A stretch of DNA of 64,000 nt. Source: Flavobacteriales bacterium. GTDB taxonomy: Bacteria; Bacteroidota; Bacteroidia; Flavobacteriales_D; Crocinitomicaceae. The translations under genes and the position numbers were made by a program. Below, piece by piece: positions 1-64,000 of the stretch (positions are counted from its first letter, which is position 1; every line of letters begins with the position of its first letter). Below the pieces are notes generated by a model. It made no database searches. It was not told the DNA's origin and worked only from the letters and a program-made list of their open reading frames with translations. The stretch lies in contig CANGJM010000008.1 of NCBI GenBank assembly GCA_947454525.1, positions 62,001-126,000 on the forward strand, written 5' to 3'.

Positions 1-339
1 ATCGGGAACGGCTTCTAGCTGATACCCTTCAAATCCATACACATGGGCATAACTCGCAACAGAGTTCCAAGTCACATGATCTAAGTTGTGTAAATAAGCT
101 GGAGCTTTGAAGCGTTTTTGGACAAACGCAGCACCTAAAATATGATCGATGTGTGCGTGAGTATAAAGAACCGCAAGGACAGATAATTCATTTTCGGCAA
201 TGAAATCTGACAATTCATTTTCCTCCTCTTTGGAATAACATCCAGGGTCAAAAATAATGGCTTCGCCTTCATCGTTTGAAACAACAATGGTGTTCTCTTG
301 AAAGGCATTGAATTGAAAAACGCTTACGTGTGCACTCAT
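1..339 (-). CDS. MBL-fold metallo-hydrolase, glyoxalase II-like (3' part outside window)
   Basis: The first 113 residues of a metallo-beta-lactamase-fold hydrolase are visible; the C-terminal part runs off the left edge of the window. The start codon is the ATG at 339-337, giving MSAHVSVFQFNAFQEN. An FDPG loop lies near residues 31-34, and the zinc-binding motif THAHIDH (THxHxDH type) near residues 60-66 supplies metal ligands. This layout is typical of the short glyoxalase II-like hydrolases that cleave thioesters such as S-lactoylglutathione or a bacillithiol analogue, but substrate cannot be told from this part. It lies 28 bases downstream of the giant SBBP gene on the same strand and may share its transcript. 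Confidence 0.85.
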   Translation of the reverse strand, partial: MSAHVSVFQFNAFQENTIVVSNDEGEAIIFDPGCYSKEEENELSDFIAENELSVLAVLYTHAHIDHILGAAFVQKRFKAPAYLHNLDHVTWNSVASYAHVYGFEGYQLEAVPD

Positions 340-367
340 GTAGCAAAGTTAGCGCAAAGAACTTGGA

Positions 368-3300
368 CTAACGCAATAAATTGATGTGTCCCGTGATTTC
401 TTTTTTATTGTTTGCGAAATCTTTATACTTCAATTTCCAAACATAGGTGCCATCTTGACAAGGCAAATTGTTGTAGGTTCCATCCCAGTAATCATCGACG
501 GAAGTCATTTCATAAACGATTTCTCCCCATCGATTATAGACGAGCATTTCAAACTCTCTAATGTTTCCTAAAATTGGTCTAAATTCATTGTTGTGTTCAT
601 CGCCATCCGGCGTAAAGGTATTAGGTACGTAGATAAACGGATCGAAGTACACACTTACTTGACTTTGGGCTTGACAACCGTTGACATCCGTGAAATATAC
701 ATTATAAACGGCATTCTGATTCGGAGAAACAGTCGTACTCGCACAGGTTGCACACGAAAATTCGTCTTGTGGTGTCCATAAGATATTCCCAGGTCCACTT
801 GTCACTGCATTGAATTGGATGGTTTCACCAACCAATGCATACACATCGATTCCCCCGTTGATAAACGGAGGTGGATAAACGCTTATCATCACGTTTGCCG
901 TATCTTGACATCCATTCGAATCAGTTCCAATGACCATGAAATTTGTGTTGACTTGCGCTTGTACAACGGCAAATGCTCCGTTATTTGCTGTAGACACTGG
1001 CGCTGGTGACCATACATAATACGATGCACCACTTGCCCAGACTCCAGCAGGTGAACCTGGACAAACAATCGTATCGTTTCCAGCAAAGATTTGCGGTGTG
1101 ATGATATTGACCCAAATGGAATCGCTTTCCGTTCCACAACTATTTGTGACATCGCAATAGTAGTATTGTTCACTTGTTGGACTCAATTCCACCGTTTGGC
1201 TCGTTTGTCCGATCAGGTTGTTTGTTGGATACCATAAGTAACTAGCCCCGCCAGAGATAAACGCAGTTCCGGAACCACCGTAACAAATACTCAATGTATC
1301 ATCTAAGACAGGAGCAGGTGGATTAAAAAATACTTGAATGTTCACCGAATCACTGGCGGTACATCCGTTTGCCGATGTGACTGTTGCCGTATAGGTAATG
1401 GTTGATGTTGGAGTGGAAGTTGTCGCAAACGTATTTGTATTCGTTAAGAAATTGGAAGGGGTCCATGAGATGCTTCCAGTTCCGGTGGCCACTAAATCAA
1501 CAGATCCACCAAGACAGATGGTTGTATCGTTACTCAAGGTAACGTTTGGCGCATTAACGTTAACGGTTACTTGCACGGTATCCGAACCACAGGAATCCGA
1601 AATGACGACACTAAAGGTCGTTGTGGCATTGATTGTGGCAATTGGATTGGCAATGTTTGGATTGTTTAGAACATTTGTTGGGCTCCAACTATAGGTCGTT
1701 CCACCATACGCATCTAGTTGATAAGAATCACCTGGACAAATACTGGTTGTCGGTTGAACGGCTCCAGCAGTAAATGCGCCAATGTTGACAGTAACTGTTA
1801 CGGAATCTGGAGCAAAACACCCTGTAGAATCATAAACAATTAATTGAACATCATAAGACCCAGGAACTGTATATTGATGAATAGGCTGCATCAGCGTTGA
1901 ACTAGAACCATCACCAAAATCCCAGATGTAAGCATTCCCATTTACACTATTATTGAGAAAATAAACAGATTGTGGAATGCAAATGAGCGGAGCAGGTTGT
2001 GCTGCAATGGCTTGAATGGTATTTAATTCGAATTTAAATGTTGCCATGTTACAGTTGGAACTTGGATTTTGAGGTGACCAACTTCCTGGCGTGCTGGTAA
2101 ACCCAAAATTATTTCCACCACAAGCTCCACAAACGGCATGGTAAATTCTTCCAGCATTATCAAAGCGACTGGTTCCTCCATCCACATGGTTTGAACTACT
2201 CGTTGTCCCTCCCATATAGGTCCCATATTTCAAAGAAGATGCATCATTATCCAATACAGCGATATAAAAATTACTACCATTTGTACCCAATTGATAGCCG
2301 TCAAGAGTCGTTGGGAATCCATTCGTTGTAGAAAATGCTGCTTGAGCATAGGTTTGATTTAAAATCCCACCCCATCCGGCTAGGTAAATGTCGTAACAAT
2401 CCGAAATTAAAAAAGCAGTTGGAGAAAGTTCAACGTGTCCGGTTCCAGCTCCAACCATGGTTGTCCATGCAATGGTCATTAAGTCAGTTGAATATTTACG
2501 AACGAATTGACCAGAATTCGGATTCCCGTAGCAACCGGCGGTGATTGGCCAAGATGATTCCGTTTGACCGTATACATACGCATTGTTGTCAATGTCGGTG
2601 CGAACGAAATACGTTTGATCGTATTCTGACAAGCCCATGTAAGAACCTGACTGGAAGTTCCCTGAAAGAGCAGTCATCCTTAAAACATATCCATCGGATG
2701 CTCCGCCGTTATAAGTGAGGTCATTTCCAGAAGAAATTGGCAGTGACGATGAAGAAGTTCCACCGCCTACATATACGGATCCATTTGTTCCCACAGCAAT
2801 TGAATTCCCTGTTTCGTTTCCTGTTCCACCGAAGTAGGTACTCCATTGTAAATTCGTTAGTGTGGAATTAAATTTGAAGATAACCGCATCTTGGCTTCCA
2901 TTCAACATGGCCTGAGAAGCACCTACTGTTGGGAAATTGAGGGATGCTGTAGAACTTGAAATGTAGACATTTTGATTATTATCTAAAACGATTTCTCCAC
3001 GGAATTGATCTCCGTAATTATAATTGAGTGTACTTGTATTGAGTCCATCCGTGCCTGTCCCACCAATAAAAGTGGATGAAAGTAGGGTTGTACCGCTAGG
3101 ATTTAAGCGTGCAACGTAGATATCCGAACCGTTAAATTCTAGTTCATTTTGCAATTGATACGGACCACCATTAAAAGAATTATCAAAAGCACCAGTGGTA
3201 ATTGGGAAGTTGGCGGATGAGGTAACGCCATAAATGTATAATTCGCCATTCGGAGCAGAAACGATCGAATGTGGTGTTTCGTTTCCGGCTCCACCTAGGA

Positions 3301-4237
3301 AAGTAGAATACAATAAGGCTGAACCACTTGCGTTGAATTTCGTAATGGCGGCATCCATTGGAAAAAAACCAGTCCCACTGCCGAAACTAGAATCGAATGC
3401 TCCTGTTGTGATTGGGTAACCTGTTCCAAACACGATTCCACCACCAAACAGATTACTGTTCGGGTCAGGTGTCGCAGTGAATCCCCAGTTGTCTGCGGTC
3501 GATCCCGAGAAAGTGGAGAACGTTAAACTTGGATCGATGTATAAACGTTCAGACGAATCGTATCCTTCGGGTAAAACAAAAGAAATCAGATTGTCCAGAA
3601 GTTGGAATTGCATCTGAACCTCTGATTTTTTTCCGTTTTCGGAAATATTCCAGGCTTTTGGAGCGGAATACGCGATTGTTCCTAGTGAATGAGTGAGAAC
3701 AAGATTTCCTTGTGAATCGATTTGGATTTTATCTACCCCCTCAAAGTAAAAAGACAATTGACTTAAGTCGGCATGAGGCTGGACATCAAACGAGAAGCGA
3801 AGTTGCTCCATTTCTCCATCATAAATCAAATCAATTCCATCAAAATAAGATGGCAATACCAATTTCGAGACGCCATGTATCGATGATTTCCATTTGGACT
3901 GGTCACTGCCAATTATGTAGTTGAAATAGTGTGAGCTTGAATCACTTTCTTGTATTTCAACTGTCTTATTAGCGTTAGGGAATATGTGCTTTACGGCGTG
4001 ATATTTTGTTGTTTCATGTATTGTTTCCTCTCCGTCATGGTGATGGTGACTCATCGCATCGCTTAGAAAGAAGGTCATCCCCTGATTTTCTACATACAAT
4101 TTCCCGCCATTCAGGTCTACACTGTATTGAATTCGTTCATCCCATTGGCCTTTATTGGGGATCATCCAAACCTTTTGTGCGAAAAGCGCAAAGGAAGATG
4201 TGGTGATGAGAAGAAAAGTGAGTAGGCCTTTTATCAT
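368..4237 (-). CDS. Giant secreted protein: DUF7948-type N-terminus, SBBP repeats, PKD/Ig-like domains, T9SS type B sorting domain
   Basis: This 1289-residue protein has a Sec signal peptide (about residues 1-21, ending LFAQ). An N-terminal region with the motif NKGQWDERI resembles the DUF7948 domain that precedes SBBP beta-propeller repeats in Bacteroidota. A run of propeller-like repeats follows (motifs such as YSTFLGG, STYFGGTGNETGNSI, YGTYMGG, about residues 235-700). A PKD domain carries WDFGDGSSS near residue 771, and several Ig-like segments with paired cysteines come next. The last ~90 residues (VPNTFTPDGDEHNNEF through VYNRWGEIVYE and DGTYVWKLKY) form a CHU_C/T9SS type B signal. It is therefore predicted to be exported and kept at the cell surface, as an adhesin or structural protein. 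A cluster of four histidines at residues 64-67 could bind metal. The start is the ATG directly preceding the hydrophobic signal. Function is unknown. Confidence 0.9.
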   Translation of the reverse strand: MIKGLLTFLLITTSSFALFAQKVWMIPNKGQWDERIQYSVDLNGGKLYVENQGMTFFLSDAMSHHHHDGEETIHETTKYHAVKHIFPNANKTVEIQESDSSSHYFNYIIGSDQSKWKSSIHGVSKLVLPSYFDGIDLIYDGEMEQLRFSFDVQPHADLSQLSFYFEGVDKIQIDSQGNLVLTHSLGTIAYSAPKAWNISENGKKSEVQMQFQLLDNLISFVLPEGYDSSERLYIDPSLTFSTFSGSTADNWGFTATPDPNSNLFGGGIVFGTGYPITTGAFDSSFGSGTGFFPMDAAITKFNASGSALLYSTFLGGAGNETPHSIVSAPNGELYIYGVTSSANFPITTGAFDNSFNGGPYQLQNELEFNGSDIYVARLNPSGTTLLSSTFIGGTGTDGLNTSTLNYNYGDQFRGEIVLDNNQNVYISSSTASLNFPTVGASQAMLNGSQDAVIFKFNSTLTNLQWSTYFGGTGNETGNSIAVGTNGSVYVGGGTSSSSLPISSGNDLTYNGGASDGYVLRMTALSGNFQSGSYMGLSEYDQTYFVRTDIDNNAYVYGQTESSWPITAGCYGNPNSGQFVRKYSTDLMTIAWTTMVGAGTGHVELSPTAFLISDCYDIYLAGWGGILNQTYAQAAFSTTNGFPTTLDGYQLGTNGSNFYIAVLDNDASSLKYGTYMGGTTSSSNHVDGGTSRFDNAGRIYHAVCGACGGNNFGFTSTPGSWSPQNPSSNCNMATFKFELNTIQAIAAQPAPLICIPQSVYFLNNSVNGNAYIWDFGDGSSSTLMQPIHQYTVPGSYDVQLIVYDSTGCFAPDSVTVTVNIGAFTAGAVQPTTSICPGDSYQLDAYGGTTYSWSPTNVLNNPNIANPIATINATTTFSVVISDSCGSDTVQVTVNVNAPNVTLSNDTTICLGGSVDLVATGTGSISWTPSNFLTNTNTFATTSTPTSTITYTATVTSANGCTASDSVNIQVFFNPPAPVLDDTLSICYGGSGTAFISGGASYLWYPTNNLIGQTSQTVELSPTSEQYYYCDVTNSCGTESDSIWVNIITPQIFAGNDTIVCPGSPAGVWASGASYYVWSPAPVSTANNGAFAVVQAQVNTNFMVIGTDSNGCQDTANVMISVYPPPFINGGIDVYALVGETIQFNAVTSGPGNILWTPQDEFSCATCASTTVSPNQNAVYNVYFTDVNGCQAQSQVSVYFDPFIYVPNTFTPDGDEHNNEFRPILGNIREFEMLVYNRWGEIVYEMTSVDDYWDGTYNNLPCQDGTYVWKLKYKDFANNKKEITGHINLLR

Positions 4238-4371
4238 TACTAGCTAAGATACACTATTTGTAAATGTCTGCAAAACATAGACAAAAATTAAGTCAAAAGG
4301 TTGCCTCTTTTTTCGTAAAATAATGTTTTTCAGATTGATTTTTTGTTAATTTGTACTGCTAAACTCAGACT

Positions 4372-7212
4372 ATGAAAAATATTTTACTCTCTATTCTTTT
4401 CTTTTCCATTAATTGGACAATGTACGCACAAGATTATTCTCGTTTAAAAGTATTTGTTAATGAAGAACAATTATACAAGCTTGGCAATCTAGGTGTTGCT
4501 GTAGATCATGGAATTCGCAAAGAGGGTACTTTTTTTATTTCCGACTTTTCCAGTGCTGAACGTGCTACCATGGATCAATATGAATTTAATTATGAAGTAT
4601 TGATTGAAGACGTTGAACAATACTACATTGATTTGTTAAACAATCCACAAAAGCAGGAGCCCAGCCTGAAAAATGCGACTTGTTCCAACACATCCGGTGC
4701 AGGTTCAGGTTATGCGATTCCAACAACCCCAACAAATTTTAATTTGGGAACCATGGGTGGATATTTGAAGTACAATGAAATGCTCGCGGAATTAGATGCG
4801 ATGGTGCAGCAGTATCCGAATTTAATTACCGCAAAAGCTCCTATTTCTACTTTTTTGTCACACGAGAATCGTCCGATTTATCATGTGAAAATATCCGATA
4901 ATCCAAATGTGGATGAAACGGAACCTAAAGTTCTTTACACAGCGATACATCATGCACGTGAACCAATGAGTTTAATGGAAACTATTTTCTTTATGTGGTA
5001 TGTTTTGGAAAACTATGGAACGAACGAAGAGATTACGTATTTAGTGAATGAAACGCAATTGTTCTTCGTTCCATGTATCAATCCAGATGGATACGTTTAT
5101 AATGAAACGACGAATCCAACTGGTGGAGGAATGTGGCGTAAAAACCGTCGCAATAATGGTAGTGGAGTTTATGGCGTTGACTTGAATCGAAATTACGGTT
5201 ACGGTTGGGGGACAACGGGAACTAGCACAGTTACGAGTAACGACACCTATTGTGGGACAGCTCCTTATTCTGAGCCTGAAGTTCAGGCGATGCGTTGGTT
5301 GGTTCAAAATCACAAGTTTGTTTCTGCCTTCAATGCGCATACATATGCGAAGGATATATTATTTCCAATTGGAACAACTGTAGCAGAATTCGCAGATCAT
5401 CATGCATATTTCCAAGCACATACGGACCACATGGTAGAGCATAATGGTTATGTATCTATGAAAAGTTCTGCATTGTATCCTGCATCTGGTGATTCAGATG
5501 ATTACATGTACAAATTAGATATAGGAGTAGGTGTGAAGGATACGATTTTTGTACATACTCCAGAGGTAGGTACTGCATTTTGGCAACCTTCTTCTGAAAT
5601 TGTTTCCACATGTAAGGATATGATTTTCCCAAATCTTGTTTTAGCTCACATTACGCGTAACTATGTTATCGTAAAGGACACTGATCCAAACAATATTTCG
5701 ACCTTAAGCGGGAATTTCAATCATTCAGCCTATCGATTGGGACGTATGTCCGGACCTGTAACGGTTTCCATTCAGCCATTATTGAATGTGGCAACCGTGG
5801 GTGCCCCAATTGTGTATAATTTAACCCAAATGCAGACCTTGGCGGGTACGATTTCCTATACACTGAATCCAAGTATTCAATTTGGTGATTTAGTGAAATA
5901 CATTATCAAAACGGATAATGGTCTTTGGATTAAAAGAGATACTATAGTCAAAACATATGGTGCTTTTACCTTGCAAATTTCGGAAAATGCTAGTGCTACC
6001 ACAAATTGGACGGGAACTTGGAACACCACCACAAGTACGTTTGTATCTGCACCAAAGTGCTTTACAGATTCTCCAACTGGAAATTACTCAAGTAATGCAA
6101 ATAAAACGTATACATATGTTCCTGCCATTGACCTAACGAATGCCTATGCAGCGAAAGTTAGTTTTTATTCAAAATGGGCCTTGGAAGCAGATTATGACTT
6201 TGTTCAATTTCAAGTTTCAACTGATAATGGTGTAACATGGATTGGTCAATGTGGTAATTATACAAACACTGGGACAAGTGCTAACGGAAGTGTGCAACCA
6301 AATAATCAACCGGTTTACGATGGAACAATGTCTAGTTGGGTCCTGGAAGAAATCAACTTAAGTGATTATTTGGGGCAGGTAATTAAAGTCAGATTTCAAC
6401 TTAAATCAGATGGAGGAACCAATATGGATGGATTCTATTTCGATGATTTCAATGTGTATTTTAACAACCAAGCTCCAGCTGTAACGCCAACGGCGCAATT
6501 TGGCATCAATAATGCAGTGATTTGTACTGGAACGACCATTGATTTTACGGACACTTCACTAGACAATCCAACTACATGGTCTTGGAACTTTGGTGATGGT
6601 AGTACAGGGATTACACAAAATGCAAGCCACATTTATACTTCTGCAGGGGCTTTTACGGTGCAATTAACGGTTACGAATGCAGCGGGAAGTAACACAACAT
6701 CTCAAGTGATTACCGTAAATCAAACACCAAATTTGACCATCTCAACTTCGGATACAGATGGAATCGTTTGTCTTGATGGAGGATTAATTACCTTATCATC
6801 TAATCAAACGGGAACTGTTTTTAACGGAACAGGGGTGAACGGAACTTCTTTTGATCCAATGATTGCGGGAATTGGAGTGCAAATGATTACAGGAACCTAC
6901 ACGGATGGAATTGGTTGTGTTGCGAATGAGACCTTGTCTATTGTGGTGGAGGACTGTGCTTCGATTTCAGAGTTGTCAAGTTTTGGCGTTCAGGTATTCC
7001 CTAATCCAAATCAAGGTTCGTTTACCATCAAAGGACTCGAACTCGAATCAGCATTTTCTGTGTATGATTTGAATGGTAAAATCATCTTTGAGGGAACGGC
7101 ATCATCCACAATGGAGCAAATTCAATTGCCGAAAATTACTTCAGGAATTTACTACCTGCAGTCCACTAAAAACGGACAGATTGGTCAATTGAAATTCGCA
7201 GTCTTAAATTAA
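4372..7212 (+). CDS. Secreted M14 zinc carboxypeptidase with PKD domain and T9SS type A tail
   Basis: A 946-residue extracellular metallopeptidase. The signal peptide ends at about residue 20 (MYAQ). An inhibitory-propeptide-like region precedes the M14 domain (about 130-430). Zinc ligands are H194 and E197 of HHARE and H323 of FNAHTYA. Substrate-binding residues lie in VDLNRNYGYG (N272, R273), and the catalytic glutamate is E398 of HTPEVG. A beta-sandwich with FYFDDFNVYF (immune-inhibitor-A/MAM-like) follows, then a PKD domain with WNFGDGSTG near 737. The type A T9SS sorting domain (VFPNPNQGSFTI, SVYDLNGKII, SGIYYL) occupies the last ~75 residues. It probably degrades environmental proteins from the C-terminal end. 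Its stop codon overlaps the convergent stop of the downstream hydrolase within a shared TTAA. Confidence 0.93.
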   Translation: MKNILLSILFFSINWTMYAQDYSRLKVFVNEEQLYKLGNLGVAVDHGIRKEGTFFISDFSSAERATMDQYEFNYEVLIEDVEQYYIDLLNNPQKQEPSLKNATCSNTSGAGSGYAIPTTPTNFNLGTMGGYLKYNEMLAELDAMVQQYPNLITAKAPISTFLSHENRPIYHVKISDNPNVDETEPKVLYTAIHHAREPMSLMETIFFMWYVLENYGTNEEITYLVNETQLFFVPCINPDGYVYNETTNPTGGGMWRKNRRNNGSGVYGVDLNRNYGYGWGTTGTSTVTSNDTYCGTAPYSEPEVQAMRWLVQNHKFVSAFNAHTYAKDILFPIGTTVAEFADHHAYFQAHTDHMVEHNGYVSMKSSALYPASGDSDDYMYKLDIGVGVKDTIFVHTPEVGTAFWQPSSEIVSTCKDMIFPNLVLAHITRNYVIVKDTDPNNISTLSGNFNHSAYRLGRMSGPVTVSIQPLLNVATVGAPIVYNLTQMQTLAGTISYTLNPSIQFGDLVKYIIKTDNGLWIKRDTIVKTYGAFTLQISENASATTNWTGTWNTTTSTFVSAPKCFTDSPTGNYSSNANKTYTYVPAIDLTNAYAAKVSFYSKWALEADYDFVQFQVSTDNGVTWIGQCGNYTNTGTSANGSVQPNNQPVYDGTMSSWVLEEINLSDYLGQVIKVRFQLKSDGGTNMDGFYFDDFNVYFNNQAPAVTPTAQFGINNAVICTGTTIDFTDTSLDNPTTWSWNFGDGSTGITQNASHIYTSAGAFTVQLTVTNAAGSNTTSQVITVNQTPNLTISTSDTDGIVCLDGGLITLSSNQTGTVFNGTGVNGTSFDPMIAGIGVQMITGTYTDGIGCVANETLSIVVEDCASISELSSFGVQVFPNPNQGSFTIKGLELESAFSVYDLNGKIIFEGTASSTMEQIQLPKITSGIYYLQSTKNGQIGQLKFAVLN

Positions 7213-8096
7213 GATTGAATAAACGCTGCAAGGCGATCGATATACGCTTGATACCCCATGACAAATGGGGTGGTCTCGTGTTCACCACCTGGGACTAAAA
7301 CTGCTTCTTTTGCTCCTGATTTGTGGTCATAAACAAGTTGACCATGACTGGTCATAGATAAAAATGAATCGGCCATTCCGTGAATCCACAACAATGGAAC
7401 GTTCACTTTTTTAATCTCCGTGGCATTGTCAATTTTCAAATCCACTAAGAATGAACCTGGCATCGACAAAAGTGCTGCATCTTGAATCATGATTTCTGCA
7501 GAAGCGAAAGGTGCTTCGAGAATAATTTTGGTTGGTTGTAGAGCGTATTCACCAGTGTGTCCCGCGACTTCGCAAACTGGTGCTGAACCCAATGAAAAAC
7601 CAAACATCACAAAGCGATCGTTACTCAATCCGCGGTCTTTTAACCATGAAATCGCCGAGGAAGTTGACGCATACATGTTTGCTTCTGTAGCCGTTCCTTC
7701 GCTCATGCCAAATCCTGGATAGTCGAACATCAGTACCCCGTATCTTCCGAGTCCACCAATGTTTGCGTATAATTTTTCACGACACCAGTAGAAGTCCATG
7801 TGGTCTTTGTTTCCGTGACAGTACAAAATGACTGTGTCCTGACTGATTTGATTCGTGTCACCAACATAGACCCCTTGAACTTGAACGGTTTTCCCATCAA
7901 TTTCTACCGGGAAATGAACACGGTGAATCAGACTATCCGGAACAGCAAATTGTCCGTTTAGCTCCAAGGAAACTTCGCCTGTGAAGGCATCCAATTGGTA
8001 ACTTTCAAGTTTGGACCCATTGAACAAAAAGGAATCTAGTCGCTTACGACAAGAAAGTAAACTCAGCGAGATAAAAAGTAGTACGATGTATTTCAT
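7209..8096 (-). CDS. Alpha/beta hydrolase lipoprotein
   Basis: A 295-residue lipoprotein whose signal peptide ends in the lipobox LLSC, so C16 is the predicted lipidation site. The fold is an alpha/beta hydrolase of the serine aminopeptidase/dienelactone-hydrolase type: oxyanion-side motif CHGNKDH (about 93-99), nucleophile elbow GFSLGS with S168, acid D243 in HGMADSF, and base H273 in GGEH. Substrate is unknown; esterase or peptidase activity is plausible. The ATG overlaps the stop of the upstream lipoprotein gene by one base (TAATG), which indicates translational coupling and probably a joint role in the envelope. Confidence 0.85.
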   Translation of the reverse strand: MKYIVLLFISLSLLSCRKRLDSFLFNGSKLESYQLDAFTGEVSLELNGQFAVPDSLIHRVHFPVEIDGKTVQVQGVYVGDTNQISQDTVILYCHGNKDHMDFYWCREKLYANIGGLGRYGVLMFDYPGFGMSEGTATEANMYASTSSAISWLKDRGLSNDRFVMFGFSLGSAPVCEVAGHTGEYALQPTKIILEAPFASAEIMIQDAALLSMPGSFLVDLKIDNATEIKKVNVPLLWIHGMADSFLSMTSHGQLVYDHKSGAKEAVLVPGGEHETTPFVMGYQAYIDRLAAFIQS

Positions 8097-8812
8097 TATT
8101 TCAAGTGATAAGTGATGCCGAAATAGAGTCCAAGTGCACCGTGATTATTGAGCATACTTGGATAATTCACGACGATATTTTGATTGGATTGATTGGGAGC
8201 CAGCATTTTTAACTCTGCTTGGTAGCTCCATTTTGGACGAATCCATTGGTGTCCGATTTGAACACTTGGAATCCAAAATTGTGCGTTTGGACGTCCCTGT
8301 GATTCCGTTTTGTAGGGGTCGAACCAGTTGCTCAATCCAGCATAAAAGAAATTATAATGCTTACTTTCTATTTTACACATTGCATCTAATTGAACCGGTT
8401 TCGAATGCTTTCCATACTTGAAATAATAGTTGGCGTCCAACTGTGGCCAAAATCGATTCGCTCCGGTATAAAAGTCCACGAAGATATTCATGCTTCCTTG
8501 CGCACTGACGCCCATTTTGTCATTTTTCCAGATGCTTTGAGAAACACCGATGTCTGTTTGACCAATTCCAAATGCGAGGGAAGTGGTGTGCAAGTTGCCA
8601 AAAACGGTGGTTTTATTCGTGACTCCATAGCCATAGCCCACCGCTGTAAATGGAATCGGAATCGCACCAATTCCTGGAATTTTTGCAACGGGTCCACCGA
8701 AGTTTCCAGTGATGACTTGTTGACCCTTTTTCAATGGTTCCACGAAGCGTGCAGGAGCGCAACTGGCTAAGGCAGCCAGAACAGCGATCAAAAAGATATT
8801 TATTCGATACAT
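8096..8812 (-). CDS. Putative lipoprotein, beta-strand-rich, unknown function
   Basis: A 238-residue protein with a lipoprotein signal (AALASC, lipidation at about C18). The mature part is rich in alternating aromatic/polar strands (for example YYFKYG, FFYAGLSNWF, GALGLYFGITYHLK) and ends in an outer-membrane-like final strand, so a small beta-barrel or membrane-associated beta protein is possible. I do not recognise a named family. It is the first gene of a two-gene operon with the coupled hydrolase lipoprotein. A perfect -7 box (TATCTTTG, minus strand, 8817-8824) ends four bases before the ATG, and the promoter region is shared with the divergent aroC. Confidence 0.75.
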   Translation of the reverse strand: MYRINIFLIAVLAALASCAPARFVEPLKKGQQVITGNFGGPVAKIPGIGAIPIPFTAVGYGYGVTNKTTVFGNLHTTSLAFGIGQTDIGVSQSIWKNDKMGVSAQGSMNIFVDFYTGANRFWPQLDANYYFKYGKHSKPVQLDAMCKIESKHYNFFYAGLSNWFDPYKTESQGRPNAQFWIPSVQIGHQWIRPKWSYQAELKMLAPNQSNQNIVVNYPSMLNNHGALGLYFGITYHLK

Positions 8813-8816
8813 GATT

Positions 8817-8824
8817 CAAAGATA
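8817..8824 (-). promoter_or_regulatory. -7 promoter box for the lipoprotein operon
   Basis: On the minus strand this reads TATCTTTG, a full match to the Bacteroidota -7 consensus TAnnTTTG. Only four bases separate it from the ATG at 8812, so the predicted transcript begins at or within a base or two of the start codon. Confidence 0.6.
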
Positions 8825-8849
8825 GGAACTTTGAACAAATCAAATTCAT

Positions 8850-8857
8850 TACCTTTG
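8850..8857 (+). promoter_or_regulatory. -7 promoter box for aroC
   Basis: TACCTTTG matches TAnnTTTG and ends four bases before the aroC ATG at 8862. A TTTG at 8830-8833 could serve as the -33 element with a 16-base spacer, which is short. The predicted mRNA is leaderless or nearly so. Confidence 0.6.
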
Positions 8858-8861
8858 TTTT

Positions 8862-9929
8862 ATGGCAGGATCTAGTTACGGTACGCTTTTTAAAATCAGC
8901 ACATTTGGTGAATCTCACGGAGAAGCCATTGGTGGAGTCATTGATGGTGTTCCTGCCAATTTTCAATTGGATTTAGTAGCGATTCAAAACGAGCTTAATC
9001 GCCGTAAACCCGGACAATCGGAACTAACGACACCTCGTTCCGAGTCGGACCATGTTCAATTTTTATCCGGAATTTTTGAAGGAAAAACAACGGGAACTCC
9101 GATTGGATTCATGATTCCAAACACCAATGTAAAATCGGCGGATTACGATCACATGAAGGATGTTTTTCGCCCCTCACACGCTGATTTTACGTATCAACAT
9201 AAGTATGGACTCCGTGATTACCGCGGCGGTGGACGCAGTAGTGCAAGAGAAACTGCATGTCGGGTAGTTGCCGGTGCGATTGCGAAGCAAATGTTGCAAT
9301 CCATTGGTATTCAATTGAGCACGTATGTTTCTCAAGTGGGAACGATTGCCATGAACAACAAAGAATTTTATTCGCTTTCGGCAATTGAAGCAACACCTGT
9401 TCGATGTCCAGAAGCAACTGTTGCAGCCCAAATGATCGCTCGTATTGAAGAAATCAAGCACATGGGTGATTCGATTGGTGGAGCAGTTCAATGTGTGATC
9501 ACAGGTGTTCCGGTAGGACTCGGCGAACCTGTATTTGATAAATTGCATGCTGAATTAGGCAAGGCGATGTTATCCATCAATGCGGTAAAAGGATTCGAAA
9601 TTGGATCAGGATTTGCCTCTTTAGGAATGACTGGGAGCGAACACAATGATGTATTTTTAGCGAATGGTCAAACTAAGACAAACTTTTCTGGTGGAATCCA
9701 GGGTGGAATTTCAAATGGAATGCCGATTGATTTCAGGGTGGCGTTTAAACCAGTAGCGACTGTCATGCAAGCACAAGAAACGATTGACTCATCGGGAAAC
9801 ATCGTTCTATTAGAAGGAAAAGGACGTCACGATGCCTGTGTTCTTCCAAGAGCGGTTCCCATAGTGGAAGCGATGGCAGCAATTGTGATTCTTGATTTTT
9901 ATTTAAGACAAAAAACAACTCAACTTTAA
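8862..9929 (+). CDS. aroC: Chorismate synthase
   Basis: The 355-residue protein catalyses the last step of the shikimate pathway, the FMN-dependent anti-1,4-elimination of phosphate from EPSP to give chorismate, in the cytoplasm. All three family signatures are present: GESHG with the catalytic histidine H19, [11 protein letters not shown] with the phosphate-binding arginines in the middle of the protein, and [13 protein letters not shown] near the C-terminus with the second catalytic histidine. Length is normal for the family. It is followed ten bases later by the DUF4293 gene, with which it is probably co-transcribed. Confidence 0.98.
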
Positions 9930-9939
9930 TATTTCGATT

Positions 9940-10422
9940 ATGTTACAGCGCATTCAAACCATTTATTTCATTATTGTCATGGCCATTTTGGCTAGTCTGT
10001 TATCGGGCGTTGAAATCTTTGCCATGTCCGACGGAAAAATGAATTTTTCACAGTCTGTTTTCGGTGTGGAACGTCAAAGTGTGAAAGGTGGATACATCGA
10101 GTGGATGGGTCAATTCGAATATGCTTATTTGTTTGTGATTGCTTATGTGATGCTCGTTTTTCTAGCGATGATGTCCTTTAAATCACTCAAACGTCAATAC
10201 ACACTGTCAAAAATCATCTTGTTTATTTATGTGCTTTTTGTTCTGGCAATTCTAGCCATTACATCCTTTGGAATCAATGGCTATTCACCCAAAGAAATCA
10301 CCGGAATACATGTAGGAATTGGATTTTACCTGTTGACGTGTGGACTTCCATTCTCTTATTTTGCCTTGAAAGGTGTTCAAAAGGACAAGGGTTTATTGGA
10401 TTCCTTGAATCGTTTGAGGTAA
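9940..10422 (+). CDS. DUF4293 family membrane protein
   Basis: A 160-residue integral membrane protein with four predicted transmembrane helices (about 5-25, 58-80, 90-112 and 124-145) separated by short loops. It opens with MLQRIQTIYF, as is usual for DUF4293, a family confined to Bacteroidota with no known function. The first loop (about 30-55) is likely extracytoplasmic. It follows aroC closely, but a functional tie to aromatic amino acid synthesis is not implied. It ends convergently with parE, eight bases away. Confidence 0.8.
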   Translation: MLQRIQTIYFIIVMAILASLLSGVEIFAMSDGKMNFSQSVFGVERQSVKGGYIEWMGQFEYAYLFVIAYVMLVFLAMMSFKSLKRQYTLSKIILFIYVLFVLAILAITSFGINGYSPKEITGIHVGIGFYLLTCGLPFSYFALKGVQKDKGLLDSLNRLR

Positions 10423-10429
10423 GAACGGA

Positions 10430-10717
10430 TTAGAATAATTCTGTTAAATCTTGACGGCCTATAATGGTCATAATTTCTACTTGTCCATTAGAAAAACGAA
10501 AGAAAATAGAATCTACCCCACAAGGACAACGGCGATATCCTTGTTTGATAAAATCGACGGACTCAAACATAAGTGGATTCTGTGAAATGAGCTCGAATTG
10601 CTGAAAGAAATTTTCAAAGTAACGATCAGCCTGAATCATTCCGAACCTCTCTATTCCATATTGATGAATTCGAATTAGGTCATCTTTAGCTATATTACTA
10701 ATCTTGTAATCAGCCAT
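10430..10717 (-). CDS. ParE-family toxin (type II toxin-antitoxin)
   Basis: A 95-residue RelE/ParE-superfamily protein. It has the N-terminal pattern YKISNIAKDDLIRI-HQYGIERFG, the central LISQNPLMFESVDFI segment, the basic core YRRCPCGVDSIFFRF, and the C-terminal IIGRQDLTELF strand typical of ParE. ParE toxins poison DNA gyrase; which target this one has cannot be told from sequence. The start overlaps the antitoxin gene by eight bases, so synthesis is coupled to the antitoxin made first. Confidence 0.9.
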   Translation of the reverse strand: MADYKISNIAKDDLIRIHQYGIERFGMIQADRYFENFFQQFELISQNPLMFESVDFIKQGYRRCPCGVDSIFFRFSNGQVEIMTIIGRQDLTELF

Positions 10718-10949
10718 TTAGTAAGGTTTTAGATTGCCTTAAAATTTCTTCTTTAGTTTCAACGGCAAACCCACTTTTTTCTGCTTGATCTAATCTCATT
10801 CGTATCCAATCAACTTGTTTTTGTTGTTTTCTAGCTTGACGAATTAAATCGTTAATTAATTCACTTTTACTCGCATATTCCTTATTGTCAACTTGGGTTT
10901 TTAACCACGCGTCATTTGGTTCTGTAAATGTGATGCTTAGTCTTCTCAT
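10710..10949 (-). CDS. ParD-family antitoxin (type II toxin-antitoxin)
   Basis: A 79-residue ribbon-helix-helix protein, MRRLSITFTEPNDAWLK followed by a helix with KSELINDLIRQA and a charged C-terminal tail that would wrap the toxin. The reading frame is open further upstream to 11054, but the ATG at 10949-10947 matches where ParD proteins start, and longer versions would run through the operator palindrome at 10964-10983. ParD proteins neutralise ParE and repress their own operon with the ribbon-helix-helix domain. The pair sits between housekeeping genes, as is common for chromosomal TA modules. Confidence 0.88.
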   Translation of the reverse strand: MRRLSITFTEPNDAWLKTQVDNKEYASKSELINDLIRQARKQQKQVDWIRMRLDQAEKSGFAVETKEEILRQSKTLLNG

Positions 10950-10963
10950 GTGAATTGTGTTAA

Positions 10964-10983
10964 GTGGTGTAAAAATACACCAC
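10964..10983. promoter_or_regulatory. Candidate ParD operator: perfect 8+8 inverted repeat
   Basis: The arms GTGGTGTA and TACACCAC are exact reverse complements separated by AAAA. The repeat ends 14 bases before the parD ATG. On the minus strand its centre reads TATTTTTA, one base from the -7 consensus, so bound antitoxin could block the promoter. Autoregulation by ParD on such repeats is known for the family; its use here is inferred. Confidence 0.7.
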
Positions 10984-11065
10984 ATATGCATCAAAAGCAA
11001 ATAATTTCCGTCGAACTTTGTTCTCTGTAGATTGAACGTCGATTCTTCTTCCACTAATTTATCCG

Positions 11066-11073
11066 TATCTTTG
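11066..11073 (+). promoter_or_regulatory. -7 promoter box for the ABC-F gene
   Basis: TATCTTTG is a full match to TAnnTTTG, 26 bases before the ATG at 11100. No convincing -33 TTTG lies at the expected distance. Confidence 0.5.
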
Positions 11074-11099
11074 CCCGCCCAACTTACGGGAATTAGACT

Positions 11100-12977
11100 A
11101 TGAATTTCTTATCCATTGAAAATTTAACCAAATCATACGGCGAGCGAATGATTTTCGCAGACCTTACTTTTGGTATCGACCAAGGTCAAAAAGTGGCCAT
11201 TGTAGCAAAAAATGGATCAGGAAAGACCACAATGATGCGCTGTATCATGGGAATGGAGCCAGTTGATTCTGGTAAAGTAACCTTTCGTAAGGACATTCGC
11301 GTAGCGTTTATGGAGCAGACCGAAAACATGCGCGAGGATCAAACAATCCTCGAATCGATTTTCGATCACGATTTACCGGAACTGAAATTAATCAAGGAAT
11401 ATAACATCGCCGTTGCGAAAAACGATGAAGCGAAATTAGAGGAATTATATCAGTCGATTACGGAACTGAATGCCTGGGATACGGAGGTACGTGTGCAACA
11501 AATTTTGTCCGTGTTGAAATTGGAGGACATGGATAAACGCATTAGCGAGTTATCCGGTGGACAAAAAAAGCGTGTTGCATTGGCAAAAGTATTGCTTTCC
11601 GATGCGGATTTTTTAATCCTCGATGAGCCAACGAATCACTTGGACCTCGACATGATTGAATGGTTAGAAAACTATTTATCATCCTCTAAATCGACGATAT
11701 TAATGGTGACTCACGACCGTTATTTCTTGGAAGTCGTGTGTGATACCATTTTGGAATTAGCCGATCAAACCATTTATCGCTATAAAGGAAATTTCTCCTA
11801 TTATTTAGAGAAAAAAGCGGAGCGTCAAGAACAAACACAATCAACGATTGAAAAGGCAAAAAACACCTTCCGTAAAGAATTGGATTGGATCCGACGTCAA
11901 CCAAAGGCTCGTGGAGTGAAACAAAAAGCACGCGTGGATGCCTTCCAAGATGTGAAAAAAGTAGCATCTCAACGTTTAGATGAGGACGAACTAGAATTGC
12001 CGGTTAAAATGGAACGACTTGGATCTAAAATCGTAGAATTCCATAAAGTCAGTAAGTCATATCCAAACCGTGTCATATTAAACGATTTTTCCTACAATGT
12101 TCAGCGTCAAGAAAGACTGGGTATTGTTGGGAATAATGGTGCAGGTAAAACAACTTTCCTAAAAATGTTGGTAGGTCAAGAAGAGGTTGATAAAGGGAAA
12201 ATTGTTCTTGGGGAAACCGTCGTTTTTGGATACTATTCACAAGATTTAATCAAGGTCAACGACGATTTTAAAGTAATCGATGTCGTGCGTGAAGTGGCTG
12301 AATACATTCCATTAGAGAAAGGACGTCAATTGTCTGCCGCTCAATTATTGGAACGCTTCTTATTTCCGCGTGACATGCATTATCAATTCGTGCATAAATT
12401 AAGTGGAGGGGAAAAACGCCGCTTAAAATTATTGCGCGTCTTGATGAGTAATCCAAATTTCTTGATTCTCGATGAGCCAACAAATGACTTAGATATCTTC
12501 GCAATGTCTGTGTTGGAAGAATATTTGCGTCAGTTCCAGGGCTGTTTGATTGTCGTTTCTCACGACCGTTACTTCATGGATAAAATGGTCGATCACTTAT
12601 TTGTTTTTGAAGGACAGGGTGAGCTGAAAGACATTGTCGGAAACTATACGGTTTTCCGTCAACAGCAGTTGGACAAAAAACGTGGTGTTAAACAAAATGT
12701 CACCAAGGAAGAACCAGAAATCAAAGAAAAAACGATATCTCCATCTGCAGTAGAACCGAAAAAACGCAAATTATCTTTCAAGGAAAAAGAAGAATACGAA
12801 ACCATTGAACGACGACTTCCGGAATTAGAAAAAACAAAAGAAGAACTGACCTTGACCTTGTCGAGCGGTGAGTTATCCAATGAAGAACTCATGAAAAACG
12901 GAACAGCTTTAGGAAAAGTAGTCGAAGAGATCGATGCCTTAACCGAGCGCTGGATAGAATTAGCAGAATTTATCTAA
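11100..12977 (+). CDS. ABC-F family ATPase (ribosome-associated, Uup-like)
   Basis: A 625-residue soluble protein with two ABC ATPase domains and no membrane segments. Domain 1 has Walker A KNGSGKTT (about residues 38-45), signature LSGGQKKR and Walker B FLILDEPTNHLD. Domain 2 has Walker A NNGAGKTT, signature LSGGEKRR and FLILDEPTNDLD. The linker between them is charged and helical, as in the P-site tRNA interaction motif. The C-terminal ~90 residues (from about 535) are highly charged and coiled-coil-like, as in Uup. ABC-F proteins act on the ribosomal E site to rescue or tune translation. Resistance-type members exist, but nothing here marks this one as such. Confidence 0.9.
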   Translation: MNFLSIENLTKSYGERMIFADLTFGIDQGQKVAIVAKNGSGKTTMMRCIMGMEPVDSGKVTFRKDIRVAFMEQTENMREDQTILESIFDHDLPELKLIKEYNIAVAKNDEAKLEELYQSITELNAWDTEVRVQQILSVLKLEDMDKRISELSGGQKKRVALAKVLLSDADFLILDEPTNHLDLDMIEWLENYLSSSKSTILMVTHDRYFLEVVCDTILELADQTIYRYKGNFSYYLEKKAERQEQTQSTIEKAKNTFRKELDWIRRQPKARGVKQKARVDAFQDVKKVASQRLDEDELELPVKMERLGSKIVEFHKVSKSYPNRVILNDFSYNVQRQERLGIVGNNGAGKTTFLKMLVGQEEVDKGKIVLGETVVFGYYSQDLIKVNDDFKVIDVVREVAEYIPLEKGRQLSAAQLLERFLFPRDMHYQFVHKLSGGEKRRLKLLRVLMSNPNFLILDEPTNDLDIFAMSVLEEYLRQFQGCLIVVSHDRYFMDKMVDHLFVFEGQGELKDIVGNYTVFRQQQLDKKRGVKQNVTKEEPEIKEKTISPSAVEPKKRKLSFKEKEEYETIERRLPELEKTKEELTLTLSSGELSNEELMKNGTALGKVVEEIDALTERWIELAEFI

Positions 12978-13055
12978 GCAACTTTTTATTCAATAAAACC
13001 TCCTTTTTTGCGTTGTTCAACTAAAATGCGCAAATTTGACGCTAAATATATTCGC

Positions 13056-15167
13056 ATGAAATTCAGGCTTTTAATCACTTTATTTTGTTTCTTTTTAGGC
13101 TTCAAATCCGAAGCGCAAACCTTGGTCTTTGCTCAGCTAACAGGTACTCCAAATATGAACACCACAGGCTGGAACCTGACTGGAGCAGCAGCGACAGGGG
13201 ATACTGGCGGTGATGCGAATGTAGATCCAGATGAATTAATTTTAACGAATAATGTTGGGAATTCAAGTGGTGCGATTTTTTATAACCAACCCATAGATTT
13301 AGGAACTTGCTATCAATGGAATGTGGAATTTGATTTTCGCATGTTCGATGGAACAAGTGCGGATGGAATTGCTTTTTGCTTCTTAGACGTTCCGCCAACT
13401 GGATTCGTTTCGGGTGGTGGAGTCGGAATTCCATCTACCGCGAATGGCATTAAAGTCGTATTCGACACATACAATAACTGCGGTGGTGCCAATCCGGAAA
13501 TTCAAATTTACAGTGGACCCGGATACAATGAATGCATCGCAGGAATCACGACCTTAAACAATGTCGGAGGTAATTTAAATTTCCTTCGCTCTAGCACCTA
13601 CAATACAGCGGTCATTAGTTACAATTATGGTGTGGTTACTGTTTCTGTAAATGGCACACAATATTTATCCGGAACGTATAATTTGAACTTTGCTGGATAC
13701 ATGGGTTGGACGGCTAGTACAGGTGGATCTAATGACCGTCACTCGATTCGTAATGCGACGATTTATGCCGACATAGCGACATCGAACGCGGGTCTAGATG
13801 TGAGTGTCTGCAGCGGAGAAACAGCGCAAATTGGAAGTGCAAACAACACCAACTACATCTATTCTTGGACAACTGCTCCAGGCTTAAGTCAAAATACGAT
13901 TTCCAATCCGATTGTCAATTTAGCGAATACTGGAAACACAACGATTTCTCAGACCTATACGGTGATGACGAATCTCGCGTCTAATCCAAATTCTTGTCCT
14001 TCGTTTGATAGTGTGGTGGTAACTGTGAACCCCTTGTTCAACGACACTCTACCGATTAGTATTTGTCAAGGAGCATCCTACACTTTGGGGACTCAAACAT
14101 TTTCTACTTCCGGATTTCATTCTGTTGTCTTTCCCAGTGTTTTGGGTTGTGACTCTACAGTCGTGTTAAACTTGACCCTTTTACCTAATTTAACGAATAA
14201 TCAAACCGTGCATATTTGTCAGGGTGCAAGTTATACGTTTGCGGGTAATGTGTTAGTTAACTCGGGTACTTATACTCAATTGCTGCAAACAGCGTCGGGC
14301 TGTGACTCAACAATTAACTTAACCTTAATCGTGGATCCAATCCTCACATCCAACATTCAAGCTTCCATTTGTCAGGGTGGAAGTTATACTTTTGGTACGC
14401 AAACATTAAGCACTGCTGGAAATTACAGCCGTACCATTCAAACCGTGGCGGGCTGTGATTCCATCATCAATCTGACGCTGACTGTGAATCCTGTTTTGGC
14501 TTCCACTAGTTCCATGACCTTTTGTCAAGGGCAGTCAACGTTGTTTTTTGGTCAAACGTTAACGAACACAGGAGTTTACAATCATACATTACAGACAGTA
14601 GCGGGATGTGATTCCATTGTCACTTTGAATTTAACGGTGTATCCAATTCCTGCGGCACCTATGTTGACTGGCGACAGTCCTGTGGAGTGTCCTGGTGATG
14701 TTGTTTCCTTACACATCGATCCAGTATCAAATGCTCTTTATAGTTGGTCCGGACCACTGAATTTCACATCAACGAACACGGATGTATTCTTTCCAGTTCA
14801 AATCGAACAAATGGGAAATTACAGTGCGACGATTTCCATCAATGGATGTGTTTCAAGTCCATCGGTGATCCCCGTTTCCATCACAAATATCTACAACTAC
14901 GAGGACTTTGATTTTCCAAATGTCATCACACCAAATGGCGATGGATTCAATGATGAATTGGATATTGAAACCATGTTTAAATCCTGTCAGGAATATCAGT
15001 TAAAGGTATTCAATCGATGGGGGAACATGATTTATTCAGGAAAGCGTTTCGACGCGCCATTCGATGGAAAAGACATGAATGGAGCTGTGCTTCAGGATGG
15101 TGTTTATTTCTACTTACTTGAATTCGATCAAAAGAAGAAAAGTGGGTTCATCCACCTCATCCGTTAA
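13056..15167 (+). CDS. Secreted lectin-like protein with four Cys-rich repeats and T9SS type B sorting domain
   Basis: A 703-residue exported protein. The ATG at 13056 is preferred because the signal peptide MKFRLLITLFCFFLGFKSEAQ starts there; the frame is open upstream to a TTG at 13008 and an ATG at 13026. Residues ~22-245 look like an L-type (legume-like) lectin fold: FDFRMFDGTSADGIAFCF, GIKVVFDTYNN and VISYNYGVVTVSVNG. Four tandem modules of about 50 residues follow (about 334-530), each with CQG near the start and GCDS near the end. The last ~85 residues (VITPNGDGFNDE, VFNRWGNMIY, DGVYFYLLEF) are a CHU_C T9SS type B domain. It probably binds glycans at the cell surface. Its stop overlaps the convergent natB-like stop. 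Confidence 0.85.
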   Translation: MKFRLLITLFCFFLGFKSEAQTLVFAQLTGTPNMNTTGWNLTGAAATGDTGGDANVDPDELILTNNVGNSSGAIFYNQPIDLGTCYQWNVEFDFRMFDGTSADGIAFCFLDVPPTGFVSGGGVGIPSTANGIKVVFDTYNNCGGANPEIQIYSGPGYNECIAGITTLNNVGGNLNFLRSSTYNTAVISYNYGVVTVSVNGTQYLSGTYNLNFAGYMGWTASTGGSNDRHSIRNATIYADIATSNAGLDVSVCSGETAQIGSANNTNYIYSWTTAPGLSQNTISNPIVNLANTGNTTISQTYTVMTNLASNPNSCPSFDSVVVTVNPLFNDTLPISICQGASYTLGTQTFSTSGFHSVVFPSVLGCDSTVVLNLTLLPNLTNNQTVHICQGASYTFAGNVLVNSGTYTQLLQTASGCDSTINLTLIVDPILTSNIQASICQGGSYTFGTQTLSTAGNYSRTIQTVAGCDSIINLTLTVNPVLASTSSMTFCQGQSTLFFGQTLTNTGVYNHTLQTVAGCDSIVTLNLTVYPIPAAPMLTGDSPVECPGDVVSLHIDPVSNALYSWSGPLNFTSTNTDVFFPVQIEQMGNYSATISINGCVSSPSVIPVSITNIYNYEDFDFPNVITPNGDGFNDELDIETMFKSCQEYQLKVFNRWGNMIYSGKRFDAPFDGKDMNGAVLQDGVYFYLLEFDQKKKSGFIHLIR
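14055..14645 (+). repeat. Four degenerate tandem coding repeats (CQG...GCDS modules)
   Basis: Within the lectin-like gene, the segment encodes four consecutive ~50-residue units. Each opens with (I/F)CQG(A/G/Q)S and closes with GCDS(T/I)xxLxLT. The repeats are well conserved as protein and diverged as DNA, which points to an old internal duplication of a disulfide-bonded extracellular module. Confidence 0.8.
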
Positions 15168-16354
15168 TTTAAAATCCGGGCTTCGTTACCAAATTGACGG
15201 TAAGAAACAATCACAGATAGTGTTGCAAGCAGTAACATGATTCCCAAACTAATGCAATAATATCCCACGGATAAGGTTCCTGAAATCAATTCTTTTGTGG
15301 AAAGCACTATGTTCACTACGGGAATAGCAGCTGTCATGGCGTTTAATTCAATCCCCGGGAAGAATCCAATCATGGCTGGAAGAACCATCACAAAGTTCAG
15401 TGGAGTGATGATGCTTTGAGCTTCCTTAAATGATTTTGCATACACAGCAATTGGAATCATGGCGCCAGCAAAAAAGACCACTAGAGGGAAAAGCAAACTA
15501 AACATGGCAATGATAAACGATGGTGTTAGAATTCCATGAACGATGTCTAAAATTTCCTTGTTGTGAACGATGTCTAAAAACTCAATGGAAACAAATAATC
15601 CCAAGAGTGCGCAACTTGCAGCTAACATTCCAGACGTGACAACAACCATCATTTTTCCGACTAATATCTGCCATCTAGAGACAGGAGTCGTAAGTAAAGT
15701 TTCAATGGTTCCACGTTCTTTTTCCCCTGTGAACAAATCAATGGCTGGATACATACAACCGATAAATCCAAAAGCTATAAAGATGTACGGTAAGAATCCA
15801 CCAGCTAGCTGTCCAATCATTTTTTTATCGCTCGCACAATTCTGATAAACTGGCACAAGTGGATGAAGTTTCTCCACATCGACACCGAGTTCTTTTAAAC
15901 GAATGGCTTCTGCTTTATTGGATAGGTAGTTCATGTAGGATTCAGCACGTTGCTGTCTTCCAACGGAAGATGCGTCAAACAACCAAATTAAAGGAATGGA
16001 ATGTTTGGTTCGTGCCAATTCCGCTTCGTTTTTAGGTACGATGAGTCCGAGTTGAATTTCTCCTTGTTCGATGGCTTTTTTCAGTGCAGTAGAATCTTCA
16101 AAGTTTTTCAAATCCTTTTTCCCTAATCCATCGGGCATTTCGTTGAGCTGATTCCAATATTTCGCGCCCAAATCACCCCAAACACCAATTTTGAGTTTTT
16201 CTTCGCTCGCTTTTTTCTCAAAGGAGGAAGAAACATTGACGAATAGCGTTAAAGTAATCGGAAACACAAGTAGGGGAATCAATAACATCGTGCGCATCGT
16301 GCGTTTGTCACGTAAGGTATCGATGAGTTCTTTTTTGAATATGGTAAAAATCAT
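15164..16354 (-). CDS. ABC-2 type permease, NatB-like
   Basis: A 396-residue membrane protein of the NatB/CcmB-like ABC-2 exporter class. It has an N-terminal cytoplasmic helix (KKELIDTLRDKRTMRTML), a first membrane segment (LLIPLLVFPITLTLFV), a large extracytoplasmic domain (about 35-170), and five further helices toward the C-terminus, including FTGEKERGTIETLLTTPVSRWQILVGK, the typical ABC-2 coupling region. I chose the ATG at 16354, ten bases after the ATPase stop; a start at 16378 would overlap that gene. It forms an exporter with the upstream ATPase. NatAB of Bacillus exports sodium; substrate here is inferred only from similarity. Confidence 0.85.
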   Translation of the reverse strand: MIFTIFKKELIDTLRDKRTMRTMLLIPLLVFPITLTLFVNVSSSFEKKASEEKLKIGVWGDLGAKYWNQLNEMPDGLGKKDLKNFEDSTALKKAIEQGEIQLGLIVPKNEAELARTKHSIPLIWLFDASSVGRQQRAESYMNYLSNKAEAIRLKELGVDVEKLHPLVPVYQNCASDKKMIGQLAGGFLPYIFIAFGFIGCMYPAIDLFTGEKERGTIETLLTTPVSRWQILVGKMMVVVTSGMLAASCALLGLFVSIEFLDIVHNKEILDIVHGILTPSFIIAMFSLLFPLVVFFAGAMIPIAVYAKSFKEAQSIITPLNFVMVLPAMIGFFPGIELNAMTAAIPVVNIVLSTKELISGTLSVGYYCISLGIMLLLATLSVIVSYRQFGNEARILN

Positions 16355-16364
16355 GAGGAATGAA

Positions 16365-17123
16365 TTAACGTTGAACAATACGGATGAATTCTTCCGTTAG
16401 ATTACTAGCTTCCATGTTTTGACGAAAATCGGACATGGGTCCGTTGTATTTCAGTTGTCCTTTGTGAACAATCGCGAGTTCGTCGCATAACAAATCAACT
16501 TCACTCATAATGTGACTAGAGAAAATTACTGTTTTTCCTTGGTCCTTGCAATCACGGATGAGTTTGATGATGTTTTCTGCGGTAATCACATCAAGTCCGC
16601 TTGTTGGTTCATCGAAAATCACCACTTCTGGATTATGAATCATCGTGCGGCAAATGGAAACCTTTTGTTTCATTCCCGTACTTAGTTTACCAATGCGCTT
16701 TTGAAGAAAATCGTTCATGTTCAATAAATCGAATAGGTACTTTTTACGCTCTTCCCTTTCCTTTGTGGGAACTTGATAAAGAGCAGCGAAATAATCGATG
16801 ATTTCGAGGGGAGTCAAGCGGGCATAAAGTCCAGTTGATCCGGTTAGAAATCCAATTTTTGAACGAGCCTCTTGTGGATATTTTACGGCGTCAACTCCAG
16901 CAATTTCGATGCTACCTGAAGTAGGAGATAAAATCGTTGAAAGCATGCGCAAGGTGGTCGTCTTTCCTGCTCCATTTGGTCCAAGAAGTGAAAAAACTTT
17001 TCCGGGTTGACACTCAAAACTTAGGTCATCAACAGCTAGAGCTTTGTCCGCTGTGGTATTGAGTTCTTTCTTTTGTTGGCGACTTAGTTCAAATTCCTTT
17101 CGAAGGTGAGATACTTTGATCAT
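16365..17123 (-). CDS. ABC transporter ATP-binding protein, NatA-like
   Basis: A 252-residue ATPase with Walker A GPNGAGKTT (residues 49-57), signature LSTGMKQKV, Walker B VVIFDEPTSGLD and switch histidine in IFSSHIMSEV. The signature LSTGMKQK, in place of the usual LSGGQ, is normal for NatA/CcmA-type exporters. It lies directly upstream of the permease and downstream of rlmN (45 bases) on the same strand, so dnaN-rlmN-natA-natB may be one transcript. It energises export by the paired permease. Confidence 0.88.
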   Translation of the reverse strand: MIKVSHLRKEFELSRQQKKELNTTADKALAVDDLSFECQPGKVFSLLGPNGAGKTTTLRMLSTILSPTSGSIEIAGVDAVKYPQEARSKIGFLTGSTGLYARLTPLEIIDYFAALYQVPTKEREERKKYLFDLLNMNDFLQKRIGKLSTGMKQKVSICRTMIHNPEVVIFDEPTSGLDVITAENIIKLIRDCKDQGKTVIFSSHIMSEVDLLCDELAIVHKGQLKYNGPMSDFRQNMEASNLTEEFIRIVQR

Positions 17124-17167
17124 AGCAAATGGATTTCTATAAGCAGGACGATGGAGTATTCCGTATG

Positions 17168-18241
17168 TTACTTCAGAATGCGTTCATCCTTCAGGATGGC
17201 TTTGTTATTATTAGCAAGTTGTCCGCAGGCAGCATCGATGTCTTTACCACGGCTCCTTCTAACATTCACGATGAGGTTTTTCGATTCCAAAAAGGCGGCA
17301 AAAGCATCCACTTTGTGTGCGTCTGCTTGTTGGAACTCTCCATTTTCGATTGGATTGTACTCAATGATATTGATTTTACACGGAACACATTTTGCAAAGT
17401 TTGCTAGTTCACGTGCATCTTCGATTTCATCGTTAAAGTCCTTGAAAATGATGTATTCAAAGGTAATCCTTGAACCTGTTTTTTCGTGGAAATATTCCAA
17501 GGCCTCTGATAATTCAGAAAGGTTATTGGATTCATTTATCTCCATGATTTTATCGCGTTTCTTATCGTTTGCGGCATGGAGGGAAAGTGCCAAATTGAAT
17601 TTTACATCGTCGTCGCCGAGTTTGCGAATCATTTTTGCGATTCCAGCAGTGGAAACGGTAATGCGTTTCGGAGAGATTCCAAGTCCATCTTCGCTGCAAA
17701 GACGGTCAACTGATTGAAGGACATTTTTATAATTAAGGAGTGGTTCACCCATTCCCATGTAAACAATGTTGGTTAGGTTTTGTCCGTAACGTTCTTCTGC
17801 TTGATTTTTCAAGTAGACAACTTGGTCAACAATTTCACCTGCACTTAAATTTCGAAGTAATTTCAATCTTCCTGTAGCACAAAAGGTACAGGACAAGCTG
17901 CAACCAACTTGCGAAGAGATGCATGCGGTGGTTCGGGATTTTGTTGGAATAAGTACTCCTTCAACTACCTTACCTTCTTCTATGGTAAAGGCACATTTGA
18001 TTGTTTTATCCTTGCTTATTTGCTGATCTTGCAGTTGAATATGATCAATGAAATAATGTTGTTGCAACATCTCTCTGAGTTCTTTACTCAAGTTGGTCAT
18101 TTCATCAAAGGAAGCGGCATTTTTTTTCCATAACCATTCATAGACTTGTTTGGCACGAAATGATTTTTCATTGCGTTCAACAAATTCGTCCTGAAGTTCC
18201 TTCAAGGATAAATTCCGAATATTGCTCAGTCCTTGAGGCAT
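17168..18241 (-). CDS. rlmN: 23S rRNA (adenine2503-C2)/tRNA methyltransferase RlmN
   Basis: A 357-residue radical-SAM enzyme that methylates C2 of A2503 in 23S rRNA and A37 of some tRNAs. The [4Fe-4S] cluster is held by C114, C118 and C121 in CISSQVGCSLSCTFCATG. The resolving cysteine of the ping-pong mechanism is C339 in DIDAACGQL. GMGEPLLNY and SLHAAND, which help bind SAM, are intact. The start at 18241 follows dnaN by only 15 bases, so the two are probably co-transcribed. Confidence 0.97.
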   Translation of the reverse strand: MPQGLSNIRNLSLKELQDEFVERNEKSFRAKQVYEWLWKKNAASFDEMTNLSKELREMLQQHYFIDHIQLQDQQISKDKTIKCAFTIEEGKVVEGVLIPTKSRTTACISSQVGCSLSCTFCATGRLKLLRNLSAGEIVDQVVYLKNQAEERYGQNLTNIVYMGMGEPLLNYKNVLQSVDRLCSEDGLGISPKRITVSTAGIAKMIRKLGDDDVKFNLALSLHAANDKKRDKIMEINESNNLSELSEALEYFHEKTGSRITFEYIIFKDFNDEIEDARELANFAKCVPCKINIIEYNPIENGEFQQADAHKVDAFAAFLESKNLIVNVRRSRGKDIDAACGQLANNNKAILKDERILK

Positions 18242-18256
18242 GTATGAAAAGATGGA

Positions 18257-19381
18257 TTAACGGTTGAGCATCACTGGCATCACGAGCATTAAAATGTCTT
18301 CGTGTTCGTTTGATGGAATTGCAGGAGTTAAGATTCCAGCACGACTTGGCTCGCTCATTGATAATTTGATTTCATCTGAATCCAAATTATTCAACATCTC
18401 CATAAGGAAGCGCGAGTTGAATCCGATTTCTAAATCATCACCATCGTAGTTACAAGTTAGACGTTCGCTCGCTTCGTTTGCAAAGTCGATGTCTTCAGCA
18501 AACAAAGAAAGTTCAGAACCAGCTAACTTCAATTTAATTTGATGTGTTGTTTTATTGGAAAAAATCGACACACGTTTAATAGATGAAAGCAATTGAGAAC
18601 GATCAATTGTTAGAACATTTGGATTTTCTTTTGGAATCACTGCTTCGTAATTCGGGTATTTCCCATCGATTAAGCGACACACCAAGATGAGGTCGTTAAA
18701 CGTGAAAACAGCGTTGGATTCGTTATATTCTAATAAAACCGCTTCGTCACCACGAAGATTCGATTTTAACATGTTCAAAGGTTTCTTCGGTAGAATGAAA
18801 GCTGAACTTCCACTTGCTTCCGCGTCTGTTCTTCTGAAACGAACAAGTTTGTGTGCATCCGTTGCAACAAAAGTGATTTCGCTCGCAGAGAATTGACAGA
18901 AAACGCCGCTCATTACCGGACGAAGGTCATCGTTTCCAGAAGCAAACAAGGTTTTATTGATTGCACGAGAAAGGAGATCTCCAGACAATTTAATGGCACT
19001 TTTACCTGCTAATTCAGGAATTTTAGGGAATTCATCACCATTGAATCCAACCATTCTTGACTTACCGTTATCGTAAGCAATTTCAATTTGGTAATTGCTT
19101 GCATTGACTTTGAACGTACAAGGTTGATCTGGCAAACTTTTTAAGACATCCAACAACAATTTAGCAGGAATGGCAATTTTACCATCCTCCTCCGAATGAA
19201 CGTCCATTTTTGTCACCATGGTCGTCTCTAAATCTGAAGCAGATGCAGTGAGTTGTCCGTTGGTGATTTCAAAGAGAAAGTTATCTAAAATCGGCAAGGT
19301 ATTGCTTGTATTCAGTACACCTGAAATACTTTGTAGATGTTTTAAAAGACTTGTGCTAGAGGCAATGAAATTCATACTCAT
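18257..19381 (-). CDS. dnaN: DNA polymerase III beta sliding clamp
   Basis: A 374-residue clamp protein of normal length, with the three repeated clamp domains. N-terminal landmarks are LQSISGVLNTSNTLPILDNFLFE and LETTMVTKMDV; the C-terminus ends MLVMPVMLNR, the family's usual MPMR-like tail. It encircles DNA and tethers the replicative polymerase. It is not next to dnaA, which is common in Bacteroidota. Start is MSMNF at 19381; a second ATG two codons on is possible. A perfect -7 box lies 11 bases upstream. Confidence 0.97.
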   Translation of the reverse strand: MSMNFIASSTSLLKHLQSISGVLNTSNTLPILDNFLFEITNGQLTASASDLETTMVTKMDVHSEEDGKIAIPAKLLLDVLKSLPDQPCTFKVNASNYQIEIAYDNGKSRMVGFNGDEFPKIPELAGKSAIKLSGDLLSRAINKTLFASGNDDLRPVMSGVFCQFSASEITFVATDAHKLVRFRRTDAEASGSSAFILPKKPLNMLKSNLRGDEAVLLEYNESNAVFTFNDLILVCRLIDGKYPNYEAVIPKENPNVLTIDRSQLLSSIKRVSIFSNKTTHQIKLKLAGSELSLFAEDIDFANEASERLTCNYDGDDLEIGFNSRFLMEMLNNLDSDEIKLSMSEPSRAGILTPAIPSNEHEDILMLVMPVMLNR

Positions 19382-19392
19382 TAATTTAGATA

Positions 19393-19400
19393 CAAATTTA
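19393..19400 (-). promoter_or_regulatory. -7 promoter box for dnaN
   Basis: The minus strand reads TAAATTTG, a full TAnnTTTG match, with 11 bases to the dnaN ATG. A TTTG occurs 22 bases further upstream, slightly farther than the usual -33 spacing. Confidence 0.55.
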
Positions 19401-19457
19401 ATAAATCAATCGAGATGATAAACAAAGCACACCGTGAAAACGACTTCTTTCTTCGAT

Positions 19458-19976
19458 TTAACGTGATTTTGTTTCATTCCATTCCGAAACGAATGAATTT
19501 GGGTCGTCTGGAGTAAGTACAATGGCTCTTCCATTTGAACGTTCGATGACCACAAATTGATCGCGTCGAGTAGCATACCAAATCATGGTTCCATAACGAC
19601 TATTTCGAAATAAACCGAAGTATCCGAATAGTCCACCAACGCCAAAAACGCGGAGCGAATTTTTAAGTTCTTTTCGATCTACTATGGAAACATGGAGAAT
19701 ATCCGTTGTTGCATAGAGCTTGTTCTGAAATGGACGATAAATGACCAGTTGTCCGTCTTCAAGGGCATAGGCTTTTGGGCTAAAACCATAAGTAATGACG
19801 AGAATGAGGATTAGACCAAATGGAATAACATCTACTGGACTTGGATTTAAAAAATCTATAGATCCAGAGGTGTTCTTTGTGAAAGAAGGAATAAATACGG
19901 TAAAGAATAACAACAACGGAACAAGAATGGTCAGTGTCTTGGTCGTTCTATCCATGGAGGCTTTATACTGATTCAT
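19458..19976 (-). CDS. Bacterial PH-domain membrane protein
   Basis: A 172-residue protein with two N-terminal transmembrane helices (about 14-32 and 48-66) followed by a cytoplasmic domain of about 100 residues. That domain has ALEDGQLVIYRPF, GVGGLFGYFGLFRNSRYG, WYATRRDQFVVIE and a final helix FVSEWNE, the pattern of small bacterial PH-like domains (bPH type). Function is unknown. Its ATG overlaps the stop of the upstream gene by four bases (ATGA), implying coupled translation of the two. Confidence 0.7.
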   Translation of the reverse strand: MNQYKASMDRTTKTLTILVPLLLFFTVFIPSFTKNTSGSIDFLNPSPVDVIPFGLILILVITYGFSPKAYALEDGQLVIYRPFQNKLYATTDILHVSIVDRKELKNSLRVFGVGGLFGYFGLFRNSRYGTMIWYATRRDQFVVIERSNGRAIVLTPDDPNSFVSEWNETKSR

Positions 19977-20302
19977 CGCTCACTAAATTTATGACGTAAA
20001 TATACTTTTAATGCTTCTCTCATCAAAATTGCTTCGCTCAATTCTTGGTGAAAGGATGCTTTTCTTGAAAGGGAAATAAAAATTGATTCTGGAATGTCGA
20101 TGAGGTAAATTAATTGCTGAAGTTGGGTGTTGGAAACTTTGCGAATACATGATTCAATCGACGAAAGTAAATAATCTACATCATGCGAGTCTAGGGTCAG
20201 GCCACAACGCTGAAAATCCTTTGTCAATTGAGCCAGGGTATCCGTTCGAAAAGACTGATCAACGAGTGCTTGTTTCACTTGTTCTTGAAGTTCCTGTGCC
20301 AT
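19973..20302 (-). CDS. Hypothetical helical protein
   Basis: A 109-residue, cytoplasmic, almost entirely helical protein that I do not recognise. It has no membrane segment or signal. It starts with an amphipathic helix (MAQELQEQVKQALVDQ) and contains two cysteines (in QRCGL and ESCIRK). It is translationally coupled to the PH-domain membrane protein by a four-base overlap, so the two may form a complex. It is transcribed divergently from the sugar transferase gene. Confidence 0.6.
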   Translation of the reverse strand: MAQELQEQVKQALVDQSFRTDTLAQLTKDFQRCGLTLDSHDVDYLLSSIESCIRKVSNTQLQQLIYLIDIPESIFISLSRKASFHQELSEAILMREALKVYLRHKFSER

Positions 20303-20318
20303 GCTGAGGAAAAAAAAT

Positions 20319-20326
20319 TAGTTTTG
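20319..20326 (+). promoter_or_regulatory. -7 promoter box for the sugar transferase gene
   Basis: TAGTTTTG fully matches TAnnTTTG and lies 20 bases before the ATG at 20347. This position argues against the GTG at 20335 as the start, because that would leave almost no leader. Confidence 0.5.
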
Positions 20327-20346
20327 TACCAAATGTGAAGTTACGC

Positions 20347-20937
20347 ATGAAAAGAATATTTGACATCATTTTCGCTTTGTTTGTGTTAATTTGTTTTCTG
20401 CCTATTGGAATGATACTATCCTTGTGGATCGCAATTGAATCAACTGGAGGAATTTTCTTTGCGCAAAATCGAGTAGGTAAGAACGGCGTTTCTTTTCGAC
20501 TATTGAAATTTCGCAGTATGTATGTCAATGCGGAATCTCAAGGGAGAATCACCGTTGGATCACGTGATGCACGCATAACCAAAGCAGGTTACTATTTACG
20601 CAAGTACAAATTGGACGAGTTTCCACAATTTATCAATGTGCTGAAAGGTGACATGAGCATCGTTGGACCACGTCCAGAGGTTCAGGAATACGTCGATTTA
20701 TACACGGAGTCCCAACGAAAAATCCTTCAAGTAAAACCAGGAATTACTGATTTGGCTTCCTTGGCATATTTTCACGAGAATGAACTCTTGGCAAAATCAG
20801 ACAATCCGCAGCAAACATACATTCAGGAGGTGATGCCGGAAAAGATTCGGTTAAATGAAAAATATTTAGCCAATCCATCGCTGGGTCAGGACCTTGTCAT
20901 TATCTGTAAAACATTTGCAAAAATCTTTCGTGCTTAA
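20347..20937 (+). CDS. Undecaprenyl-phosphate sugar transferase (bacterial sugar transferase family)
   Basis: A 196-residue initiating glycosyl-phosphate transferase of the short, single-membrane-helix type. It has an N-terminal hydrophobic helix ([19 protein letters not shown]), the conserved [19 protein letters not shown] segment, and a catalytic core with [27 protein letters not shown]. It transfers a sugar-1-phosphate to the lipid carrier, starting an O-antigen, capsule or glycoprotein glycan. No other polysaccharide genes adjoin it, so it acts with genes elsewhere. ATG 20347 is preferred over the in-frame GTG at 20335. Confidence 0.92.
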   Translation: [196 protein letters not shown]

Positions 20938-20957
20938 TTTCACGAGAAAATCTTCGC

Positions 20958-20965
20958 TACATTTG
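20958..20965 (+). promoter_or_regulatory. -7 promoter box of the arsenic operon
   Basis: TACATTTG fully matches TAnnTTTG, 41 bases before arsR. Its last bases overlap the left arm of the operator-like inverted repeat that begins at 20963, so a bound repressor would cover the promoter. Confidence 0.6.
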
Positions 20966-21000
20966 TTATAATATCGTAATATTGCAATATAACAATATTG
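20963..21000. promoter_or_regulatory. Candidate ArsR operator: nested inverted repeats
   Basis: Outer arms TTGTTATA (20963-20970) and TATAACAA (20988-20995) are exact reverse complements around a 17-base spacer. Inside lies the perfect 12-base palindrome ATATTGCAATAT (20979-20990), and CAATAT (20985-20990) pairs with ATATTG (20995-21000). ArsR proteins bind AT-rich dyads overlapping their own promoters; assignment to this ArsR is inferred from position. Confidence 0.7.
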
Positions 21001-21006
21001 TAAGCG

Positions 21007-21330
21007 ATGGGAACGACGAAAAGCGAAGGTTTTAGTGAAGAAGTGAACGAATTAGCCTCACTATTTAAGGCGATGGGACATCCTGCACGGATTGCCATTA
21101 TTCAATTTTTGCGCACGCAGGAAAAATGCATTTGCACGGATTTAGTAAATGAACTTCCACTCGCACAGCCGACCATTTCGCAACATTTAAAGGAATTGAA
21201 AAACGCTGGAATTATCCAAGGAAGTGTTTCAGGCACGAGTATTTGTTATTGCTTGAATCTGGAGAAAATCAGTGCGCTAGATGCCTTTTTAGCGTCCCTA
21301 AAATACGATCAGAATCCAACATGTTGTTAA
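21007..21330 (+). CDS. arsR: ArsR-family arsenite-responsive repressor
   Basis: A 107-residue winged-helix repressor. It has LFKAMGHPARIAIIQFL, the metal-sensing motif KCICTDLV (two cysteines in CxC spacing, equivalent to ELCVCDL of classic ArsR), and the recognition helix QPTISQHLKELKNAGII. The C-terminus ends PTCC, adding a possible third thiolate ligand. It heads an operon with DUF6428, arsC-like and acr3 genes spaced by 2-12 bases, and releases DNA when As(III) binds. The AT-rich dyads just upstream are the likely operator. Confidence 0.93.
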   Translation: MGTTKSEGFSEEVNELASLFKAMGHPARIAIIQFLRTQEKCICTDLVNELPLAQPTISQHLKELKNAGIIQGSVSGTSICYCLNLEKISALDAFLASLKYDQNPTCC

Positions 21331-21342
21331 AAAAACGAAGCA

Positions 21343-21816
21343 ATGAAATTAAGTGAATTTAAAGCAAACTTGACAGGAATGACGACGGTGTCGTTTCAAT
21401 TGCCTAATGGATCAACCGTTCCGGCACATTACCACATCACGGAAGTTGGACACGTTCAAAAACGATTTATCGATTGCGGTGGAACCACGCGTTTAGAAGA
21501 CCGCATTTGTTTTCAGTTATGGGAAGCCGAAGACGTTGACCATCGTCTTCAGGCAGAGAAATTGATGAAAATCATTGAATTGTCCGAGCGAACCTTGAAC
21601 TTGCCAGATGAGGAGATTGAAGTTGAATATCAAGGTTCGACCATTGGTAAATACCAACTGGCGTGGAATGGTACTTCTTTCGAATTGCTTTCAACTACTA
21701 CCGCTTGTTTGGCAGAAGATAAATGTGGTATTCCACCTTCAAAACAGAAGATTAGTTTGGTAGAATTGACTCCATCGACAAAATCTACTTGTACACCGGG
21801 AGGAGGTTGTTGTTAA
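21343..21816 (+). CDS. DUF6428 family protein in the arsenic operon
   Basis: A 157-residue cytoplasmic protein of the DUF6428 family, found mostly in Bacteroidota next to arsR and arsenate reductase genes. The N-terminal part (LSEFKANLTGMTTVSFQLPN, HYHITEVGHV) resembles a small mixed alpha/beta fold with conserved histidines. The tail is cysteine-rich: TACLAEDKCGIPP and finally CTPGGGCC. Thiol-rich ends suggest binding or handing over of As(III), but no activity is established. It lies 12 bases after arsR and 9 before the reductase gene. Confidence 0.8.
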   Translation: MKLSEFKANLTGMTTVSFQLPNGSTVPAHYHITEVGHVQKRFIDCGGTTRLEDRICFQLWEAEDVDHRLQAEKLMKIIELSERTLNLPDEEIEVEYQGSTIGKYQLAWNGTSFELLSTTTACLAEDKCGIPPSKQKISLVELTPSTKSTCTPGGGCC

Positions 21817-21825
21817 ATCAAGCTT

Positions 21826-22440
21826 ATGAATACAAAGTTGACTCAATTTTCAGAAGAAATCATCCTTCAATTTGATCAGATTCCGGCGGATCGAAAATTA
21901 GTGCTTGATCGGTTAACTACCTATATACATGGAAATCAAAACTCAGGTAAGGAATCTTTATTGATGTTCATCTGTACCCACAATTCGAGAAGAAGTCATT
22001 TCGGACAGATACTTTGCGCGTTGGCCGCTGACTTTTATCAGGTAACAGGTATTCAAACATTTTCCGCGGGCACGGAAGTAACCGCATTTCATCCGAATGC
22101 GATTGCAGCACTTCGTTCCATAGGGATGGAGGTTCAGACAATGGACACAACTTCAAATCCACATTATATTGTTTCATGGAGTTCCACTGATTCGTTGCAT
22201 GCGTATTCTAAACTTATCGACGACGAAGGGAATCCCAAAGAACATTTCGCGGCAATCATGACGTGCACGCATGCAGAGCAAAATTGTCCATTTGTTGTTG
22301 GAGCAGATTTCCGAATCGGACTTTCTTACGATGATCCAAAAGCATTTGACGGTACAGCGAAAGAATCGGAAATGTACTTGGCCCGTATTCATCAAATAGC
22401 CAGAGAAATCTTTTATGTTTTTTCACATTTAACCTATTAA
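21826..22440 (+). CDS. Arsenate reductase-like low-molecular-weight phosphatase (thioredoxin type)
   Basis: A 204-residue protein with the LMW-phosphatase P-loop CTHNSRRS (C50, R56; CX5RS), as in thioredoxin-coupled ArsC. The redox pair matches C82/C89 of staphylococcal ArsC: C147 and C154 in MTCTHAEQNCPF. The general-acid loop is SYDDPKAFDG. The second P-loop cysteine of classic ArsC (CTGNSCRS) is replaced by arginine. A ~40-residue helical N-terminal extension precedes the core. It should reduce As(V) to As(III) for export by the Acr3 encoded two bases downstream. Confidence 0.87.
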   Translation: MNTKLTQFSEEIILQFDQIPADRKLVLDRLTTYIHGNQNSGKESLLMFICTHNSRRSHFGQILCALAADFYQVTGIQTFSAGTEVTAFHPNAIAALRSIGMEVQTMDTTSNPHYIVSWSSTDSLHAYSKLIDDEGNPKEHFAAIMTCTHAEQNCPFVVGADFRIGLSYDDPKAFDGTAKESEMYLARIHQIAREIFYVFSHLTY

Positions 22441-22442
22441 TT

Positions 22443-23498
22443 ATGTCGACCCAATCGCATGTAAAACAACTTTCATTTTTAGATCGCTACCTCACTTTGT
22501 GGATTTTTCTTGCCATGCTCGTTGGGATTTTGATCGGAAACATTGTTCCAAATATGGATCAAAAATTGGATGCACTTTCTTGTGGAACAACGAATATTCC
22601 ACTAGCAATCGGACTCATCTTGATGATGTATCCACCTTTAACCAAGGTCCAGTTTTCTAAAATACCAACTATCCTTTCCAAACCAAAGTTATTGTTGGTT
22701 TCCTTTTTCATTACGTGGATTGTTGGTCCATTCTTGATGTTTTTGTTGTCCGTTTTATTCCTCAAAGCATATCCGGAATACATGACTGGATTAATTGTGA
22801 TTGGACTTGCACCATGTATCGCAATGGTTATTGTTTGGAACGAATTGGCGGATGGAAACCGAGAACTTGTCGCAGGATTGGTTGGAATCAATAGCTTGTT
22901 ACAAGTATTTTTCTTTTCATCCTATGCGTATTTCTATTTGGAAATCGTTTTGCCGTACTTCGGAGTCAAAGGTCTGCATTTAAACATATCCATGCTCGAA
23001 ATTGCCCAAACAGTTGGTGTTTATTTGGGGATTCCCTTTGTCCTTGCGGTTCTCAGTAGATCATTACTTATCAAACAAAAAGGGGAGGAGTGGTTTACGA
23101 AACGCTTTATCCCTTTCGTATCCCCAATTACCTTAATTTCCTTGTTGTTCACCATCATTGTGATGTTTAGTTTAAAGGGAAAAATGATGTTGTCCATTCC
23201 TATGGATGTTTTGACGATTGCCATTCCACTTGTCATTTACTTCGCTGTAATGTTTGTCCTTATGTTTTTGACCGCGCGATGGATGGGAGCTAATTACGCG
23301 GATACGGCAGCACTGTCATTTACGGCCTCTGGCAATAATTTCGAATTGGCCATTGCCGTTTCTATTGGCGTGTTTGGACTTCATTCCGGAGAAGCATTTG
23401 CGGGAGTTGTTGGACCACTTGTCGAAGTGCCAGCTTTGATTCTTTTAGTAAAATTAGCTCAGTTTTGGCGCAAGAAGTGGTTTACAAACCCTTCGTAA
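22443..23498 (+). CDS. acr3: Acr3-family arsenite efflux permease
   Basis: A 351-residue inner-membrane protein with about ten transmembrane helices, of the usual length for Acr3. It has ALSCGTTNIPLAIGLILMM after helix 1, the essential cysteine C125 in GLAPCIAMVIVWNELADG, and the conserved C-terminal glutamate in GVVGPLVEVPALI. It expels arsenite using the proton motive force. It starts two bases after the arsenate reductase stop, so the operon ends with the exporter. Its last 17 bases overlap the convergent pseudouridine synthase gene. Confidence 0.95.
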   Translation: MSTQSHVKQLSFLDRYLTLWIFLAMLVGILIGNIVPNMDQKLDALSCGTTNIPLAIGLILMMYPPLTKVQFSKIPTILSKPKLLLVSFFITWIVGPFLMFLLSVLFLKAYPEYMTGLIVIGLAPCIAMVIVWNELADGNRELVAGLVGINSLLQVFFFSSYAYFYLEIVLPYFGVKGLHLNISMLEIAQTVGVYLGIPFVLAVLSRSLLIKQKGEEWFTKRFIPFVSPITLISLLFTIIVMFSLKGKMMLSIPMDVLTIAIPLVIYFAVMFVLMFLTARWMGANYADTAALSFTASGNNFELAIAVSIGVFGLHSGEAFAGVVGPLVEVPALILLVKLAQFWRKKWFTNPS

Positions 23499-24165
23499 TT
23501 TCTTGCCAAAGTCGGTCCGATGGAACCGGCGCAACGACAGAAACTTCCTCCTTGGAAGTTGGATGAGTGAATTTCAAGTAACGCGCATGCAAACAGATAG
23601 ATCCGTCAGGATTGGAACGTTTCGCTCCATATTTTACATCACCTTTGATGATGCATCCAATAGAACTTAACTGAACACGAATTTGATGATGGCGTCCTGT
23701 TTCCAAAGTGATTTCCAATAAATGGTAACGATCACCTGAAGCTAATTTACGGTAGGATAGAATCGCTTCCTTAGAACCGGAAACACTTGGGTTCACTGGG
23801 TAACTTTTATTTTGAGCTTCGTTCTTCTTTAAATGATGAACCAGGCGTCCACTTGGTTTTTCCGGTGCCGTTTCAACAATCGCCCAATAGATTTTATTGG
23901 TTTCTTTGTCGCGAAATTGCGCATTCAATCGTTCTAGGGCTTTGCTTGTTCGAGCGAAAACCAACGCGCCACTAGTAGGACGATCTAAGCGATGTACAAC
24001 ACCACAAAAAACGTTTCCAGGTTTTTGGTATTTTTCTTTTAAATACGCTTTGATTTCATCGGGCATTGTTTGATCACCCGTCTTATCCCCTTGAACGATT
24101 TCGGATGCCATTTTATTGATGACAATCACATGATTATCCTCATGAAGTATGCGTTCTGAAATCAT
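23482..24165 (-). CDS. RluA-family RNA pseudouridine synthase
   Basis: A 227-residue pseudouridine synthase with the family motif HRLDRPTSG, catalytic aspartate D61, followed by KIYWAIVE and ETGRHHQIRVQL. No S4 RNA-binding domain is present; the protein is the short, single-domain form. Substrate (rRNA or tRNA site) cannot be told. Its ATG overlaps the stop of the CcsBA gene by four bases, so the two are translationally coupled although functionally unrelated. Confidence 0.92.
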   Translation of the reverse strand: MISERILHEDNHVIVINKMASEIVQGDKTGDQTMPDEIKAYLKEKYQKPGNVFCGVVHRLDRPTSGALVFARTSKALERLNAQFRDKETNKIYWAIVETAPEKPSGRLVHHLKKNEAQNKSYPVNPSVSGSKEAILSYRKLASGDRYHLLEITLETGRHHQIRVQLSSIGCIIKGDVKYGAKRSNPDGSICLHARYLKFTHPTSKEEVSVVAPVPSDRLWQEITKGL

Positions 24166-27100
24166 TCGGATAAAAGATCTTTTTTAGACTTTCGTTCTAA
24201 TGATTTGTTTCGGAAAGAAGCAAATGCCGTGAATCCAACGAAGAATAAAATAGTCAAACTCAACCAAGTTGGAAACTTACCAAGTCCGTCGCCATTCGCG
24301 TAAGAATGCAGTCCGACCAACATGAAGTTAACGCCGAAGAAGGTAAATAAGATGGCTGAATATCCCCAGAAGGACATGACATTAAATAAGAATTTCCCGT
24401 TTAATTTCGGAATGAAACGCAAGTGAAGGATGACAGCGTAAACAAGCACAGAAACAAGTGCCCACGTTTCTTTGGGATCCCAGCCCCAATAACGTCCCCA
24501 AGACTCATTCGCCCAAATTCCACCAAGAAATGTCCCGATGGTCAACATGAAGAGACCGATGGTCATGGTCATTTCAGAAACGTATGTTAATTCATTGATG
24601 TTAATGGTAACGATCTCTTTGTTTTTCTCGTTACGCACGGTGTAAAGAATCAAGTTCAACAATCCTAATATCGCGGCTAATCCGAGGAAACCATAGCTTC
24701 CTGTAATGATGGCTACGTGTATTTTTAACCAATACGATTTCAATACAGGTACGAGTGGCGTGATTTCAGGATCGAAAAGACTTAATTCCGTCACGAAGAT
24801 CATCAAGGAAGCAAGGATGGCTGTTCCAGCGAGGATGACAATGTTTTTACGTGTGAAGCTAAATCCAGCAATCATGGTTACCCAAGCGATAAATACCACT
24901 GCTTCGTAACCGTTACTCCAAGGTGCGTGGCCAGAAATCACCCAACGCATTCCGAGTCCTGCAGCAAGGTAGAGGAAGGTTACAACCATGAATCCAATGA
25001 TGATGCGATTCATCCATTTTTGAACTTTCGAAAAACGCGATGCAGCTGATTTAAAAATTCCAATAAACGAAACAATCAAGAGCAAGAATCCAAGGGATAA
25101 TAACAGTTGGTACGAGTGTTTGAAGATCTCCATTTTGTTGTAAGAGATTTCCATGCTCACTGCAGATTCGGTTGGAACGACATCCGAACTTACTTTTCGT
25201 TGGTGTGCTTTTACTTTTTTGAGGACACTTTCCGCCTTGCTAAAATTGTTTTTTTTCGCCCCTTCATCCAAAAGAGAAATGTAGCTTAAAACCTGTAAAG
25301 ATGCCGTTGTATCGACTTGAAAAGGAATGTACCACGTGTGATTCACATCGCCTTTTTTAGGGACAACACGTAAGTATTTCCACATGATGACACCTTGAAT
25401 CACTTCGAATTTCTCATTTAATTTAATGAGTTTTTTGTCGAATTCATTGCGTTGCGATTCCAAGCGTTGATGTGCAATTTTATATTCCTTTAACCATTTG
25501 AATTCTTGCGTTTTTTGATCCACAAGTTCCATAACACTTGCGTATTCACCTAACTTCAATGGAGCACGTAAATTACTAGGAACCTGTACGATTTTTTGAT
25601 TGATCCAGTATTGAGGATACATTTGAATACTCATGATGGTTTGAACCGCATTGTATTCTTTGTAGTGGTTGGAACGATTGATTTTACGAAGTAACTGATC
25701 ACACAAGGTATGCATTGGTGAGATGCGTCCTTCGTAGTCTTGAACCAAAAGCGAAGCAAGTTTTTCCGAATGTTCTTCGGACATGACTCTGAATATTTTC
25801 GCCGCTGGATTTGCTCCATGCGCATGATCTTGTGCGTATGAAACCGTTTGAAATAAAAGAAGTCCAATCATTAAACTTAATGCGTTTAAGCTTGCGCGTT
25901 TTGCTTTCAACTTCTTCATTTTATCATTTAATTCTCGGAATCGTCCAACGGGTGCAAACAAGGACATCAACATTCCGATACTCATCAGGAGGTATCCTAC
26001 ATACGTAATGTTTGTTCCCCACCAATCGTGGTTCACACTTAATACTGTTCCTTCTTCGTTCTGTGCAGTAGATGGATCGTCAAGGTCATATCCGGATTGG
26101 AAAAAACGATAACCATCATAATCCATGACATTATTCATGAAAACGTGTCGATCCATTTTAACCTTTCTTTTCGCATCGATGAGGGTTAAATCACTTGAGA
26201 AGGATGAAGGCGACTCGGATCCTGGATACTTGTCCAATTTAAAATCTTTACAGAATACTTGAAAGTTAATTGGTTTTCGAATGGAACCGTATTCAAGTTG
26301 ATACATAATGTTGTTCATGGCGAAACGTACCGGTGTAGGAATAGCACCTATTCCACCTTCAATTTGAATGACTTTACTTGCTTTTCCATCGCTCACACGA
26401 ACAGTTAAATAGTCGGATCCCACATTTTTTTTACCAGATGGCATCAAGACTTTTTTCGCATGATTCAATGCGCGTTTGAAAACAAATTGCTTGTCCCCAC
26501 AATGATATAATGTCGTTGTTTTGAATTCAACCCATTGATTTAACGGAACGTTCGTAAACATCGAGTCCGGAACATTTGCCCCACTTTGACGCGCTTTTCT
26601 CATTTCTGACATGGGTAAATATGTCAATGGAACGGCCGTTTTGATTTGTAAACTATCTCCTTTTTTGCGGACCTGCATTCCTGGAGTTTTAGGTTCTGGT
26701 CCAAAAGAAAGTGGAACCATTCCGACCATGAAAAAGTCATTTTCAGTCAAGAAATTTGACTTCATTCCATCGGTGATTAACTCCAAGGACGTTTCTTTAA
26801 ACGATTGACGAACGACTAAAGAATCTATCATTTTCGATTGAAAATTCACATAGCTAACATCAATGGTTTTCTTTTGAAATTCTGTAGAATAGGTGAAATC
26901 ATTATCAGTAACTTCTGATAAATAACATGTGTGCGCCTCTGTTTTTGTTTTGCCAGTTGCCAAATCTTGCATGTGCACAAGTACATGAGGAACAGCTGTG
27001 TAGATGAAATCAGAGGATGTCCCCTCTTTGATAACCATTTGTCCTTCGAAACTCACGTAGCGGGTGATGGCCGCACCAAAAATGATCACTAAAAAAGACA

Positions 27101-27356
27101 AGTGAAACAATAATGTTGCGATTTTCTCACGTTGAAACATCTTGTACTTAAAGATGTTAGAAATTAAATTCAAGGATAAGTAAACAAGGAGTATTTCAAA
27201 CCAAGTGGCATTGTAAATAATGATTTTCGCACTTTGAATACCATAGATAGATTCGATAAATGTTGCGGCACCGATTCCAACTAGAAAAAGTAATAATCCA
27301 ACGGTCATCATGCGCATCGAAAAAAGGGAAGCAAGCAGTTTATCTAGCATATGCAA
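24162..27356 (-). CDS. Fused cytochrome c synthase CcsBA (ResB-CcsA)
   Basis: A 1064-residue membrane protein joining both System II cytochrome c biogenesis subunits. The N-terminal ResB/CcsB part has three helices early (about 10-110) with FIESIYG and LLFHLSFLVIIFGA, then a large periplasmic domain (about 110-450) with a helix near 450-470. A second periplasmic helical stretch (about 520-750) follows. The C-terminal CcsA part has eight or so helices, including the haem-handling WWD motif ESWGRYWGWDPKETWA and histidines near HLRF and GLHSYANG. It exports haem and attaches it to CXXCH apocytochromes. Start is ATG 27356; an ATG two codons later is also possible. Confidence 0.94.
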   Translation of the reverse strand: MHMLDKLLASLFSMRMMTVGLLLFLVGIGAATFIESIYGIQSAKIIIYNATWFEILLVYLSLNLISNIFKYKMFQREKIATLLFHLSFLVIIFGAAITRYVSFEGQMVIKEGTSSDFIYTAVPHVLVHMQDLATGKTKTEAHTCYLSEVTDNDFTYSTEFQKKTIDVSYVNFQSKMIDSLVVRQSFKETSLELITDGMKSNFLTENDFFMVGMVPLSFGPEPKTPGMQVRKKGDSLQIKTAVPLTYLPMSEMRKARQSGANVPDSMFTNVPLNQWVEFKTTTLYHCGDKQFVFKRALNHAKKVLMPSGKKNVGSDYLTVRVSDGKASKVIQIEGGIGAIPTPVRFAMNNIMYQLEYGSIRKPINFQVFCKDFKLDKYPGSESPSSFSSDLTLIDAKRKVKMDRHVFMNNVMDYDGYRFFQSGYDLDDPSTAQNEEGTVLSVNHDWWGTNITYVGYLLMSIGMLMSLFAPVGRFRELNDKMKKLKAKRASLNALSLMIGLLLFQTVSYAQDHAHGANPAAKIFRVMSEEHSEKLASLLVQDYEGRISPMHTLCDQLLRKINRSNHYKEYNAVQTIMSIQMYPQYWINQKIVQVPSNLRAPLKLGEYASVMELVDQKTQEFKWLKEYKIAHQRLESQRNEFDKKLIKLNEKFEVIQGVIMWKYLRVVPKKGDVNHTWYIPFQVDTTASLQVLSYISLLDEGAKKNNFSKAESVLKKVKAHQRKVSSDVVPTESAVSMEISYNKMEIFKHSYQLLLSLGFLLLIVSFIGIFKSAASRFSKVQKWMNRIIIGFMVVTFLYLAAGLGMRWVISGHAPWSNGYEAVVFIAWVTMIAGFSFTRKNIVILAGTAILASLMIFVTELSLFDPEITPLVPVLKSYWLKIHVAIITGSYGFLGLAAILGLLNLILYTVRNEKNKEIVTININELTYVSEMTMTIGLFMLTIGTFLGGIWANESWGRYWGWDPKETWALVSVLVYAVILHLRFIPKLNGKFLFNVMSFWGYSAILFTFFGVNFMLVGLHSYANGDGLGKFPTWLSLTILFFVGFTAFASFRNKSLERKSKKDLLSE

Positions 27357-27366
27357 AAATTTACTG

Positions 27367-27374
27367 CAAAAATA
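27367..27374 (-). promoter_or_regulatory. -7 promoter box for ccsBA
   Basis: The minus strand reads TATTTTTG, a full TAnnTTTG match, 10 bases before the ATG at 27356. No TTTG at -33 was found. Confidence 0.45.
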
Positions 27375-27385
27375 CGACTTGTCCG

Positions 27386-27416
27386 TTTGATTCTTGATAG
27401 GAAAGAAGTATTCTTG
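27386..27416 (+). promoter_or_regulatory. Promoter for the esterase gene
   Basis: TTTG at 27386-27389, a 19-base spacer, then TATTCTTG at 27409-27416 (one mismatch to TAnnTTTG). This gives a well-spaced Bacteroidota promoter and places transcription start downstream of the in-frame GTG at 27416, supporting the ATG at 27443. Confidence 0.5.
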
Positions 27417-27442
27417 TGAAATTAATTCCTCATCCGATCAAA

Positions 27443-28396
27443 ATGAAGTCTTTTTTACTATTATTCATTGTATTTCTCATCCAACTTGGACCATTAAGCG
27501 CTCAAATAAAAAAGGAGGTTTCTTATGTGAGATTCGACGAAAAAGTTTCCAAAGGAAGCTTAGAAAGCTTTCAGTTTCCATATAAAGATTCATCCAGTAG
27601 AAAAGTGTTGGTTTGGTTGCCAGCCAATTATAGTCCAAAAGTGAAATACGCGACGATATACATGCACGACGGACAAATGTTATTTGATTCAACAACAACA
27701 TGGAACAAAAAAGAATGGAGAGTCGATGAAACAGCCGATAGTTTGATTTCCAATGGAATAACACGTCCGTTTATTGTCGTGGGAATTTACAATGACCCAC
27801 CAAATCGCTATGCTGAATTTTTCCCGCAGCAAGCGGTCCAGTATATGGATTCGGCGTATGTTTCAAAATTAACATCATCCCTTTGGAATGGTGAATTACG
27901 TGCAGATTATTATTTGGAATGGATGAAGACAAATGTGATTCCATTTGTGGAGAAGACGTATTCGGTTAGTCATAAACGCGAAGATCGATTTTTAATTGGT
28001 TCCAGTATGGGAGGGCTTATTTCGTTGTATGGACTTACAAGAATTCCAGAGACTTTTGGAGGCGCAGCTTGTTTATCCATACACACACCCATGATTAATT
28101 TTCAAATGATGGGTGATGACGCCATGAATCAATTGGCGCTTCCTTTCAACAATTATTTAAGTAAAACACTGCCATCTCCCAAAAAAGTTAAGTTGTACAT
28201 TGACCGAGGAACTGAGACCTTGGATGCGAATTATGGACCTTATCACGAAGTTTTGCTCAGCACGCTCGCAAAGTCCGGATATGAAATCGGCCCAAATTAT
28301 TTGACACTCGTTTGGGACAAAACAGCGCACGATGAAGTGTCATGGGCAAAACGATTGGCATTCCCAATGAAATTCTTGTTGATAAAAGACAAGTAG
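27443..28396 (+). CDS. Secreted esterase, alpha/beta hydrolase (esterase D/enterochelin esterase-like)
   Basis: A 317-residue protein with a Sec signal peptide (MKSFLLLFIVFLIQLGPLSAQ). The fold is the putative-esterase (D) class: VLVWLPANY, YMHDGQMLFD near 73-82, nucleophile elbow GSSMG with S188, acid likely D254 (YIDRGTE), and base H296 (TAHDEVSW). Relatives hydrolyse siderophore esters or carbohydrate esters; substrate here is unknown. It is a single gene divergent from ccsBA. The frame extends nine codons upstream to a GTG, rejected because the signal peptide begins at 27443. Confidence 0.87.
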   Translation: MKSFLLLFIVFLIQLGPLSAQIKKEVSYVRFDEKVSKGSLESFQFPYKDSSSRKVLVWLPANYSPKVKYATIYMHDGQMLFDSTTTWNKKEWRVDETADSLISNGITRPFIVVGIYNDPPNRYAEFFPQQAVQYMDSAYVSKLTSSLWNGELRADYYLEWMKTNVIPFVEKTYSVSHKREDRFLIGSSMGGLISLYGLTRIPETFGGAACLSIHTPMINFQMMGDDAMNQLALPFNNYLSKTLPSPKKVKLYIDRGTETLDANYGPYHEVLLSTLAKSGYEIGPNYLTLVWDKTAHDEVSWAKRLAFPMKFLLIKDK

Positions 28397-28423
28397 GAAA
28401 ATCAGCGCATCCAAACATTTTTA

Positions 28424-28431
28424 TAAATTTG
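28424..28431 (+). promoter_or_regulatory. -7 promoter box for the saccharopine dehydrogenase-like gene
   Basis: TAAATTTG fully matches TAnnTTTG, 34 bases before the ATG at 28466. Confidence 0.5.
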
Positions 28432-28465
28432 TCAAAGGTCCAGTGCGGATAAAGTAAAGAAAGGA

Positions 28466-29803
28466 ATGAAGACCATATTAATACTAGGAGCAGGGATGTC
28501 TGCTTCATCATTGATCAGATATTTGTTAGCTCATTCAGAAGCTGAAAATTGGCATGTCAAAATTGTGGATCAGAACATTGATTTAGTGAAGAAGAAAATC
28601 AATGGACATCCGAATGCAGAAGCACTTTCGTTTAACGCATTGGATTCAAAGGAGCGCAAGCCAGCTATTGCACATGCCGATTTAGTGATTTCTATGTTAC
28701 CAGCGATTTTTCACGTAGAAGTGGCGAAGGATTGTATTGAACTTCACACAGATTTAATCACACCATCGTACATTTCTCCAGAAATGCGTGCCTTGAATGA
28801 GGAGGCAAAAAATGCCGGTATCGTGATCATGAATGAGATTGGTGTGGATCCAGGAATCGACCACATGAGTGCAATGAAAGTGATTGATCACATCAAAGCA
28901 ATTGGCGGAACTTTAACTAGTTTCAAGTCTTTTTGCGGTGGATTATTGGCGCCTGAATCGGATAACAATCCATGGCATTACAAATTCACATGGAATCCAA
29001 GAAATGTGATTGTTGCTGGACAAGGTCCGGCAGCATGTTACATGGATAACAATGAATATAAGTACATTCCGTATTCTCAATTATTCAAAAAGTTAGATCG
29101 CTTTGAAATTCCACCTTACGGTGAATTTGATGGATATGCGAATCGCAACTCGCTCATTTATTCGTCCACCTATGGAATTGAAGGAATTCCAACAATATAC
29201 CGCGGAACTTTGCGTCGTCCAAATTATTGTCAAGGTTGGGATATTTTCATTCAATTGGGAATGACGGATGATTCGTACGCGATGACGAATTCAGAAACCT
29301 TAACACCGAGATCATTTTTGAATGCCTTTTTACCCTATGAATTACATACACCGGTTGAGGATAAATTCAAAAAAGTACTTGGAGAGGAAAATGCTTATTT
29401 ATTTGATCAATTTGAAAGCATGGGGATTTTCGATGATTCATTTACTTATGGAATTGAAAATGCGAGTCCGGCCAAATTATTGCAACAATTACTTGAGCCA
29501 AAATGGAAGTTGGAGTCCGGAGATAAAGACATGCTGGTGATGTATCATGAGTTTGAATACCAGATGAATGATCAACAAAAGAAAATTACATCATCCCTTG
29601 TAACATTAGGACAAGACGAAGTTTATACAGCGATGTCAAACACGGTTGGACTTCCAGTTGCAATTGCAGCGAAATTAATTTTAGCCGGTGAGATAAAAGA
29701 AAAAGGAGTTACCTTACCAGTAACGAAAGAGGTGTACGAACCAATTTTAGCAGAATTGGAAACATTCGGAATTATCTTTGAAGAAAAAGAACAAACGATT
29801 TAA
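28466..29803 (+). CDS. Saccharopine dehydrogenase family protein (saccharopine reductase-like)
   Basis: A 445-residue NAD(P)-binding oxidoreductase. The Rossmann motif GAGMSASSLIRYL opens the protein (residues 8-20); D-loop and LDSKERKPAIAHADLVISMLP follow as in saccharopine reductases. Conserved downstream segments include MNEIGVDPGIDHMSA and SFCGGLLAPESDNNPWHYKFTWNPRN. The family reduces aminoadipate semialdehyde plus glutamate to saccharopine in lysine metabolism, though bacterial members vary and some act in carboxynorspermidine synthesis. Which reaction applies here cannot be told. The DUF3467 gene follows ten bases after its stop. Confidence 0.9.
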   Translation: MKTILILGAGMSASSLIRYLLAHSEAENWHVKIVDQNIDLVKKKINGHPNAEALSFNALDSKERKPAIAHADLVISMLPAIFHVEVAKDCIELHTDLITPSYISPEMRALNEEAKNAGIVIMNEIGVDPGIDHMSAMKVIDHIKAIGGTLTSFKSFCGGLLAPESDNNPWHYKFTWNPRNVIVAGQGPAACYMDNNEYKYIPYSQLFKKLDRFEIPPYGEFDGYANRNSLIYSSTYGIEGIPTIYRGTLRRPNYCQGWDIFIQLGMTDDSYAMTNSETLTPRSFLNAFLPYELHTPVEDKFKKVLGEENAYLFDQFESMGIFDDSFTYGIENASPAKLLQQLLEPKWKLESGDKDMLVMYHEFEYQMNDQQKKITSSLVTLGQDEVYTAMSNTVGLPVAIAAKLILAGEIKEKGVTLPVTKEVYEPILAELETFGIIFEEKEQTI

Positions 29804-29813
29804 TAAAGGAAAA

Positions 29814-30119
29814 ATGGAAAACGAAGAAAACCACATGAACATCGAACTATCTGAAGAAGTAGCTTTAGGTATTTATTCAAATTTAGCGATCATCACACAT
29901 TCACCAGCAGAGGTGGTTTGCGACTTCGTTCAAATAATGCCGGGAATGCCGAAAGGAAAAGTTCGTTCCCGTGTATTGATGACGCCACAAAACGCGAAAC
30001 GTTTTTTACAAGCTTTATCAGACAACATTCAGAAATACGAACAAAATTTCGGGGTAATTGATGATCCACAGGCTGGATTCCCCCCGATGAATTTTGGCAC
30101 GCCAAATACAATGGCATAA
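29814..30119 (+). CDS. DUF3467 family protein
   Basis: A 101-residue cytoplasmic protein of the DUF3467 family, common in Bacteroidota and of unknown function. Typical features are VALGIYSNLAIITHSPAEVVCDF, GKVRSRVLMTPQNAKRFLQAL and a helix up to KYEQNFG. The ATG at 29814, after an A-rich leader, is chosen rather than the in-frame ATG 36 bases upstream, which lies inside the previous gene. It is probably co-transcribed with the saccharopine dehydrogenase-like gene. Confidence 0.85.
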   Translation: MENEENHMNIELSEEVALGIYSNLAIITHSPAEVVCDFVQIMPGMPKGKVRSRVLMTPQNAKRFLQALSDNIQKYEQNFGVIDDPQAGFPPMNFGTPNTMA

Positions 30120-30129
30120 TTTCATTCAG

Positions 30130-31032
30130 ATGATTCTGTCCATTTGTATTCCTATCTATAATACGGATATTCGTCCACTTGCGACAGAACTACATCGACA
30201 AATTCAAACATATTCATCGGAAGTCGAGCTCCTTTTTTTGGACGACGCTTCCGATGTTTTTTTTAAAGAACTGAATCGAAGTGTAGGGACGTTTAGCGAC
30301 TACCAAGAGTTGCCGGTTAATATTGGCAGGTCAAAAATTCGAAATGCGTTTTTACCCTTTGTAAAGGGAACGCACTTACTCTTTCTAGATGGGGATTCTA
30401 TTGTTCATCGAAAAGATTTCATTCAGAAATACCTTCAGTTCATAAATGATCATTCGATTGATTTGCTCGTTGGCGGACGAGAAGAAACGACATTAAGACC
30501 ACCTCGCTCACAAATGTTGCGCTGGGAGTATAGCCGTAAAAGAGAAAGTAAAACGACTGAGGAGCGCATTGCGGATCGGACAAGTGGATTCAAATCAAAT
30601 AATTTCATTGTAAGAAAATCCATTTTTGAAGAGAATCCATTCGATGAATCCCTTACAAAGTATGGACATGAGGATACGCTATTTGGATTTCAGCTCAATA
30701 CAAAAGGAGTCGTTTGTCACCACATTGATAATCCCATCAAGAATGATGATTTAGTAGAGAATCACACTTTCTTATCAAAAACAAAGGATGCAGTTTCCAA
30801 TTTGTTGCGTATTTCACAAAGTCTACAAGATGACCGCTTCAATCAACAACAGAAATTATTAAGCTTGGCTATCAGTATTCATCAGTCCAAAGTCATTCTA
30901 TTGGTGTTTCGTCCTTTCAGCATAGTATTTCAGCCGGTGTTGTACTTTTTTCTCACGAAAGGATTCTTCCGTTTGTGGATGTTCGATTTATATCGATTAA
31001 TCGAGCTAGAGAGAAGAATGAGTCATAGCTGA
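30130..31032 (+). CDS. Glycosyltransferase family 2
   Basis: A 300-residue GT-A-fold glycosyltransferase. It starts MILSICIPIYNTD, with the nucleotide-sugar binding LLFLDDAS near residue 40 and the DxD motif in LLFLDGDSIV near residue 89-93; NIGRSKIRNAFLPFVKG is typical. A hydrophobic segment at the C-terminus (about 260-285) may anchor it to the membrane. It probably adds a sugar to a surface glycan; the acceptor is unknown. The ATG at 30130 is chosen because the family begins there. The stop overlaps the convergent GT4 gene by 27 bases. Confidence 0.88.
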   Translation: MILSICIPIYNTDIRPLATELHRQIQTYSSEVELLFLDDASDVFFKELNRSVGTFSDYQELPVNIGRSKIRNAFLPFVKGTHLLFLDGDSIVHRKDFIQKYLQFINDHSIDLLVGGREETTLRPPRSQMLRWEYSRKRESKTTEERIADRTSGFKSNNFIVRKSIFEENPFDESLTKYGHEDTLFGFQLNTKGVVCHHIDNPIKNDDLVENHTFLSKTKDAVSNLLRISQSLQDDRFNQQQKLLSLAISIHQSKVILLVFRPFSIVFQPVLYFFLTKGFFRLWMFDLYRLIELERRMSHS

Positions 31033-32142
31033 ATGGATAAATGATTCCAGCTTACGTCGTTCATTTTCCCAATTTTCCGTTTCAGAAGCCAAGCGACACG
31101 CTTCTTTTTGTTTCATCAATAATTCAGGTTGCCCTTTTAATTCATTGATGGCAGTGGCAATCGCATCAGGACTTACTTCGTTCAGAATACTCCCAATGTG
31201 ATGTGTGGTGATCACACGTTCAATCTCAACTAACTTACTTGCCAAAATAGGAGTACCGGCATGCATGTAATCAAAAACCTTGTTTGGAAGTGAAAATTCG
31301 TAGTTTTTACTTATTGGTTTATCTAGGGTAAGTCCAAGATCTGCATGTGCAGTAAATTGCATCATCTCTATATAAGGACGTCTCCCATAAATTTTCACCT
31401 TGTCTTTCAGTTGATTTTGTTGAATGAGTTCTTTCACCACGGGCATAACATCGCCATTGCCAACAAGCATTAACGTGACACCTTCCAGATGTTTCATTGC
31501 TAGGACCGCTTCTTCAATGCCACGTTCCACATTTAATCCGGATCCTTGTATAATGACTAAAAAGCCATTTGTGGGTATTTCCAATTCCTCCTTTGTTTGA
31601 AGGTCTTTAATCGTAAATTTATTCGGGATGTTCCGAATGACGAGCAGGTCCTTTTTATACAAATCTTTATAGGCCTGAGCTATCGAGTCATTTACAGTAA
31701 TAATGTGGGATAGTTTTGGGAATATCATTTTCTCAATACTCAACCAGATTCCTTGGGTTCGTTTGCGGTGAATTAACTCAGGTGCTTCCGTAAAAAGTTC
31801 GTGGCTATCATAGATCAATTTTGTTCCGGTTAATTTACTGACAAGAAAATTCGGCAAAAGGGTATCGAGATCATTGGAATAGAGGAGTGCTTTTTTTTGA
31901 AACAGGAGAATAAAAAATAACCTCAAATTTAATTCCGCATAAAAAAGCGGGCCCTTTTCAAAGAGAAGACGAAGGCGTTTTGCGGGGTAATTTCGTTCAT
32001 TTAGTATAGGACTATCCTTTTTTTTTCGTCCAATTAGTAAAACTTCCATACCAAGATCATGCAGCACAGAACACGTTCGATGAACGCGGTTATCAGTGAC
32101 CAAATCGCTTGATACTGAAACAATCACTTTTTGTTTTAACAT
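31006..32142 (-). CDS. Glycosyltransferase family 4 (GT-B fold)
   Basis: A 378-residue GT-B glycosyltransferase. The N-terminal acceptor domain starts MLKQKVIVSVSSDLVTDNRVHRTC, with IYDSHELFTEAPEL typical of this subclass. The donor domain has VIIQGSGLNVERGIEEAVLAMK, LVGNGD, and the E(x7)E-type region around EFSLPNKVFDYMHAGTPI. The frame is open to 32313, but upstream residues are unlike any GT4 N-terminus and a perfect promoter box sits 5 bases before the ATG at 32142. It probably builds a surface polysaccharide with the neighbouring GT2. Confidence 0.9.
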   Translation of the reverse strand: MLKQKVIVSVSSDLVTDNRVHRTCSVLHDLGMEVLLIGRKKKDSPILNERNYPAKRLRLLFEKGPLFYAELNLRLFFILLFQKKALLYSNDLDTLLPNFLVSKLTGTKLIYDSHELFTEAPELIHRKRTQGIWLSIEKMIFPKLSHIITVNDSIAQAYKDLYKKDLLVIRNIPNKFTIKDLQTKEELEIPTNGFLVIIQGSGLNVERGIEEAVLAMKHLEGVTLMLVGNGDVMPVVKELIQQNQLKDKVKIYGRRPYIEMMQFTAHADLGLTLDKPISKNYEFSLPNKVFDYMHAGTPILASKLVEIERVITTHHIGSILNEVSPDAIATAINELKGQPELLMKQKEACRLASETENWENERRKLESFIHSAMTHSSL

Positions 32143-32147
32143 AGAAA

Positions 32148-32155
32148 CAAAAGTA
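32148..32155 (-). promoter_or_regulatory. -7 promoter box for the GT4 gene
   Basis: The minus strand reads TACTTTTG, a full TAnnTTTG match, with five bases to the ATG at 32142. Start of transcription would fall at the start codon. Confidence 0.55.
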
Positions 32156-32320
32156 ATGAAATACACGTAGGAAAAAATTGCGAAAGGAAAAGTGATAAAA
32201 TTTTCAAATATTTTTTCAAAAAATTCTTTGAGATAAGAAAAAGTTTCATACATTTGCAATCCCAAATTGGTCTTTGGGAAAAGAAAAAGTTCTTTATTTA
32301 AGAAAACCAACAATTAAATT

Positions 32321-32394
32321 GCCGATGTAGCTCAGTTGGCCAGAGCAGCTGATTTGTAATCAGCTGGTCGGGGGTTCGAATCCCTCCATCGGCT
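32321..32394 (+). tRNA. tRNA-Thr (anticodon TGT)
   Basis: Cloverleaf with acceptor GCCGATG paired to CATCGGC, anticodon loop TTTGTAA and T-loop GGTTCGAAT. CCA is not encoded. First of four tRNA genes ahead of tuf. Confidence 0.97.
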
Positions 32395-32403
32395 CAAATT
32401 GTA

Positions 32404-32486
<83 letters not shown>

Positions 32487-32502
32487 CAAGAAAAGAAAAA
32501 AA

Positions 32503-32575
32503 GCGGGAGTAGCTCAGTTGGTAGAGCTTCAGCCTTCCAAGCTGAACGTCGCGAGTTCGAGTCTCGTCTCCCGCT
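32503..32575 (+). tRNA. tRNA-Gly (anticodon TCC)
   Basis: Acceptor GCGGGAG/CTCCCGC, anticodon stem-loop CAGCCTTCCAAGCTG, T-loop GAGTTCGAGTC. CCA not encoded. Confidence 0.97.
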
Positions 32576-32590
32576 CACTTTTCAAAGAGC

Positions 32591-32662
32591 GCCGGTGTAG
32601 CTCAGGGGTAGAGCGCTTCCTTGGTAAGGAAGAGGCCACGAGTTCAATTCTCGTCATTGGCT
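32591..32662 (+). tRNA. tRNA-Thr (anticodon GGT)
   Basis: A 72-base cloverleaf with anticodon loop CTTGGTAAG and T-loop GAGTTCAATTC. The acceptor stem GCCGGTG/CATTGGC contains two adjacent G-U pairs. CCA not encoded. With the TGT tRNA it covers most threonine codons. Confidence 0.95.
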
Positions 32663-32682
32663 CATTATGAAAAAAGAAGTTG

Positions 32683-32712
32683 AATCCTTTCCATTTGATG
32701 GTAAAGGATTTT
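32683..32712 (+). terminator. Hairpin after the tRNA cluster, possible weak terminator
   Basis: Twelve pairs (AATCCTTTCCAT with ATGG-AAAGGATT around one bulged T, loop TTG) followed by only four T. It lies between the last tRNA and tuf, so it may be a partial terminator or a processing structure. Confidence 0.45.
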
Positions 32713-32753
32713 ATGATAAATAAATATATTATTAACTAAGTAACAAAAAAAAA

Positions 32754-33941
32754 ATGGCTAAGGAAAATTTTGACCGTTCCAAACCACACGTGAACATTGG
32801 TACTATTGGACACGTTGACCATGGTAAGACTACGTTGACTGCAGCAATCTCTAGCGTTCTTGCTTCTAAGGGATTGGCTCAGGTTCGTGATTTCTCTTCA
32901 ATCGATAACGCGCCCGAAGAAAAAGAGCGTGGTATCACTATTAACACTTCGCACATTGAGTACGAAACAGCAAACCGTCATTACGCACACGTTGACTGTC
33001 CAGGTCACGCCGATTACGTAAAGAACATGGTAACTGGAGCTGCACAGATGGACGGAGCGATTTTAGTAGTTGCTGCAACTGATGGTCCAATGCCTCAAAC
33101 ACGTGAGCACATCCTTCTTGGTCGTCAAGTTGGTGTTCCTCGTTTAGTTGTCTTCATGAACAAAGTGGACATGGTAGACGATGCAGAGTTATTAGAGTTA
33201 GTTGAAATGGAAGTACGTGAATTACTTTCTTTCTATAAATATGATGGTGACAATGCACCAGTTATCCAAGGTTCAGCTTTGGGAGCATTAAACGGAGAGC
33301 CTCAGTGGGTTGCTACAATTGATGCGTTAATGGATGCAGTTGATACATACATCGAACTTCCTCCACGTGATGTTGACAAACCGTTCTTGATGCCAGTTGA
33401 AGACGTATTTACGATTACAGGTCGTGGTACGGTTGTAACGGGTCGTATCGAAACAGGTGTGATCAACTCTGGAGATCCAGTTGAGATCTTAGGAATGGGT
33501 GAATTGAAATTGACATCTACAGTTACAGGTGTTGAGATGTTCCGTAAAATGTTAGATCGTGGTGAAGCAGGTGATAACGCAGGATTATTGTTACGTGGTA
33601 TTGAGAAATCTCAAATCAAACGTGGAATGGTTATCTGTAAACCAGGTTCAACTACACCTCACCAAGAATTTAAAGCTGAGATCTACGTATTGAAGAAAGA
33701 AGAAGGTGGTCGTCACACTCCTTTCCACAATAAATACCGTCCTCAATTCTATTTCCGTACAACTGACGTTACAGGAGAAATCTTCTTAACAGACGGACGC
33801 GAGATGGTTATGCCAGGTGACAACGTATCAATTACAGTTAAATTGATCGTACCAGTTGCAATGGACAAAGGACTTCGTTTTGCAATCCGTGAGGGTGGTA
33901 GAACTGTAGGTGCTGGACAGGTTACTGAAATCGTAGCTTAA
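32754..33941 (+). CDS. tuf: Elongation factor Tu
   Basis: The 395-residue GTPase that carries aminoacyl-tRNA to the ribosome. G1 is GHVDHGKTT, the switch I/G2 region contains RGITIN, G3 is DCPGHAD, G4 is NKVD and G5 is GSALGA. Domains 2 and 3 are complete, ending [15 protein letters not shown] run of ten A bases directly precedes the ATG, the A-rich initiation context used by highly expressed Bacteroidota genes without Shine-Dalgarno pairing. A strong terminator follows. Confidence 0.99.
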
Positions 33942-33966
33942 CAAGAAACAACATAGTTTTAAGTAA

Positions 33967-33991
33967 GGGGAGTTTAACAACTCCCCTTTTT
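33967..33991 (+). terminator. Intrinsic terminator after tuf
   Basis: GGGGAGTT pairs with AACTCCCC (eight pairs) around a TAAC loop, followed by five T. It separates tuf from tRNA-Trp and the secE operon. Confidence 0.9.
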
Positions 33992-33993
33992 AA

Positions 33994-34066
33994 ACGGGTG
34001 TAGCTCAGCTGGTAGAGTGGTGGTTTCCAAAACCATTGGTCGTGGGTTCGAATCCTACCGCCCGTG
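33994..34066 (+). tRNA. tRNA-Trp (anticodon CCA)
   Basis: Acceptor ACGGGTG/CGCCCGT with one G-U pair, anticodon stem-loop GGTTTCCAAAACC, and discriminator G as expected for tryptophan. It starts three bases after the tuf terminator's T-run and ends 20 bases before secE, so it is probably cut out of the secE-nusG transcript. Confidence 0.97.
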
Positions 34067-34086
34067 CTCAATTAAAATTGAAATAA

Positions 34087-34308
34087 GTGTCAAAAATTAG
34101 ATCATATTTTCAGGAAACTTACCAAGAAATGGTACACAATGTAACGTGGCCAACTTGGAAAGAACTACAAAATAATACCATTCTGGTAGTTGTTGCATCT
34201 GTTCTCATTGCACTGCTTATTTTCGCAATGGATTACGCCTTCGGTATTTCCGGAGAAGAGGGATCTTTGTGGAAAGGATTACTAGGTTTTATTTACGGAT
34301 CATTCTAA
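34087..34308 (+). CDS. secE: Preprotein translocase subunit SecE
   Basis: The 73-residue single-helix form of SecE, which clamps the SecYEG channel. The cytoplasmic amphipathic part has VTWPTWKELQNNT, the family signature, followed by one transmembrane helix (about 29-50). The start codon is GTG at 34087, giving MSKIRSYFQETYQEM; no ATG gives a family-length N-terminus. The gene lies in the usual tRNA-Trp-secE-nusG order. Confidence 0.95.
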   Translation: MSKIRSYFQETYQEMVHNVTWPTWKELQNNTILVVVASVLIALLIFAMDYAFGISGEEGSLWKGLLGFIYGSF

Positions 34309-34319
34309 CAAATACAGTA

Positions 34320-34871
34320 ATGGCAGAAATTGTTAAGAAATGGTATGTAGTTCGTGCCGTAAGTGGCAAGGAAAAGAAAGTTAAGGAGTACCTTGAGTTA
34401 GAAATTTCTCGAATGAAACTGAATGATTATGTGAATCAAGTTCTCATCCCAACGGAGAAGGTTTTCAAAATACAAAATGGAAAAAAAGTCAACAAAGAAA
34501 AGGCATTTTTACCTGGATATGTATTAATTGAAGCTGCATTAGTAGGTGAGGTTAGTCACGTTATTAAAAGTATTCCAAACGTAATTGGTTTTCTAGGCAC
34601 TGTCAAAGGTGGTGAACCTGTACCAATGCGCTTATCAGAGGTAAACAGAATCTTAGGAAAAGTAGACGAATTAGCAACATCTGAGGAAGAATTAAAAATT
34701 CCTTTCGTTGTTGGTGAGTCTGTGAAAGTAATTGACGGTCCATTCAACAACTTTACTGGTGTTGTGGATGAAATCAATGAAGAGAAGAAAAAATTAAAAG
34801 TTATGGTCAAAATATTTGGCCGAAAAAACCTTTTGGAGCTCAGCTATATGCAAGTTGAGAAAGAAGGGTAG
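34320..34871 (+). CDS. nusG: Transcription termination/antitermination factor NusG
   Basis: A 183-residue NusG with the NGN domain (KWYVVRAVSGKEKKVKEYLE, LPGYVLIEA, VIGFLGTVKGGEPVPM) and the C-terminal KOW domain (GESVKVIDGPFNNFTGVVDEI). It binds RNA polymerase to suppress pausing and links it to Rho or the ribosome. Start is ATG 34320, 11 bases after secE; an open frame extends upstream into secE but lacks family similarity. Confidence 0.97.
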   Translation: MAEIVKKWYVVRAVSGKEKKVKEYLELEISRMKLNDYVNQVLIPTEKVFKIQNGKKVNKEKAFLPGYVLIEAALVGEVSHVIKSIPNVIGFLGTVKGGEPVPMRLSEVNRILGKVDELATSEEELKIPFVVGESVKVIDGPFNNFTGVVDEINEEKKKLKVMVKIFGRKNLLELSYMQVEKEG

Positions 34872-34891
34872 AATTTGTATTAACCGTAGGA

Positions 34892-34929
34892 GTGAGTCCG
34901 ATGATTAAAGCTTCCCATCACTGATTCAC
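34892..34929 (+). promoter_or_regulatory. Structured leader upstream of rplK, possible L1/L11 feedback site
   Basis: GTGAGTC (34892-34898) pairs with GATTCAC (34923-34929, one G-U), and an inner GATG/CATC stem encloses a 12-base loop with a small asymmetric internal loop between the stems. In Escherichia coli, L1 represses rplK-rplA by binding a leader in this position. The structure is seen in the sequence; the role is inferred. Confidence 0.4.
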
Positions 34930-34953
34930 GTTGACTACATAATTTTAATATAT

Positions 34954-35400
34954 ATGGCTAAAGAAGTAGCAGCATTGATCAAATTGCAGATCAAAGGAGG
35001 CGCAGCCAACCCATCACCACCAATCGGACCTGCTTTGGGTGCGAAAGGAGTTAATATCATGGAGTTTTGTAAGCAGTTTAATGCGCGAACTCAAGATAAA
35101 ATGGGTAAGGTAGTTCCAGTTGTTATCACAGTTTATGGTGATAAATCCTTTGATTTCGTTCTTAAAACACCACCGGCAGCGGTACAAATCATCGAGCACA
35201 CAAAAATCAAAAAAGGTTCATCTGAGCCGAATCGTGTAAAAGTTGCTTCCATTTCTTGGGATCAAATTCGCATGATCGCGGAAGATAAATTACCTGATTT
35301 GAATTGTTTTACCGTTGATGCAGCGATGCGCATGGTTGCAGGAACAGCAAGAAGTATGGGGGTAACCGTTAAAGGTGGAGACGCTCCTCAATCCAAATAA
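34954..35400 (+). CDS. rplK: 50S ribosomal protein L11
   Basis: A 148-residue L11 with an N-terminal [35 protein letters not shown] domain (read in segments) and a C-terminal rRNA-binding domain ending [13 protein letters not shown]. It forms the GTPase-associated centre with L10/L12. It begins 82 bases after nusG; that gap holds a predicted hairpin. The next gene, rplA, starts nine bases after its stop. Confidence 0.98.
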
Positions 35401-35409
35401 TTAATTGTT

Positions 35410-36105
35410 ATGAAAAGAGTTTCTAAAAAAAGAAAAGAGATCTTGTCCAAATTTGATTTGACGAAGATCTACACTCTATCTGAAGCATGTGATTTGGTGA
35501 AGGGAATTTCTACAACCAAATTCGATGCATCTGTAGATATTTGTGTTCGTTTAGGGGTTGATCCTCGTAAAGCGAATCAAATGGTACGTGGAACTGTTGC
35601 ATTGCCTCATGGAACTGGTAAGGATATCAAGGTACTTGTACTTTGTACCCCGGACAAGGAAAAAGAAGCAATTGAAGCAGGTGCAGAATATGTTGGACTT
35701 GACGACTACATTGATAAAATCAAAAGTGGTTGGACAGACATCGACGTAATCATTACGATGCCTTCAGTTATGGGTAAAGTAGGTGCACTTGGACGCGTTT
35801 TAGGTCCACGCGGTTTAATGCCAAATCCGAAAACAGGTACAGTTACTATGGAAATTGGTAAAGCTGTAACTGAAGTGAAAGCTGGTAAAATCGACTTTAA
35901 AGTTGATAAATACGGTATCATTCACTCATCGGTTGGTAAAGTTAGTTTTGAAGGAGATAAAATTCGCGAAAATGCGAGTGAATTGATTCAACAACTAGTG
36001 AAATTAAAACCGTCTGCTGCAAAAGGTACTTATATTAAAAGTATCTACCTGAGCTCAACGATGAGTCCAGGGATACAAATTGACGCGAAGTCTGTTACTG
36101 CTTAA
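35410..36105 (+). CDS. rplA: 50S ribosomal protein L1
   Basis: A 231-residue L1 of normal length. Typical segments are [25 protein letters not shown], the domain II core [29 protein letters not shown] (read in segments), and the C-terminal [17 protein letters not shown]. It forms the mobile L1 stalk that helps release E-site tRNA, and in many bacteria represses its own operon. Confidence 0.98.
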
Positions 36106-36116
36106 TACTTAAGAAA

Positions 36117-36638
36117 ATGACAAGAGAAGAAAAAGCAAAGTACATCAGCGATTTGGCGGCGGATTTATCTGCTAACAATGTGTTGTATCTAGCAGACACA
36201 GCAGAATTAACAGTAGAGACAATAAATGCTTTACGTAGAAGATGTTTTCAAACAAACATTTCGTTACGTGTAGTTAAAAATGCATTGCTTCAAAAAGCGA
36301 TGGACCAAGTAGAAGGTAAAGATTTTGGCGCATTGAGAGATGTGTTGAAAGGTTCAACTTCTATTATGTTCAGCGAAGTGGCTAATGCTCCTGCAAAATT
36401 GATTGCTGATTTCCGTAAGAAATCACCAAAACCACTTTTGAAAGGTGCATACATTGATGAGGCAATTTTCATTGGAGATGATCAATTAAAAGTTCTTGAA
36501 TCACTGAAAAGTAAAGAAGAATTGGTTGGTCAAATCATTGGAATGTTGCAGAGTCCTGCTCAAAATGTATTGTCTGCTCTTAAAGGTTCTGGTAATACAA
36601 TCGCTGGAATCCTTAAAACGCTCGAAGAACGAGCATAA
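36117..36638 (+). CDS. rplJ: 50S ribosomal protein L10
   Basis: A 173-residue L10, the base of the L7/L12 stalk. Typical features are VLYLADTAELTVETINALRRRC, LRVVKNALLQKAM and the C-terminal helix that binds L12 dimers (VLSALKGSGNTIAGILKTLEERA). Only 11 bases separate it from rplA, so no room exists for a long L10 leader of the Escherichia coli kind. Confidence 0.97.
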   Translation: MTREEKAKYISDLAADLSANNVLYLADTAELTVETINALRRRCFQTNISLRVVKNALLQKAMDQVEGKDFGALRDVLKGSTSIMFSEVANAPAKLIADFRKKSPKPLLKGAYIDEAIFIGDDQLKVLESLKSKEELVGQIIGMLQSPAQNVLSALKGSGNTIAGILKTLEERA

Positions 36639-36674
36639 ATTAATTAATAATAACCTTTTTTAAATTAAAATAAA

Positions 36675-37052
36675 ATGGCTGATTTAAAGCAAATTGCAGA
36701 AACGTTAGTTAACCTTACAGTAAAAGAAGTAAGCGAGTTAGCAACAATTTTAAAAGATGAGTACGGAATCGAACCAGCTGCGGCTGCTCCAGTAATGATG
36801 GCCGGTGGTGCTGCTGATGCAGGTGAAGCTGCTGCTGAGAAAACTGAATTCGACGTAATCTTGAAAGCTGGTGGACCAAACAAACTAGCTGTAGTTAAAC
36901 TTGTTAAAGAATTAACAGGAAACGGATTGAAAGAGTCTAAAGACTTAGTTGACGGTGCTCCTGCAACATTGAAAGAAGGAGTTTCTAAAGATGAGGCTGA
37001 AGGTCTTAAAAAATCTTTAGAAGAAGCTGGAGCTGAAGTTGAGATTAAGTAA
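36675..37052 (+). CDS. rplL: 50S ribosomal protein L7/L12
   Basis: A 125-residue L12. It has the N-terminal dimerisation helices ([21 protein letters not shown]), an Ala-rich hinge (about 35-55), and the factor-binding C-terminal domain with [20 protein letters not shown] and [13 protein letters not shown]. It recruits and activates translational GTPases. A strong intrinsic terminator just downstream probably lets more L12 than RNA polymerase be made. Confidence 0.98.
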
Positions 37053-37068
37053 TTAATCCCACAATATT

Positions 37069-37114
37069 ACAGGAAAGGCACCGCTATTTTAGCGGATGCC
37101 TTCTCCTGTTTTTT
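37069..37114 (+). terminator. Strong hairpin terminator/attenuator between rplL and rpoB
   Basis: Three stacked stems ACAGGA/TCCTGT, AAGGCA/TGCCTT and CCGCTA/TAGCGG give 18 pairs with two single-base bulges on the 3' side and a TTT loop, followed by six T (37109-37114, the first being the last stem base). rpoB begins 50 bases later with no recognisable TAnnTTTG box between, so it likely acts as a partial terminator. Confidence 0.88.
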
Positions 37115-37163
37115 CGCATGTTGATTTTGACAGAATAATCGAATAACTAAAAAAACAAAAGCC

Positions 37164-40100
37164 TTGGCAACATCAAATAATTCAACCCGAATTAATTTTG
37201 CTTCAAGCAAAAATCAATTTGAATATCCGGATTTCCTGGAGATTCAATTAAAATCCTTCCAAGAATTCTTTCAGTTGGAGACAACTCCAGAGAATCGTGA
37301 TAGTGAAGGTTTATTTAAAGTTTTCGCAGAGAACTTTCCCATTACCGATACAAGAAACCAATTTGTATTGGAGTTTTTAGACTACTTTGTTGATCCACCG
37401 AGATATTCTATCGAAGAATGTATCGAACGCGGATTAACATACAGTGTTCCTTTAAAGGCTAAGTTGAAATTATATTGTACTGATCCTGAACATGAGGATT
37501 TTGAAACCATCGTTCAAGATGTTTATTTAGGTACAATTCCTTATATGACTCCAAAAGGGTCTTTCGTGGTAAATGGAGCTGAACGTGTTATCGTTTCCCA
37601 ATTACACCGTTCACCAGGTGTGTTCTTCGGTCAAAGCCGTCACGCAAATGGTACAAAATTGTATTCTGCTCGTATTATTCCTTTCAAAGGTTCTTGGATT
37701 GAATTCGCGACAGATATCAACAACATCATGTATGCTTACATCGATCGTAAGAAAAAATTGCCTGTTACAACCTTGTTCCGCGCAATTGGATACGAAACAG
37801 ATCGTGATATCCTAGAGATTTTCGGATTGGCTGATGAAGTCAAGGTCAATAAAGCCAATTTGAAAAAATTAGTTGGACGTCGTTTAGCTGCAAGAGTGTT
37901 AAAAACATGGATTGAAGATTTCGTAGATGAGGATACAGGAGAAGTGGTATCAATCGAACGTAATGAGGTAATCCTTGATCGTGAATTAGTTATCGGTGAA
38001 GAGCATTTAGACTCTATCATGGACTCTGGTGCGAAATCATTGATTTTACACAAAGAGGATGGTAATTCTACGGATTACACAATCATCTACAATACCTTAC
38101 AAAAAGATACTTCCAACTCTGAAAAAGAAGCGGTTGAACACATTTACCGTCAATTACGTAACGCAGATCCGCCCGACTATGAGACGGCAAAAGGAGTATT
38201 TGAGAAATTATTCTTCTCTGATGCGCGTTATGATTTAGGTGAAGTTGGACGTTTCCGTTTGAATAAGAAACTTGGATTAGATGATTCGGAAGAATCTCGC
38301 GTTTTAACGAAAACAGATATCATTAACATCATTAAATATTTGATCGAGTTGATTAACTCGAAAGCAGATATCGATGATATTGACCACTTATCTAATCGTC
38401 GTGTTCGTACAGTTGGTGAACAATTGTATGCGCAATTCGGTGTTGGACTTGCTAGAATGGCAAGAACGATCCGTGAGCGTATGAACGTACGTGATAATGA
38501 AGTATTTACTCCAATTGACTTGATCAATGCGAAAACGCTTTCGTCAGTGATTAACTCATTCTTTGGAACAAATCAACTTTCTCAGTTCATGGATCAAACC
38601 AATCCACTTTCTGAGGTAACACACAAGCGCCGTCTATCGGCACTAGGACCAGGCGGACTTTCTCGTGAAAGAGCAGGATTCGAGGTTCGTGACGTTCACT
38701 ACACACACTACGGTCGTCTTTGTACGATTGAAACACCAGAAGGACCAAACATTGGTTTGATTTCTTCTTTGTGTGTATTTGCCAAAGTAAACAAATTAGG
38801 TTTCATTGAAACACCTTACCGTCGCGTAGAGAATGGTAAAGTTGTTTTGAACGAAGAACCAGTTTATTTAGCAGCAGAGGAAGAAGATTCAAAAATGATC
38901 GCACAAGCAAATGCTGTGATGGATGATAAAGGAAACTTCTTGTCTGATGTAGTAAAAGCACGTTTCGAAGGTGACTTCCCAGTTGTAGCACCGAAAGATT
39001 TGAATTTGATGGACGTTGGTGCCAATCAAATTGCATCGATTGCCGCTTCATCTATTCCATTCTTGGAGCATGATGATGCCAACCGTGCATTGATGGGATC
39101 AAACATGCAACGTCAAGCAGTTCCATTATTACGTCCAAATTCTCCAATTGTTGGAACAGGAATTGAGCGTTTAGTAGCTCGTGATTCACGTGTGCTTATC
39201 AACGCTGAAGGAACTGGAACAGTAGAGTATGTGGATGCGAATGAAATCGTAATTCGTTACGATTGGAACGAAGAAGATAAAATGGTGAGTTTTGATAGCG
39301 AGGTAACTCGCTATGGATTAACAAAATTCATGAAAACCAATCAAAGTACATGTATCAACTTGAAACCGATTGTTCAAAAAGGCGATCGCGTAGAAAGAGG
39401 ACAAGTTCTTTGTGAAGGATATGCAACGCAAGCAGGAGAGTTGGCTTTAGGTCAAAACTTGAAAGTTGCATTCATGCCATGGAAAGGATACAACTTCGAG
39501 GATGCGATTGTAATTTCTGAAAAAGTTGTTCGTGATGATATCTTTACAAGTGTTCACATCGATGAGTATTCATTGGAAGTACGTGATACAAAACGTGGAA
39601 TGGAAGAGTTAACATCTGATATTCCTAACGTCAGTGAAGAAGCAACGAAAGATTTAGATGAGAACGGATTGATCCGCATCGGAGCTGAAATCCGTGAAGG
39701 TGATATCTTGATCGGTAAAATCACTCCAAAAGGTGAAACTGATCCATCTCCAGAAGAGAAATTATTACGTGCAATCTTTGGTGATAAAGCAGGAGATGTG
39801 AAGGATGCTTCGTTGAAAGCTGGTCCATCTTTACGTGGAGTTGTTATCGAGAAAAAATTGTTCTCAAGAGCAATTAAAGACCGTAAATCAAAATCTCAGG
39901 ATAAACCAATCTTGGAAACAATCGACGCAGAATACCAAAAAGATTTTGCTGACTTGAAGGAAAAACTTGCGGAGAAATTGATGGTCATTTTAGGTGAGCA
40001 CAAATCTTCAGGAGTTTATAACAACTTCAAAGAAGAGTTGATCAAGAAAGGAACGAAATTCACAAATAAAGCCTTGATGGCATTGGATTATTCCATCGTG

Positions 40101-40973
40101 AATCCATTAAACTGGAGTTCAGATGCGAAAATCAACCAATTGATTAGTCGTGTAATTCACAACTTTAACATCAAAGCAAACGATTTACTAGGTAATTACA
40201 AACGTCGTAAATTCCATATTTCTGTTGGAGATGAACTTCCAGCTGGAATCGTGAAATTGGCGAAAGTTTATGTTGCTAAGAAACGTAAATTGAAAGTGGG
40301 AGATAAAATGGCGGGACGTCACGGAAATAAAGGAATCGTAGCGAACATCGTTCGTCAAGAGGACATGCCTTTCCTTGAAGATGGAACACCAGTTGACATC
40401 GTATTGAATCCACTTGGTGTACCTTCTCGTATGAACCTTGGTCAAATTTATGAAACTGTTCTTGGTTGGGCAGGTGAAAAATTAGGCATGAAGTTCGCAA
40501 CACCAATTTTTGATGGTGCTAAACCGTCTGAAATTGATGAGTGGACAGCGAAAGCAGGCGTTCCTAAATCCGGTAAAACGTATTTGTACGATGGTGGAAC
40601 TGGAGAACGTTTCCATCAACCAGCAACTGTTGGGGTAATTTACATGTTGAAATTATCACACATGGTTGATGACAAAATGCACGCTCGTTCAATCGGACCA
40701 TACTCATTGATTACGCAACAACCACTTGGTGGTAAGGCGCAATTTGGAGGTCAGCGTTTTGGTGAGATGGAGGTTTGGGCACTAGAAGCATTTGGTGCTG
40801 CTAACATCCTTCAAGAAATCTTAACGGTTAAATCTGATGACGTAATGGGCCGTGCGAAAGCATATGAAGCAATTGTGAAAGGTGATAACATTCCTGAACC
40901 AGGAATTCCGGAATCTTTCAATGTATTGTTACACGAGCTTCGCGGATTGTGTTTGAACGTATCGATGGACTAA
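37164..40973 (+). CDS. rpoB: DNA-directed RNA polymerase subunit beta
   Basis: The 1269-residue catalytic beta subunit. It includes the rifampicin-region core ([32 protein letters not shown], read in segments), [21 protein letters not shown] and the C-terminal [21 protein letters not shown]. The only plausible start is TTG at 37164, giving [20 protein letters not shown]. An in-frame stop lies at 37128 with no ATG or GTG between, and the N-terminus matches other flavobacterial RpoB proteins in length. rpoC follows 30 bases after its stop. Confidence 0.97.
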
Positions 40974-41003
40974 TTGATTAATAACGAAAACATTATATAA
41001 AAA

Positions 41004-44000
41004 ATGGCTTTCAAAAGAGAAATACCAAAAAAACAAAGTAGCTTTAATAAAATCACAATATCATTGGCTTCTCCAGAAATCATCCTGGAGAATTCAAGTG
41101 GTGAGGTGCTAAAGCCAGAGACAATCAACTACCGTACGTACAAACCAGAACGTGACGGATTGTTCTGTGAGCGCATTTTTGGTCCAGTTAAAGACTATGA
41201 ATGTCACTGTGGTAAATACAAAAGAATTCGTTACAAAGGAATCGTATGTGACCGTTGTGGTGTAGAGGTAACAGAGAAGAAAGTGCGTAGAGAGCGTATG
41301 GGACACATCTCATTGGTGGTTCCAGTTGCGCATATTTGGTACTTCCGTTCTTTACCCAACAAAATTGGTTACTTACTAGGTTTACCAACGAAAAAGTTGG
41401 ATCAAATTATCTATTACGAGCGCTACGCGGTAATCAACCCAGGAGCTGCTTTGGAATTGGATAATGTGAATTTGAAAAAATTCGACTTCTTAACGGAAGA
41501 AGAATATTTGGATATCCTTGACGCGTTACCAAAAGAAAATCAATACTTGGAGGATACTGATCCAAACAAGTTTGTTGCTAAAATGGGAGCGGAAGCTTTA
41601 TATGATTTATTGAAAGGATTAAACCTGGAAGAATTATCATATACGCTGCGTGATCAAGCAGAAAACGAAACTTCAGTTCAACGTAAAAATGAAGCGTTGA
41701 AACGTCTTCAAGTAGTTGAAGCAATGAAAGATTCGCAAACACGTATCGATAATCGTCCTGAATGGATGATTGTGAAAGTGGTACCTGTTATTCCACCTGA
41801 ATTACGTCCGTTAGTTCCACTTGATGGAGGTCGTTTCGCGACATCGGATTTGAATGACTTATACCGTCGTGTGATTATCCGTAACAATCGTTTGAAAAGA
41901 TTGATCGAAATCAAGGCTCCAGAAGTAATCTTACGTAATGAAAAACGTATGTTGCAAGAGTCTGTTGATTCCTTGTTCGATAACTCAAGAAAATCAAGTG
42001 CTGTTAAAACGGAATCAAACCGTGCATTGAAATCCCTTTCTGATTCATTGAAAGGTAAACAAGGTCGTTTCCGTCAAAACTTACTTGGAAAACGTGTAGA
42101 TTATTCAGCACGTTCAGTAATTGTTGTTGGTCCAGATTTGAAATTACACGAATGTGGTCTACCAAAAGACATGGCAGCGGAACTTTACAAACCGTTTATC
42201 ATTCGTAAGATGATCGAACGTGGTATCGTGAAAACAGTTAAATCTGCAAAGAAAATTGTTGACCGTAAAGAGCCAGTAGTTTGGGATATTTTAGAAAACG
42301 TATTGAAAGGTCACCCAGTTCTATTGAACCGTGCTCCTACACTTCACCGTTTAGGTATCCAAGCTTTCCAACCGAAATTGATCGAAGGAAAAGCAATTCG
42401 TCTTCACCCATTGGTAACGACAGCCTTCAACGCCGATTTCGATGGTGACCAGATGGCGGTTCACTTACCATTAGGTAACGCTGCAATTTTGGAAGCTCAA
42501 ATGTTGATGTTAGCATCTCATAACATCTTGAATCCAGCAAATGGAGCACCTATTGCCGTTCCTTCTCAGGATATGGTCTTGGGTCTTTACTATATCACGA
42601 AAGGAAAACTTTCTGTTGAAGGTGACATCGTGAAAGGACAAGATGGAATTTTCTATTCTCCGAAAGAGGTGATCATTGCCTACAATGAGAAAAAACTTGA
42701 TTTGCATGCGCGTATCAAAGTGAAATCTTATGATTTAGGAAAAAGTGGTGAGCCGGAATTAATGCTGATTGAAACGACTTGTGGACGTGTTATGTTCAAC
42801 GAGAAAGTTCCAAGAGAAGTTGGATACATCAATGATGTATTAACGAAAAAAGCATTGCGTGATATTATCGGCGAGGTATTGAAAATTTGTGGCACTTCTC
42901 GTACTGCTCAATTCCTTGACGATATCAAAGGACTTGGTTACGAAATGGCCTTCAGAGGTGGATTGTCGTTTAACCTTGACGATATCATTATCCCGAAAGA
43001 AAAAGAAGTTTTAGTTGGTAAGGCTGAAAATGAAGTGAAAGAAGTCATGATGAACTACAACATGGGTCTTATCACAAACAATGAGCGTTACAACCAAATC
43101 ATTGATATTTGGACACATACAAACTCACGTTTGACTGCTACATTAATGGATCAATTGAAAACGGATCGTCAAGGATTCAACTCAATTTACATGATGTACG
43201 ATTCAGGAGCTCGTGGATCTAAAGAACAGATTCGTCAGCTTTCTGGTATGCGTGGATTGATGGCGAAACCACAGAAATCTGGTGCGTCCGTTCAAGAAAT
43301 TATCGAGAATCCGATCTTATCTAACTTTAAAGAAGGATTATCCATCCTTGAGTACTTTATCTCCACTCACGGTGCACGTAAAGGTTTGGCCGATACTGCC
43401 CTTAAAACAGCCGATGCAGGTTACCTGACTCGTCGTTTGGTGGATGTTGCTCAAGATGTTGTTATTAATTCAAATGATTGTGGAACACTTCGTGGAATTG
43501 TTGCTACAGCATTGAAGAAAAATGATGAAGTTGTTGAACCATTATACGATCGTATCTTAGGACGTACATCTGTTCATGATGTTTATTTACCGGATACGGA
43601 TGAATTAATCATTGCTGCTGGAGATTTAATTTCTGAAGATATCGCTAACACGATTTCTAAAGCAGGTATTGAAGAAGTAGAAATACGTTCAGTATTGACA
43701 TGTGAAATGCGCCGTGGTGTATGTTCAAAATGTTATGGACGTAACCTTGCTAATCACCGTCTTGCTCAAAGAGGAGATGCTGTGGGTGTTGTCGCTGCAC
43801 AGTCAATTGGTGAGCCAGGTACACAGTTAACACTTCGTACATTCCACGTTGGGGGTACTGCATCGAACATCGCAGATATATCTGACTTGAAAGCGAAAGC
43901 GAATGGTAAATTGGAAATCGATGAATTAAGAACAATCGAACGTAAGAATGCAGATGGTACAAACCAAATCATTGTAGTAGGACGTTCAGCTGAATTGAAA

Positions 44001-45293
44001 ATTACTGACGAGAAAACAGGAATTACTGTCATGACAGCAAATGTTCCTTACGGTTCTGAATTAATGGTTTCTGGTGAAACAAAAATTAAGAAAGGTGATG
44101 TTATTTGTAAATGGGATCCATACAATGCGGTAATCATTTCTGAAGTTTCAGGAAAGGTTGTCTTTGATGGCATCATTGAAAATATCACATACCGCGAAGA
44201 AGTCGATGAGCAAACAGGATTTACTGAGAAAGTAATCATCGAATCTCGTGATAAAAAGAAAAGTCCAGCGATCCACATCATGGATCCTAAAACGAAAGAA
44301 ATATTAAGAGAATACTCTATTCCAGTTAACGCGCATATCTCTGTAACAGAAGGCGACAAAATTGAAGCTGGTGTGATCATGGTTAAAATTCCTCGTTTAG
44401 CTGGTAAAACCGGAGATATCACCGGAGGTCTTCCACGTGTAACTGAGTTATTCGAGGCAAGAAATCCTTCAAATCCTGCAGTTGTTTCTGAAATCGACGG
44501 AACAGCAGCATTCGGAAATGTGAAACGTGGTAACCGTGAAATTATCATTACATCGAAATTGGGCGAAGTAAGAAAATACTTAGTTCCACTTTCGAAACAC
44601 ATCCTTGTACAACAAAATGACTTCGTTCGTGCTGGCCAACCATTATCTGATGGTGCAATCACGCCAAACGACATCTTGAACATCGAAGGTCCAACGAAAG
44701 TACAAGAGTACATCGTTAATGAGATCCAAGAGGTTTACCGATTACAAGGGGTAAAAATTAATGATAAACACTTTGAGGTAATTGTACGTCAAATGATGTT
44801 GAAAGCACAAATCATCGAGTCTGGTGATACACGCTTCTTGGAAGGTCAGTCCGTTCATAAAGCAGATATCATGGAAGCGAATGATGCACTTTACGGAATG
44901 ATGTTCGTAAAAGATGCAGGTGATTCAGCGGAATTGAAAAAAGGACAATTGGTTTCAGTTCGTCGTTTAAGAGATGAGAACTCGAAATTGAAACGTGAGG
45001 ATAAAACATTAGTTGAAGCGAGAGAGGCTATGCCAGCAACGTCGACACCATTGTTACAAGGTATCACACGTGCGTCACTTCAAACACAATCGTTTATTTC
45101 TGCGGCTTCCTTCCAGGAGACAACGAAAGTATTAAACGAAGCAGCTATTTCAGGTAAAGAAGACCATTTGTTAGGATTGAAAGAAAACGTTATCGTTGGA
45201 CACTTAATCCCAGCTGGTACAGGTGTACGTGAATACCAATCTATGATTGTTGGTTCACAAGAAGCTTACGATGAAATGCTACAAGACGCTTAA
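41004..45293 (+). CDS. rpoC: DNA-directed RNA polymerase subunit beta'
   Basis: The 1429-residue beta' subunit. An N-terminal zinc finger ([20 protein letters not shown]) is intact. The catalytic NADFDGD motif places the three Mg-binding aspartates at D478, D480 and D482. The second zinc site has [15 protein letters not shown], and [18 protein letters not shown] is the bridge/trigger region. The C-terminal part ends with the conserved [16 protein letters not shown] (in the last ~45 residues). A GNRA-loop terminator follows its stop by 24 bases. Confidence 0.99.
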
Positions 45294-45317
45294 TCGAAAG
45301 AAAAAATAAAAAAGGAG

Positions 45318-45348
45318 AAGGATGATCGAAAGGTCATCCTTTTTTTTA
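45318..45348. terminator. Bidirectional intrinsic terminator between rpoC and recG
   Basis: AAGGATGATC pairs with GGTCATCCTT (ten pairs, one U-G) around a GAAA tetraloop, with eight T after it on the plus strand and an A-rich run before it that supplies T on the minus strand. It serves the convergent rpoC and recG transcripts. Confidence 0.92.
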
Positions 45349-47442
45349 TGCGATTCGTCCCCAGTTTGGACGAGATTTCAACACTTGATGCATGCGTTGA
45401 TTTAAGCGTAAGTTCTCGGCTAATAGGAGGTCTGGATCTTTTTCTAGAATCTCTCTGGCCTTTTCTCTAGCCAAACTCACGATTTGACCATCCCTAGCTA
45501 AATCGGCCAATTTCAAATTTAAAACACCACTCTGCTGCGTTCCCATTAAATCACCTGGACCACGTAATTGTAAATCGACTTCGGAAATCTGAAAACCATC
45601 ATTCGTCATGACCATCGTATCCATTCGCTTCATGGATTCTTTGGAGAGTTTATCTCCCGTCATTAAAATACAATAGGATTTTTCCGCTCCACGTCCAACA
45701 CGTCCGCGTAATTGATGCAATTGGGACAATCCAAAACGTTCTGCGCTCTCAATGACCATAACGGATGCATTTGGCACATTCACCCCCACCTCGATTACTG
45801 TCGTTGCCACCATGATTTGCGTTTCTGCTTTTACAAAACGTTGCATCTCCGCATCCTTCTCTGCTGGCTTTAATTTACCATGAACCATACTCACCTCGTA
45901 AGTAGGAGAGGGAAAGGCATCGGTAATCAAATCATATCCTTCCTGAAGATTTTTAAAATCGAGTTTTTCAGATTCTTGAATTAATGGATATACAATATAG
46001 ATCTGTCTTCCAAGGGAAATTTGTTCCTTGATAAATTGCAATAATTTCGGACGATGGTTCTCTCTTCGATGAATTGTTTGGATTGGTTTTCTTCCAGGAG
46101 GAAGTTCATCAATAACTGAAACATCTAAGTCGCCGTAAAAAGTCATGGCAAGAGTACGTGGAATAGGTGTTGCCGTCATGATTAAAACATGTGGTGGCAC
46201 TGCGTTTTTTCCCCACATCTTTGACCGTTGCGCGACACCAAAACGATGTTGCTCATCAATGACAACAATTCCTAAATTGGCAAATTGAACGACATCTTCC
46301 AATAGTGCATGCGTACCAATTAATAAATGAATGGATCCATTTTGGAGTCCTTCATGAATTTCGACCCTGCGTGCTTTTTTAGTAGAACCTGTTAACAAGG
46401 CAATTTCAATCGGAAGTCCAGCCACTAATTCACGAAGTGATTCGTAATGTTGGGTCGCTAAAATTTCTGTTGGGGCCATCAAAGCTCCTTGAAAACCGTT
46501 ATCGATACCCATGAGTAGCGTCAATAAAGCAACAAGAGTTTTCCCACTTCCCACATCTCCCTGCAAGAGTCGATTCATGTGTTCGCCATGCAAAAAGTCT
46601 TTTCGAATTTCTTTTAAAACTCTTTTTTGCGCATTCGTTAGTTCAAAGGGAAGGTGTTTTGAGTAGAACGTATTAAAAAGGTTACCTAATTCCGAAAAGA
46701 CAAATCCCTTCATTTTTTTTGAACGAATTTCTTTTCGAAGCAATAGCTCCAGTTGTAAAAAGAATAATTCCTCAAATTTTAGGCGGTAGCGGGCTTGCTT
46801 ATATTCGACTTCATTCTTTGGCGCATGAATGGAAAAATAGGATTGTTCTTTGGAAATGAGGTGCAGTTCTTCCGTGAGGTAATTTGGCAGTACTTCAGGA
46901 ATCTGATTTTTGATTTGCGGAAGAAGTCCTTGAATAATTTTTCCAATTCCTTTTGCATTTAATCCTTTCACATTCAACTTCTCCGTTGAAGGATACATTG
47001 CTTGTAATCCAAGTTCTTTAGATTGTTCTCCCCACTTCGTTAATTCGGGGTGAGGAATGGTCCATTGTTGGTTGTATGCCTTCGGTTTGCCGAACAGCAA
47101 GTATGTTTCCCCGACACGTAAATTTGATTTCAGCCATTGAATTCCCTGAAACCAAATTAAATCTACTGTTCCTGAATTGTCTTCAAAACGCGCAGTGAGT
47201 TTACGGTGTCGACCACTTCCAACTTCTCCAATGTAGGTGATTTTACCTTTTAATTGCAGGTAATTGTCCACCAAATGAATATCCCTTATTTCATGAAAAA
47301 CAGATCGGTCTTGGTAACGAAAAGGAAAGTGATTAAGAATATCACGAAAGGAAAAAATTCCTAATTCTGTTTGTAAAGTGGCTGCACGTTGTGGACCAAC
47401 ACCTTTCAAATATTCTATGGGTGTGGATAACAAGTCAGTCAT
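45346..47442 (-). CDS. recG: ATP-dependent DNA helicase RecG
   Basis: A 698-residue branch-migrating helicase that remodels stalled forks and Holliday junctions. The N-terminal wedge/OB domain runs to about residue 160 (PIEYLKGVGPQRAATL, FPFRYQDRS). Helicase motifs are Walker A GDVGSGKT near 294, the DEQH box VVIDEQHRFG near 393, TATPIPRT, and motif VI QLRGRVGRG. The C-terminus ends KSRPNWGRIA. Length is typical. The accA gene is 21 bases upstream on the same strand. Confidence 0.97.
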   Translation of the reverse strand: MTDLLSTPIEYLKGVGPQRAATLQTELGIFSFRDILNHFPFRYQDRSVFHEIRDIHLVDNYLQLKGKITYIGEVGSGRHRKLTARFEDNSGTVDLIWFQGIQWLKSNLRVGETYLLFGKPKAYNQQWTIPHPELTKWGEQSKELGLQAMYPSTEKLNVKGLNAKGIGKIIQGLLPQIKNQIPEVLPNYLTEELHLISKEQSYFSIHAPKNEVEYKQARYRLKFEELFFLQLELLLRKEIRSKKMKGFVFSELGNLFNTFYSKHLPFELTNAQKRVLKEIRKDFLHGEHMNRLLQGDVGSGKTLVALLTLLMGIDNGFQGALMAPTEILATQHYESLRELVAGLPIEIALLTGSTKKARRVEIHEGLQNGSIHLLIGTHALLEDVVQFANLGIVVIDEQHRFGVAQRSKMWGKNAVPPHVLIMTATPIPRTLAMTFYGDLDVSVIDELPPGRKPIQTIHRRENHRPKLLQFIKEQISLGRQIYIVYPLIQESEKLDFKNLQEGYDLITDAFPSPTYEVSMVHGKLKPAEKDAEMQRFVKAETQIMVATTVIEVGVNVPNASVMVIESAERFGLSQLHQLRGRVGRGAEKSYCILMTGDKLSKESMKRMDTMVMTNDGFQISEVDLQLRGPGDLMGTQQSGVLNLKLADLARDGQIVSLAREKAREILEKDPDLLLAENLRLNQRMHQVLKSRPNWGRIA

Positions 47443-47463
47443 AAACAGAAGATTTGGAGGTGT

Positions 47464-48417
47464 TTATTTCCAAACACCCATCTGACAGAATTTCTCAATG
47501 CGGTCTTCCACACGTTTATCAGGATCTTGTTTCTCTAATTCCGAGATATAGTCCTTGATTTTCGCTTTAACCACTTGAAACATTTCTTCCGGATTGCGAT
47601 GTGCGCCATTGGATGGTTCTGGAATGACTTCGTCAACCAAGCCATTTTTACGCATATCTGTGGACGTTAATTTCAACGCATCTGCAGCAGTTTCCTTAAA
47701 GTTCCATGAACGCCATAAAATGGAAGAACAACTTTCCGGAGAGATCACCGAATACCATGTATTTTCCAACATCACTACTTTATCTCCTACGCCGATTCCA
47801 AGTGCACCACCGGATGCTCCTTCACCAATGATGATGCAAATCACAGGGACTTTCAAGCGCATCATTTCGTAGATGTTACGAGCAATTGCTTCTCCTTGTC
47901 CACGTTCCTCAGCTTCTAATCCAGGGAAAGCTCCAGGCGTATCAATAAATGTAATGATTGGCTTATTAAATTTCTCGGCTAATTTCATTAGTCGAAGTGC
48001 TTTGCGATATCCCTCTGGATTTGGCATTCCAAAATTACGGTACTGACGCATTTTTGTATTGATGCCTTTTTGCTGTCCAATGAGCATCACGCTTTTACCA
48101 TCAATCATCCCAAATCCACCAACCATGGCTTTGTCGTCTTTCACGCTGCGATCACCGTGTAATTCGATGAATTGTCCGTTCGTTAAAGCGTCAATATAAG
48201 CAAGGGTATATGGTCTGTCTGGGTGTCTAGAAAGTTGCACGCGTTGCCAAGGGGTAAGTCCAGAAAAAACCTCTTTTGTTTTTTCCTGTAATACTTGTTC
48301 TAACTCAGCAAGTTGCTCTGACATATCCACATTCGTGGATTCACCAAGTTCTTTGGTTTGAGCAATTTGTTCCTCCAAGGATTTTAATGGTTCTTCAAAG
48401 TCAAGATACGTAGACAT
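47464..48417 (-). CDS. accA: Acetyl-CoA carboxylase carboxyltransferase subunit alpha
   Basis: A 317-residue subunit that, with AccD, moves carboxyl from biotin to acetyl-CoA to make malonyl-CoA for fatty acid synthesis. It has an N-terminal helical region, then [33 protein letters not shown], the crotonase-fold active site [15 protein letters not shown], and [14 protein letters not shown]. Length is normal. A TAnnTTTG box lies 19 bases upstream of the ATG; recG follows and is probably co-transcribed. Confidence 0.97.
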
Positions 48418-48436
48418 AATTTCTAAATTGAGTAGA

Positions 48437-48444
48437 CAAAGTTA
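48437..48444 (-). promoter_or_regulatory. -7 promoter box for accA
   Basis: The minus strand reads TAACTTTG, a full TAnnTTTG match, 19 bases before the ATG at 48417. Confidence 0.5.
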
Positions 48445-48505
48445 ATTGATTTTCTGATACCATCATTTCCATTTAGTATTTGCGGATAAGTTCAACTGAA
48501 AAAAC

Positions 48506-48513
48506 TACATTTG
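48506..48513 (+). promoter_or_regulatory. -7 promoter box for ispE
   Basis: TACATTTG, a full TAnnTTTG match, is followed by four bases and the ispE ATG at 48518, so the mRNA is predicted to be leaderless. Confidence 0.55.
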
Positions 48514-48517
48514 TTTC

Positions 48518-49336
48518 ATGATTTTATATCCACCAGCGAAGATCAACCTTGGACTAAACATCCTCCGTAAAAGGGAAGATGGGTATCATGACATCGACAC
48601 ATGTATGGTGGAGATTCCGTTTACCGATATTCTTGAAGTAACGAAGTCGGATTCGTTTGAATTTCTTCAAACGGGAATTAAAATCAGTGGAGCAGGAGGA
48701 ACTAATTTGTGTGAGCAGGCATATCAATTACTTCAAAATGAATTTGAAATCGGTCCTGTTCGCATTCATTTAAGAAAGCAAATTCCTGTAGGTGCTGGAC
48801 TTGGTGGTGGATCTGCTGATGCGACATATACACTTTTAGCATTAAATCAACTCTTTCAATTACAACTTTCCATTGATAAACTCAAACAATTAGCTTCTGA
48901 ACTTGGAAGCGATTGTCCATTTTTCGTGGAGGGATTGCCACAGATTGCTCAAGGTAGGGGAGAGATTCTTTCCACGGTAGAACTTGATTTATCCAATATT
49001 TTCTTAGTACTCTTGAATCCAGGCATACATGTGGGGACAAAAGAAGCATACGACGGAGTAACGGTGAGTGTGGATGTCATTTCGATTGAAGAAATCGTTC
49101 AAAAACCTATTGAACAATGGAAAGCGTTACTAAAAAACGATTTTGAAACATCAGTTTTTAAACGCCACCCTGAACTTGAAAAATTAAAAGAAGCACTGTA
49201 TCAATCCGGTGCGATTTACGCAGCAATGTCTGGATCTGGCTCTAGTGTTTTTGGGTTATATACCAATGAGGACGCAGCGATGAATTTCAATTCCACCCAT
49301 CTTATCTACAAAGGATGGTTAAAAAATCCATCTTAG
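48518..49336 (+). CDS. ispE: 4-diphosphocytidyl-2-C-methyl-D-erythritol kinase
   Basis: A 272-residue GHMP kinase of the MEP isoprenoid pathway; it phosphorylates CDP-methylerythritol at the 2-hydroxyl. It has PAKINLGLNILRKREDGYHDI at the N-terminus (catalytic lysine in AKINL), the ATP-binding glycine loop VGAGLGGGSADA, and the C-terminal SGSGSSVFGLY motif. Length is close to the family norm. It marks the end of the housekeeping block; the starch locus begins about 100 bases downstream. Confidence 0.96.
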   Translation: MILYPPAKINLGLNILRKREDGYHDIDTCMVEIPFTDILEVTKSDSFEFLQTGIKISGAGGTNLCEQAYQLLQNEFEIGPVRIHLRKQIPVGAGLGGGSADATYTLLALNQLFQLQLSIDKLKQLASELGSDCPFFVEGLPQIAQGRGEILSTVELDLSNIFLVLLNPGIHVGTKEAYDGVTVSVDVISIEEIVQKPIEQWKALLKNDFETSVFKRHPELEKLKEALYQSGAIYAAMSGSGSSVFGLYTNEDAAMNFNSTHLIYKGWLKNPS

Positions 49337-49374
49337 AAATTTTTCAAGAATTTCTTTAATTCCAAATTTCTTTA

Positions 49375-49382
49375 TATTTTTG
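49375..49382 (+). promoter_or_regulatory. Possible -7 box for the starch locus
   Basis: TATTTTTG fully matches TAnnTTTG, 51 bases before the first gene of the locus. The palindromic element at 49387 lies immediately downstream, so a bound regulator would sit on the transcription start. A weaker box (TATTTTTT at 49405-49412) follows the element. Confidence 0.45.
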
Positions 49383-49386
49383 AAGT

Positions 49387-49404
49387 TGTCAATCTGACAC
49401 TAAG
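49387..49404. promoter_or_regulatory. Palindromic element shared with susC, copy 1
   Basis: TGTCA-ATC-TGACA followed by CTAAG. The 18 bases are identical at 15 positions to the element at 59109-59126 upstream of susC. It is a candidate binding site for a starch or maltose regulator encoded elsewhere. Confidence 0.6.
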
Positions 49405-49433
49405 TATTTTTTAACCTTTTTAAAAATTGAACT

Positions 49434-50447
49434 ATGAAAAAAATGTTTACTTTTTTAGCTACAGTATTTATTAGTGTAGCGTCTTACGCGCAGTTCCCTG
49501 CGGTAGGTATTATCGGATCTGCGGTTCCACCTTACGATTGGTCTGTGGATATCCCGATGCAAACCTTAGATGGAAACATCTATGCTGGTGTTGTTACATG
49601 TGTTGCTGGTGAAGCGAAATTTCGCCAAGATGCAGCATGGACTATTAACTGGGGTGCAGCAACTTTTCCAGCTGGATTAGGAGTGCAAGACGGAGCAAAT
49701 ATCCCTGTAACTGCAGGAACGTATTTGGTTGTTTTTGACCGCACATCTGGTGCTTACCAATTCATGACAGATTACACTGTAACTTACCAAGTGGATATTA
49801 CTGGTTATTTAGCAGGTGGAGCAACATTGAATGCAAACGGTATCCGCGTTGGTGGAAACTTTGCTGATTTCGGTGCTTCTGTAGCTGCAGGTGCAATGGT
49901 TAACTGGTCTCCGTCTGATGCTAATTCAGCAATGACAGACTTAGGAAACAACATCTGGTCAATCGACGTAACGTATCCAGTTGCTTCTTTACAAGCGACA
50001 CAAATCTACAAATTTGTGAACGGTGATTGGGGAACAAACGAAGGTACTGATGCTGCTAACACAATTGCTGTTGATGGTTGTGGAACTGATGATGGTTCTG
50101 GAAACATTAACCGTAACTACTTGTTGTTGCCAGGAACTGTATGTTATGTTTGGGATGCATGTACTGCATGTGGTGGATCTAACGTTGCTGAAAACGTGAT
50201 CAACAACTTGACAGTTTCTCCAAACCCAACAGCTGATGTTGCTAACTTCAAATTTGATGTAAACAATGCATCTGAAGCGACAATCACATTATTTGATTTA
50301 ACTGGAAAAGAAGTTGCTACGAAAACTATCGCAGTTTCTGCTTCTAACAATGTTGAAGTAAATACAGCGAACTTGTCTGCTGGATCTTACATTTACAAAG
50401 TTTTTGCTGGTGACAAAGTTGCTACAGGAAAATTGATCAAACAATAA
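49434..50447 (+). CDS. SusE/SusF-like starch-binding protein with T9SS type A tail
   Basis: A 337-residue exported protein. The signal peptide is MKKMFTFLATVFISVASYAQ. Two beta-sandwich domains follow: about 23-115 (GIIGSAVPPYDWSVDIPMQ, EAKFRQDAAWTINWGAATFP, GTYLVVFDRTSGAYQF), as in SusE/SusF-type outer-membrane starch-binding modules, and about 120-245 (NIWSIDVTYPVASLQATQIYKFVNGDWGTNEG), which is CBM-like. The last ~75 residues are a T9SS type A domain (LTVSPNPTADVANFKF, LFDLTGKEV, SGSYIYKV-type). Unlike Bacteroides SusE/F it is not a lipoprotein, so it is displayed through T9SS. It probably binds starch at the surface. A terminator follows directly. Confidence 0.82.
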   Translation: MKKMFTFLATVFISVASYAQFPAVGIIGSAVPPYDWSVDIPMQTLDGNIYAGVVTCVAGEAKFRQDAAWTINWGAATFPAGLGVQDGANIPVTAGTYLVVFDRTSGAYQFMTDYTVTYQVDITGYLAGGATLNANGIRVGGNFADFGASVAAGAMVNWSPSDANSAMTDLGNNIWSIDVTYPVASLQATQIYKFVNGDWGTNEGTDAANTIAVDGCGTDDGSGNINRNYLLLPGTVCYVWDACTACGGSNVAENVINNLTVSPNPTADVANFKFDVNNASEATITLFDLTGKEVATKTIAVSASNNVEVNTANLSAGSYIYKVFAGDKVATGKLIKQ

Positions 50448-50467
50448 TTTTTCAATTATTTATTGAG

Positions 50468-50500
50468 AGCCTAAGTTGAAAGATACTTAGGCTTTTTTTT
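50468..50500 (+). terminator. Intrinsic terminator after the SusE/F-like gene
   Basis: AGCCTAAGT pairs with ACTTAGGCT (nine pairs) around an eight-base loop, then eight T. The amylase gene starts 17 bases later with no promoter box in between, so this is likely a partial terminator that makes the binding protein the most abundant product. Confidence 0.85.
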
Positions 50501-50517
50501 ACCTTAAACATTTCTAA

Positions 50518-53301
50518 ATGAAACATGTCATCCTTACCGTAGTTGCTAGCATCTATAGTTCAATGCTCATCGCACAAGTTTTAGACGTTTCCCCAGCTTT
50601 TCCAACCGTTAACGATGTGGTCACCATCACGTATGATGCCACTCAAGGAAATGGAGCGCTGATTGGTCAGTCTCAAATTTATGCCCATGCAGGATTAATT
50701 ACGAGTGCAAGCACCTCGCCATCAAATTGGCAATACGTACAGGGGACTTGGGGAACAGTTGATCCTCAAGTGGCAATGACAAACATTGGAAATAATAAAC
50801 ATACGATTACGATCGATATTGATCAGTTCTACGGGTATCCACTCGCAACAACGACCGTACTCAAACTTGCTTTTGTTTTTCGAACAGCAAACGGTAACAT
50901 CGTTGGACGTGCAGCAGATGGAGGAGATATTTTTTACGATGTATATCCTGTGAATGCTGGATTACTCGGACAATTTTTCCACCCGAATAATGGAAGTATT
51001 TACAACCTTAATGATCAAATCGCTATAAATGCTGAGGCAAATACAAGTTCCACGCTGTCTTTAAAAGAAGATGGAAACGTTTTGACTACCTTAACAAATG
51101 CAACAACCTTAAATTATACTTTAACAGCAAGTTCTGCAGGAACGCATTTGTTGGAGTTTGAGGTAAATGATGGAACAACAACCATCATTGATAGCACATA
51201 CTACACAGTTAATCCTGTAGTGAATATTGTCAATCCAACAATTTCTGGATTGGTGAATGGTGTAAATTACATCAACGATACAACGGTTATTTTTCAATTA
51301 TACGCACCACAAAAACAACATGTTTATGTGATTGGTGGTTTCAATAACTGGACACCTACTGCTGTTTATCACATGAATTTGTCCACGAACAATGCAACAT
51401 GGTGGCTTGAAGTCACAGGGCTTACCGCTGGACAAAAATATGGCTATCAATATTTTATCGATGGCACCATGAAATTCGCAGATCCATTGAGTAGTCTGAT
51501 TTTAGATCCAAATAACGATGGCAACATCAATGCAGCAACAAACCCCAATCCGCTTCCTTATCCTACTGGACAAACAACCGGATTTGTTTCTGTTTTTCAA
51601 CCAGGGGCTACTCCGTACGATTGGCAAAATACAAGTTTCCAAGGTCCGGCGAAAAAGGATTTAGTTATTTACGAATTGTTGGTGCGTGATTTTGTGGCGA
51701 AACACAATTATCAAACATTAATCGATACACTTGCTTACCTCGATAAGCTTGGAATCAATGCGATCGAATTAATGCCTCCGGGAGAATTCGAAAACAATGA
51801 AAGTTGGGGATACAATCCATCCTTTCATAAGGCACTAGATAAATACTACGGCACTCCAGAAAAGTTCAAAGAATTCGTAGACAGTTGCCATAACCGCGGC
51901 ATTGCCGTTATTGTTGACATGGTATTAAATCATGCCTTCGGACAAAATCCAATGGTGAATATGTATTGGGATGCAGCGAATAATCGTCCAGCAGCCAATA
52001 ATCCTTGGTTCAATGCGATTTGTCCACACGAACCATACTGTTGGGGTTATGACTTCGACCATACGAGACAGGCTACACAAATGTACATCGATCAAGTCAA
52101 TAAGTTTTGGCTCGACGAATACCATGTAGATGGATTCCGTTTCGACTACACAAAAGGATTTACAAATTCTGCGGCATCCTACAGTTTAGAGCGAATCAAT
52201 ATTCTTAAAAGAATGGCGGATAAGATTTGGGATGTGAAATCAAACGCATATGTAATATTGGAACACTGGTGCGATAACTCGGAAGAAATTCAATTGGCTA
52301 ATTACGGCATGATGCTATGGGGGAATCTGACCAATGCATATGAAGAGGCAGGAATGGGTTACACAAGTTCCTCCAACATTAGTTCAGGTATTTATTCCAA
52401 TCGTACGTGGACAGTACCTCATTTGGTAACGTACATGGAAAGCCATGATGAAGAACGCATGATGTACAAAAATTTGACATTTGGTAACGCGACGAATCCA
52501 AATCATAATGCGAAAAACTCCTATGTTGCTTTGGGACGAATGCAAACAGCGGCCGTAATTTTCCTAACTCAACCAGGCCCAAGAATGATTTGGCAATTTG
52601 GTGAATTGGGATATGATATTTCCATTGAGAGTCCATGTCGTGTGTGTAATAAACCAATACTTTGGAATTATTATACTCAGGCAAGAAGACGTCAATTGTA
52701 TGACGTGTATGCTGCAACTTTAAAGTTGAGAAATGATTATGAAACATTTCGTTCATTGAATTTTACTTACAATTTAAGCGGAGCAGTGAAAAAAATGAAA
52801 TTGACAGATCCATCGATGAACGGGGTTGTGATCACCAATTTTGCTGTAACTTCTCAAAATGGATCCCCAAATTTTCACCATAATGGATGGTGGTACGAAT
52901 ATTTCACTGGAGACAGTTTAAATGTAACCGATGTCAATATGAATTTCTCTCTTGAGCCTGGAGAATACCGAATTTATACGGATGTCCGTTTGGATCAACC
53001 CTTAATAACGGATGCACCAATGTCAATAGACGAGGTGATGGAATCACATTTCCCTATGAGCGTTTTTCCAAATCCAAGTGTGAGTAATTTACACGTTGTC
53101 TTCAGTGCAAAGGATATGAATGCCATGGAATTAAAGGTGCTGAACGAAGCTGGACAAGTAGTTTATTCGGAAAAGGGAACAACGAATCCGGGTAAAAATG
53201 AGGTGCTTCTGAATGTGAGTGATTGGAAAAGTGGTTCTTACCATGTGCTTCTTCGTGTAGGTCAATTCTATTCGAATGAAGGATTTATTATTGTGCATTA
53301 A
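50518..53301 (+). CDS. Secreted GH13 alpha-amylase-family enzyme with CBM48-like domain and T9SS type A tail
   Basis: A 927-residue extracellular glycoside hydrolase. Signal peptide ends near residue 19 (LIAQ). N-terminal starch-binding-like beta domain (about 20-145), an Ig-like domain (about 150-235) and a CBM48/E-set domain (about 255-335, VIGGFNNWTP, YGYQYFIDG) come before the GH13 barrel (about 380-780). Catalytic residues are intact: region I DMVLNH (D467, H472), nucleophile D543 in DGFRFD, acid E582 in ILEHW, and D644 in SHDEE. The T9SS type A tail (VFPNPSVSNLHV, VLNEAGQVVY) fills the last ~80 residues. It likely cleaves starch or glycogen at the surface. TAATG overlap couples it to the CotH gene. 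Confidence 0.92.
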   Translation: MKHVILTVVASIYSSMLIAQVLDVSPAFPTVNDVVTITYDATQGNGALIGQSQIYAHAGLITSASTSPSNWQYVQGTWGTVDPQVAMTNIGNNKHTITIDIDQFYGYPLATTTVLKLAFVFRTANGNIVGRAADGGDIFYDVYPVNAGLLGQFFHPNNGSIYNLNDQIAINAEANTSSTLSLKEDGNVLTTLTNATTLNYTLTASSAGTHLLEFEVNDGTTTIIDSTYYTVNPVVNIVNPTISGLVNGVNYINDTTVIFQLYAPQKQHVYVIGGFNNWTPTAVYHMNLSTNNATWWLEVTGLTAGQKYGYQYFIDGTMKFADPLSSLILDPNNDGNINAATNPNPLPYPTGQTTGFVSVFQPGATPYDWQNTSFQGPAKKDLVIYELLVRDFVAKHNYQTLIDTLAYLDKLGINAIELMPPGEFENNESWGYNPSFHKALDKYYGTPEKFKEFVDSCHNRGIAVIVDMVLNHAFGQNPMVNMYWDAANNRPAANNPWFNAICPHEPYCWGYDFDHTRQATQMYIDQVNKFWLDEYHVDGFRFDYTKGFTNSAASYSLERINILKRMADKIWDVKSNAYVILEHWCDNSEEIQLANYGMMLWGNLTNAYEEAGMGYTSSSNISSGIYSNRTWTVPHLVTYMESHDEERMMYKNLTFGNATNPNHNAKNSYVALGRMQTAAVIFLTQPGPRMIWQFGELGYDISIESPCRVCNKPILWNYYTQARRRQLYDVYAATLKLRNDYETFRSLNFTYNLSGAVKKMKLTDPSMNGVVITNFAVTSQNGSPNFHHNGWWYEYFTGDSLNVTDVNMNFSLEPGEYRIYTDVRLDQPLITDAPMSIDEVMESHFPMSVFPNPSVSNLHVVFSAKDMNAMELKVLNEAGQVVYSEKGTTNPGKNEVLLNVSDWKSGSYHVLLRVGQFYSNEGFIIVH

Positions 53302-54722
53302 TGAAGTCCTTTTTTCTTTTCATTCTTTGTGTCCTCATGGAATTGAGTGTCAAAGCTCAATTCGTACATCCTCCCAATAACAACGCCTTCCTTCAGTATG
53401 AAGTGGCTAGCGTTTATGTTACCATGTCCGCAGTCGATGCGCAAATGATGGTAGCTGATAGCGTTTATTCCGATTACCCCTTTGTTGCTTCGGTCATTTA
53501 TTCCTCCAGTGCTGTTCAAGACACCTTGACGAATGTTGGAATACATGTTCGTGGAAATACGTCAAGGGATGCAGCGAAAAAGTCCTTTGAATTGTCATTC
53601 AATAGCTATGTTCCAGGTAGAAAATACCGTGGATTAGAGAAAATGAAGTTGAATGGAGAACATAACGATGTTTCCATTTTACGTTCGAAAGTCTCCTGTG
53701 ATTTATTGACGGCATGCGGACTTCCATCTCCTAGATCCAGTTACGTGAAGTTATACATCAACAATGAATACAAAGGATTGTATATCCACATCGAACATTT
53801 TGATGAGGAATTTATTCAAAAAAGATTTCCAAACGACAATACGGGCAACCTCTTTAAATGTTTTTATGGCTCTGATTTAACCTATCACGGAACGAATCCA
53901 ACGTATTACGAAAACACCTACAAATTGAAAACGAATGAGGCGGTGAATGATTATTCAGGACTGATTCATTTGATTGAGGTTTTGTACAATTCCGCAAACG
54001 CCAATTTTGTTTGTGAAATACAGGATGTTTTCGACGTGGATACGTATTTGCGCACACTTGCGGTGGAAATATTGATTGGACAATGGGACGGATATGCCTA
54101 CAACAAAAACAACTATTTTCTATACGAACGTCCTTCGGATGGTAAGTTCATCTTCATGGAATACGATCTAGACAATACCTTCGGAATCGATTGGTTCAAT
54201 GTCAATTGGTCCACACGCAACATTTACACTTGGGCGAATGCCAATCGACCACTCTATTCAAAATTATTGGCAGTTCCTTATTTCAAGGACCGATTTAATT
54301 ACCACATGAAGGACATTCTAACGAATTATTTCCTTCCTTCAACGTTGTTGGGAAGCCTTCAAGCAAAACAAAATTTAATCGCGAATGCAGCGTTGCTCGA
54401 TGACTACAAAGGCTACGATTATGGATTTACAGATCAAGATTTCTTGGATGCCATCGATCAAGCATGGGGATTTCACGTCACACAATCGATTAGTGAATAC
54501 ATTCAAAGCCGATATAGTTCAGCTAACACTCAAGTATTGGCCTTCCAAAACATTCAGAATCCATGTACATCAGGATTGGAAGAATTTGCGTCTGAAAATG
54601 CGCTTAAAGCGATAAAGGCAGTAGATGTATTGGGTAGAGAAATACCATTGAACACGAAAAATTGCATCAAAATAGTGAGCTATGAAAATGGCTCGGTTAA
54701 ACAACTTTATGAATATGAATAA
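53301..54722 (+). CDS. CotH-family kinase protein, exported, within the starch locus
   Basis: A 473-residue protein with a signal peptide (MKSFFLFILCVLMELSVKAQ) and a CotH kinase domain (about 60-400). Recognisable parts are VGIHVRGNTSRDAAKKSFEL, KMKLNGEHNDVSILRSKVS, YKGLYIHIEHFDEEFI and the metal-binding MEYDLDNTFGIDWF. CotH proteins are atypical protein kinases first known from spore coats. The C-terminus (KAVDVLGREIPLNTKN, ending VKQLYEYE) resembles a short T9SS-type tail. It is coupled to both neighbours: its ATG overlaps the amylase stop by one base, and its stop lies within the start region of the next amylase. The role in starch use is unknown; phosphorylation of surface proteins of the locus is one possibility. 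Confidence 0.87.
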   Translation: MKSFFLFILCVLMELSVKAQFVHPPNNNAFLQYEVASVYVTMSAVDAQMMVADSVYSDYPFVASVIYSSSAVQDTLTNVGIHVRGNTSRDAAKKSFELSFNSYVPGRKYRGLEKMKLNGEHNDVSILRSKVSCDLLTACGLPSPRSSYVKLYINNEYKGLYIHIEHFDEEFIQKRFPNDNTGNLFKCFYGSDLTYHGTNPTYYENTYKLKTNEAVNDYSGLIHLIEVLYNSANANFVCEIQDVFDVDTYLRTLAVEILIGQWDGYAYNKNNYFLYERPSDGKFIFMEYDLDNTFGIDWFNVNWSTRNIYTWANANRPLYSKLLAVPYFKDRFNYHMKDILTNYFLPSTLLGSLQAKQNLIANAALLDDYKGYDYGFTDQDFLDAIDQAWGFHVTQSISEYIQSRYSSANTQVLAFQNIQNPCTSGLEEFASENALKAIKAVDVLGREIPLNTKNCIKIVSYENGSVKQLYEYE

Positions 54723-56613
54723 GGGTTACTTTTTATCAATTGTCCTGTTTTGTGTCCTTCAATCGAATGCACAAATCTTAACACATGTAGAACCAGCAAA
54801 TTGGTGGGCTGGAATGGAACACCATGAAGTGCAAATCTTGTTACATGGAAACAATATCGCCAACTATCAAGTGCAGGTTTCAGGATTAGCAATCACGGGA
54901 ATCGTGAAGACAGAAAATCCGAATTATTTGTTCGTGACTGTTGAAACGAAAGATAAAGTTGCCGGTACCTATCCGATTAAACTCATCGACAAGAAAAAAG
55001 AAATCACCCATTTTGACTTCAAGTTAGAAGAACGGATGAGCAATAGTGCGCAACGTGAAAGTTATACTTCCGCGGATGTCGTTTACCTCTTAATGCCAGA
55101 TCGTTTTGCGAATGCCAACGAAGGATTAGATACGCATCCGGACACAAAAGAAGTAGCAGATCGTTCGAATCCTGGTGGACGTCACGGGGGAGACATCATG
55201 GGAATTATTCAACATTTAAATTACATCAAAGAACTTGGTGCAACAGCCATTTGGACAACACCGATGTTAGAGGATAACGAGGAGACCTATTCGTACCATG
55301 GATATGCACAATCCGATTTGTATAAAATCGACCCGCGTTATGGAACAAATTCCTGGTACAAAGAAATGGTGCTTGAAGCACATCGTCAAGGATTAAAAGT
55401 GATCAAAGACGAAGTACCGAATCACTGGTCCAGTAAACATTGGATGATTAAAGATTTACCATCGCAAGACTGGATTCATCAATTCCCTGCGTTTACACGT
55501 TCGAGTTACCGTACAAGTACACAAATGGATCCACATGCCTCGCAAAAGGATAAAGGTGCATCAGAGGATGGTTGGTTCGACACAACGATGCCGGATATGA
55601 ATCAATCCAATCCACTTTTGTTAACCTACTTGATACAAAATACCATTTGGTGGATTGAATATGCGCAATTAGATGGACTTCGTGTGGATACGTATTCCTA
55701 TAACGATAAAGAAGCCATTTCTGTTTGGACAAAAGCAATCACAGATGAATATCCACGCTTGAACATCATGGGCGAAGTGTGGATGCATAATCAAGCACAA
55801 ATGTCCTATTGGCAAAAAGATAGTCCCGTTGGAGCGATTGACTCGTACAACAGTTACCTTCCAACGGTGATGGATTTTACGATGCACGATGCGTTCATGC
55901 AGGCCTTCAATGAAACGAAACAAGATTGGGACAAAGGAATGGTCCGCTTTTACGACAATGTTGCCAACGATTTTCTGTACAAAGATCCGTCCAACTTGCT
56001 CGTGTTTTTTGAAAATCATGACACGAAACGTTTCAATGAATATTGTCCGAATATTGCGGACTATAAATTAGCACTGACCCTCATTTCTACAACTCGTGGA
56101 ATTCCACAGATTTATTATGGTTCTGAAATTGGAATGAAAGGAAGCAAAGATGTTGGTGATGCAGACATCCGTAGAGACTTTCCAGGTGGATGGGCTGCTG
56201 ATCGTCATACCGCATTTTGTAGCAGCGAAGATTCGAAATGCCATGCATATCAAACTGGACGCACAGCAGAGGAAGAAGCATATTTTCAGTTTACGAAGTC
56301 TTTGTTGAATTGGAGAAAGAACAACAAAATCATTCATGAAGGCAAATTGATGCAGTATGTCCCTGAAAACAACGTGTATGTGTATGCGCGCTACAAGGAG
56401 CCAAATGGCATGTACGATATGCCAGGGAAACAAGTCGTTTTAGTCGTGATCAATAACTCCACCAAGGAGGAAACGATTCGTTGGGACCGTTATCAGGAAA
56501 TGATTCAAGGCAAAGAAACAGGAGTGGATGTACTGACACATCATACGGTAAATTTCGACCTCAAAACAGCGGTCATTCCTGCAAAAACTGCTTACATTCT
56601 AGAACTTAAATAA
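54715..56613 (+). CDS. GH13 cyclomaltodextrinase/neopullulanase, SusA-like, periplasmic
   Basis: A 632-residue enzyme. The start at 54715 gives the signal peptide MNKGYFLSIVLFCVLQSNAQ; the frame is open upstream into the CotH gene (ATGs at 54682 and 54709). The N-terminal domain (about 21-115) matches cyclomaltodextrinase N-domains (HVEPANWWAGMEHHEVQILLHG). The GH13 core has DEVPNHW (region I), nucleophile D325 in DGLRVD, acid E354 in IMGEVW, and D436 in ENHDTK. With no T9SS tail and no lipobox, it should stay in the periplasm and cleave imported maltodextrins, as SusA does. GH31 starts two bases after its stop. Confidence 0.93.
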   Translation: MNKGYFLSIVLFCVLQSNAQILTHVEPANWWAGMEHHEVQILLHGNNIANYQVQVSGLAITGIVKTENPNYLFVTVETKDKVAGTYPIKLIDKKKEITHFDFKLEERMSNSAQRESYTSADVVYLLMPDRFANANEGLDTHPDTKEVADRSNPGGRHGGDIMGIIQHLNYIKELGATAIWTTPMLEDNEETYSYHGYAQSDLYKIDPRYGTNSWYKEMVLEAHRQGLKVIKDEVPNHWSSKHWMIKDLPSQDWIHQFPAFTRSSYRTSTQMDPHASQKDKGASEDGWFDTTMPDMNQSNPLLLTYLIQNTIWWIEYAQLDGLRVDTYSYNDKEAISVWTKAITDEYPRLNIMGEVWMHNQAQMSYWQKDSPVGAIDSYNSYLPTVMDFTMHDAFMQAFNETKQDWDKGMVRFYDNVANDFLYKDPSNLLVFFENHDTKRFNEYCPNIADYKLALTLISTTRGIPQIYYGSEIGMKGSKDVGDADIRRDFPGGWAADRHTAFCSSEDSKCHAYQTGRTAEEEAYFQFTKSLLNWRKNNKIIHEGKLMQYVPENNVYVYARYKEPNGMYDMPGKQVVLVVINNSTKEETIRWDRYQEMIQGKETGVDVLTHHTVNFDLKTAVIPAKTAYILELK

Positions 56614-56615
56614 AG

Positions 56616-59096
56616 ATGAAAAACCTCATTTTATTTCTTTTTGTTTCTACACTTAGTTGGGGACAAAATGCCACTCGACAATTTGTCTCCGTAGAAAAAT
56701 CCACAAAGGGGTACAAAGTAGTTGTTTCCGATGGTGTGTATTATTTTTCCGCATATTCTGGGAAAATGGTTGAAACGACTTTCATTCCAAACGGACAAAA
56801 GCATCCTGTGAATTCTCATGCAGTGGTGGCTTCGGTTGCAACAGACATGCTTCAGTTAAGTCAATCGACAGGTGTCGTTCGTTTAACAACGACTGCTGGA
56901 TTAACCGTGAACATTCAACAAAAACCATTTCAGATCTCTTATTGGCACCATGACAAACCGGTGATTTCGGAAAACTGGGGATATGAAAAAGCGGAAGATT
57001 CAGAGAAAATTCATTTCAACTTAACAACGGACGAGATGCTGTATGGTGCTGGTGCACGCGCATTAGGAATGAATCGTCGTGGATACCGCTTGCAACTTTA
57101 TAACCGTGCGCATTACGGTTACGAAGAACATTCGGAGCTTATGAATTACACCATGCCAATGGTCGTTTCGAATAAATGTTATGCCATTCATTTCGATAAT
57201 GCGCAGATTGGCTATTTGGATTTAGATTCTAAAAAGAACAATGTGTTGACCTATGAAACGATCGGTGGACGCAAAACCTATCAAGTCATAGTTGGGGATG
57301 ATTGGAAAGACCTCCTTTCAGAATACACGAACTTAACCGGACATCAACCGATGCCGCCGCGTTGGGTATTTGGGAATTTCGCGAGTCGTTTTGGCTATCA
57401 TTCTGAGGCAGAAGCACGAAATGTCGTCAATCAGTTTCGAAAAGACTCCATTCCATTGGACGCCATCATCTTCGATCTATATTGGTTTGGAAAAGAAATT
57501 CAAGGAACACTAGGGAATTTATCCTTTTACACGGACTCTTTTCCGCATCCAAAAGAAATGATCAATGACTTCAAAAATCAAGGTGTGAAGACTGTCCTGA
57601 TTACGGAACCGTTTATTCTCACAACCTCGAAAAAATGGCAGGAAGTCAGTGATAAAAAATTAGTAGGAACGAATGAAGCAGGAGCTCCTTTTACCTACGA
57701 TTTCTATTTCGGAAATACCGGATTACTAGACTTGTTTAAACCAGAAGCACGAACTTGGTTTTGGGACATTTACAAAGATTTACATAGCTATGGAGCACGT
57801 GGTTTCTGGGGAGACTTGGGAGAACCAGAGGTACATCCAGCCAAATTAAAGCATGCAGTTGGGTACGCGGATGAGGTGCACAACATTTACGGACATGAAT
57901 GGGCAAAACTTATTTACGAGGGATACCAGAAAGATTATCCCAATGAGCGTCCATTTATTTTGATGCGTTCCGGAAGTACAGGAACACAGCGTTTCGGGAT
58001 CATTCCATGGTCCGGTGATGTGAACCGTACGTGGGGTGGATTGCGCCCACAAATGGAAATTACGTTGCAAATGGGACTACAAGGAATCGCTTACATGCAT
58101 TCTGACCTTGGTGGATTCGGAGGACCGAACGACGATCCGGAGTTGTATGTGCGTTGGTTGCAGTATGGCGTTTTTCAACCGGTTTTTCGTCCACACGGAC
58201 AAGAAGAAGTACCGAGCGAAGCCATATTCAAAGACGAGAAAACAAAACAACTTGCGAAAGAAGCGATTGAGTTACGTTATCAACTTTTACCTTACAATTA
58301 TTCATTGGCATTTGAAAACCATGTAAATGGAACGCCGTTAATGCGACCAATTTTCATGGAGGATTCAAGTGCACATTGGTCTGATTCATTGGCAACAGAA
58401 TACATGTGGGGGAGTTGTTTCTTGGTGAAGCCCATTACAGAAAAAGATAATCACCAAATCGATTCTTTTCCGACATATTTAGTAAAAGCACCATGTGGGA
58501 CCTGGTACAACTTTCATACTGGTGAGCTTATGAATCCCTCGAAGCCATCGAGATTAACAAATCCATCGAAGCCATCGAGATTAACATTTGTTCCTGATTC
58601 AGAATTAAAGAAGACAGGACAATTATGCACAGAAGGACTGCAAACGTTCTTTTCCTACAGTGGCCTAGATAATATTGCTGTCTTGGTAAAAGGAGGATCT
58701 TTTGTTCCGATGTCCCCAATCATTCAAACAACCGAGTCTTATTCGGATACAATGGTGACGATTCACTACTACGATGCACTTGAACTAACAGAGAGCAAAG
58801 GAATTTGGTACGAAGATGATGGCTTAACGAATGAAGCCTACGAAAAAGGAGCGTATAAATTGCTTCAAATGAGCATGTTCCAGAAAGCAAAAAAAACGAA
58901 GCTTTCCTTCGATCCGAACTACGGTACAAAAATGCTGAAACATGGCTTTGTATTTGGTGTGGAGATTCATTCTGCCCGCATCCCAAAAAGTATTTCTGTG
59001 AATGGAAAGAAAATGAAATTCGAAGTTGTTGACCAAAAAATCAAGCTACGAATGACTTTAACAGAAGAAGTTCAAAACATTCAATTGAATTGGTGA
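56616..59096 (+). CDS. GH31 alpha-glucosidase
   Basis: An 826-residue periplasmic glycosidase that releases glucose from the non-reducing end of maltodextrins. Signal peptide ends near residue 17 (SWGQ). The N-terminal beta-sandwich has YGAGARALGMNRRGYRLQLYNR. The (beta/alpha)8 core has IIFDLYWFG, nucleophile D400 in FWGDLGEPE, and acid/base D468 in WSGDVNRTW; GIAYMHSDLGGFGG is typical of GH31. Near residues 640-657 it contains a nine-residue tandem duplication (NPSKPSRLT twice), discussed separately. GH31 stands in for the GH97 enzyme SusB of Bacteroides. Confidence 0.94.
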   Translation: MKNLILFLFVSTLSWGQNATRQFVSVEKSTKGYKVVVSDGVYYFSAYSGKMVETTFIPNGQKHPVNSHAVVASVATDMLQLSQSTGVVRLTTTAGLTVNIQQKPFQISYWHHDKPVISENWGYEKAEDSEKIHFNLTTDEMLYGAGARALGMNRRGYRLQLYNRAHYGYEEHSELMNYTMPMVVSNKCYAIHFDNAQIGYLDLDSKKNNVLTYETIGGRKTYQVIVGDDWKDLLSEYTNLTGHQPMPPRWVFGNFASRFGYHSEAEARNVVNQFRKDSIPLDAIIFDLYWFGKEIQGTLGNLSFYTDSFPHPKEMINDFKNQGVKTVLITEPFILTTSKKWQEVSDKKLVGTNEAGAPFTYDFYFGNTGLLDLFKPEARTWFWDIYKDLHSYGARGFWGDLGEPEVHPAKLKHAVGYADEVHNIYGHEWAKLIYEGYQKDYPNERPFILMRSGSTGTQRFGIIPWSGDVNRTWGGLRPQMEITLQMGLQGIAYMHSDLGGFGGPNDDPELYVRWLQYGVFQPVFRPHGQEEVPSEAIFKDEKTKQLAKEAIELRYQLLPYNYSLAFENHVNGTPLMRPIFMEDSSAHWSDSLATEYMWGSCFLVKPITEKDNHQIDSFPTYLVKAPCGTWYNFHTGELMNPSKPSRLTNPSKPSRLTFVPDSELKKTGQLCTEGLQTFFSYSGLDNIAVLVKGGSFVPMSPIIQTTESYSDTMVTIHYYDALELTESKGIWYEDDGLTNEAYEKGAYKLLQMSMFQKAKKTKLSFDPNYGTKMLKHGFVFGVEIHSARIPKSISVNGKKMKFEVVDQKIKLRMTLTEEVQNIQLNW
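58533..58586 (+). repeat. 27-base in-frame tandem duplication in the GH31 gene
   Basis: Copies 58533-58559 and 58560-58586 differ at one base (C/A at the sixth position) and encode NPSKPSRLT twice. The near identity marks a recent duplication at the junction of the barrel and the C-terminal beta domain. Confidence 0.95.
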
Positions 59097-59108
59097 TAAA
59101 AATCTATG

Positions 59109-59126
59109 TGTCAACTTGACATTAAG
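59109..59126. promoter_or_regulatory. Palindromic element shared with the SusE/F-like gene, copy 2
   Basis: TGTCAA-C-TTGACA is a perfect 13-base palindrome followed by TTAAG. Its TTG (59116-59118) doubles as the -33 element of the susC promoter. Confidence 0.65.
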
Positions 59127-59146
59127 GAAAATAAAAAATATATTTG
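59116..59146 (+). promoter_or_regulatory. susC promoter
   Basis: TTG at 59116-59118, a 20-base spacer, then TATATTTG (59139-59146), a full TAnnTTTG match, 39 bases before the susC ATG. It gives susCD its own transcript in addition to read-through from upstream. Confidence 0.65.
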
Positions 59147-59185
59147 ACTTTCAAAAACTAAAATTTATAAACTAAAATTACTTCT

Positions 59186-62100
59186 ATGGTTCAAAAAATT
59201 ACACGAACTTTTGCTGTTTTTGCCAGTTTCATGCTTGTTTCAATTGTTTCTTTTGCTCAAAATGCAAGTGTAAAAGGGATGATTAACGATGCTGAAGGAA
59301 AGGCATTGTATAACGCATCGGTTACAGTAGAGGGTAAGTCCAAAGGCGCTATGTCCAATGATAAAGGTTTCTACGAAATCAAAGGATTGACAGCTGGAAG
59401 CTACACCTTAATTTACCGCTTCATGGGAATGGAGACGATTAAAGAAACAGTTGTTTTACAAGAGAATCAAGCTTTAATTAAAGACGTTACCTTACAATCG
59501 AAAGCGAAAGATGAGGATGAAGTAGTCGTAATTGGTTACGGAACCTCTCGAACGAAAGATTTAACAGGATCAGCAACAGTTATTAATGAAAAGAACTTTC
59601 TTCAAGGTTCTCTTTCCACACCCGAACAGTTAATCATGGGTAAAGTGGCTGGATTAAAAGTAACATCGAACGATGGGGCTCCAGGTTCTGGTAGTACCTT
59701 GCGTTTGCGTGGTGGAACTTCCATCAACGCTAGTAATGATCCATTAATCGTTGTCGATGGAGTACCTTTAGATAACGGAGGAATTGCAGGTGTTGCAAAT
59801 CCACTTTCACTGATCAATCCAAACGACATCGCTTCATTCGTAGTTCTAAAAGATGCGTCAGCAACGGCAATCTACGGTTCACGTGCAGCGAATGGTGTCA
59901 TCATCATCACAACCAAAAAAGGTGATGGTGGTAAAAATGCTCCATTGAAAATTGTTTTGGACACGAAGATTTCTCAATCAACAATCGCGAAGTACGCAGA
60001 TGTATTAAGTGGTGATTCCCTTCGTTCCCTTGTGAATGCAAGAGGAACAGCTGCTCAAAAAGCGCTTTTAGGTGATTCAAGTACAGATTGGCAAAAACAA
60101 GTTTTTCGCAATGCAATTGTGTTAGATAACAACTTGTCTATCACAGGTGGAATCAAGAATTTCCCTTACCGTTTGTCAATTGGTAACAGAAATGAAAATG
60201 GAATCTTAAAAAGAGACCAATTCAGTCGTACTTCCCTTGGATTGAACATGAGTCCTTCATTTTTGAAAAACACCTTGTTGTTAGAGTCAAACTTGAAATA
60301 CATTCAAACAAGTTCTTTCTTTGCCAACCGTGGTGCATTAGGAGCTGCTTATTTCGATCCAACGCAACCTGTTTATTCTGGAAACGAGAATTACAATGGA
60401 TATTTCGAATGGGTAGATAACAACAAGCCAAATACGCTTTCCGCAAGAAATCCACTCGGATTGATCAATCAAACAGAGGATGTTTCTAAAGTAAATCGTG
60501 CCATTGCCAATGCAAAATTGACGTACAGCCTTCCATTCCTAGAGGGATTGAAAGCGATTGTGAATGTGGGTGGTGACTTCTCAGAAGGTACTGGGCATGT
60601 CATTACGGATTCAAATTCGGCTGCTGGATATTATACACATGGTCGTTATTCAGAGTATTTATCTAGAAAAGAAAACAAATTGATTGAAACGTACGCAACG
60701 TACAATTCAGGAAAACGTTTTGGCGACCATATTTTGGATGTAACTGCTGGTTATTCTTACCAAGATTGGATGAGTAGAGGGCCTAATAATCCAACGTTCA
60801 ATCAAGCGCAAGACTCAATCATTGGAGCGGCTTCTAGTCCATATCCAAATTACACGAAAAACGTGTTATTGTCTTACTACGCTCGTGCAATTTATAGCTA
60901 CAAAGGAAAATACATTGTGAATGCTTCATTACGTCGTGATGGATCATCTCGCTTTAGTCCAGATCAACGTTGGGGATTGTTCCCAGCGGTTTCAGCTGCT
61001 TGGTTATTGACAGAAGAAGATTTCTTGAAAAACTCAAAAGCAATCAATATGTTGAAATTACGTGCTGGTTGGGGTGTAACTGGACAACAAGACGGAATTG
61101 GTGATTATGCATATATCGGAAATTACTTCTTGGGTGCAACAACTGCACAATACGCATTCGGTGGACAATACTACCAAGCTTTGCGTCCAGCTGGATTCGA
61201 TGCCAACTTGAAGTGGGAAACCACTGCTAGTTACAATGTTGGATTGGATTTTGGTTTCAAAAACGACCGCGTTTCCGGAAGCATTGATGTTTACCGCAAA
61301 GAAACAAGTGATTTGTTAGCGACAGTTCCTGTTCCTGCTGGAACAAACTTCACAAACATGATCTTAACCAATGTTGGTGGTATGAGAAACCAAGGTGTTG
61401 AGGTAAGTATGAACACAGGAATCATCGCTAAGAAAAACATGCGTTTGGATTGGTCAATCAATGCTACTTACAACCAAAACAAAGTGACGAAACTTTCACT
61501 AGTTACGGACCCTAAATCACCAGGTGTTTTAGTTGGTGGAATCGGTGGTGGTATCGGTAATACGATTCAAGTTCACCAAGTTGGATATGCAACATTTACA
61601 TACTTCGTTTTAGATCAACAGTATGATGCAAACGGAACGATGATTCAAGTTGGAGAACAAGCGACAATCGACATCAACAATGATGGTGTTATCAATACTT
61701 CTGACAAGTGGAAAGATGTTCATGCATTTAAAGATCTCAATGGAGATGGAATCATCAATGTAGCTGATCGTTACTACGCTGGACAAGCAGCGCCAAAAGT
61801 GTTCTTAGGAACTGCGCTTAATTTCACGTACAAAAAATGGTTTGCTGGATTCTCCATGAGAAGCGAACTTGGTGCAACAATCTACAATAACATACACTCA
61901 AACAGTGCAACGTTCCAAACGATTGATGGTACGAAAAAATACTTGAATAACATCAGTTCATTGTACTACGAAAACGAAGTTCAAAAAACAACAAACAACC
62001 AATTGTTGTCAGATCATTACCTTGAAAAAGCAAACTTTTTACGTATGGATTTCGTGAACTTAGGTTACCACTTTGGTAAATTGAAATTTACGAACAACAA

Positions 62101-62248
62101 ACTTGGATTGAATGCTAGTTTCACAGTTCAAAATGTATTCGTTGTTACGCAATACAAAGGACAAGATCCGGAAGTGAACGGTGGAATTGATAATAATTTC
62201 TACCCGCGTCCACGCATGTACTCATTGAACTTAACATTTGACTTCTAA
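59186..62248 (+). CDS. susC: SusC/RagA-family TonB-dependent outer-membrane transporter
   Basis: A 1020-residue TonB-linked barrel that imports oligosaccharides bound by SusD. Signal peptide ends at about residue 24 (SFAQ). A carboxypeptidase-regulatory-like domain follows (about 28-108, VKGMINDAEGKALYNASVTVEG), then the TonB box region VVVIGYGTSRTKDLTGS, the plug (about 115-230, LRLRGGTSINASNDPLIVVDGVP, IYGSRAANGVIIITTKKG) and a 22-strand barrel ending MYSLNLTFDF. The N-terminus has no extra signalling domain of the FecA type. Substrate is inferred as maltodextrin from the neighbouring enzymes. Confidence 0.95.
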   Translation: MVQKITRTFAVFASFMLVSIVSFAQNASVKGMINDAEGKALYNASVTVEGKSKGAMSNDKGFYEIKGLTAGSYTLIYRFMGMETIKETVVLQENQALIKDVTLQSKAKDEDEVVVIGYGTSRTKDLTGSATVINEKNFLQGSLSTPEQLIMGKVAGLKVTSNDGAPGSGSTLRLRGGTSINASNDPLIVVDGVPLDNGGIAGVANPLSLINPNDIASFVVLKDASATAIYGSRAANGVIIITTKKGDGGKNAPLKIVLDTKISQSTIAKYADVLSGDSLRSLVNARGTAAQKALLGDSSTDWQKQVFRNAIVLDNNLSITGGIKNFPYRLSIGNRNENGILKRDQFSRTSLGLNMSPSFLKNTLLLESNLKYIQTSSFFANRGALGAAYFDPTQPVYSGNENYNGYFEWVDNNKPNTLSARNPLGLINQTEDVSKVNRAIANAKLTYSLPFLEGLKAIVNVGGDFSEGTGHVITDSNSAAGYYTHGRYSEYLSRKENKLIETYATYNSGKRFGDHILDVTAGYSYQDWMSRGPNNPTFNQAQDSIIGAASSPYPNYTKNVLLSYYARAIYSYKGKYIVNASLRRDGSSRFSPDQRWGLFPAVSAAWLLTEEDFLKNSKAINMLKLRAGWGVTGQQDGIGDYAYIGNYFLGATTAQYAFGGQYYQALRPAGFDANLKWETTASYNVGLDFGFKNDRVSGSIDVYRKETSDLLATVPVPAGTNFTNMILTNVGGMRNQGVEVSMNTGIIAKKNMRLDWSINATYNQNKVTKLSLVTDPKSPGVLVGGIGGGIGNTIQVHQVGYATFTYFVLDQQYDANGTMIQVGEQATIDINNDGVINTSDKWKDVHAFKDLNGDGIINVADRYYAGQAAPKVFLGTALNFTYKKWFAGFSMRSELGATIYNNIHSNSATFQTIDGTKKYLNNISSLYYENEVQKTTNNQLLSDHYLEKANFLRMDFVNLGYHFGKLKFTNNKLGLNASFTVQNVFVVTQYKGQDPEVNGGIDNNFYPRPRMYSLNLTFDF

Positions 62249-62259
62249 AAATGATAACC

Positions 62260-63834
62260 ATGAAAAAGATAATCGCTTTTACTTTTATTACTGCTTCCTT
62301 GTTATTGGTGTCATGTAATAAACAATTAAATCAATCGCCTAAATACGGTTTAAATGCCGAGGCAGTTTATAGCAATCCAGATCAATACATCCACGTTTTG
62401 GCGAAATTGTATTCTGGAATGTCCATGACAGGAAATCAAGGTCCAGCTGGATCTGCTGATATCGCTGGAATTGACGAAGGATTCTCTGCATACATTCGTG
62501 TATTGTGGAACCTACAAGAACTTCCAACGGATGAAGCTATTTGTGGTTGGAACGACCCAGGAATTCCAGATTTGAATAAATCTCAATGGAATGCGGATAA
62601 CGTTTGGGTAAAAGGTATGTACTACCGTATTTACTACCAAATCACACTTTGTAATGAGTTTATTTGGCAAGCTCGTGAAGAGAAATTGACTACACGTGGA
62701 TTCTCTGAAGCGAAAATGGCTGAAATTCGCACATTCCGTGAAGAAGCTCGTTTCTTACGCGCGTTGGCTTACTACCATGCAATGGACTTATTCGGTAACG
62801 TACCATTTGTAACGGAAAATGACCGTGTTGGTGCTTTCGAACCAGAACAAATTCTACGTGCTGACTTATTCAACTACATCGAAGATGAATTGAAAGCAGT
62901 GGAAACTGAATTGTTAGATCCAACCGCTGTTCCTTACGGACGTGCATCAAAATCTGCTGCGCAAGCGTTAATGGCAAAAATGTACTTAAATGCGGAAGTG
63001 TATTTAGGTGCTGGAAATGACCGTTATCAGGAATGTGTAGCATACTGTGATAAAGTAATGAATACTGGTGCATTTGCATTGGATGATCATTACCAAGATT
63101 TGTTCTTAGCAGACAACAACACATCTCCTGAAATCATCTTCCCAATCGTTTATGATGGACTTTATTCACAAACTTGGGGTGGAACAACGTTCTTAGTTTG
63201 TGCTTCCTTAGGAGGAAGTATGGTTGCTGCTGATTACGGTGTGAATGGTAAATGGGGTGGACTTCGTGCAACAGCACCGTTCATCGATAAATTTGCAGAC
63301 ACAACTCAAGATACTCGTTGGATGTTCTATACTGATGGACAACAAAAAGAAATCACGAGTATGTCCACGTTTACTCACGGATATGCAAATCCGAAGTTTA
63401 AAAACAAAACGTCTACAGGTGGAAGTGCTTCAAATAACTCAGTTTCACCGCATACGGATATCGATTTCCCGTTATTCCGTTTAGGAGACGTGTATTTGAT
63501 GTATGCTGAAGCGCAATTGCGTTTGGGTAATTCAGCGACTGCCGTTCAATACGTGAATTACATCCGAGAGAGAGGATATGGCAATTCATCGTTCAATGTT
63601 TCAACATTGACCTTAGATGATATCCTTGATGAGCGCGCACGTGAAATGCAATGGGAAGCGACGAGAAGAACAGATTTAATTCGCTTCGGATACTTTACAA
63701 GTGGAAGCTACGTTTGGCCATTCAAAGGTGGAGATGTAGCTGGAGTTGCTGTTCCTTCATACGTGAACTTATACCCGATTCCAACTGCGGATATCGTGTT
63801 AAACAGAAACTTGACCCAAAATACGGGTTATTAA
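62260..63834 (+). CDS. susD: SusD/RagB-family surface glycan-binding lipoprotein
   Basis: A 524-residue lipoprotein with the signal MKKIIAFTFITASLLLVSC and lipidation at C19; the ATG at 62251 three codons earlier is an alternative. The helical TPR-like scaffold has EARFLRALAYYHAMDLFGNVPFV (in two segments), ASKSAAQALMAKMYLNAEVY and the C-terminal RLGDVYLMYAEAQLRLG with DERAREMQWEATRRTDLIRFG, the family signature. It caps SusC and delivers maltodextrin. It is the last gene of the locus; a terminator follows. Confidence 0.95.
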   Translation: MKKIIAFTFITASLLLVSCNKQLNQSPKYGLNAEAVYSNPDQYIHVLAKLYSGMSMTGNQGPAGSADIAGIDEGFSAYIRVLWNLQELPTDEAICGWNDPGIPDLNKSQWNADNVWVKGMYYRIYYQITLCNEFIWQAREEKLTTRGFSEAKMAEIRTFREEARFLRALAYYHAMDLFGNVPFVTENDRVGAFEPEQILRADLFNYIEDELKAVETELLDPTAVPYGRASKSAAQALMAKMYLNAEVYLGAGNDRYQECVAYCDKVMNTGAFALDDHYQDLFLADNNTSPEIIFPIVYDGLYSQTWGGTTFLVCASLGGSMVAADYGVNGKWGGLRATAPFIDKFADTTQDTRWMFYTDGQQKEITSMSTFTHGYANPKFKNKTSTGGSASNNSVSPHTDIDFPLFRLGDVYLMYAEAQLRLGNSATAVQYVNYIRERGYGNSSFNVSTLTLDDILDERAREMQWEATRRTDLIRFGYFTSGSYVWPFKGGDVAGVAVPSYVNLYPIPTADIVLNRNLTQNTGY

Positions 63835-63856
63835 TCACTAAGATGTTGATTGATGG

Positions 63857-63886
63857 AAAGGGGAGGTCTTCGGGTCTCCCTTTTTT
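63857..63886. terminator. Terminator at the end of the starch locus
   Basis: AAAGGGGAG pairs with CTCCC and the first T bases (nine pairs, one G-U) around a ten-base loop (GTCTTCGGGT), then a six-T run. The convergent gene's stop codon at 63885-63887 overlaps the T run, so it may serve both directions. Confidence 0.75.
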
Positions 63887-64000
63887 ATTTTAGATTCTTC
63901 GAGTAACTGATTCGAATGATACCATTTAAACTACCTGAATCGAATTTTTGACGGAGACCATAACTCAATAAAAATGATTGGTTGTGCTTTAACTCGATTT
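63885..64000 (-). CDS. C-terminal end of an outer-membrane-like protein (rest outside window)
   Basis: The last 37 residues of a minus-strand gene enter from the right edge, ending SFLLSYGLRQKFDS, GIIRISYSKNLK and stop. Alternating hydrophobic residues and a final strand with aromatic/lysine end look like the last two strands of a beta-barrel. No family can be assigned from so short a piece. Confidence 0.55.
   Translation of the reverse strand, partial: IELKHNQSFLLSYGLRQKFDSGSLNGIIRISYSKNLK

Follow-up and report, generated by a model that had tools for sequence, protein, structure and literature searches.

The window, the whole 64,000-nucleotide stretch of DNA that was analysed, carries a starch locus with two transcription units. 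The preliminary description had placed a short palindromic element ahead of each unit, and the coordinates agree. The first gene of unit 1 encodes a SusE/F-like protein with a Por secretion tail and a weak, below-cut-off pullulanase X25 match (Pfam). The features of the locus are:

49375..49382, + strand: probable -7 box of the SusE/F-like unit, TATTTTTG, which fits TAnnTTTG
49386..49404, + strand: putative operator 1, TTGT-CAATCTG-ACAC plus a TAAG tail, over the presumed transcription start (sequence, conservation)
49434..50447, + strand: SusE/F-like secreted protein, first gene of unit 1 (Pfam)
50518..53301, + strand: GH13-type enzyme with CBM48 and a Por secretion tail (Pfam)
53301..54722, + strand: CotH kinase-like protein (Pfam CotH, 4.3e-61)
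54682..56613, + strand: GH13 cyclomaltodextrinase-like enzyme (Pfam)
56616..59096, + strand: GH31 alpha-glucosidase-like enzyme, last gene of unit 1 (Pfam)
59108..59126, + strand: putative operator 2, GTGT-CAACTTG-ACAT plus a TAAG tail, overlapping the susC -33 TTG (sequence, conservation)
59139..59146, + strand: probable -7 box of susC, TATATTTG (sequence)
59186..62248, + strand: SusC-like TonB-dependent transporter (Pfam)
62251..63834, + strand: SusD-like protein (Pfam SusD_RagB, 1e-33)

The two elements had been described as 18-mers agreeing at 15 positions and differing only by C/T exchanges, and a sequence check bears this out. Element 1, TGTCAATCTGACACTAAG, occupies 49387-49404 and element 2, TGTCAACTTGACATTAAG, occupies 59109-59126, both on the + strand, with mismatches at positions 7, 8 and 14. 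The TGTCA...TGACA dyad named earlier is palindromic and operator-like, but the symmetric unit common to both elements is wider: (G/T)TGT-N7-ACA(C/T). The consensus of the -7 box is TAnnTTTG. As had been proposed, element 1 follows a possible box of this kind, TATTTTTG, which ends 4 nt upstream of it, and it ends 29 nt ahead of the SusE/F-like ATG (49434). Element 2, upstream of susC (ATG 59186), does overlap the -33 element there: it includes the TTG at 59116-59118, from which 20 nt lead to TATATTTG. The sequence TANNTTTG occurs in the available portions of Flavobacterium papers.

The degenerate 18-mer matches exactly nowhere else in the window; allowing up to three mismatches gives 3 matches versus 0.58 expected, one being the susC site on the other strand. 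The core (GTGT-N7-ACA or TGT-N7-ACAC) is found within 150 nt upstream of only 2 of the 46 ATG-started ORFs of at least 120 amino acids, both of them the genes already named, and the claim that the genes in between lack such a site stands.

Across the 2.83 Mb of this genome, exact copies of the 18-mer are confined to the two window places. With one mismatch there are 27 matches versus 25 for the reversed control, and the bare core GTGT-N7-ACAC occurs at 35 places versus 36. Because these looser forms are at background, the genome alone could not prove the element real, and the scan for a concentration at maltose and starch genes proposed in the preliminary description gave support only through conservation in relatives. 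Eight of the 27 one-mismatch matches were accepted: the two starch sites, the susC site on the other strand, and sites at the maltose operon, pdhA, gdhA, eda and zwf. The other 19 were not accepted, being in ORFs, before other genes or unplaced (L290, L302). The gene downstream of the match L307 is presumably PhoU-like. TGTCA-N3-TGACA places inside coding genes (5 of 8 in this genome: L006, L007, L008, L009 and L013) were likewise rejected as evidence.

Among 60 genomes, this one included, the 18-mer with at most one mismatch was matched in 19, all within the 37 members of the genus; none of the 23 genomes outside the genus had a match, nor did the reversed control in any of the 60. A looser form of the 18-mer gave 177 matches in the sampled genus versus 15 for its reversed control (62 genomes). 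Starch promoters for the conservation test were picked by protein similarity, and 7 of 8 core letters were required. The (G/T)TGT-N7-ACA(C/T) core lies upstream of 30/30 SusE/F-like orthologues (loci for the best 30 of 38 matches, E <= 8.3e-54), with other spacers at 0-3/30. For susC, where 21 loci were tried from 24 genus genomes with a GH31 gene and 19 were parsed, the TGT-N7-ACA core is present in 17/19, with other spacers at 0-2/19. The element is thus conserved upstream of orthologous genes, which the preliminary description had named as a check. The core is absent from susC of G028 and G031; in G002 and G014 susC was unparsed, yet the 18-mer scan has the site. G007, G011 and G021, whose contigs end nearby, were omitted, and the G007 contig holds the site (L145). 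The susE-like core of G079 is at -88 rather than near -47. TGT(C/T)-N6-ACACTAAG is contained in 29/30 SusE/F-like orthologous promoters. In footprints anchored on this sequence or on GTGT-N7-ACAC, the anchor letters are invariant by construction, and what is informative is the presence of the anchor itself (29/30 susE-like and 30/30 regulator-operon promoters).

The best candidate for a factor acting at these sites is encoded outside the window, at G000:C7:12585-13391, with GTG at L047 position 5338 as its probable start codon. An unlinked factor had been predicted and this location fits, although one congener (G005) has the gene inside its starch locus. The candidate matches PF21906 (3.2e-26), PF19368 (2.4e-13) and PF00293 (1.8e-05), with an NrtR winged helix C-terminal to a Nudix-like domain (Pfam), and in the PDB it matches AraR (E 1.9e-45). 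Its gene is divergent from an unlinked maltose operon. GTGT-N7-ACAC lies between the two in 30/30 top-scoring relatives (the best 30 of the similarity search, 29 of the genus plus G050), whereas spacers of 4-6 and 8-12 give 0-1/30. In an overlapping set of 76 loci, drawn from named records through protein similarity (80 minus 4 with short upstream DNA), the sequence is upstream in 60, with other spacers at 0-4. The looser 7-of-8 core also matched at spacer 9 in 44/76 regulator loci, as did the plain TGT..ACA form in 17/19 susC promoters; these matches are interpreted as the same sites in a register shifted by two bases (TGTGT).

In G005, the regulator gene, the maltose operon and susD-susC-GH31-gapA form one locus with sites before the maltose operon, susC and gapA. 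In other families, the regulator gene faces pfkA, with pfkA-gapA as neighbours, and the site keeps its position beside the Nudix gene in several of them. Five genomes with sites among the matches listed gave no match to the regulator orthologue (G001, G018, G020, G032 and G034) in a search that left out G060-G084. G020 is 100% complete, but its maltose operon meets a contig end ahead of the regulator's place, so the missing gene was rejected as counter-evidence. The other four site-bearing genomes, 66-94% complete, weigh against the candidate.

The preliminary description knew of no described Bacteroidota maltose regulator with such a site. However, GTGT-N7-ACAC is the operator of Bacteroides AraR, of the NrtR/AraR family. 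AraR (B. thetaiotaomicron BT0354; PDB 5bs6, 5dd4, 5ddg, 5deq) has the Nudix-like and winged-helix domains of the candidate. In the available portions of its report, the co-crystal DNA is GTGT-TACTTTT-ACAC, contacted by Lys179, Arg180, Asn181 and their neighbours (Table 2, PMC4666351). Its half-sites and 7-bp spacer equal the core found here, and the AraR regulon given in those portions includes susC/susD genes, as does the one proposed here (PMC4666351). The candidate and AraR are identical at 85/207 aligned residues (41%), with a 15-residue insertion in the candidate's Nudix domain. AraR D178, K179, R180, N181 and R183 are retained, K184 is replaced by R, and the wing residues K204/R205 correspond to H243/K244. 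Because the same portions of PMC4666351 describe K204/R205 as conserved among AraR orthologues and DNA contacts as variable across the NrtR family, the wing mismatch says more about AraR orthology than about belonging to the family. Relative to the Nudix catalytic signature REUxEExGU (PMC4666351, same portions), both proteins are impaired, with two glutamates lost (RVLDELTGL in the candidate, RVLAELTGL in AraR). The AraR pocket residues R34, R86 and H131 align as conserved, with the alignment uncertain near R86 (insertion), whereas the candidate has E, N and L in place of F36, G48 and F49. The neighbours and targets also differ: those of AraR are arabinose genes, and those of the candidate belong to maltose, starch and central metabolism. 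Architecture, signature loss, recognition helix and operator place the candidate in the NrtR/AraR family, and the comparison argues against an AraR orthologue, that is, an arabinose regulator.

The family architecture is common to NrtR of Shewanella and the NtrR-type ADP-ribose-responsive repressors. The candidate matches 3gz5 (E 5.3e-17), but it reaches 114.2 bits against the NCBIfam model NtrR NF050029, whose cut-off is 400, and so does not classify as an ADP-ribose NrtR/NtrR. Unlike those repressors, it has sugar genes as its L047 neighbours on one side.

The sites extend beyond polysaccharide use, as they also occur before zwf, eda, pdhA, gapA and gdhA. An element specific to starch and maltose was therefore rejected, and the distribution suggests a wider carbon regulon. 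We read 47 further site contexts, chosen among the matches listed to cover sequence types still unplaced. The 29 assigned to recognizable targets lie at pdhA (8), zwf (7), gapA (3), a TPR-like gene (3), susE-like genes (3), susC-like genes (2), eda (1), gdhA (1) and the maltose operon (1); the remaining 18 lie within ORFs (9) or before other genes or unplaced (9). The second gapA-like gene of this genome (C10:57869-58894) has no core within 150 nt upstream.

Taken together, the element is very probably the operator of a dimeric NrtR/AraR-type factor, the protein at G000:C7:12585-13391, which would repress until sugar binds and would include central-carbon genes among its targets. Each subunit would read one GTGT half of GTGT-N7-ACAC, and an occupied operator would block polymerase. 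This fits the positions of the sites, directly downstream of the -7 box in the SusE/F-like and maltose-operon promoters and over the -33 element in that of susC. A TAnnTTTG box stands 2-3 nt ahead of the core in 27/30 susE-like orthologous promoters, and the box-to-operator distance is kept in 29/30 operon promoters and 27/30 susE-like promoters. The ligand, whose binding to the Nudix domain would cause release, might be a maltose- or glucose-derived sugar or sugar phosphate. With sites at zwf, eda, pdhA, gapA and gdhA as well, the factor would couple the uptake of starch and maltose to the flow of central carbon in this group of aquatic bacteria.

Simple repression does not fit two promoters, where the core promoter comes after the site. 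At pdhA, the site is directly followed by a TTTG that stands 22 nt ahead of the -7 box; at gapA of this genome, the core spans -83 to -69 relative to the ATG and precedes TAATTTTG. These positions favour an activator, or a regulator of dual action according to site position, a reading that we consider unlikely but appreciable. It is opposed by the SusE/F-like and maltose-operon sites, whose positions suit a block, and by Bacteroides AraR, whose DNA affinity falls once sugar is bound (available portions of PMC4666351).

Binding by a second NrtR-type protein (C6:17592-18215), alone or with the first regulator, is improbable. NrtR_WHD matched two proteins in the genome, the first regulator and this paralogue, whose gene neighbours a sugar permease-like gene and a further susC/susD pair. 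The paralogue is as similar to AraR as the first regulator (E 5.3e-47), and it was found in four site-bearing genomes where the first was not (G001, G018, G020 and G032). However, it has Ala in place of the intercalating Arg180 of AraR, and operon cores are present without a paralogue match in G017, G019 (88% complete), G026, G027 and G033. Neither scanned form of the 18-mer occurs in the 12 kb around it (L108), and 0/35 GTGT-N7-ACAC places of the genome are near it. It is the first regulator whose divergent promoter holds the conserved site, also in other families.

An unrelated global factor, of the Crp type or another dimeric kind, could bind a similar palindrome, with the proximity of the Nudix gene incidental. 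The set of targets (zwf, eda, pdhA, gapA, gdhA and pfkA) resembles the regulon of a global carbon regulator, and the starch sites carry a TAAG tail that the AraR co-crystal DNA, as given in the available portions of PMC4666351, lacks. This reading is nevertheless quite improbable, given that the half-sites and 7-bp spacer match that same co-crystal operator and that several families preserve the site beside the Nudix gene. A core-promoter or leader-RNA feature with no protein-binding operator, as the overlap with the susC -33 element and the position after the SusE/F-like -7 box might suggest, is scarcely credible, because distance from the -7 box and orientation vary among targets, the half-sites recur while the centre varies, and just 2/46 window upstream regions have the core.

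The systems proposed for Bacteroides polysaccharide loci are SusR-like regulators, hybrid two-component systems and sigma/anti-sigma pairs, and SusR itself is a membrane regulator that activates starch genes, including susC/susD, from direct-repeat sites with a long spacer (PMC3878776, available portions). The NrtR/AraR-type candidate would likewise control starch susC/susD genes, but, unlike SusR as so described, it has only Nudix and winged-helix domains (Pfam) and its site is a short palindrome. In this way a short conserved operator would connect a starch locus that has no linked regulator with an unlinked, cytoplasmic candidate of sugar-binding type and with central metabolism, which gives a testable regulon for Crocinitomicaceae and relatives. 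The regulator family is already known; what appears new is its role, which, if true, would take the family beyond pentose and NAD genes, to those of starch, maltose and central carbon metabolism. No description of such a regulon was found in the open-access literature, surveyed by title and start of abstract, a scope that excludes subscription journals and the 2008 paper on the NrtR family.

A functional parallel exists in Proteobacteria, where HexR mostly regulates glycolysis and Entner-Doudoroff genes and CceR is a LacI-family regulator of central carbon metabolism (PMC5507952, available portions). We lean slightly towards the view that, in a lineage of Flavobacteriales, an NrtR/AraR-type Nudix-fold protein serves as a global carbon regulator, with one operator code for susC/susD, secreted amylases, maltose phosphorolysis, pfkA, gapA, zwf, eda, pyruvate dehydrogenase and glutamate dehydrogenase, and that it may repress and activate by site position. 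Such a protein would be a counterpart of HexR (RpiR family) and CceR (LacI family), with similar targets, as the sites at zwf, eda and gapA suggest, but from an unrelated protein family and phylum and with an operator of the NrtR/AraR type. Only Nudix and NrtR/AraR winged-helix families are present in the candidate (Pfam), which sets it apart from HexR.

The starch locus of the window contains closely packed genes in two transcription units, each preceded by one copy of an 18-bp element:

49387-49404: candidate operator 1
Unit 1: SusE/F-like secreted protein, GH13 enzyme, CotH-like protein, second GH13 enzyme, GH31 enzyme
59109-59126: candidate operator 2
Unit 2: susC-susD

Both 18-mers reported in the preliminary description are present in the sequence, and their placement within the promoters is as described there: the first lies just 3' of TATTTTTG, and the second overlaps a TTG, 20 nt 5' of TATATTTG. 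The enzyme genes had been described as free of such sites, and indeed no extra copy occurs between the starch genes when up to three mismatches are allowed. Downstream of susD, opposite-strand genes extend as far as the contig end. The starch enzymes include a CotH kinase-like gene (53301-54722, Pfam hit), and CotH-like genes, so called from sequence resemblance, adjoin GH13-type genes both in one congener and outside the family, elsewhere in the order (L146 662-2083; L133 5224-7047; L136 4835-7069). Past the window, another gene for a CotH-like secreted protein (by resemblance; L014 3337-5025) is convergent to susD and truncated at the contig end.

On the basis of this genome by itself, the case for the element is thin, and its support comes from relatives. 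The exact 18-mer motif has two matches in the genome, and a looser exact form has four versus two for a reversed-motif control. When one mismatch is permitted (27 versus 25 for the control), or when the bare core GTGT-N7-ACAC is used (35 versus 36), the counts are at background. A scan of the genome and its relatives had been proposed as a check on the element, and conservation was borne out only in the relatives: the looser form yields 177 matches versus 15 for the control over 62 genomes of the genus, own genome included. When at most one mismatch is allowed, matches occur in 19 of 60 genomes, counting the window's own, compared to 0 of 60 for the reversed control, and all 19 are among the 37 that belong to the window's genus.

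Promoters selected by protein similarity rather than by the motif define the core as (G/T)TGT-N7-ACA(C/T). This core is present in all 30 SusE/F-like promoters, where spacers of 4-6 and 8-10 give 0-3 matches, and in 17/19 susC promoters, where the other spacers give 0-2. For susC, a spacer of 9 likewise fits 17/19 promoters when the plain TGT..ACA form is used; we read these matches, and those in the regulator loci described below, as identical sites shifted by two bases. The fuller form TGT(C/T)-N6-ACACTAAG occurs in 29 of the 30 SusE/F-like promoters, with an invariant T preceding this anchor and a variable centre. One SusE/F-like promoter (G079) has its core at -88, versus about -47 elsewhere. 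The comparison genome G008 (L323) has two tandem copies of the operator 17 bp apart, at -63 and -46 from the SusE/F-like ATG: TTGTCAAGTTGACACTATTGTCAAGTTGACACTAAG.

The preliminary description attributed the element to an unlinked factor, and a candidate gene for such a factor is found on a contig separate from that of the starch locus. It encodes a Nudix/winged-helix protein of the NrtR/AraR family (C7:12585-13391), whose closest records are MAGs labelled Crocinitomicaceae or Flavobacteriales, which makes Crocinitomicaceae the probable source of the window. The genes divergent from it, by Pfam family, are as follows, and we infer the enzyme names that go past these families:

BadF/NagK-type kinase
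GH13 enzyme
MFS transporter
beta-phosphoglucomutase-like enzyme
GH65 enzyme
Secreted GH13 enzyme

The intergenic region reads TATATTTG-gaaa-GTGT-AAAAATG-ACAC, an arrangement matching the SusE/F-like promoter, and GTGT-N7-ACAC is present in 30/30 divergent regions between the Nudix gene and the sugar operon. The AraR co-crystal operator is GTGT-TACTTTT-ACAC according to Table 2 of PMC4666351. Residues D178, K179, R180, N181 and R183 of AraR, which touch this operator, are all identical in the candidate; at the wing positions K204 and R205 it differs from AraR. The sites are very probably operators of this regulator. It is improbable that they are bound, alone or together with it, by its paralogue (C6:17592-18215), the one further NrtR_WHD match in this genome, which has Ala at the counterpart of the DNA-intercalating Arg180. 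The gene for this paralogue (L108 5548-6249) has a sugar permease-like gene on one side and a further susC/susD pair on the other.

The pairing of the Nudix regulator with the site recurs in other genomes. In G005, the regulator gene lies between the maltose operon and susD-susC-GH31-gapA, and sites precede the maltose operon, susC and gapA. Genomes from further families of the order have the gene divergent either from pfkA (G051, G040, G054, G044, G039, G050, G057), with gapA and/or the kinase gene plus a beta-phosphoglucomutase-like gene behind it, or, in G043 and G059, from the kinase gene. Pattern scans located an intergenic site in G051, G040, G054, G043 and G059, and a core scan added G050. 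An alignment of such regulators retrieved 80 loci from named records, of which 76 had sufficient upstream DNA; GTGT-N7-ACAC is upstream in 60 of these (other spacers, 0-4), and a looser 7-of-8 core in 67, with 44 matching at spacer 9. In the cultured relative Cryomorpha ignava (L262), AGTGT-N7-ACACT lies upstream of the regulator gene. Genomes G060-G084 of the genus entered the motif scan alone. The regulator search gave no match in G001, G018, G020, G032 and G034 even though sites are present; a contig end accounts for G020, the only one of the five explained by the data. G012 (94% complete) has no NrtR-type match and a single motif match, within an ORF, and G006, in which this regulator gave no match, has no motif match, both as expected.

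The core begins 2-5 nt after the -7 box in 27/30 SusE/F-like units and 29/30 maltose operons, where a bound dimer would obstruct the start of transcription; at susC it overlies the -33 element. The DNA affinity of AraR falls upon sugar binding (PMC4666351) and, by analogy, a maltose or glucose metabolite would lift repression. The Arg/Arg/His positions that hold arabinose in AraR are retained, but F36, G48 and F49 are changed, and the ligand is therefore likely to differ from arabinose. Because the sites at pdhA and at gapA in this genome lie 5' of the core promoter, a dual role is possible.

Published precedents include AraR, with XylR named as a member of the same family (PMC4666351), SusR-like and hybrid two-component control (PMC3878776), and the proteobacterial central-carbon regulators HexR and CceR (PMC5507952). 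Searches of open-access papers, judged by title and abstract opening, listed none describing starch, maltose or glycolysis genes of Flavobacteriales under the control of a Nudix regulator.

Besides starch and maltose genes, sites in this genome precede gapA and four genes that, from signatures at their protein starts, we take to be zwf, eda (a weak assignment), pdhA and gdhA:

C7:84269: zwf
C10:109583: eda
C10:16700: pdhA
C10:79108: gdhA
C21: gapA, site GTGTCATTTGAACAC

The names gapA and pfkA were checked by NCBIfam (G051) or protein search. A second gapA-like gene (C10:57869) has no site. Among 47 congener contexts, which we chose so as to cover unplaced sequence types, 29 lie upstream of genes of these kinds or of a TPR-like gene, nine are within ORFs, and nine are before other genes or unplaced. 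The gapA promoter (C21, L339) carries a longer nested palindrome at -83 from gapA: AAAAAGTGTTCAAAGTGTCATTTGAACACTTTTT. In three congeners (L182, L180, L198), the operator is located 30-31 nt upstream of a gene whose protein begins MFDDDEEE.

Follow-up and report, generated by a model that had tools for sequence, protein, structure and literature searches.

We identified a gene for a CotH-family protein between two amylase genes of a starch locus in the window (the whole 64,000-nucleotide stretch of Flavobacteriales DNA analysed here), and we lean towards reading its product as an exported kinase-fold enzyme that is a conserved accessory of the Sus-like starch system in Crocinitomicaceae and related families of the same order. 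The reading draws on direct observations of how the genes are ordered, conserved and co-inherited, of a predicted model with a CotH-like fold, of intact catalytic residues and of purifying selection. The first-pass annotation had singled out the gene as the strongest candidate for an undescribed component, and had named CotH-free syntenic loci in relatives or poorly conserved catalytic residues as findings that would count against it. Both were checked and the idea withstood them: the synteny in relatives together with the invariant catalytic aspartates supports well that it is a conserved, apparently undescribed part of Sus-like starch loci. All genes of the locus lie on the + strand in the order GH13-CotH-SusA-GH31-SusC-SusD, with an X25-like gene located 5′ of the GH13 gene. 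The features are as follows.

49434..50447, + strand: X25-like (starch-binding type) secreted protein with a T9SS type A tail (PF18962 44.3 bits; X25 26.5 bits, just below the cut-off of 27)
50465..50496, + strand: terminator-like hairpin with a 12-bp stem and a T tail (pattern match only; total matches of the pattern in the region are not above shuffles)
50518..53301, + strand: GH13_T9 amylase with a CBM48-like domain and a T9SS type A tail (ORF and domain profiles)
53301..54722, + strand: CotH-family protein, 473 aa (ORF, PF08757, orthologue alignment, structure model)
54087..54191, + strand: putative catalytic core, CotH codons 263-297, with D263 (WDG), N270/N271, D289, D291 and G295
54715..56613, + strand: SusA-type cyclomaltodextrinase/neopullulanase (GH13) with a signal peptide (longest ORF from 54682)
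56616..59096, + strand: GH31 alpha-glucosidase (ORF and domain profile)
59116..59146, + strand: Bacteroidota-type promoter-like site before SusC (TTG ... TATATTTG; consensus match only)
59186..62248, + strand: SusC/RagA TonB-linked outer-membrane receptor (TIGR04056, 655 bits)
62251..63834, + strand: SusD starch-binding lipoprotein (profile search)

The profile search recovered both a SusC/SusD pair and GH13 enzymes, as expected of a Sus-like locus. The best NCBIfam match of the SusD protein was the starch SusD model with 412 bits, below that model's cut-off of 725. The GH13_T9 amylase is composed of Alpha-amylase, CBM48 and Por_Secre_tail domains (the last with 31.9 bits, cut-off 27), and the SusA-type protein of Cyc-maltodext_N, Alpha-amylase and Cyc-maltodext_C domains (profile search). 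The X25-like gene is the first gene of the locus, and the synteny comparison showed that a similar gene recurs at the starch loci of relatives. Given the hairpin at 50465-50496 and the promoter-like site at 59116, the GH13-CotH-SusA-GH31 genes may form a separate unit between the X25 gene and SusCD. The hairpin would give the X25-T9SS gene its own transcript or partial read-through, and the position of the promoter-like site directly 5′ of SusC suggests that SusCD are expressed separately. Another CotH gene, whose product has a genuine T9SS tail, lies ~1.3 kb beyond the window end (L006:3338-5026, − strand, G000:C8), convergent with SusD and followed by genes for CarboxypepD_reg-like and DUF2490-like proteins. 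An outer-membrane-type gene similar to that of C8, judged by eye, adjoins a CotH paralogue on C18 (L009).

Regarding the junctions of the CotH gene, both overlaps noted in the first-pass annotation are present. The last A of the GH13_T9 stop codon TAA (53299-53301) is also the first base of the CotH ATG at 53301 (TAATG), and the CotH stop codon (54720-54722) overlaps the start region of the SusA-type gene, in which an in-frame ATG is located at 54715 (ATGAATAA) and other in-frame ATGs at 54709, 54688 and 54682. However, the co-synthesis in fixed ratio that had been drawn from this arrangement was rejected as unsupported, because the CotH/SusA junction ranges in orthologues from a 34 bp overlap to a 13 bp gap and overlapping genes are frequent in the window, where 5 of the 32 pairs of same-strand neighbours overlap; moreover, an overlap cannot reveal a ratio. 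The amylase-to-CotH offset varies among orthologues from -3 to +11, and the RNA structure at this first junction was unremarkable (z -1.4). The SusA-GH31 and SusC-SusD pairs are each spaced by 2 bp. The overlaps are ordinary, and it is the operon as a whole, rather than CotH, that is tightly packed. What is conserved is the close packing, not the exact coupling.

The CotH protein consists of a signal peptide (residues 1-20), a CotH kinase fold (~34-416) and a short beta tail (432-473). The signal peptide had already been proposed; residues 1-20, as read from the sequence, are hydrophobic and end at AQ, and the first helix of the structure model spans residues 2-19. The protein matched PF08757 with 207.6 bits (cut-off 23.8) over profile positions 1-320 of 322, and B. 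cereus CotH was its sole solved relative by sequence search (E 3e-21). The AlphaFold2 model, built from 36 orthologues (mean pLDDT 89.9), aligned to B. cereus CotH (5JD9) with Z 39.7 and rmsd 2.3 over 347 residues at 26% identity. The next-best folds were PI4K (Z 12.8), CtkA and HipA (near 12) and Fam20 (near 10-11). In B. subtilis, CotH with D228Q or D251A is inactive (PMC7821199). B. cereus CotH contains two aspartates 23 residues apart, in NFDGF and PWDYD, which align with D263 and D289 of our protein; these were equated with B. subtilis D228 and D251 by the spacing in the B. cereus sequence, rather than by a direct B. subtilis alignment. By its PF08757 profile match, its predicted fold and its catalytic aspartates, assigned by spacing, the protein is a member of the CotH family.

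The catalytic residues are conserved, with the aspartates D263, D289 and D291 invariant in 69 orthologues together with R84-G85-N86-T87-S88, K93, K94, E165, N270 and N271. The dN/dS values among close relatives (0.037-0.085) are in a range like that of SusC, SusD and the amylases. On this sequence evidence, the gene is under selection as one encoding an enzyme-like protein. We also weighed a non-catalytic CotH, that is a binding or assembly module that would hold the amylases or SusCD together or bind glucan, and we regard it as possible but doubtful. It would fit the scarcity of ATP expected in the extracellular space. For cellulosome CotHs, a structural role and a regulatory or kinase role have been proposed and the role is not clear (PMC12484212), and the CotH modules of C. 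thermocellum occur with lamin-tail domains (PMC6083626), an architecture similar to that of the long orthologues described below. However, a pure scaffold has no need of the catalytic aspartates or of the R-G-N-T-S and K-K residues of the N-lobe, and their invariance is evidence against a purely structural CotH. Regarding possible substrates, no Ser-rich tract of the CotB/CotG (SKR) type was found in any protein encoded by the locus. A CotB/CotG-like substrate encoded there was rejected for this reason, and a substrate like those of the spore coat is thus not apparent.

The claim of a T9SS-like C-terminal stretch drew weak support. The profile comparison gave a weak similarity (probability 43% over 18 columns), but neither TIGR04183 nor PF18962 matches the tail of the window's CotH, and on the two results together a canonical T9SS tail was rejected for this protein. 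The T9SS models do match the long CotH orthologues and the C8 paralogue. The short CotH of family f1 is without the lamin-tail region, and its 42-residue beta tail is matched by no T9SS model. A secreted protein of 494 aa (L153:1498-2982, − strand, G000:C5) ends in a CotH-like short tail (DLLGRP...YNDGS), and the short tail common to this protein and CotH is possibly a variant of the T9SS sorting signal outside the current models.

We found 12 related loci in public genome contigs, and the gene order amylase, CotH, SusA is the same in all 12. This Crocinitomicaceae starch locus is present, at 90-99% protein identity, on a contig filed under Polynucleobacter meluiroseus (L011, CALQBB020000022.1), which was probably misbinned in the public genome. 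Across 150 genomes of the family, the CotH orthologue group was defined by E-values (<1e-140 for complete genes, with paralogues at 1e-44 and weaker). The window-type SusA was found in 29 of these genomes, and in 25 of the 29 the CotH orthologue lies immediately 5′ of it, in five genera (g1, g11, g15, g16 and g18). CotH and SusA are unlinked in one genome (G052) and three others have SusA without a CotH orthologue (G121, G002 and G036), so CotH is not required for the Sus system. The CotH-SusA-GH31-SusC-SusD order is kept in all five genera wherever the contig is long enough, except for one g1 locus (L063), where GH31 and SusCD are absent after SusA. Three g18 loci (L057, L058 and L060) have a second, more distant CotH gene, divergent and just upstream of the starch-locus CotH. 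These data bear on the idea that CotH is a passenger inserted by chance into the starch operon and has no function there. The adjacent CotH is indeed missing at 4 SusA loci in the family; however, its position is conserved in five genera, the gene is under purifying selection and the active site is invariant. We therefore consider a chance insertion highly improbable; synteny and selection both refute it.

Among the family genera compared, the T9SS amylase is located directly 5′ of CotH only in the window's genus, g1. Elsewhere in the family it is ~21-25 kb off, on another contig or, once, divergent close by. Of the 45 g1 genomes, 31 have CotH together with the T9SS amylase and 14 have neither, with no exception. 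The pattern is as expected of a cassette, and it suggests that the two genes were gained and lost together.

At the level of the order (299 genomes), CotH and the amylase occurred together in 117 genomes, CotH only in 16 and the amylase only in 17 among the matches listed. The genome tables, read by hand, gave 125, 8 and 22, respectively; both sets of co-occurrence counts ignore the shared ancestry of the genomes. Among the matches listed, CotH lies within 3 kb of the amylase in at least 61 of the 299 genomes (30 from f1, 26 from f2 and 5 from f58). In f2 and f58, a long CotH (~740 aa) directly precedes the same amylase and SusC/SusD. The locus annotated in detail (L112) contains an NrtR/AraR-type Nudix regulator, the long CotH, the amylase, SusC and SusD in this order, and its CotH combines a CotH domain, a lamin-tail-like region (27.4 bits, cut-off 34.3) and a T9SS tail. 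Homologous genes fill the corresponding positions in several other f2 loci. A Nudix-type regulator gene, with its domains checked in L112 only, precedes the CotH-amylase-SusCD unit in L112, L132, L134, L137, L140 and L150, and it is a candidate sugar-responsive regulator of the f2 locus. Many f2 genomes have CotH and the amylase on different contigs.

A quick tree places the CotHs of the order in a single group with a support of 84, in which 37 of the 44 rows are starch-linked; two distant rows fall outside, and one of these belongs to f59, a family of the same order. The starch label changes 4 times on the tree, versus 24 in shuffles. On this quick-tree support, the link to starch seems to go back to a single old recruitment in the order, followed by rearrangements; this is a reading and not a proof. 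The long CotH subfamily is found across the phylum in 51 of 395 genomes and 35 of 170 genera. Outside the order, no starch genes directly beside CotH were recognised in the loci examined with the queries used, where SusA-like genes of L118 and L151, ~4-7 kb away from CotH, did not count as linked. The proximity of CotH to SusC/SusD and GH13 that the first-pass annotation had proposed to look for across Bacteroidota was found within the order, in three families, but it was not recognised in the loci examined elsewhere in the phylum. The missing starch neighbours outside the order and the separation by contigs in f2 suggest that the core function of CotH may be broader than starch. CotH could even be a general secreted-protein kinase that modifies many exported proteins and is merely kept in the starch operon, the linkage being inherited order. 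The spread of the subfamily over 35 genera would fit this, as would the 5 CotH genes and ~105 T9SS tails of the genome. However, CotH is gained and lost together with the amylase inside g1, and its linkage to starch genes is kept over three families in differing arrangements. We consider a general kinase unlikely.

Returning to the preferred reading, an accessory of the starch system, we infer the enzymatic activity, compartment, target and nucleotide source of CotH. It would be made together with both amylases, the one at the surface and the periplasmic one of the SusA type, and would leave the cytoplasm via its signal peptide. The type IX system may then carry it to the surface, a route that is clear in the long orthologues and would have here a degenerate tail at most. 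The modelled fold and the conserved residues predict a nucleotide-dependent transfer. CotH would most likely pass phosphate (or another nucleotide part) either to the glucan or to part of the starch machinery, and the proteins of that apparatus or the glucan are the likely acceptors. The modification of surface starch-binding proteins suggested in the first-pass annotation is possible. Such a transfer would tune assembly or binding. The donor is the chief problem for this reading. ATP should be scarce outside the cell, where an exported CotH would act, and the cellulosome CotHs face the same problem; the mother cell, in which B. subtilis CotH acts, is rich in ATP. More tentatively, CotH could be a built-in extracytoplasmic phosphotransferase that marks SusCD-associated proteins or alpha-glucan with phosphate or a nucleotide part during starch capture, which might also explain the cellulosome CotHs.

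What is new is the combination, a CotH member inside a Sus-like starch system. The literature search, with most subscription papers outside its reach, recovered no paper with CotH and SusD both as whole words, so the link seems undescribed. It suggests that surface starch use here may include an undescribed phosphotransferase-like step. CotHs recur beside polysaccharide-degrading machines, the bacterial and fungal cellulosomes, where their role is recorded as unclear (PMC12484212), and since the conserved locus is compact and has a single CotH gene, the role can be tested there, given a culturable carrier strain.

Compared with known systems, the window's CotH shares with Bacillus CotH (PDB 5JD9, 5JDA; PF08757) the fold over nearly the whole domain and, by spacing, the catalytic aspartates. 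The neighbours of Bacillus cotH, cotB and cotG, are also its functional partners (PMC7821199). In contrast, the window's CotH is predicted to be exported, has a Gram-negative host, lies in a starch operon instead of a spore-coat cluster and has no Ser/Lys/Arg-rich substrate gene beside it. The cellulosome CotHs (CseP, Cthe_0239, of C. thermocellum, and those of anaerobic fungi) are likewise secreted and tied to polysaccharide breakdown, and some carry lamin-tail domains (PMC6083626), comparable to the lamin-tail-like region of the long orthologues here. They belong, however, to a dockerin-borne complex acting on cellulose in Firmicutes and fungi, whereas ours belongs to a SusCD/T9SS starch system in Bacteroidota. 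The Fam20C-type secretory-pathway kinases show a distant fold similarity (Z ~10-11) at only ~10% identity. They are eukaryotic enzymes of the Golgi, where ATP is supplied, and act on exported proteins or glycans. A control genome, Bacteroides ihuae, gave no match to CotH. The Bacteroides Sus system has in common with our locus the SusA-type amylase, SusC and the starch-type SusD. It has SusB (GH97) where the window locus has GH31, and the window locus differs from it also by the X25-T9SS protein, the T9SS amylase and CotH.
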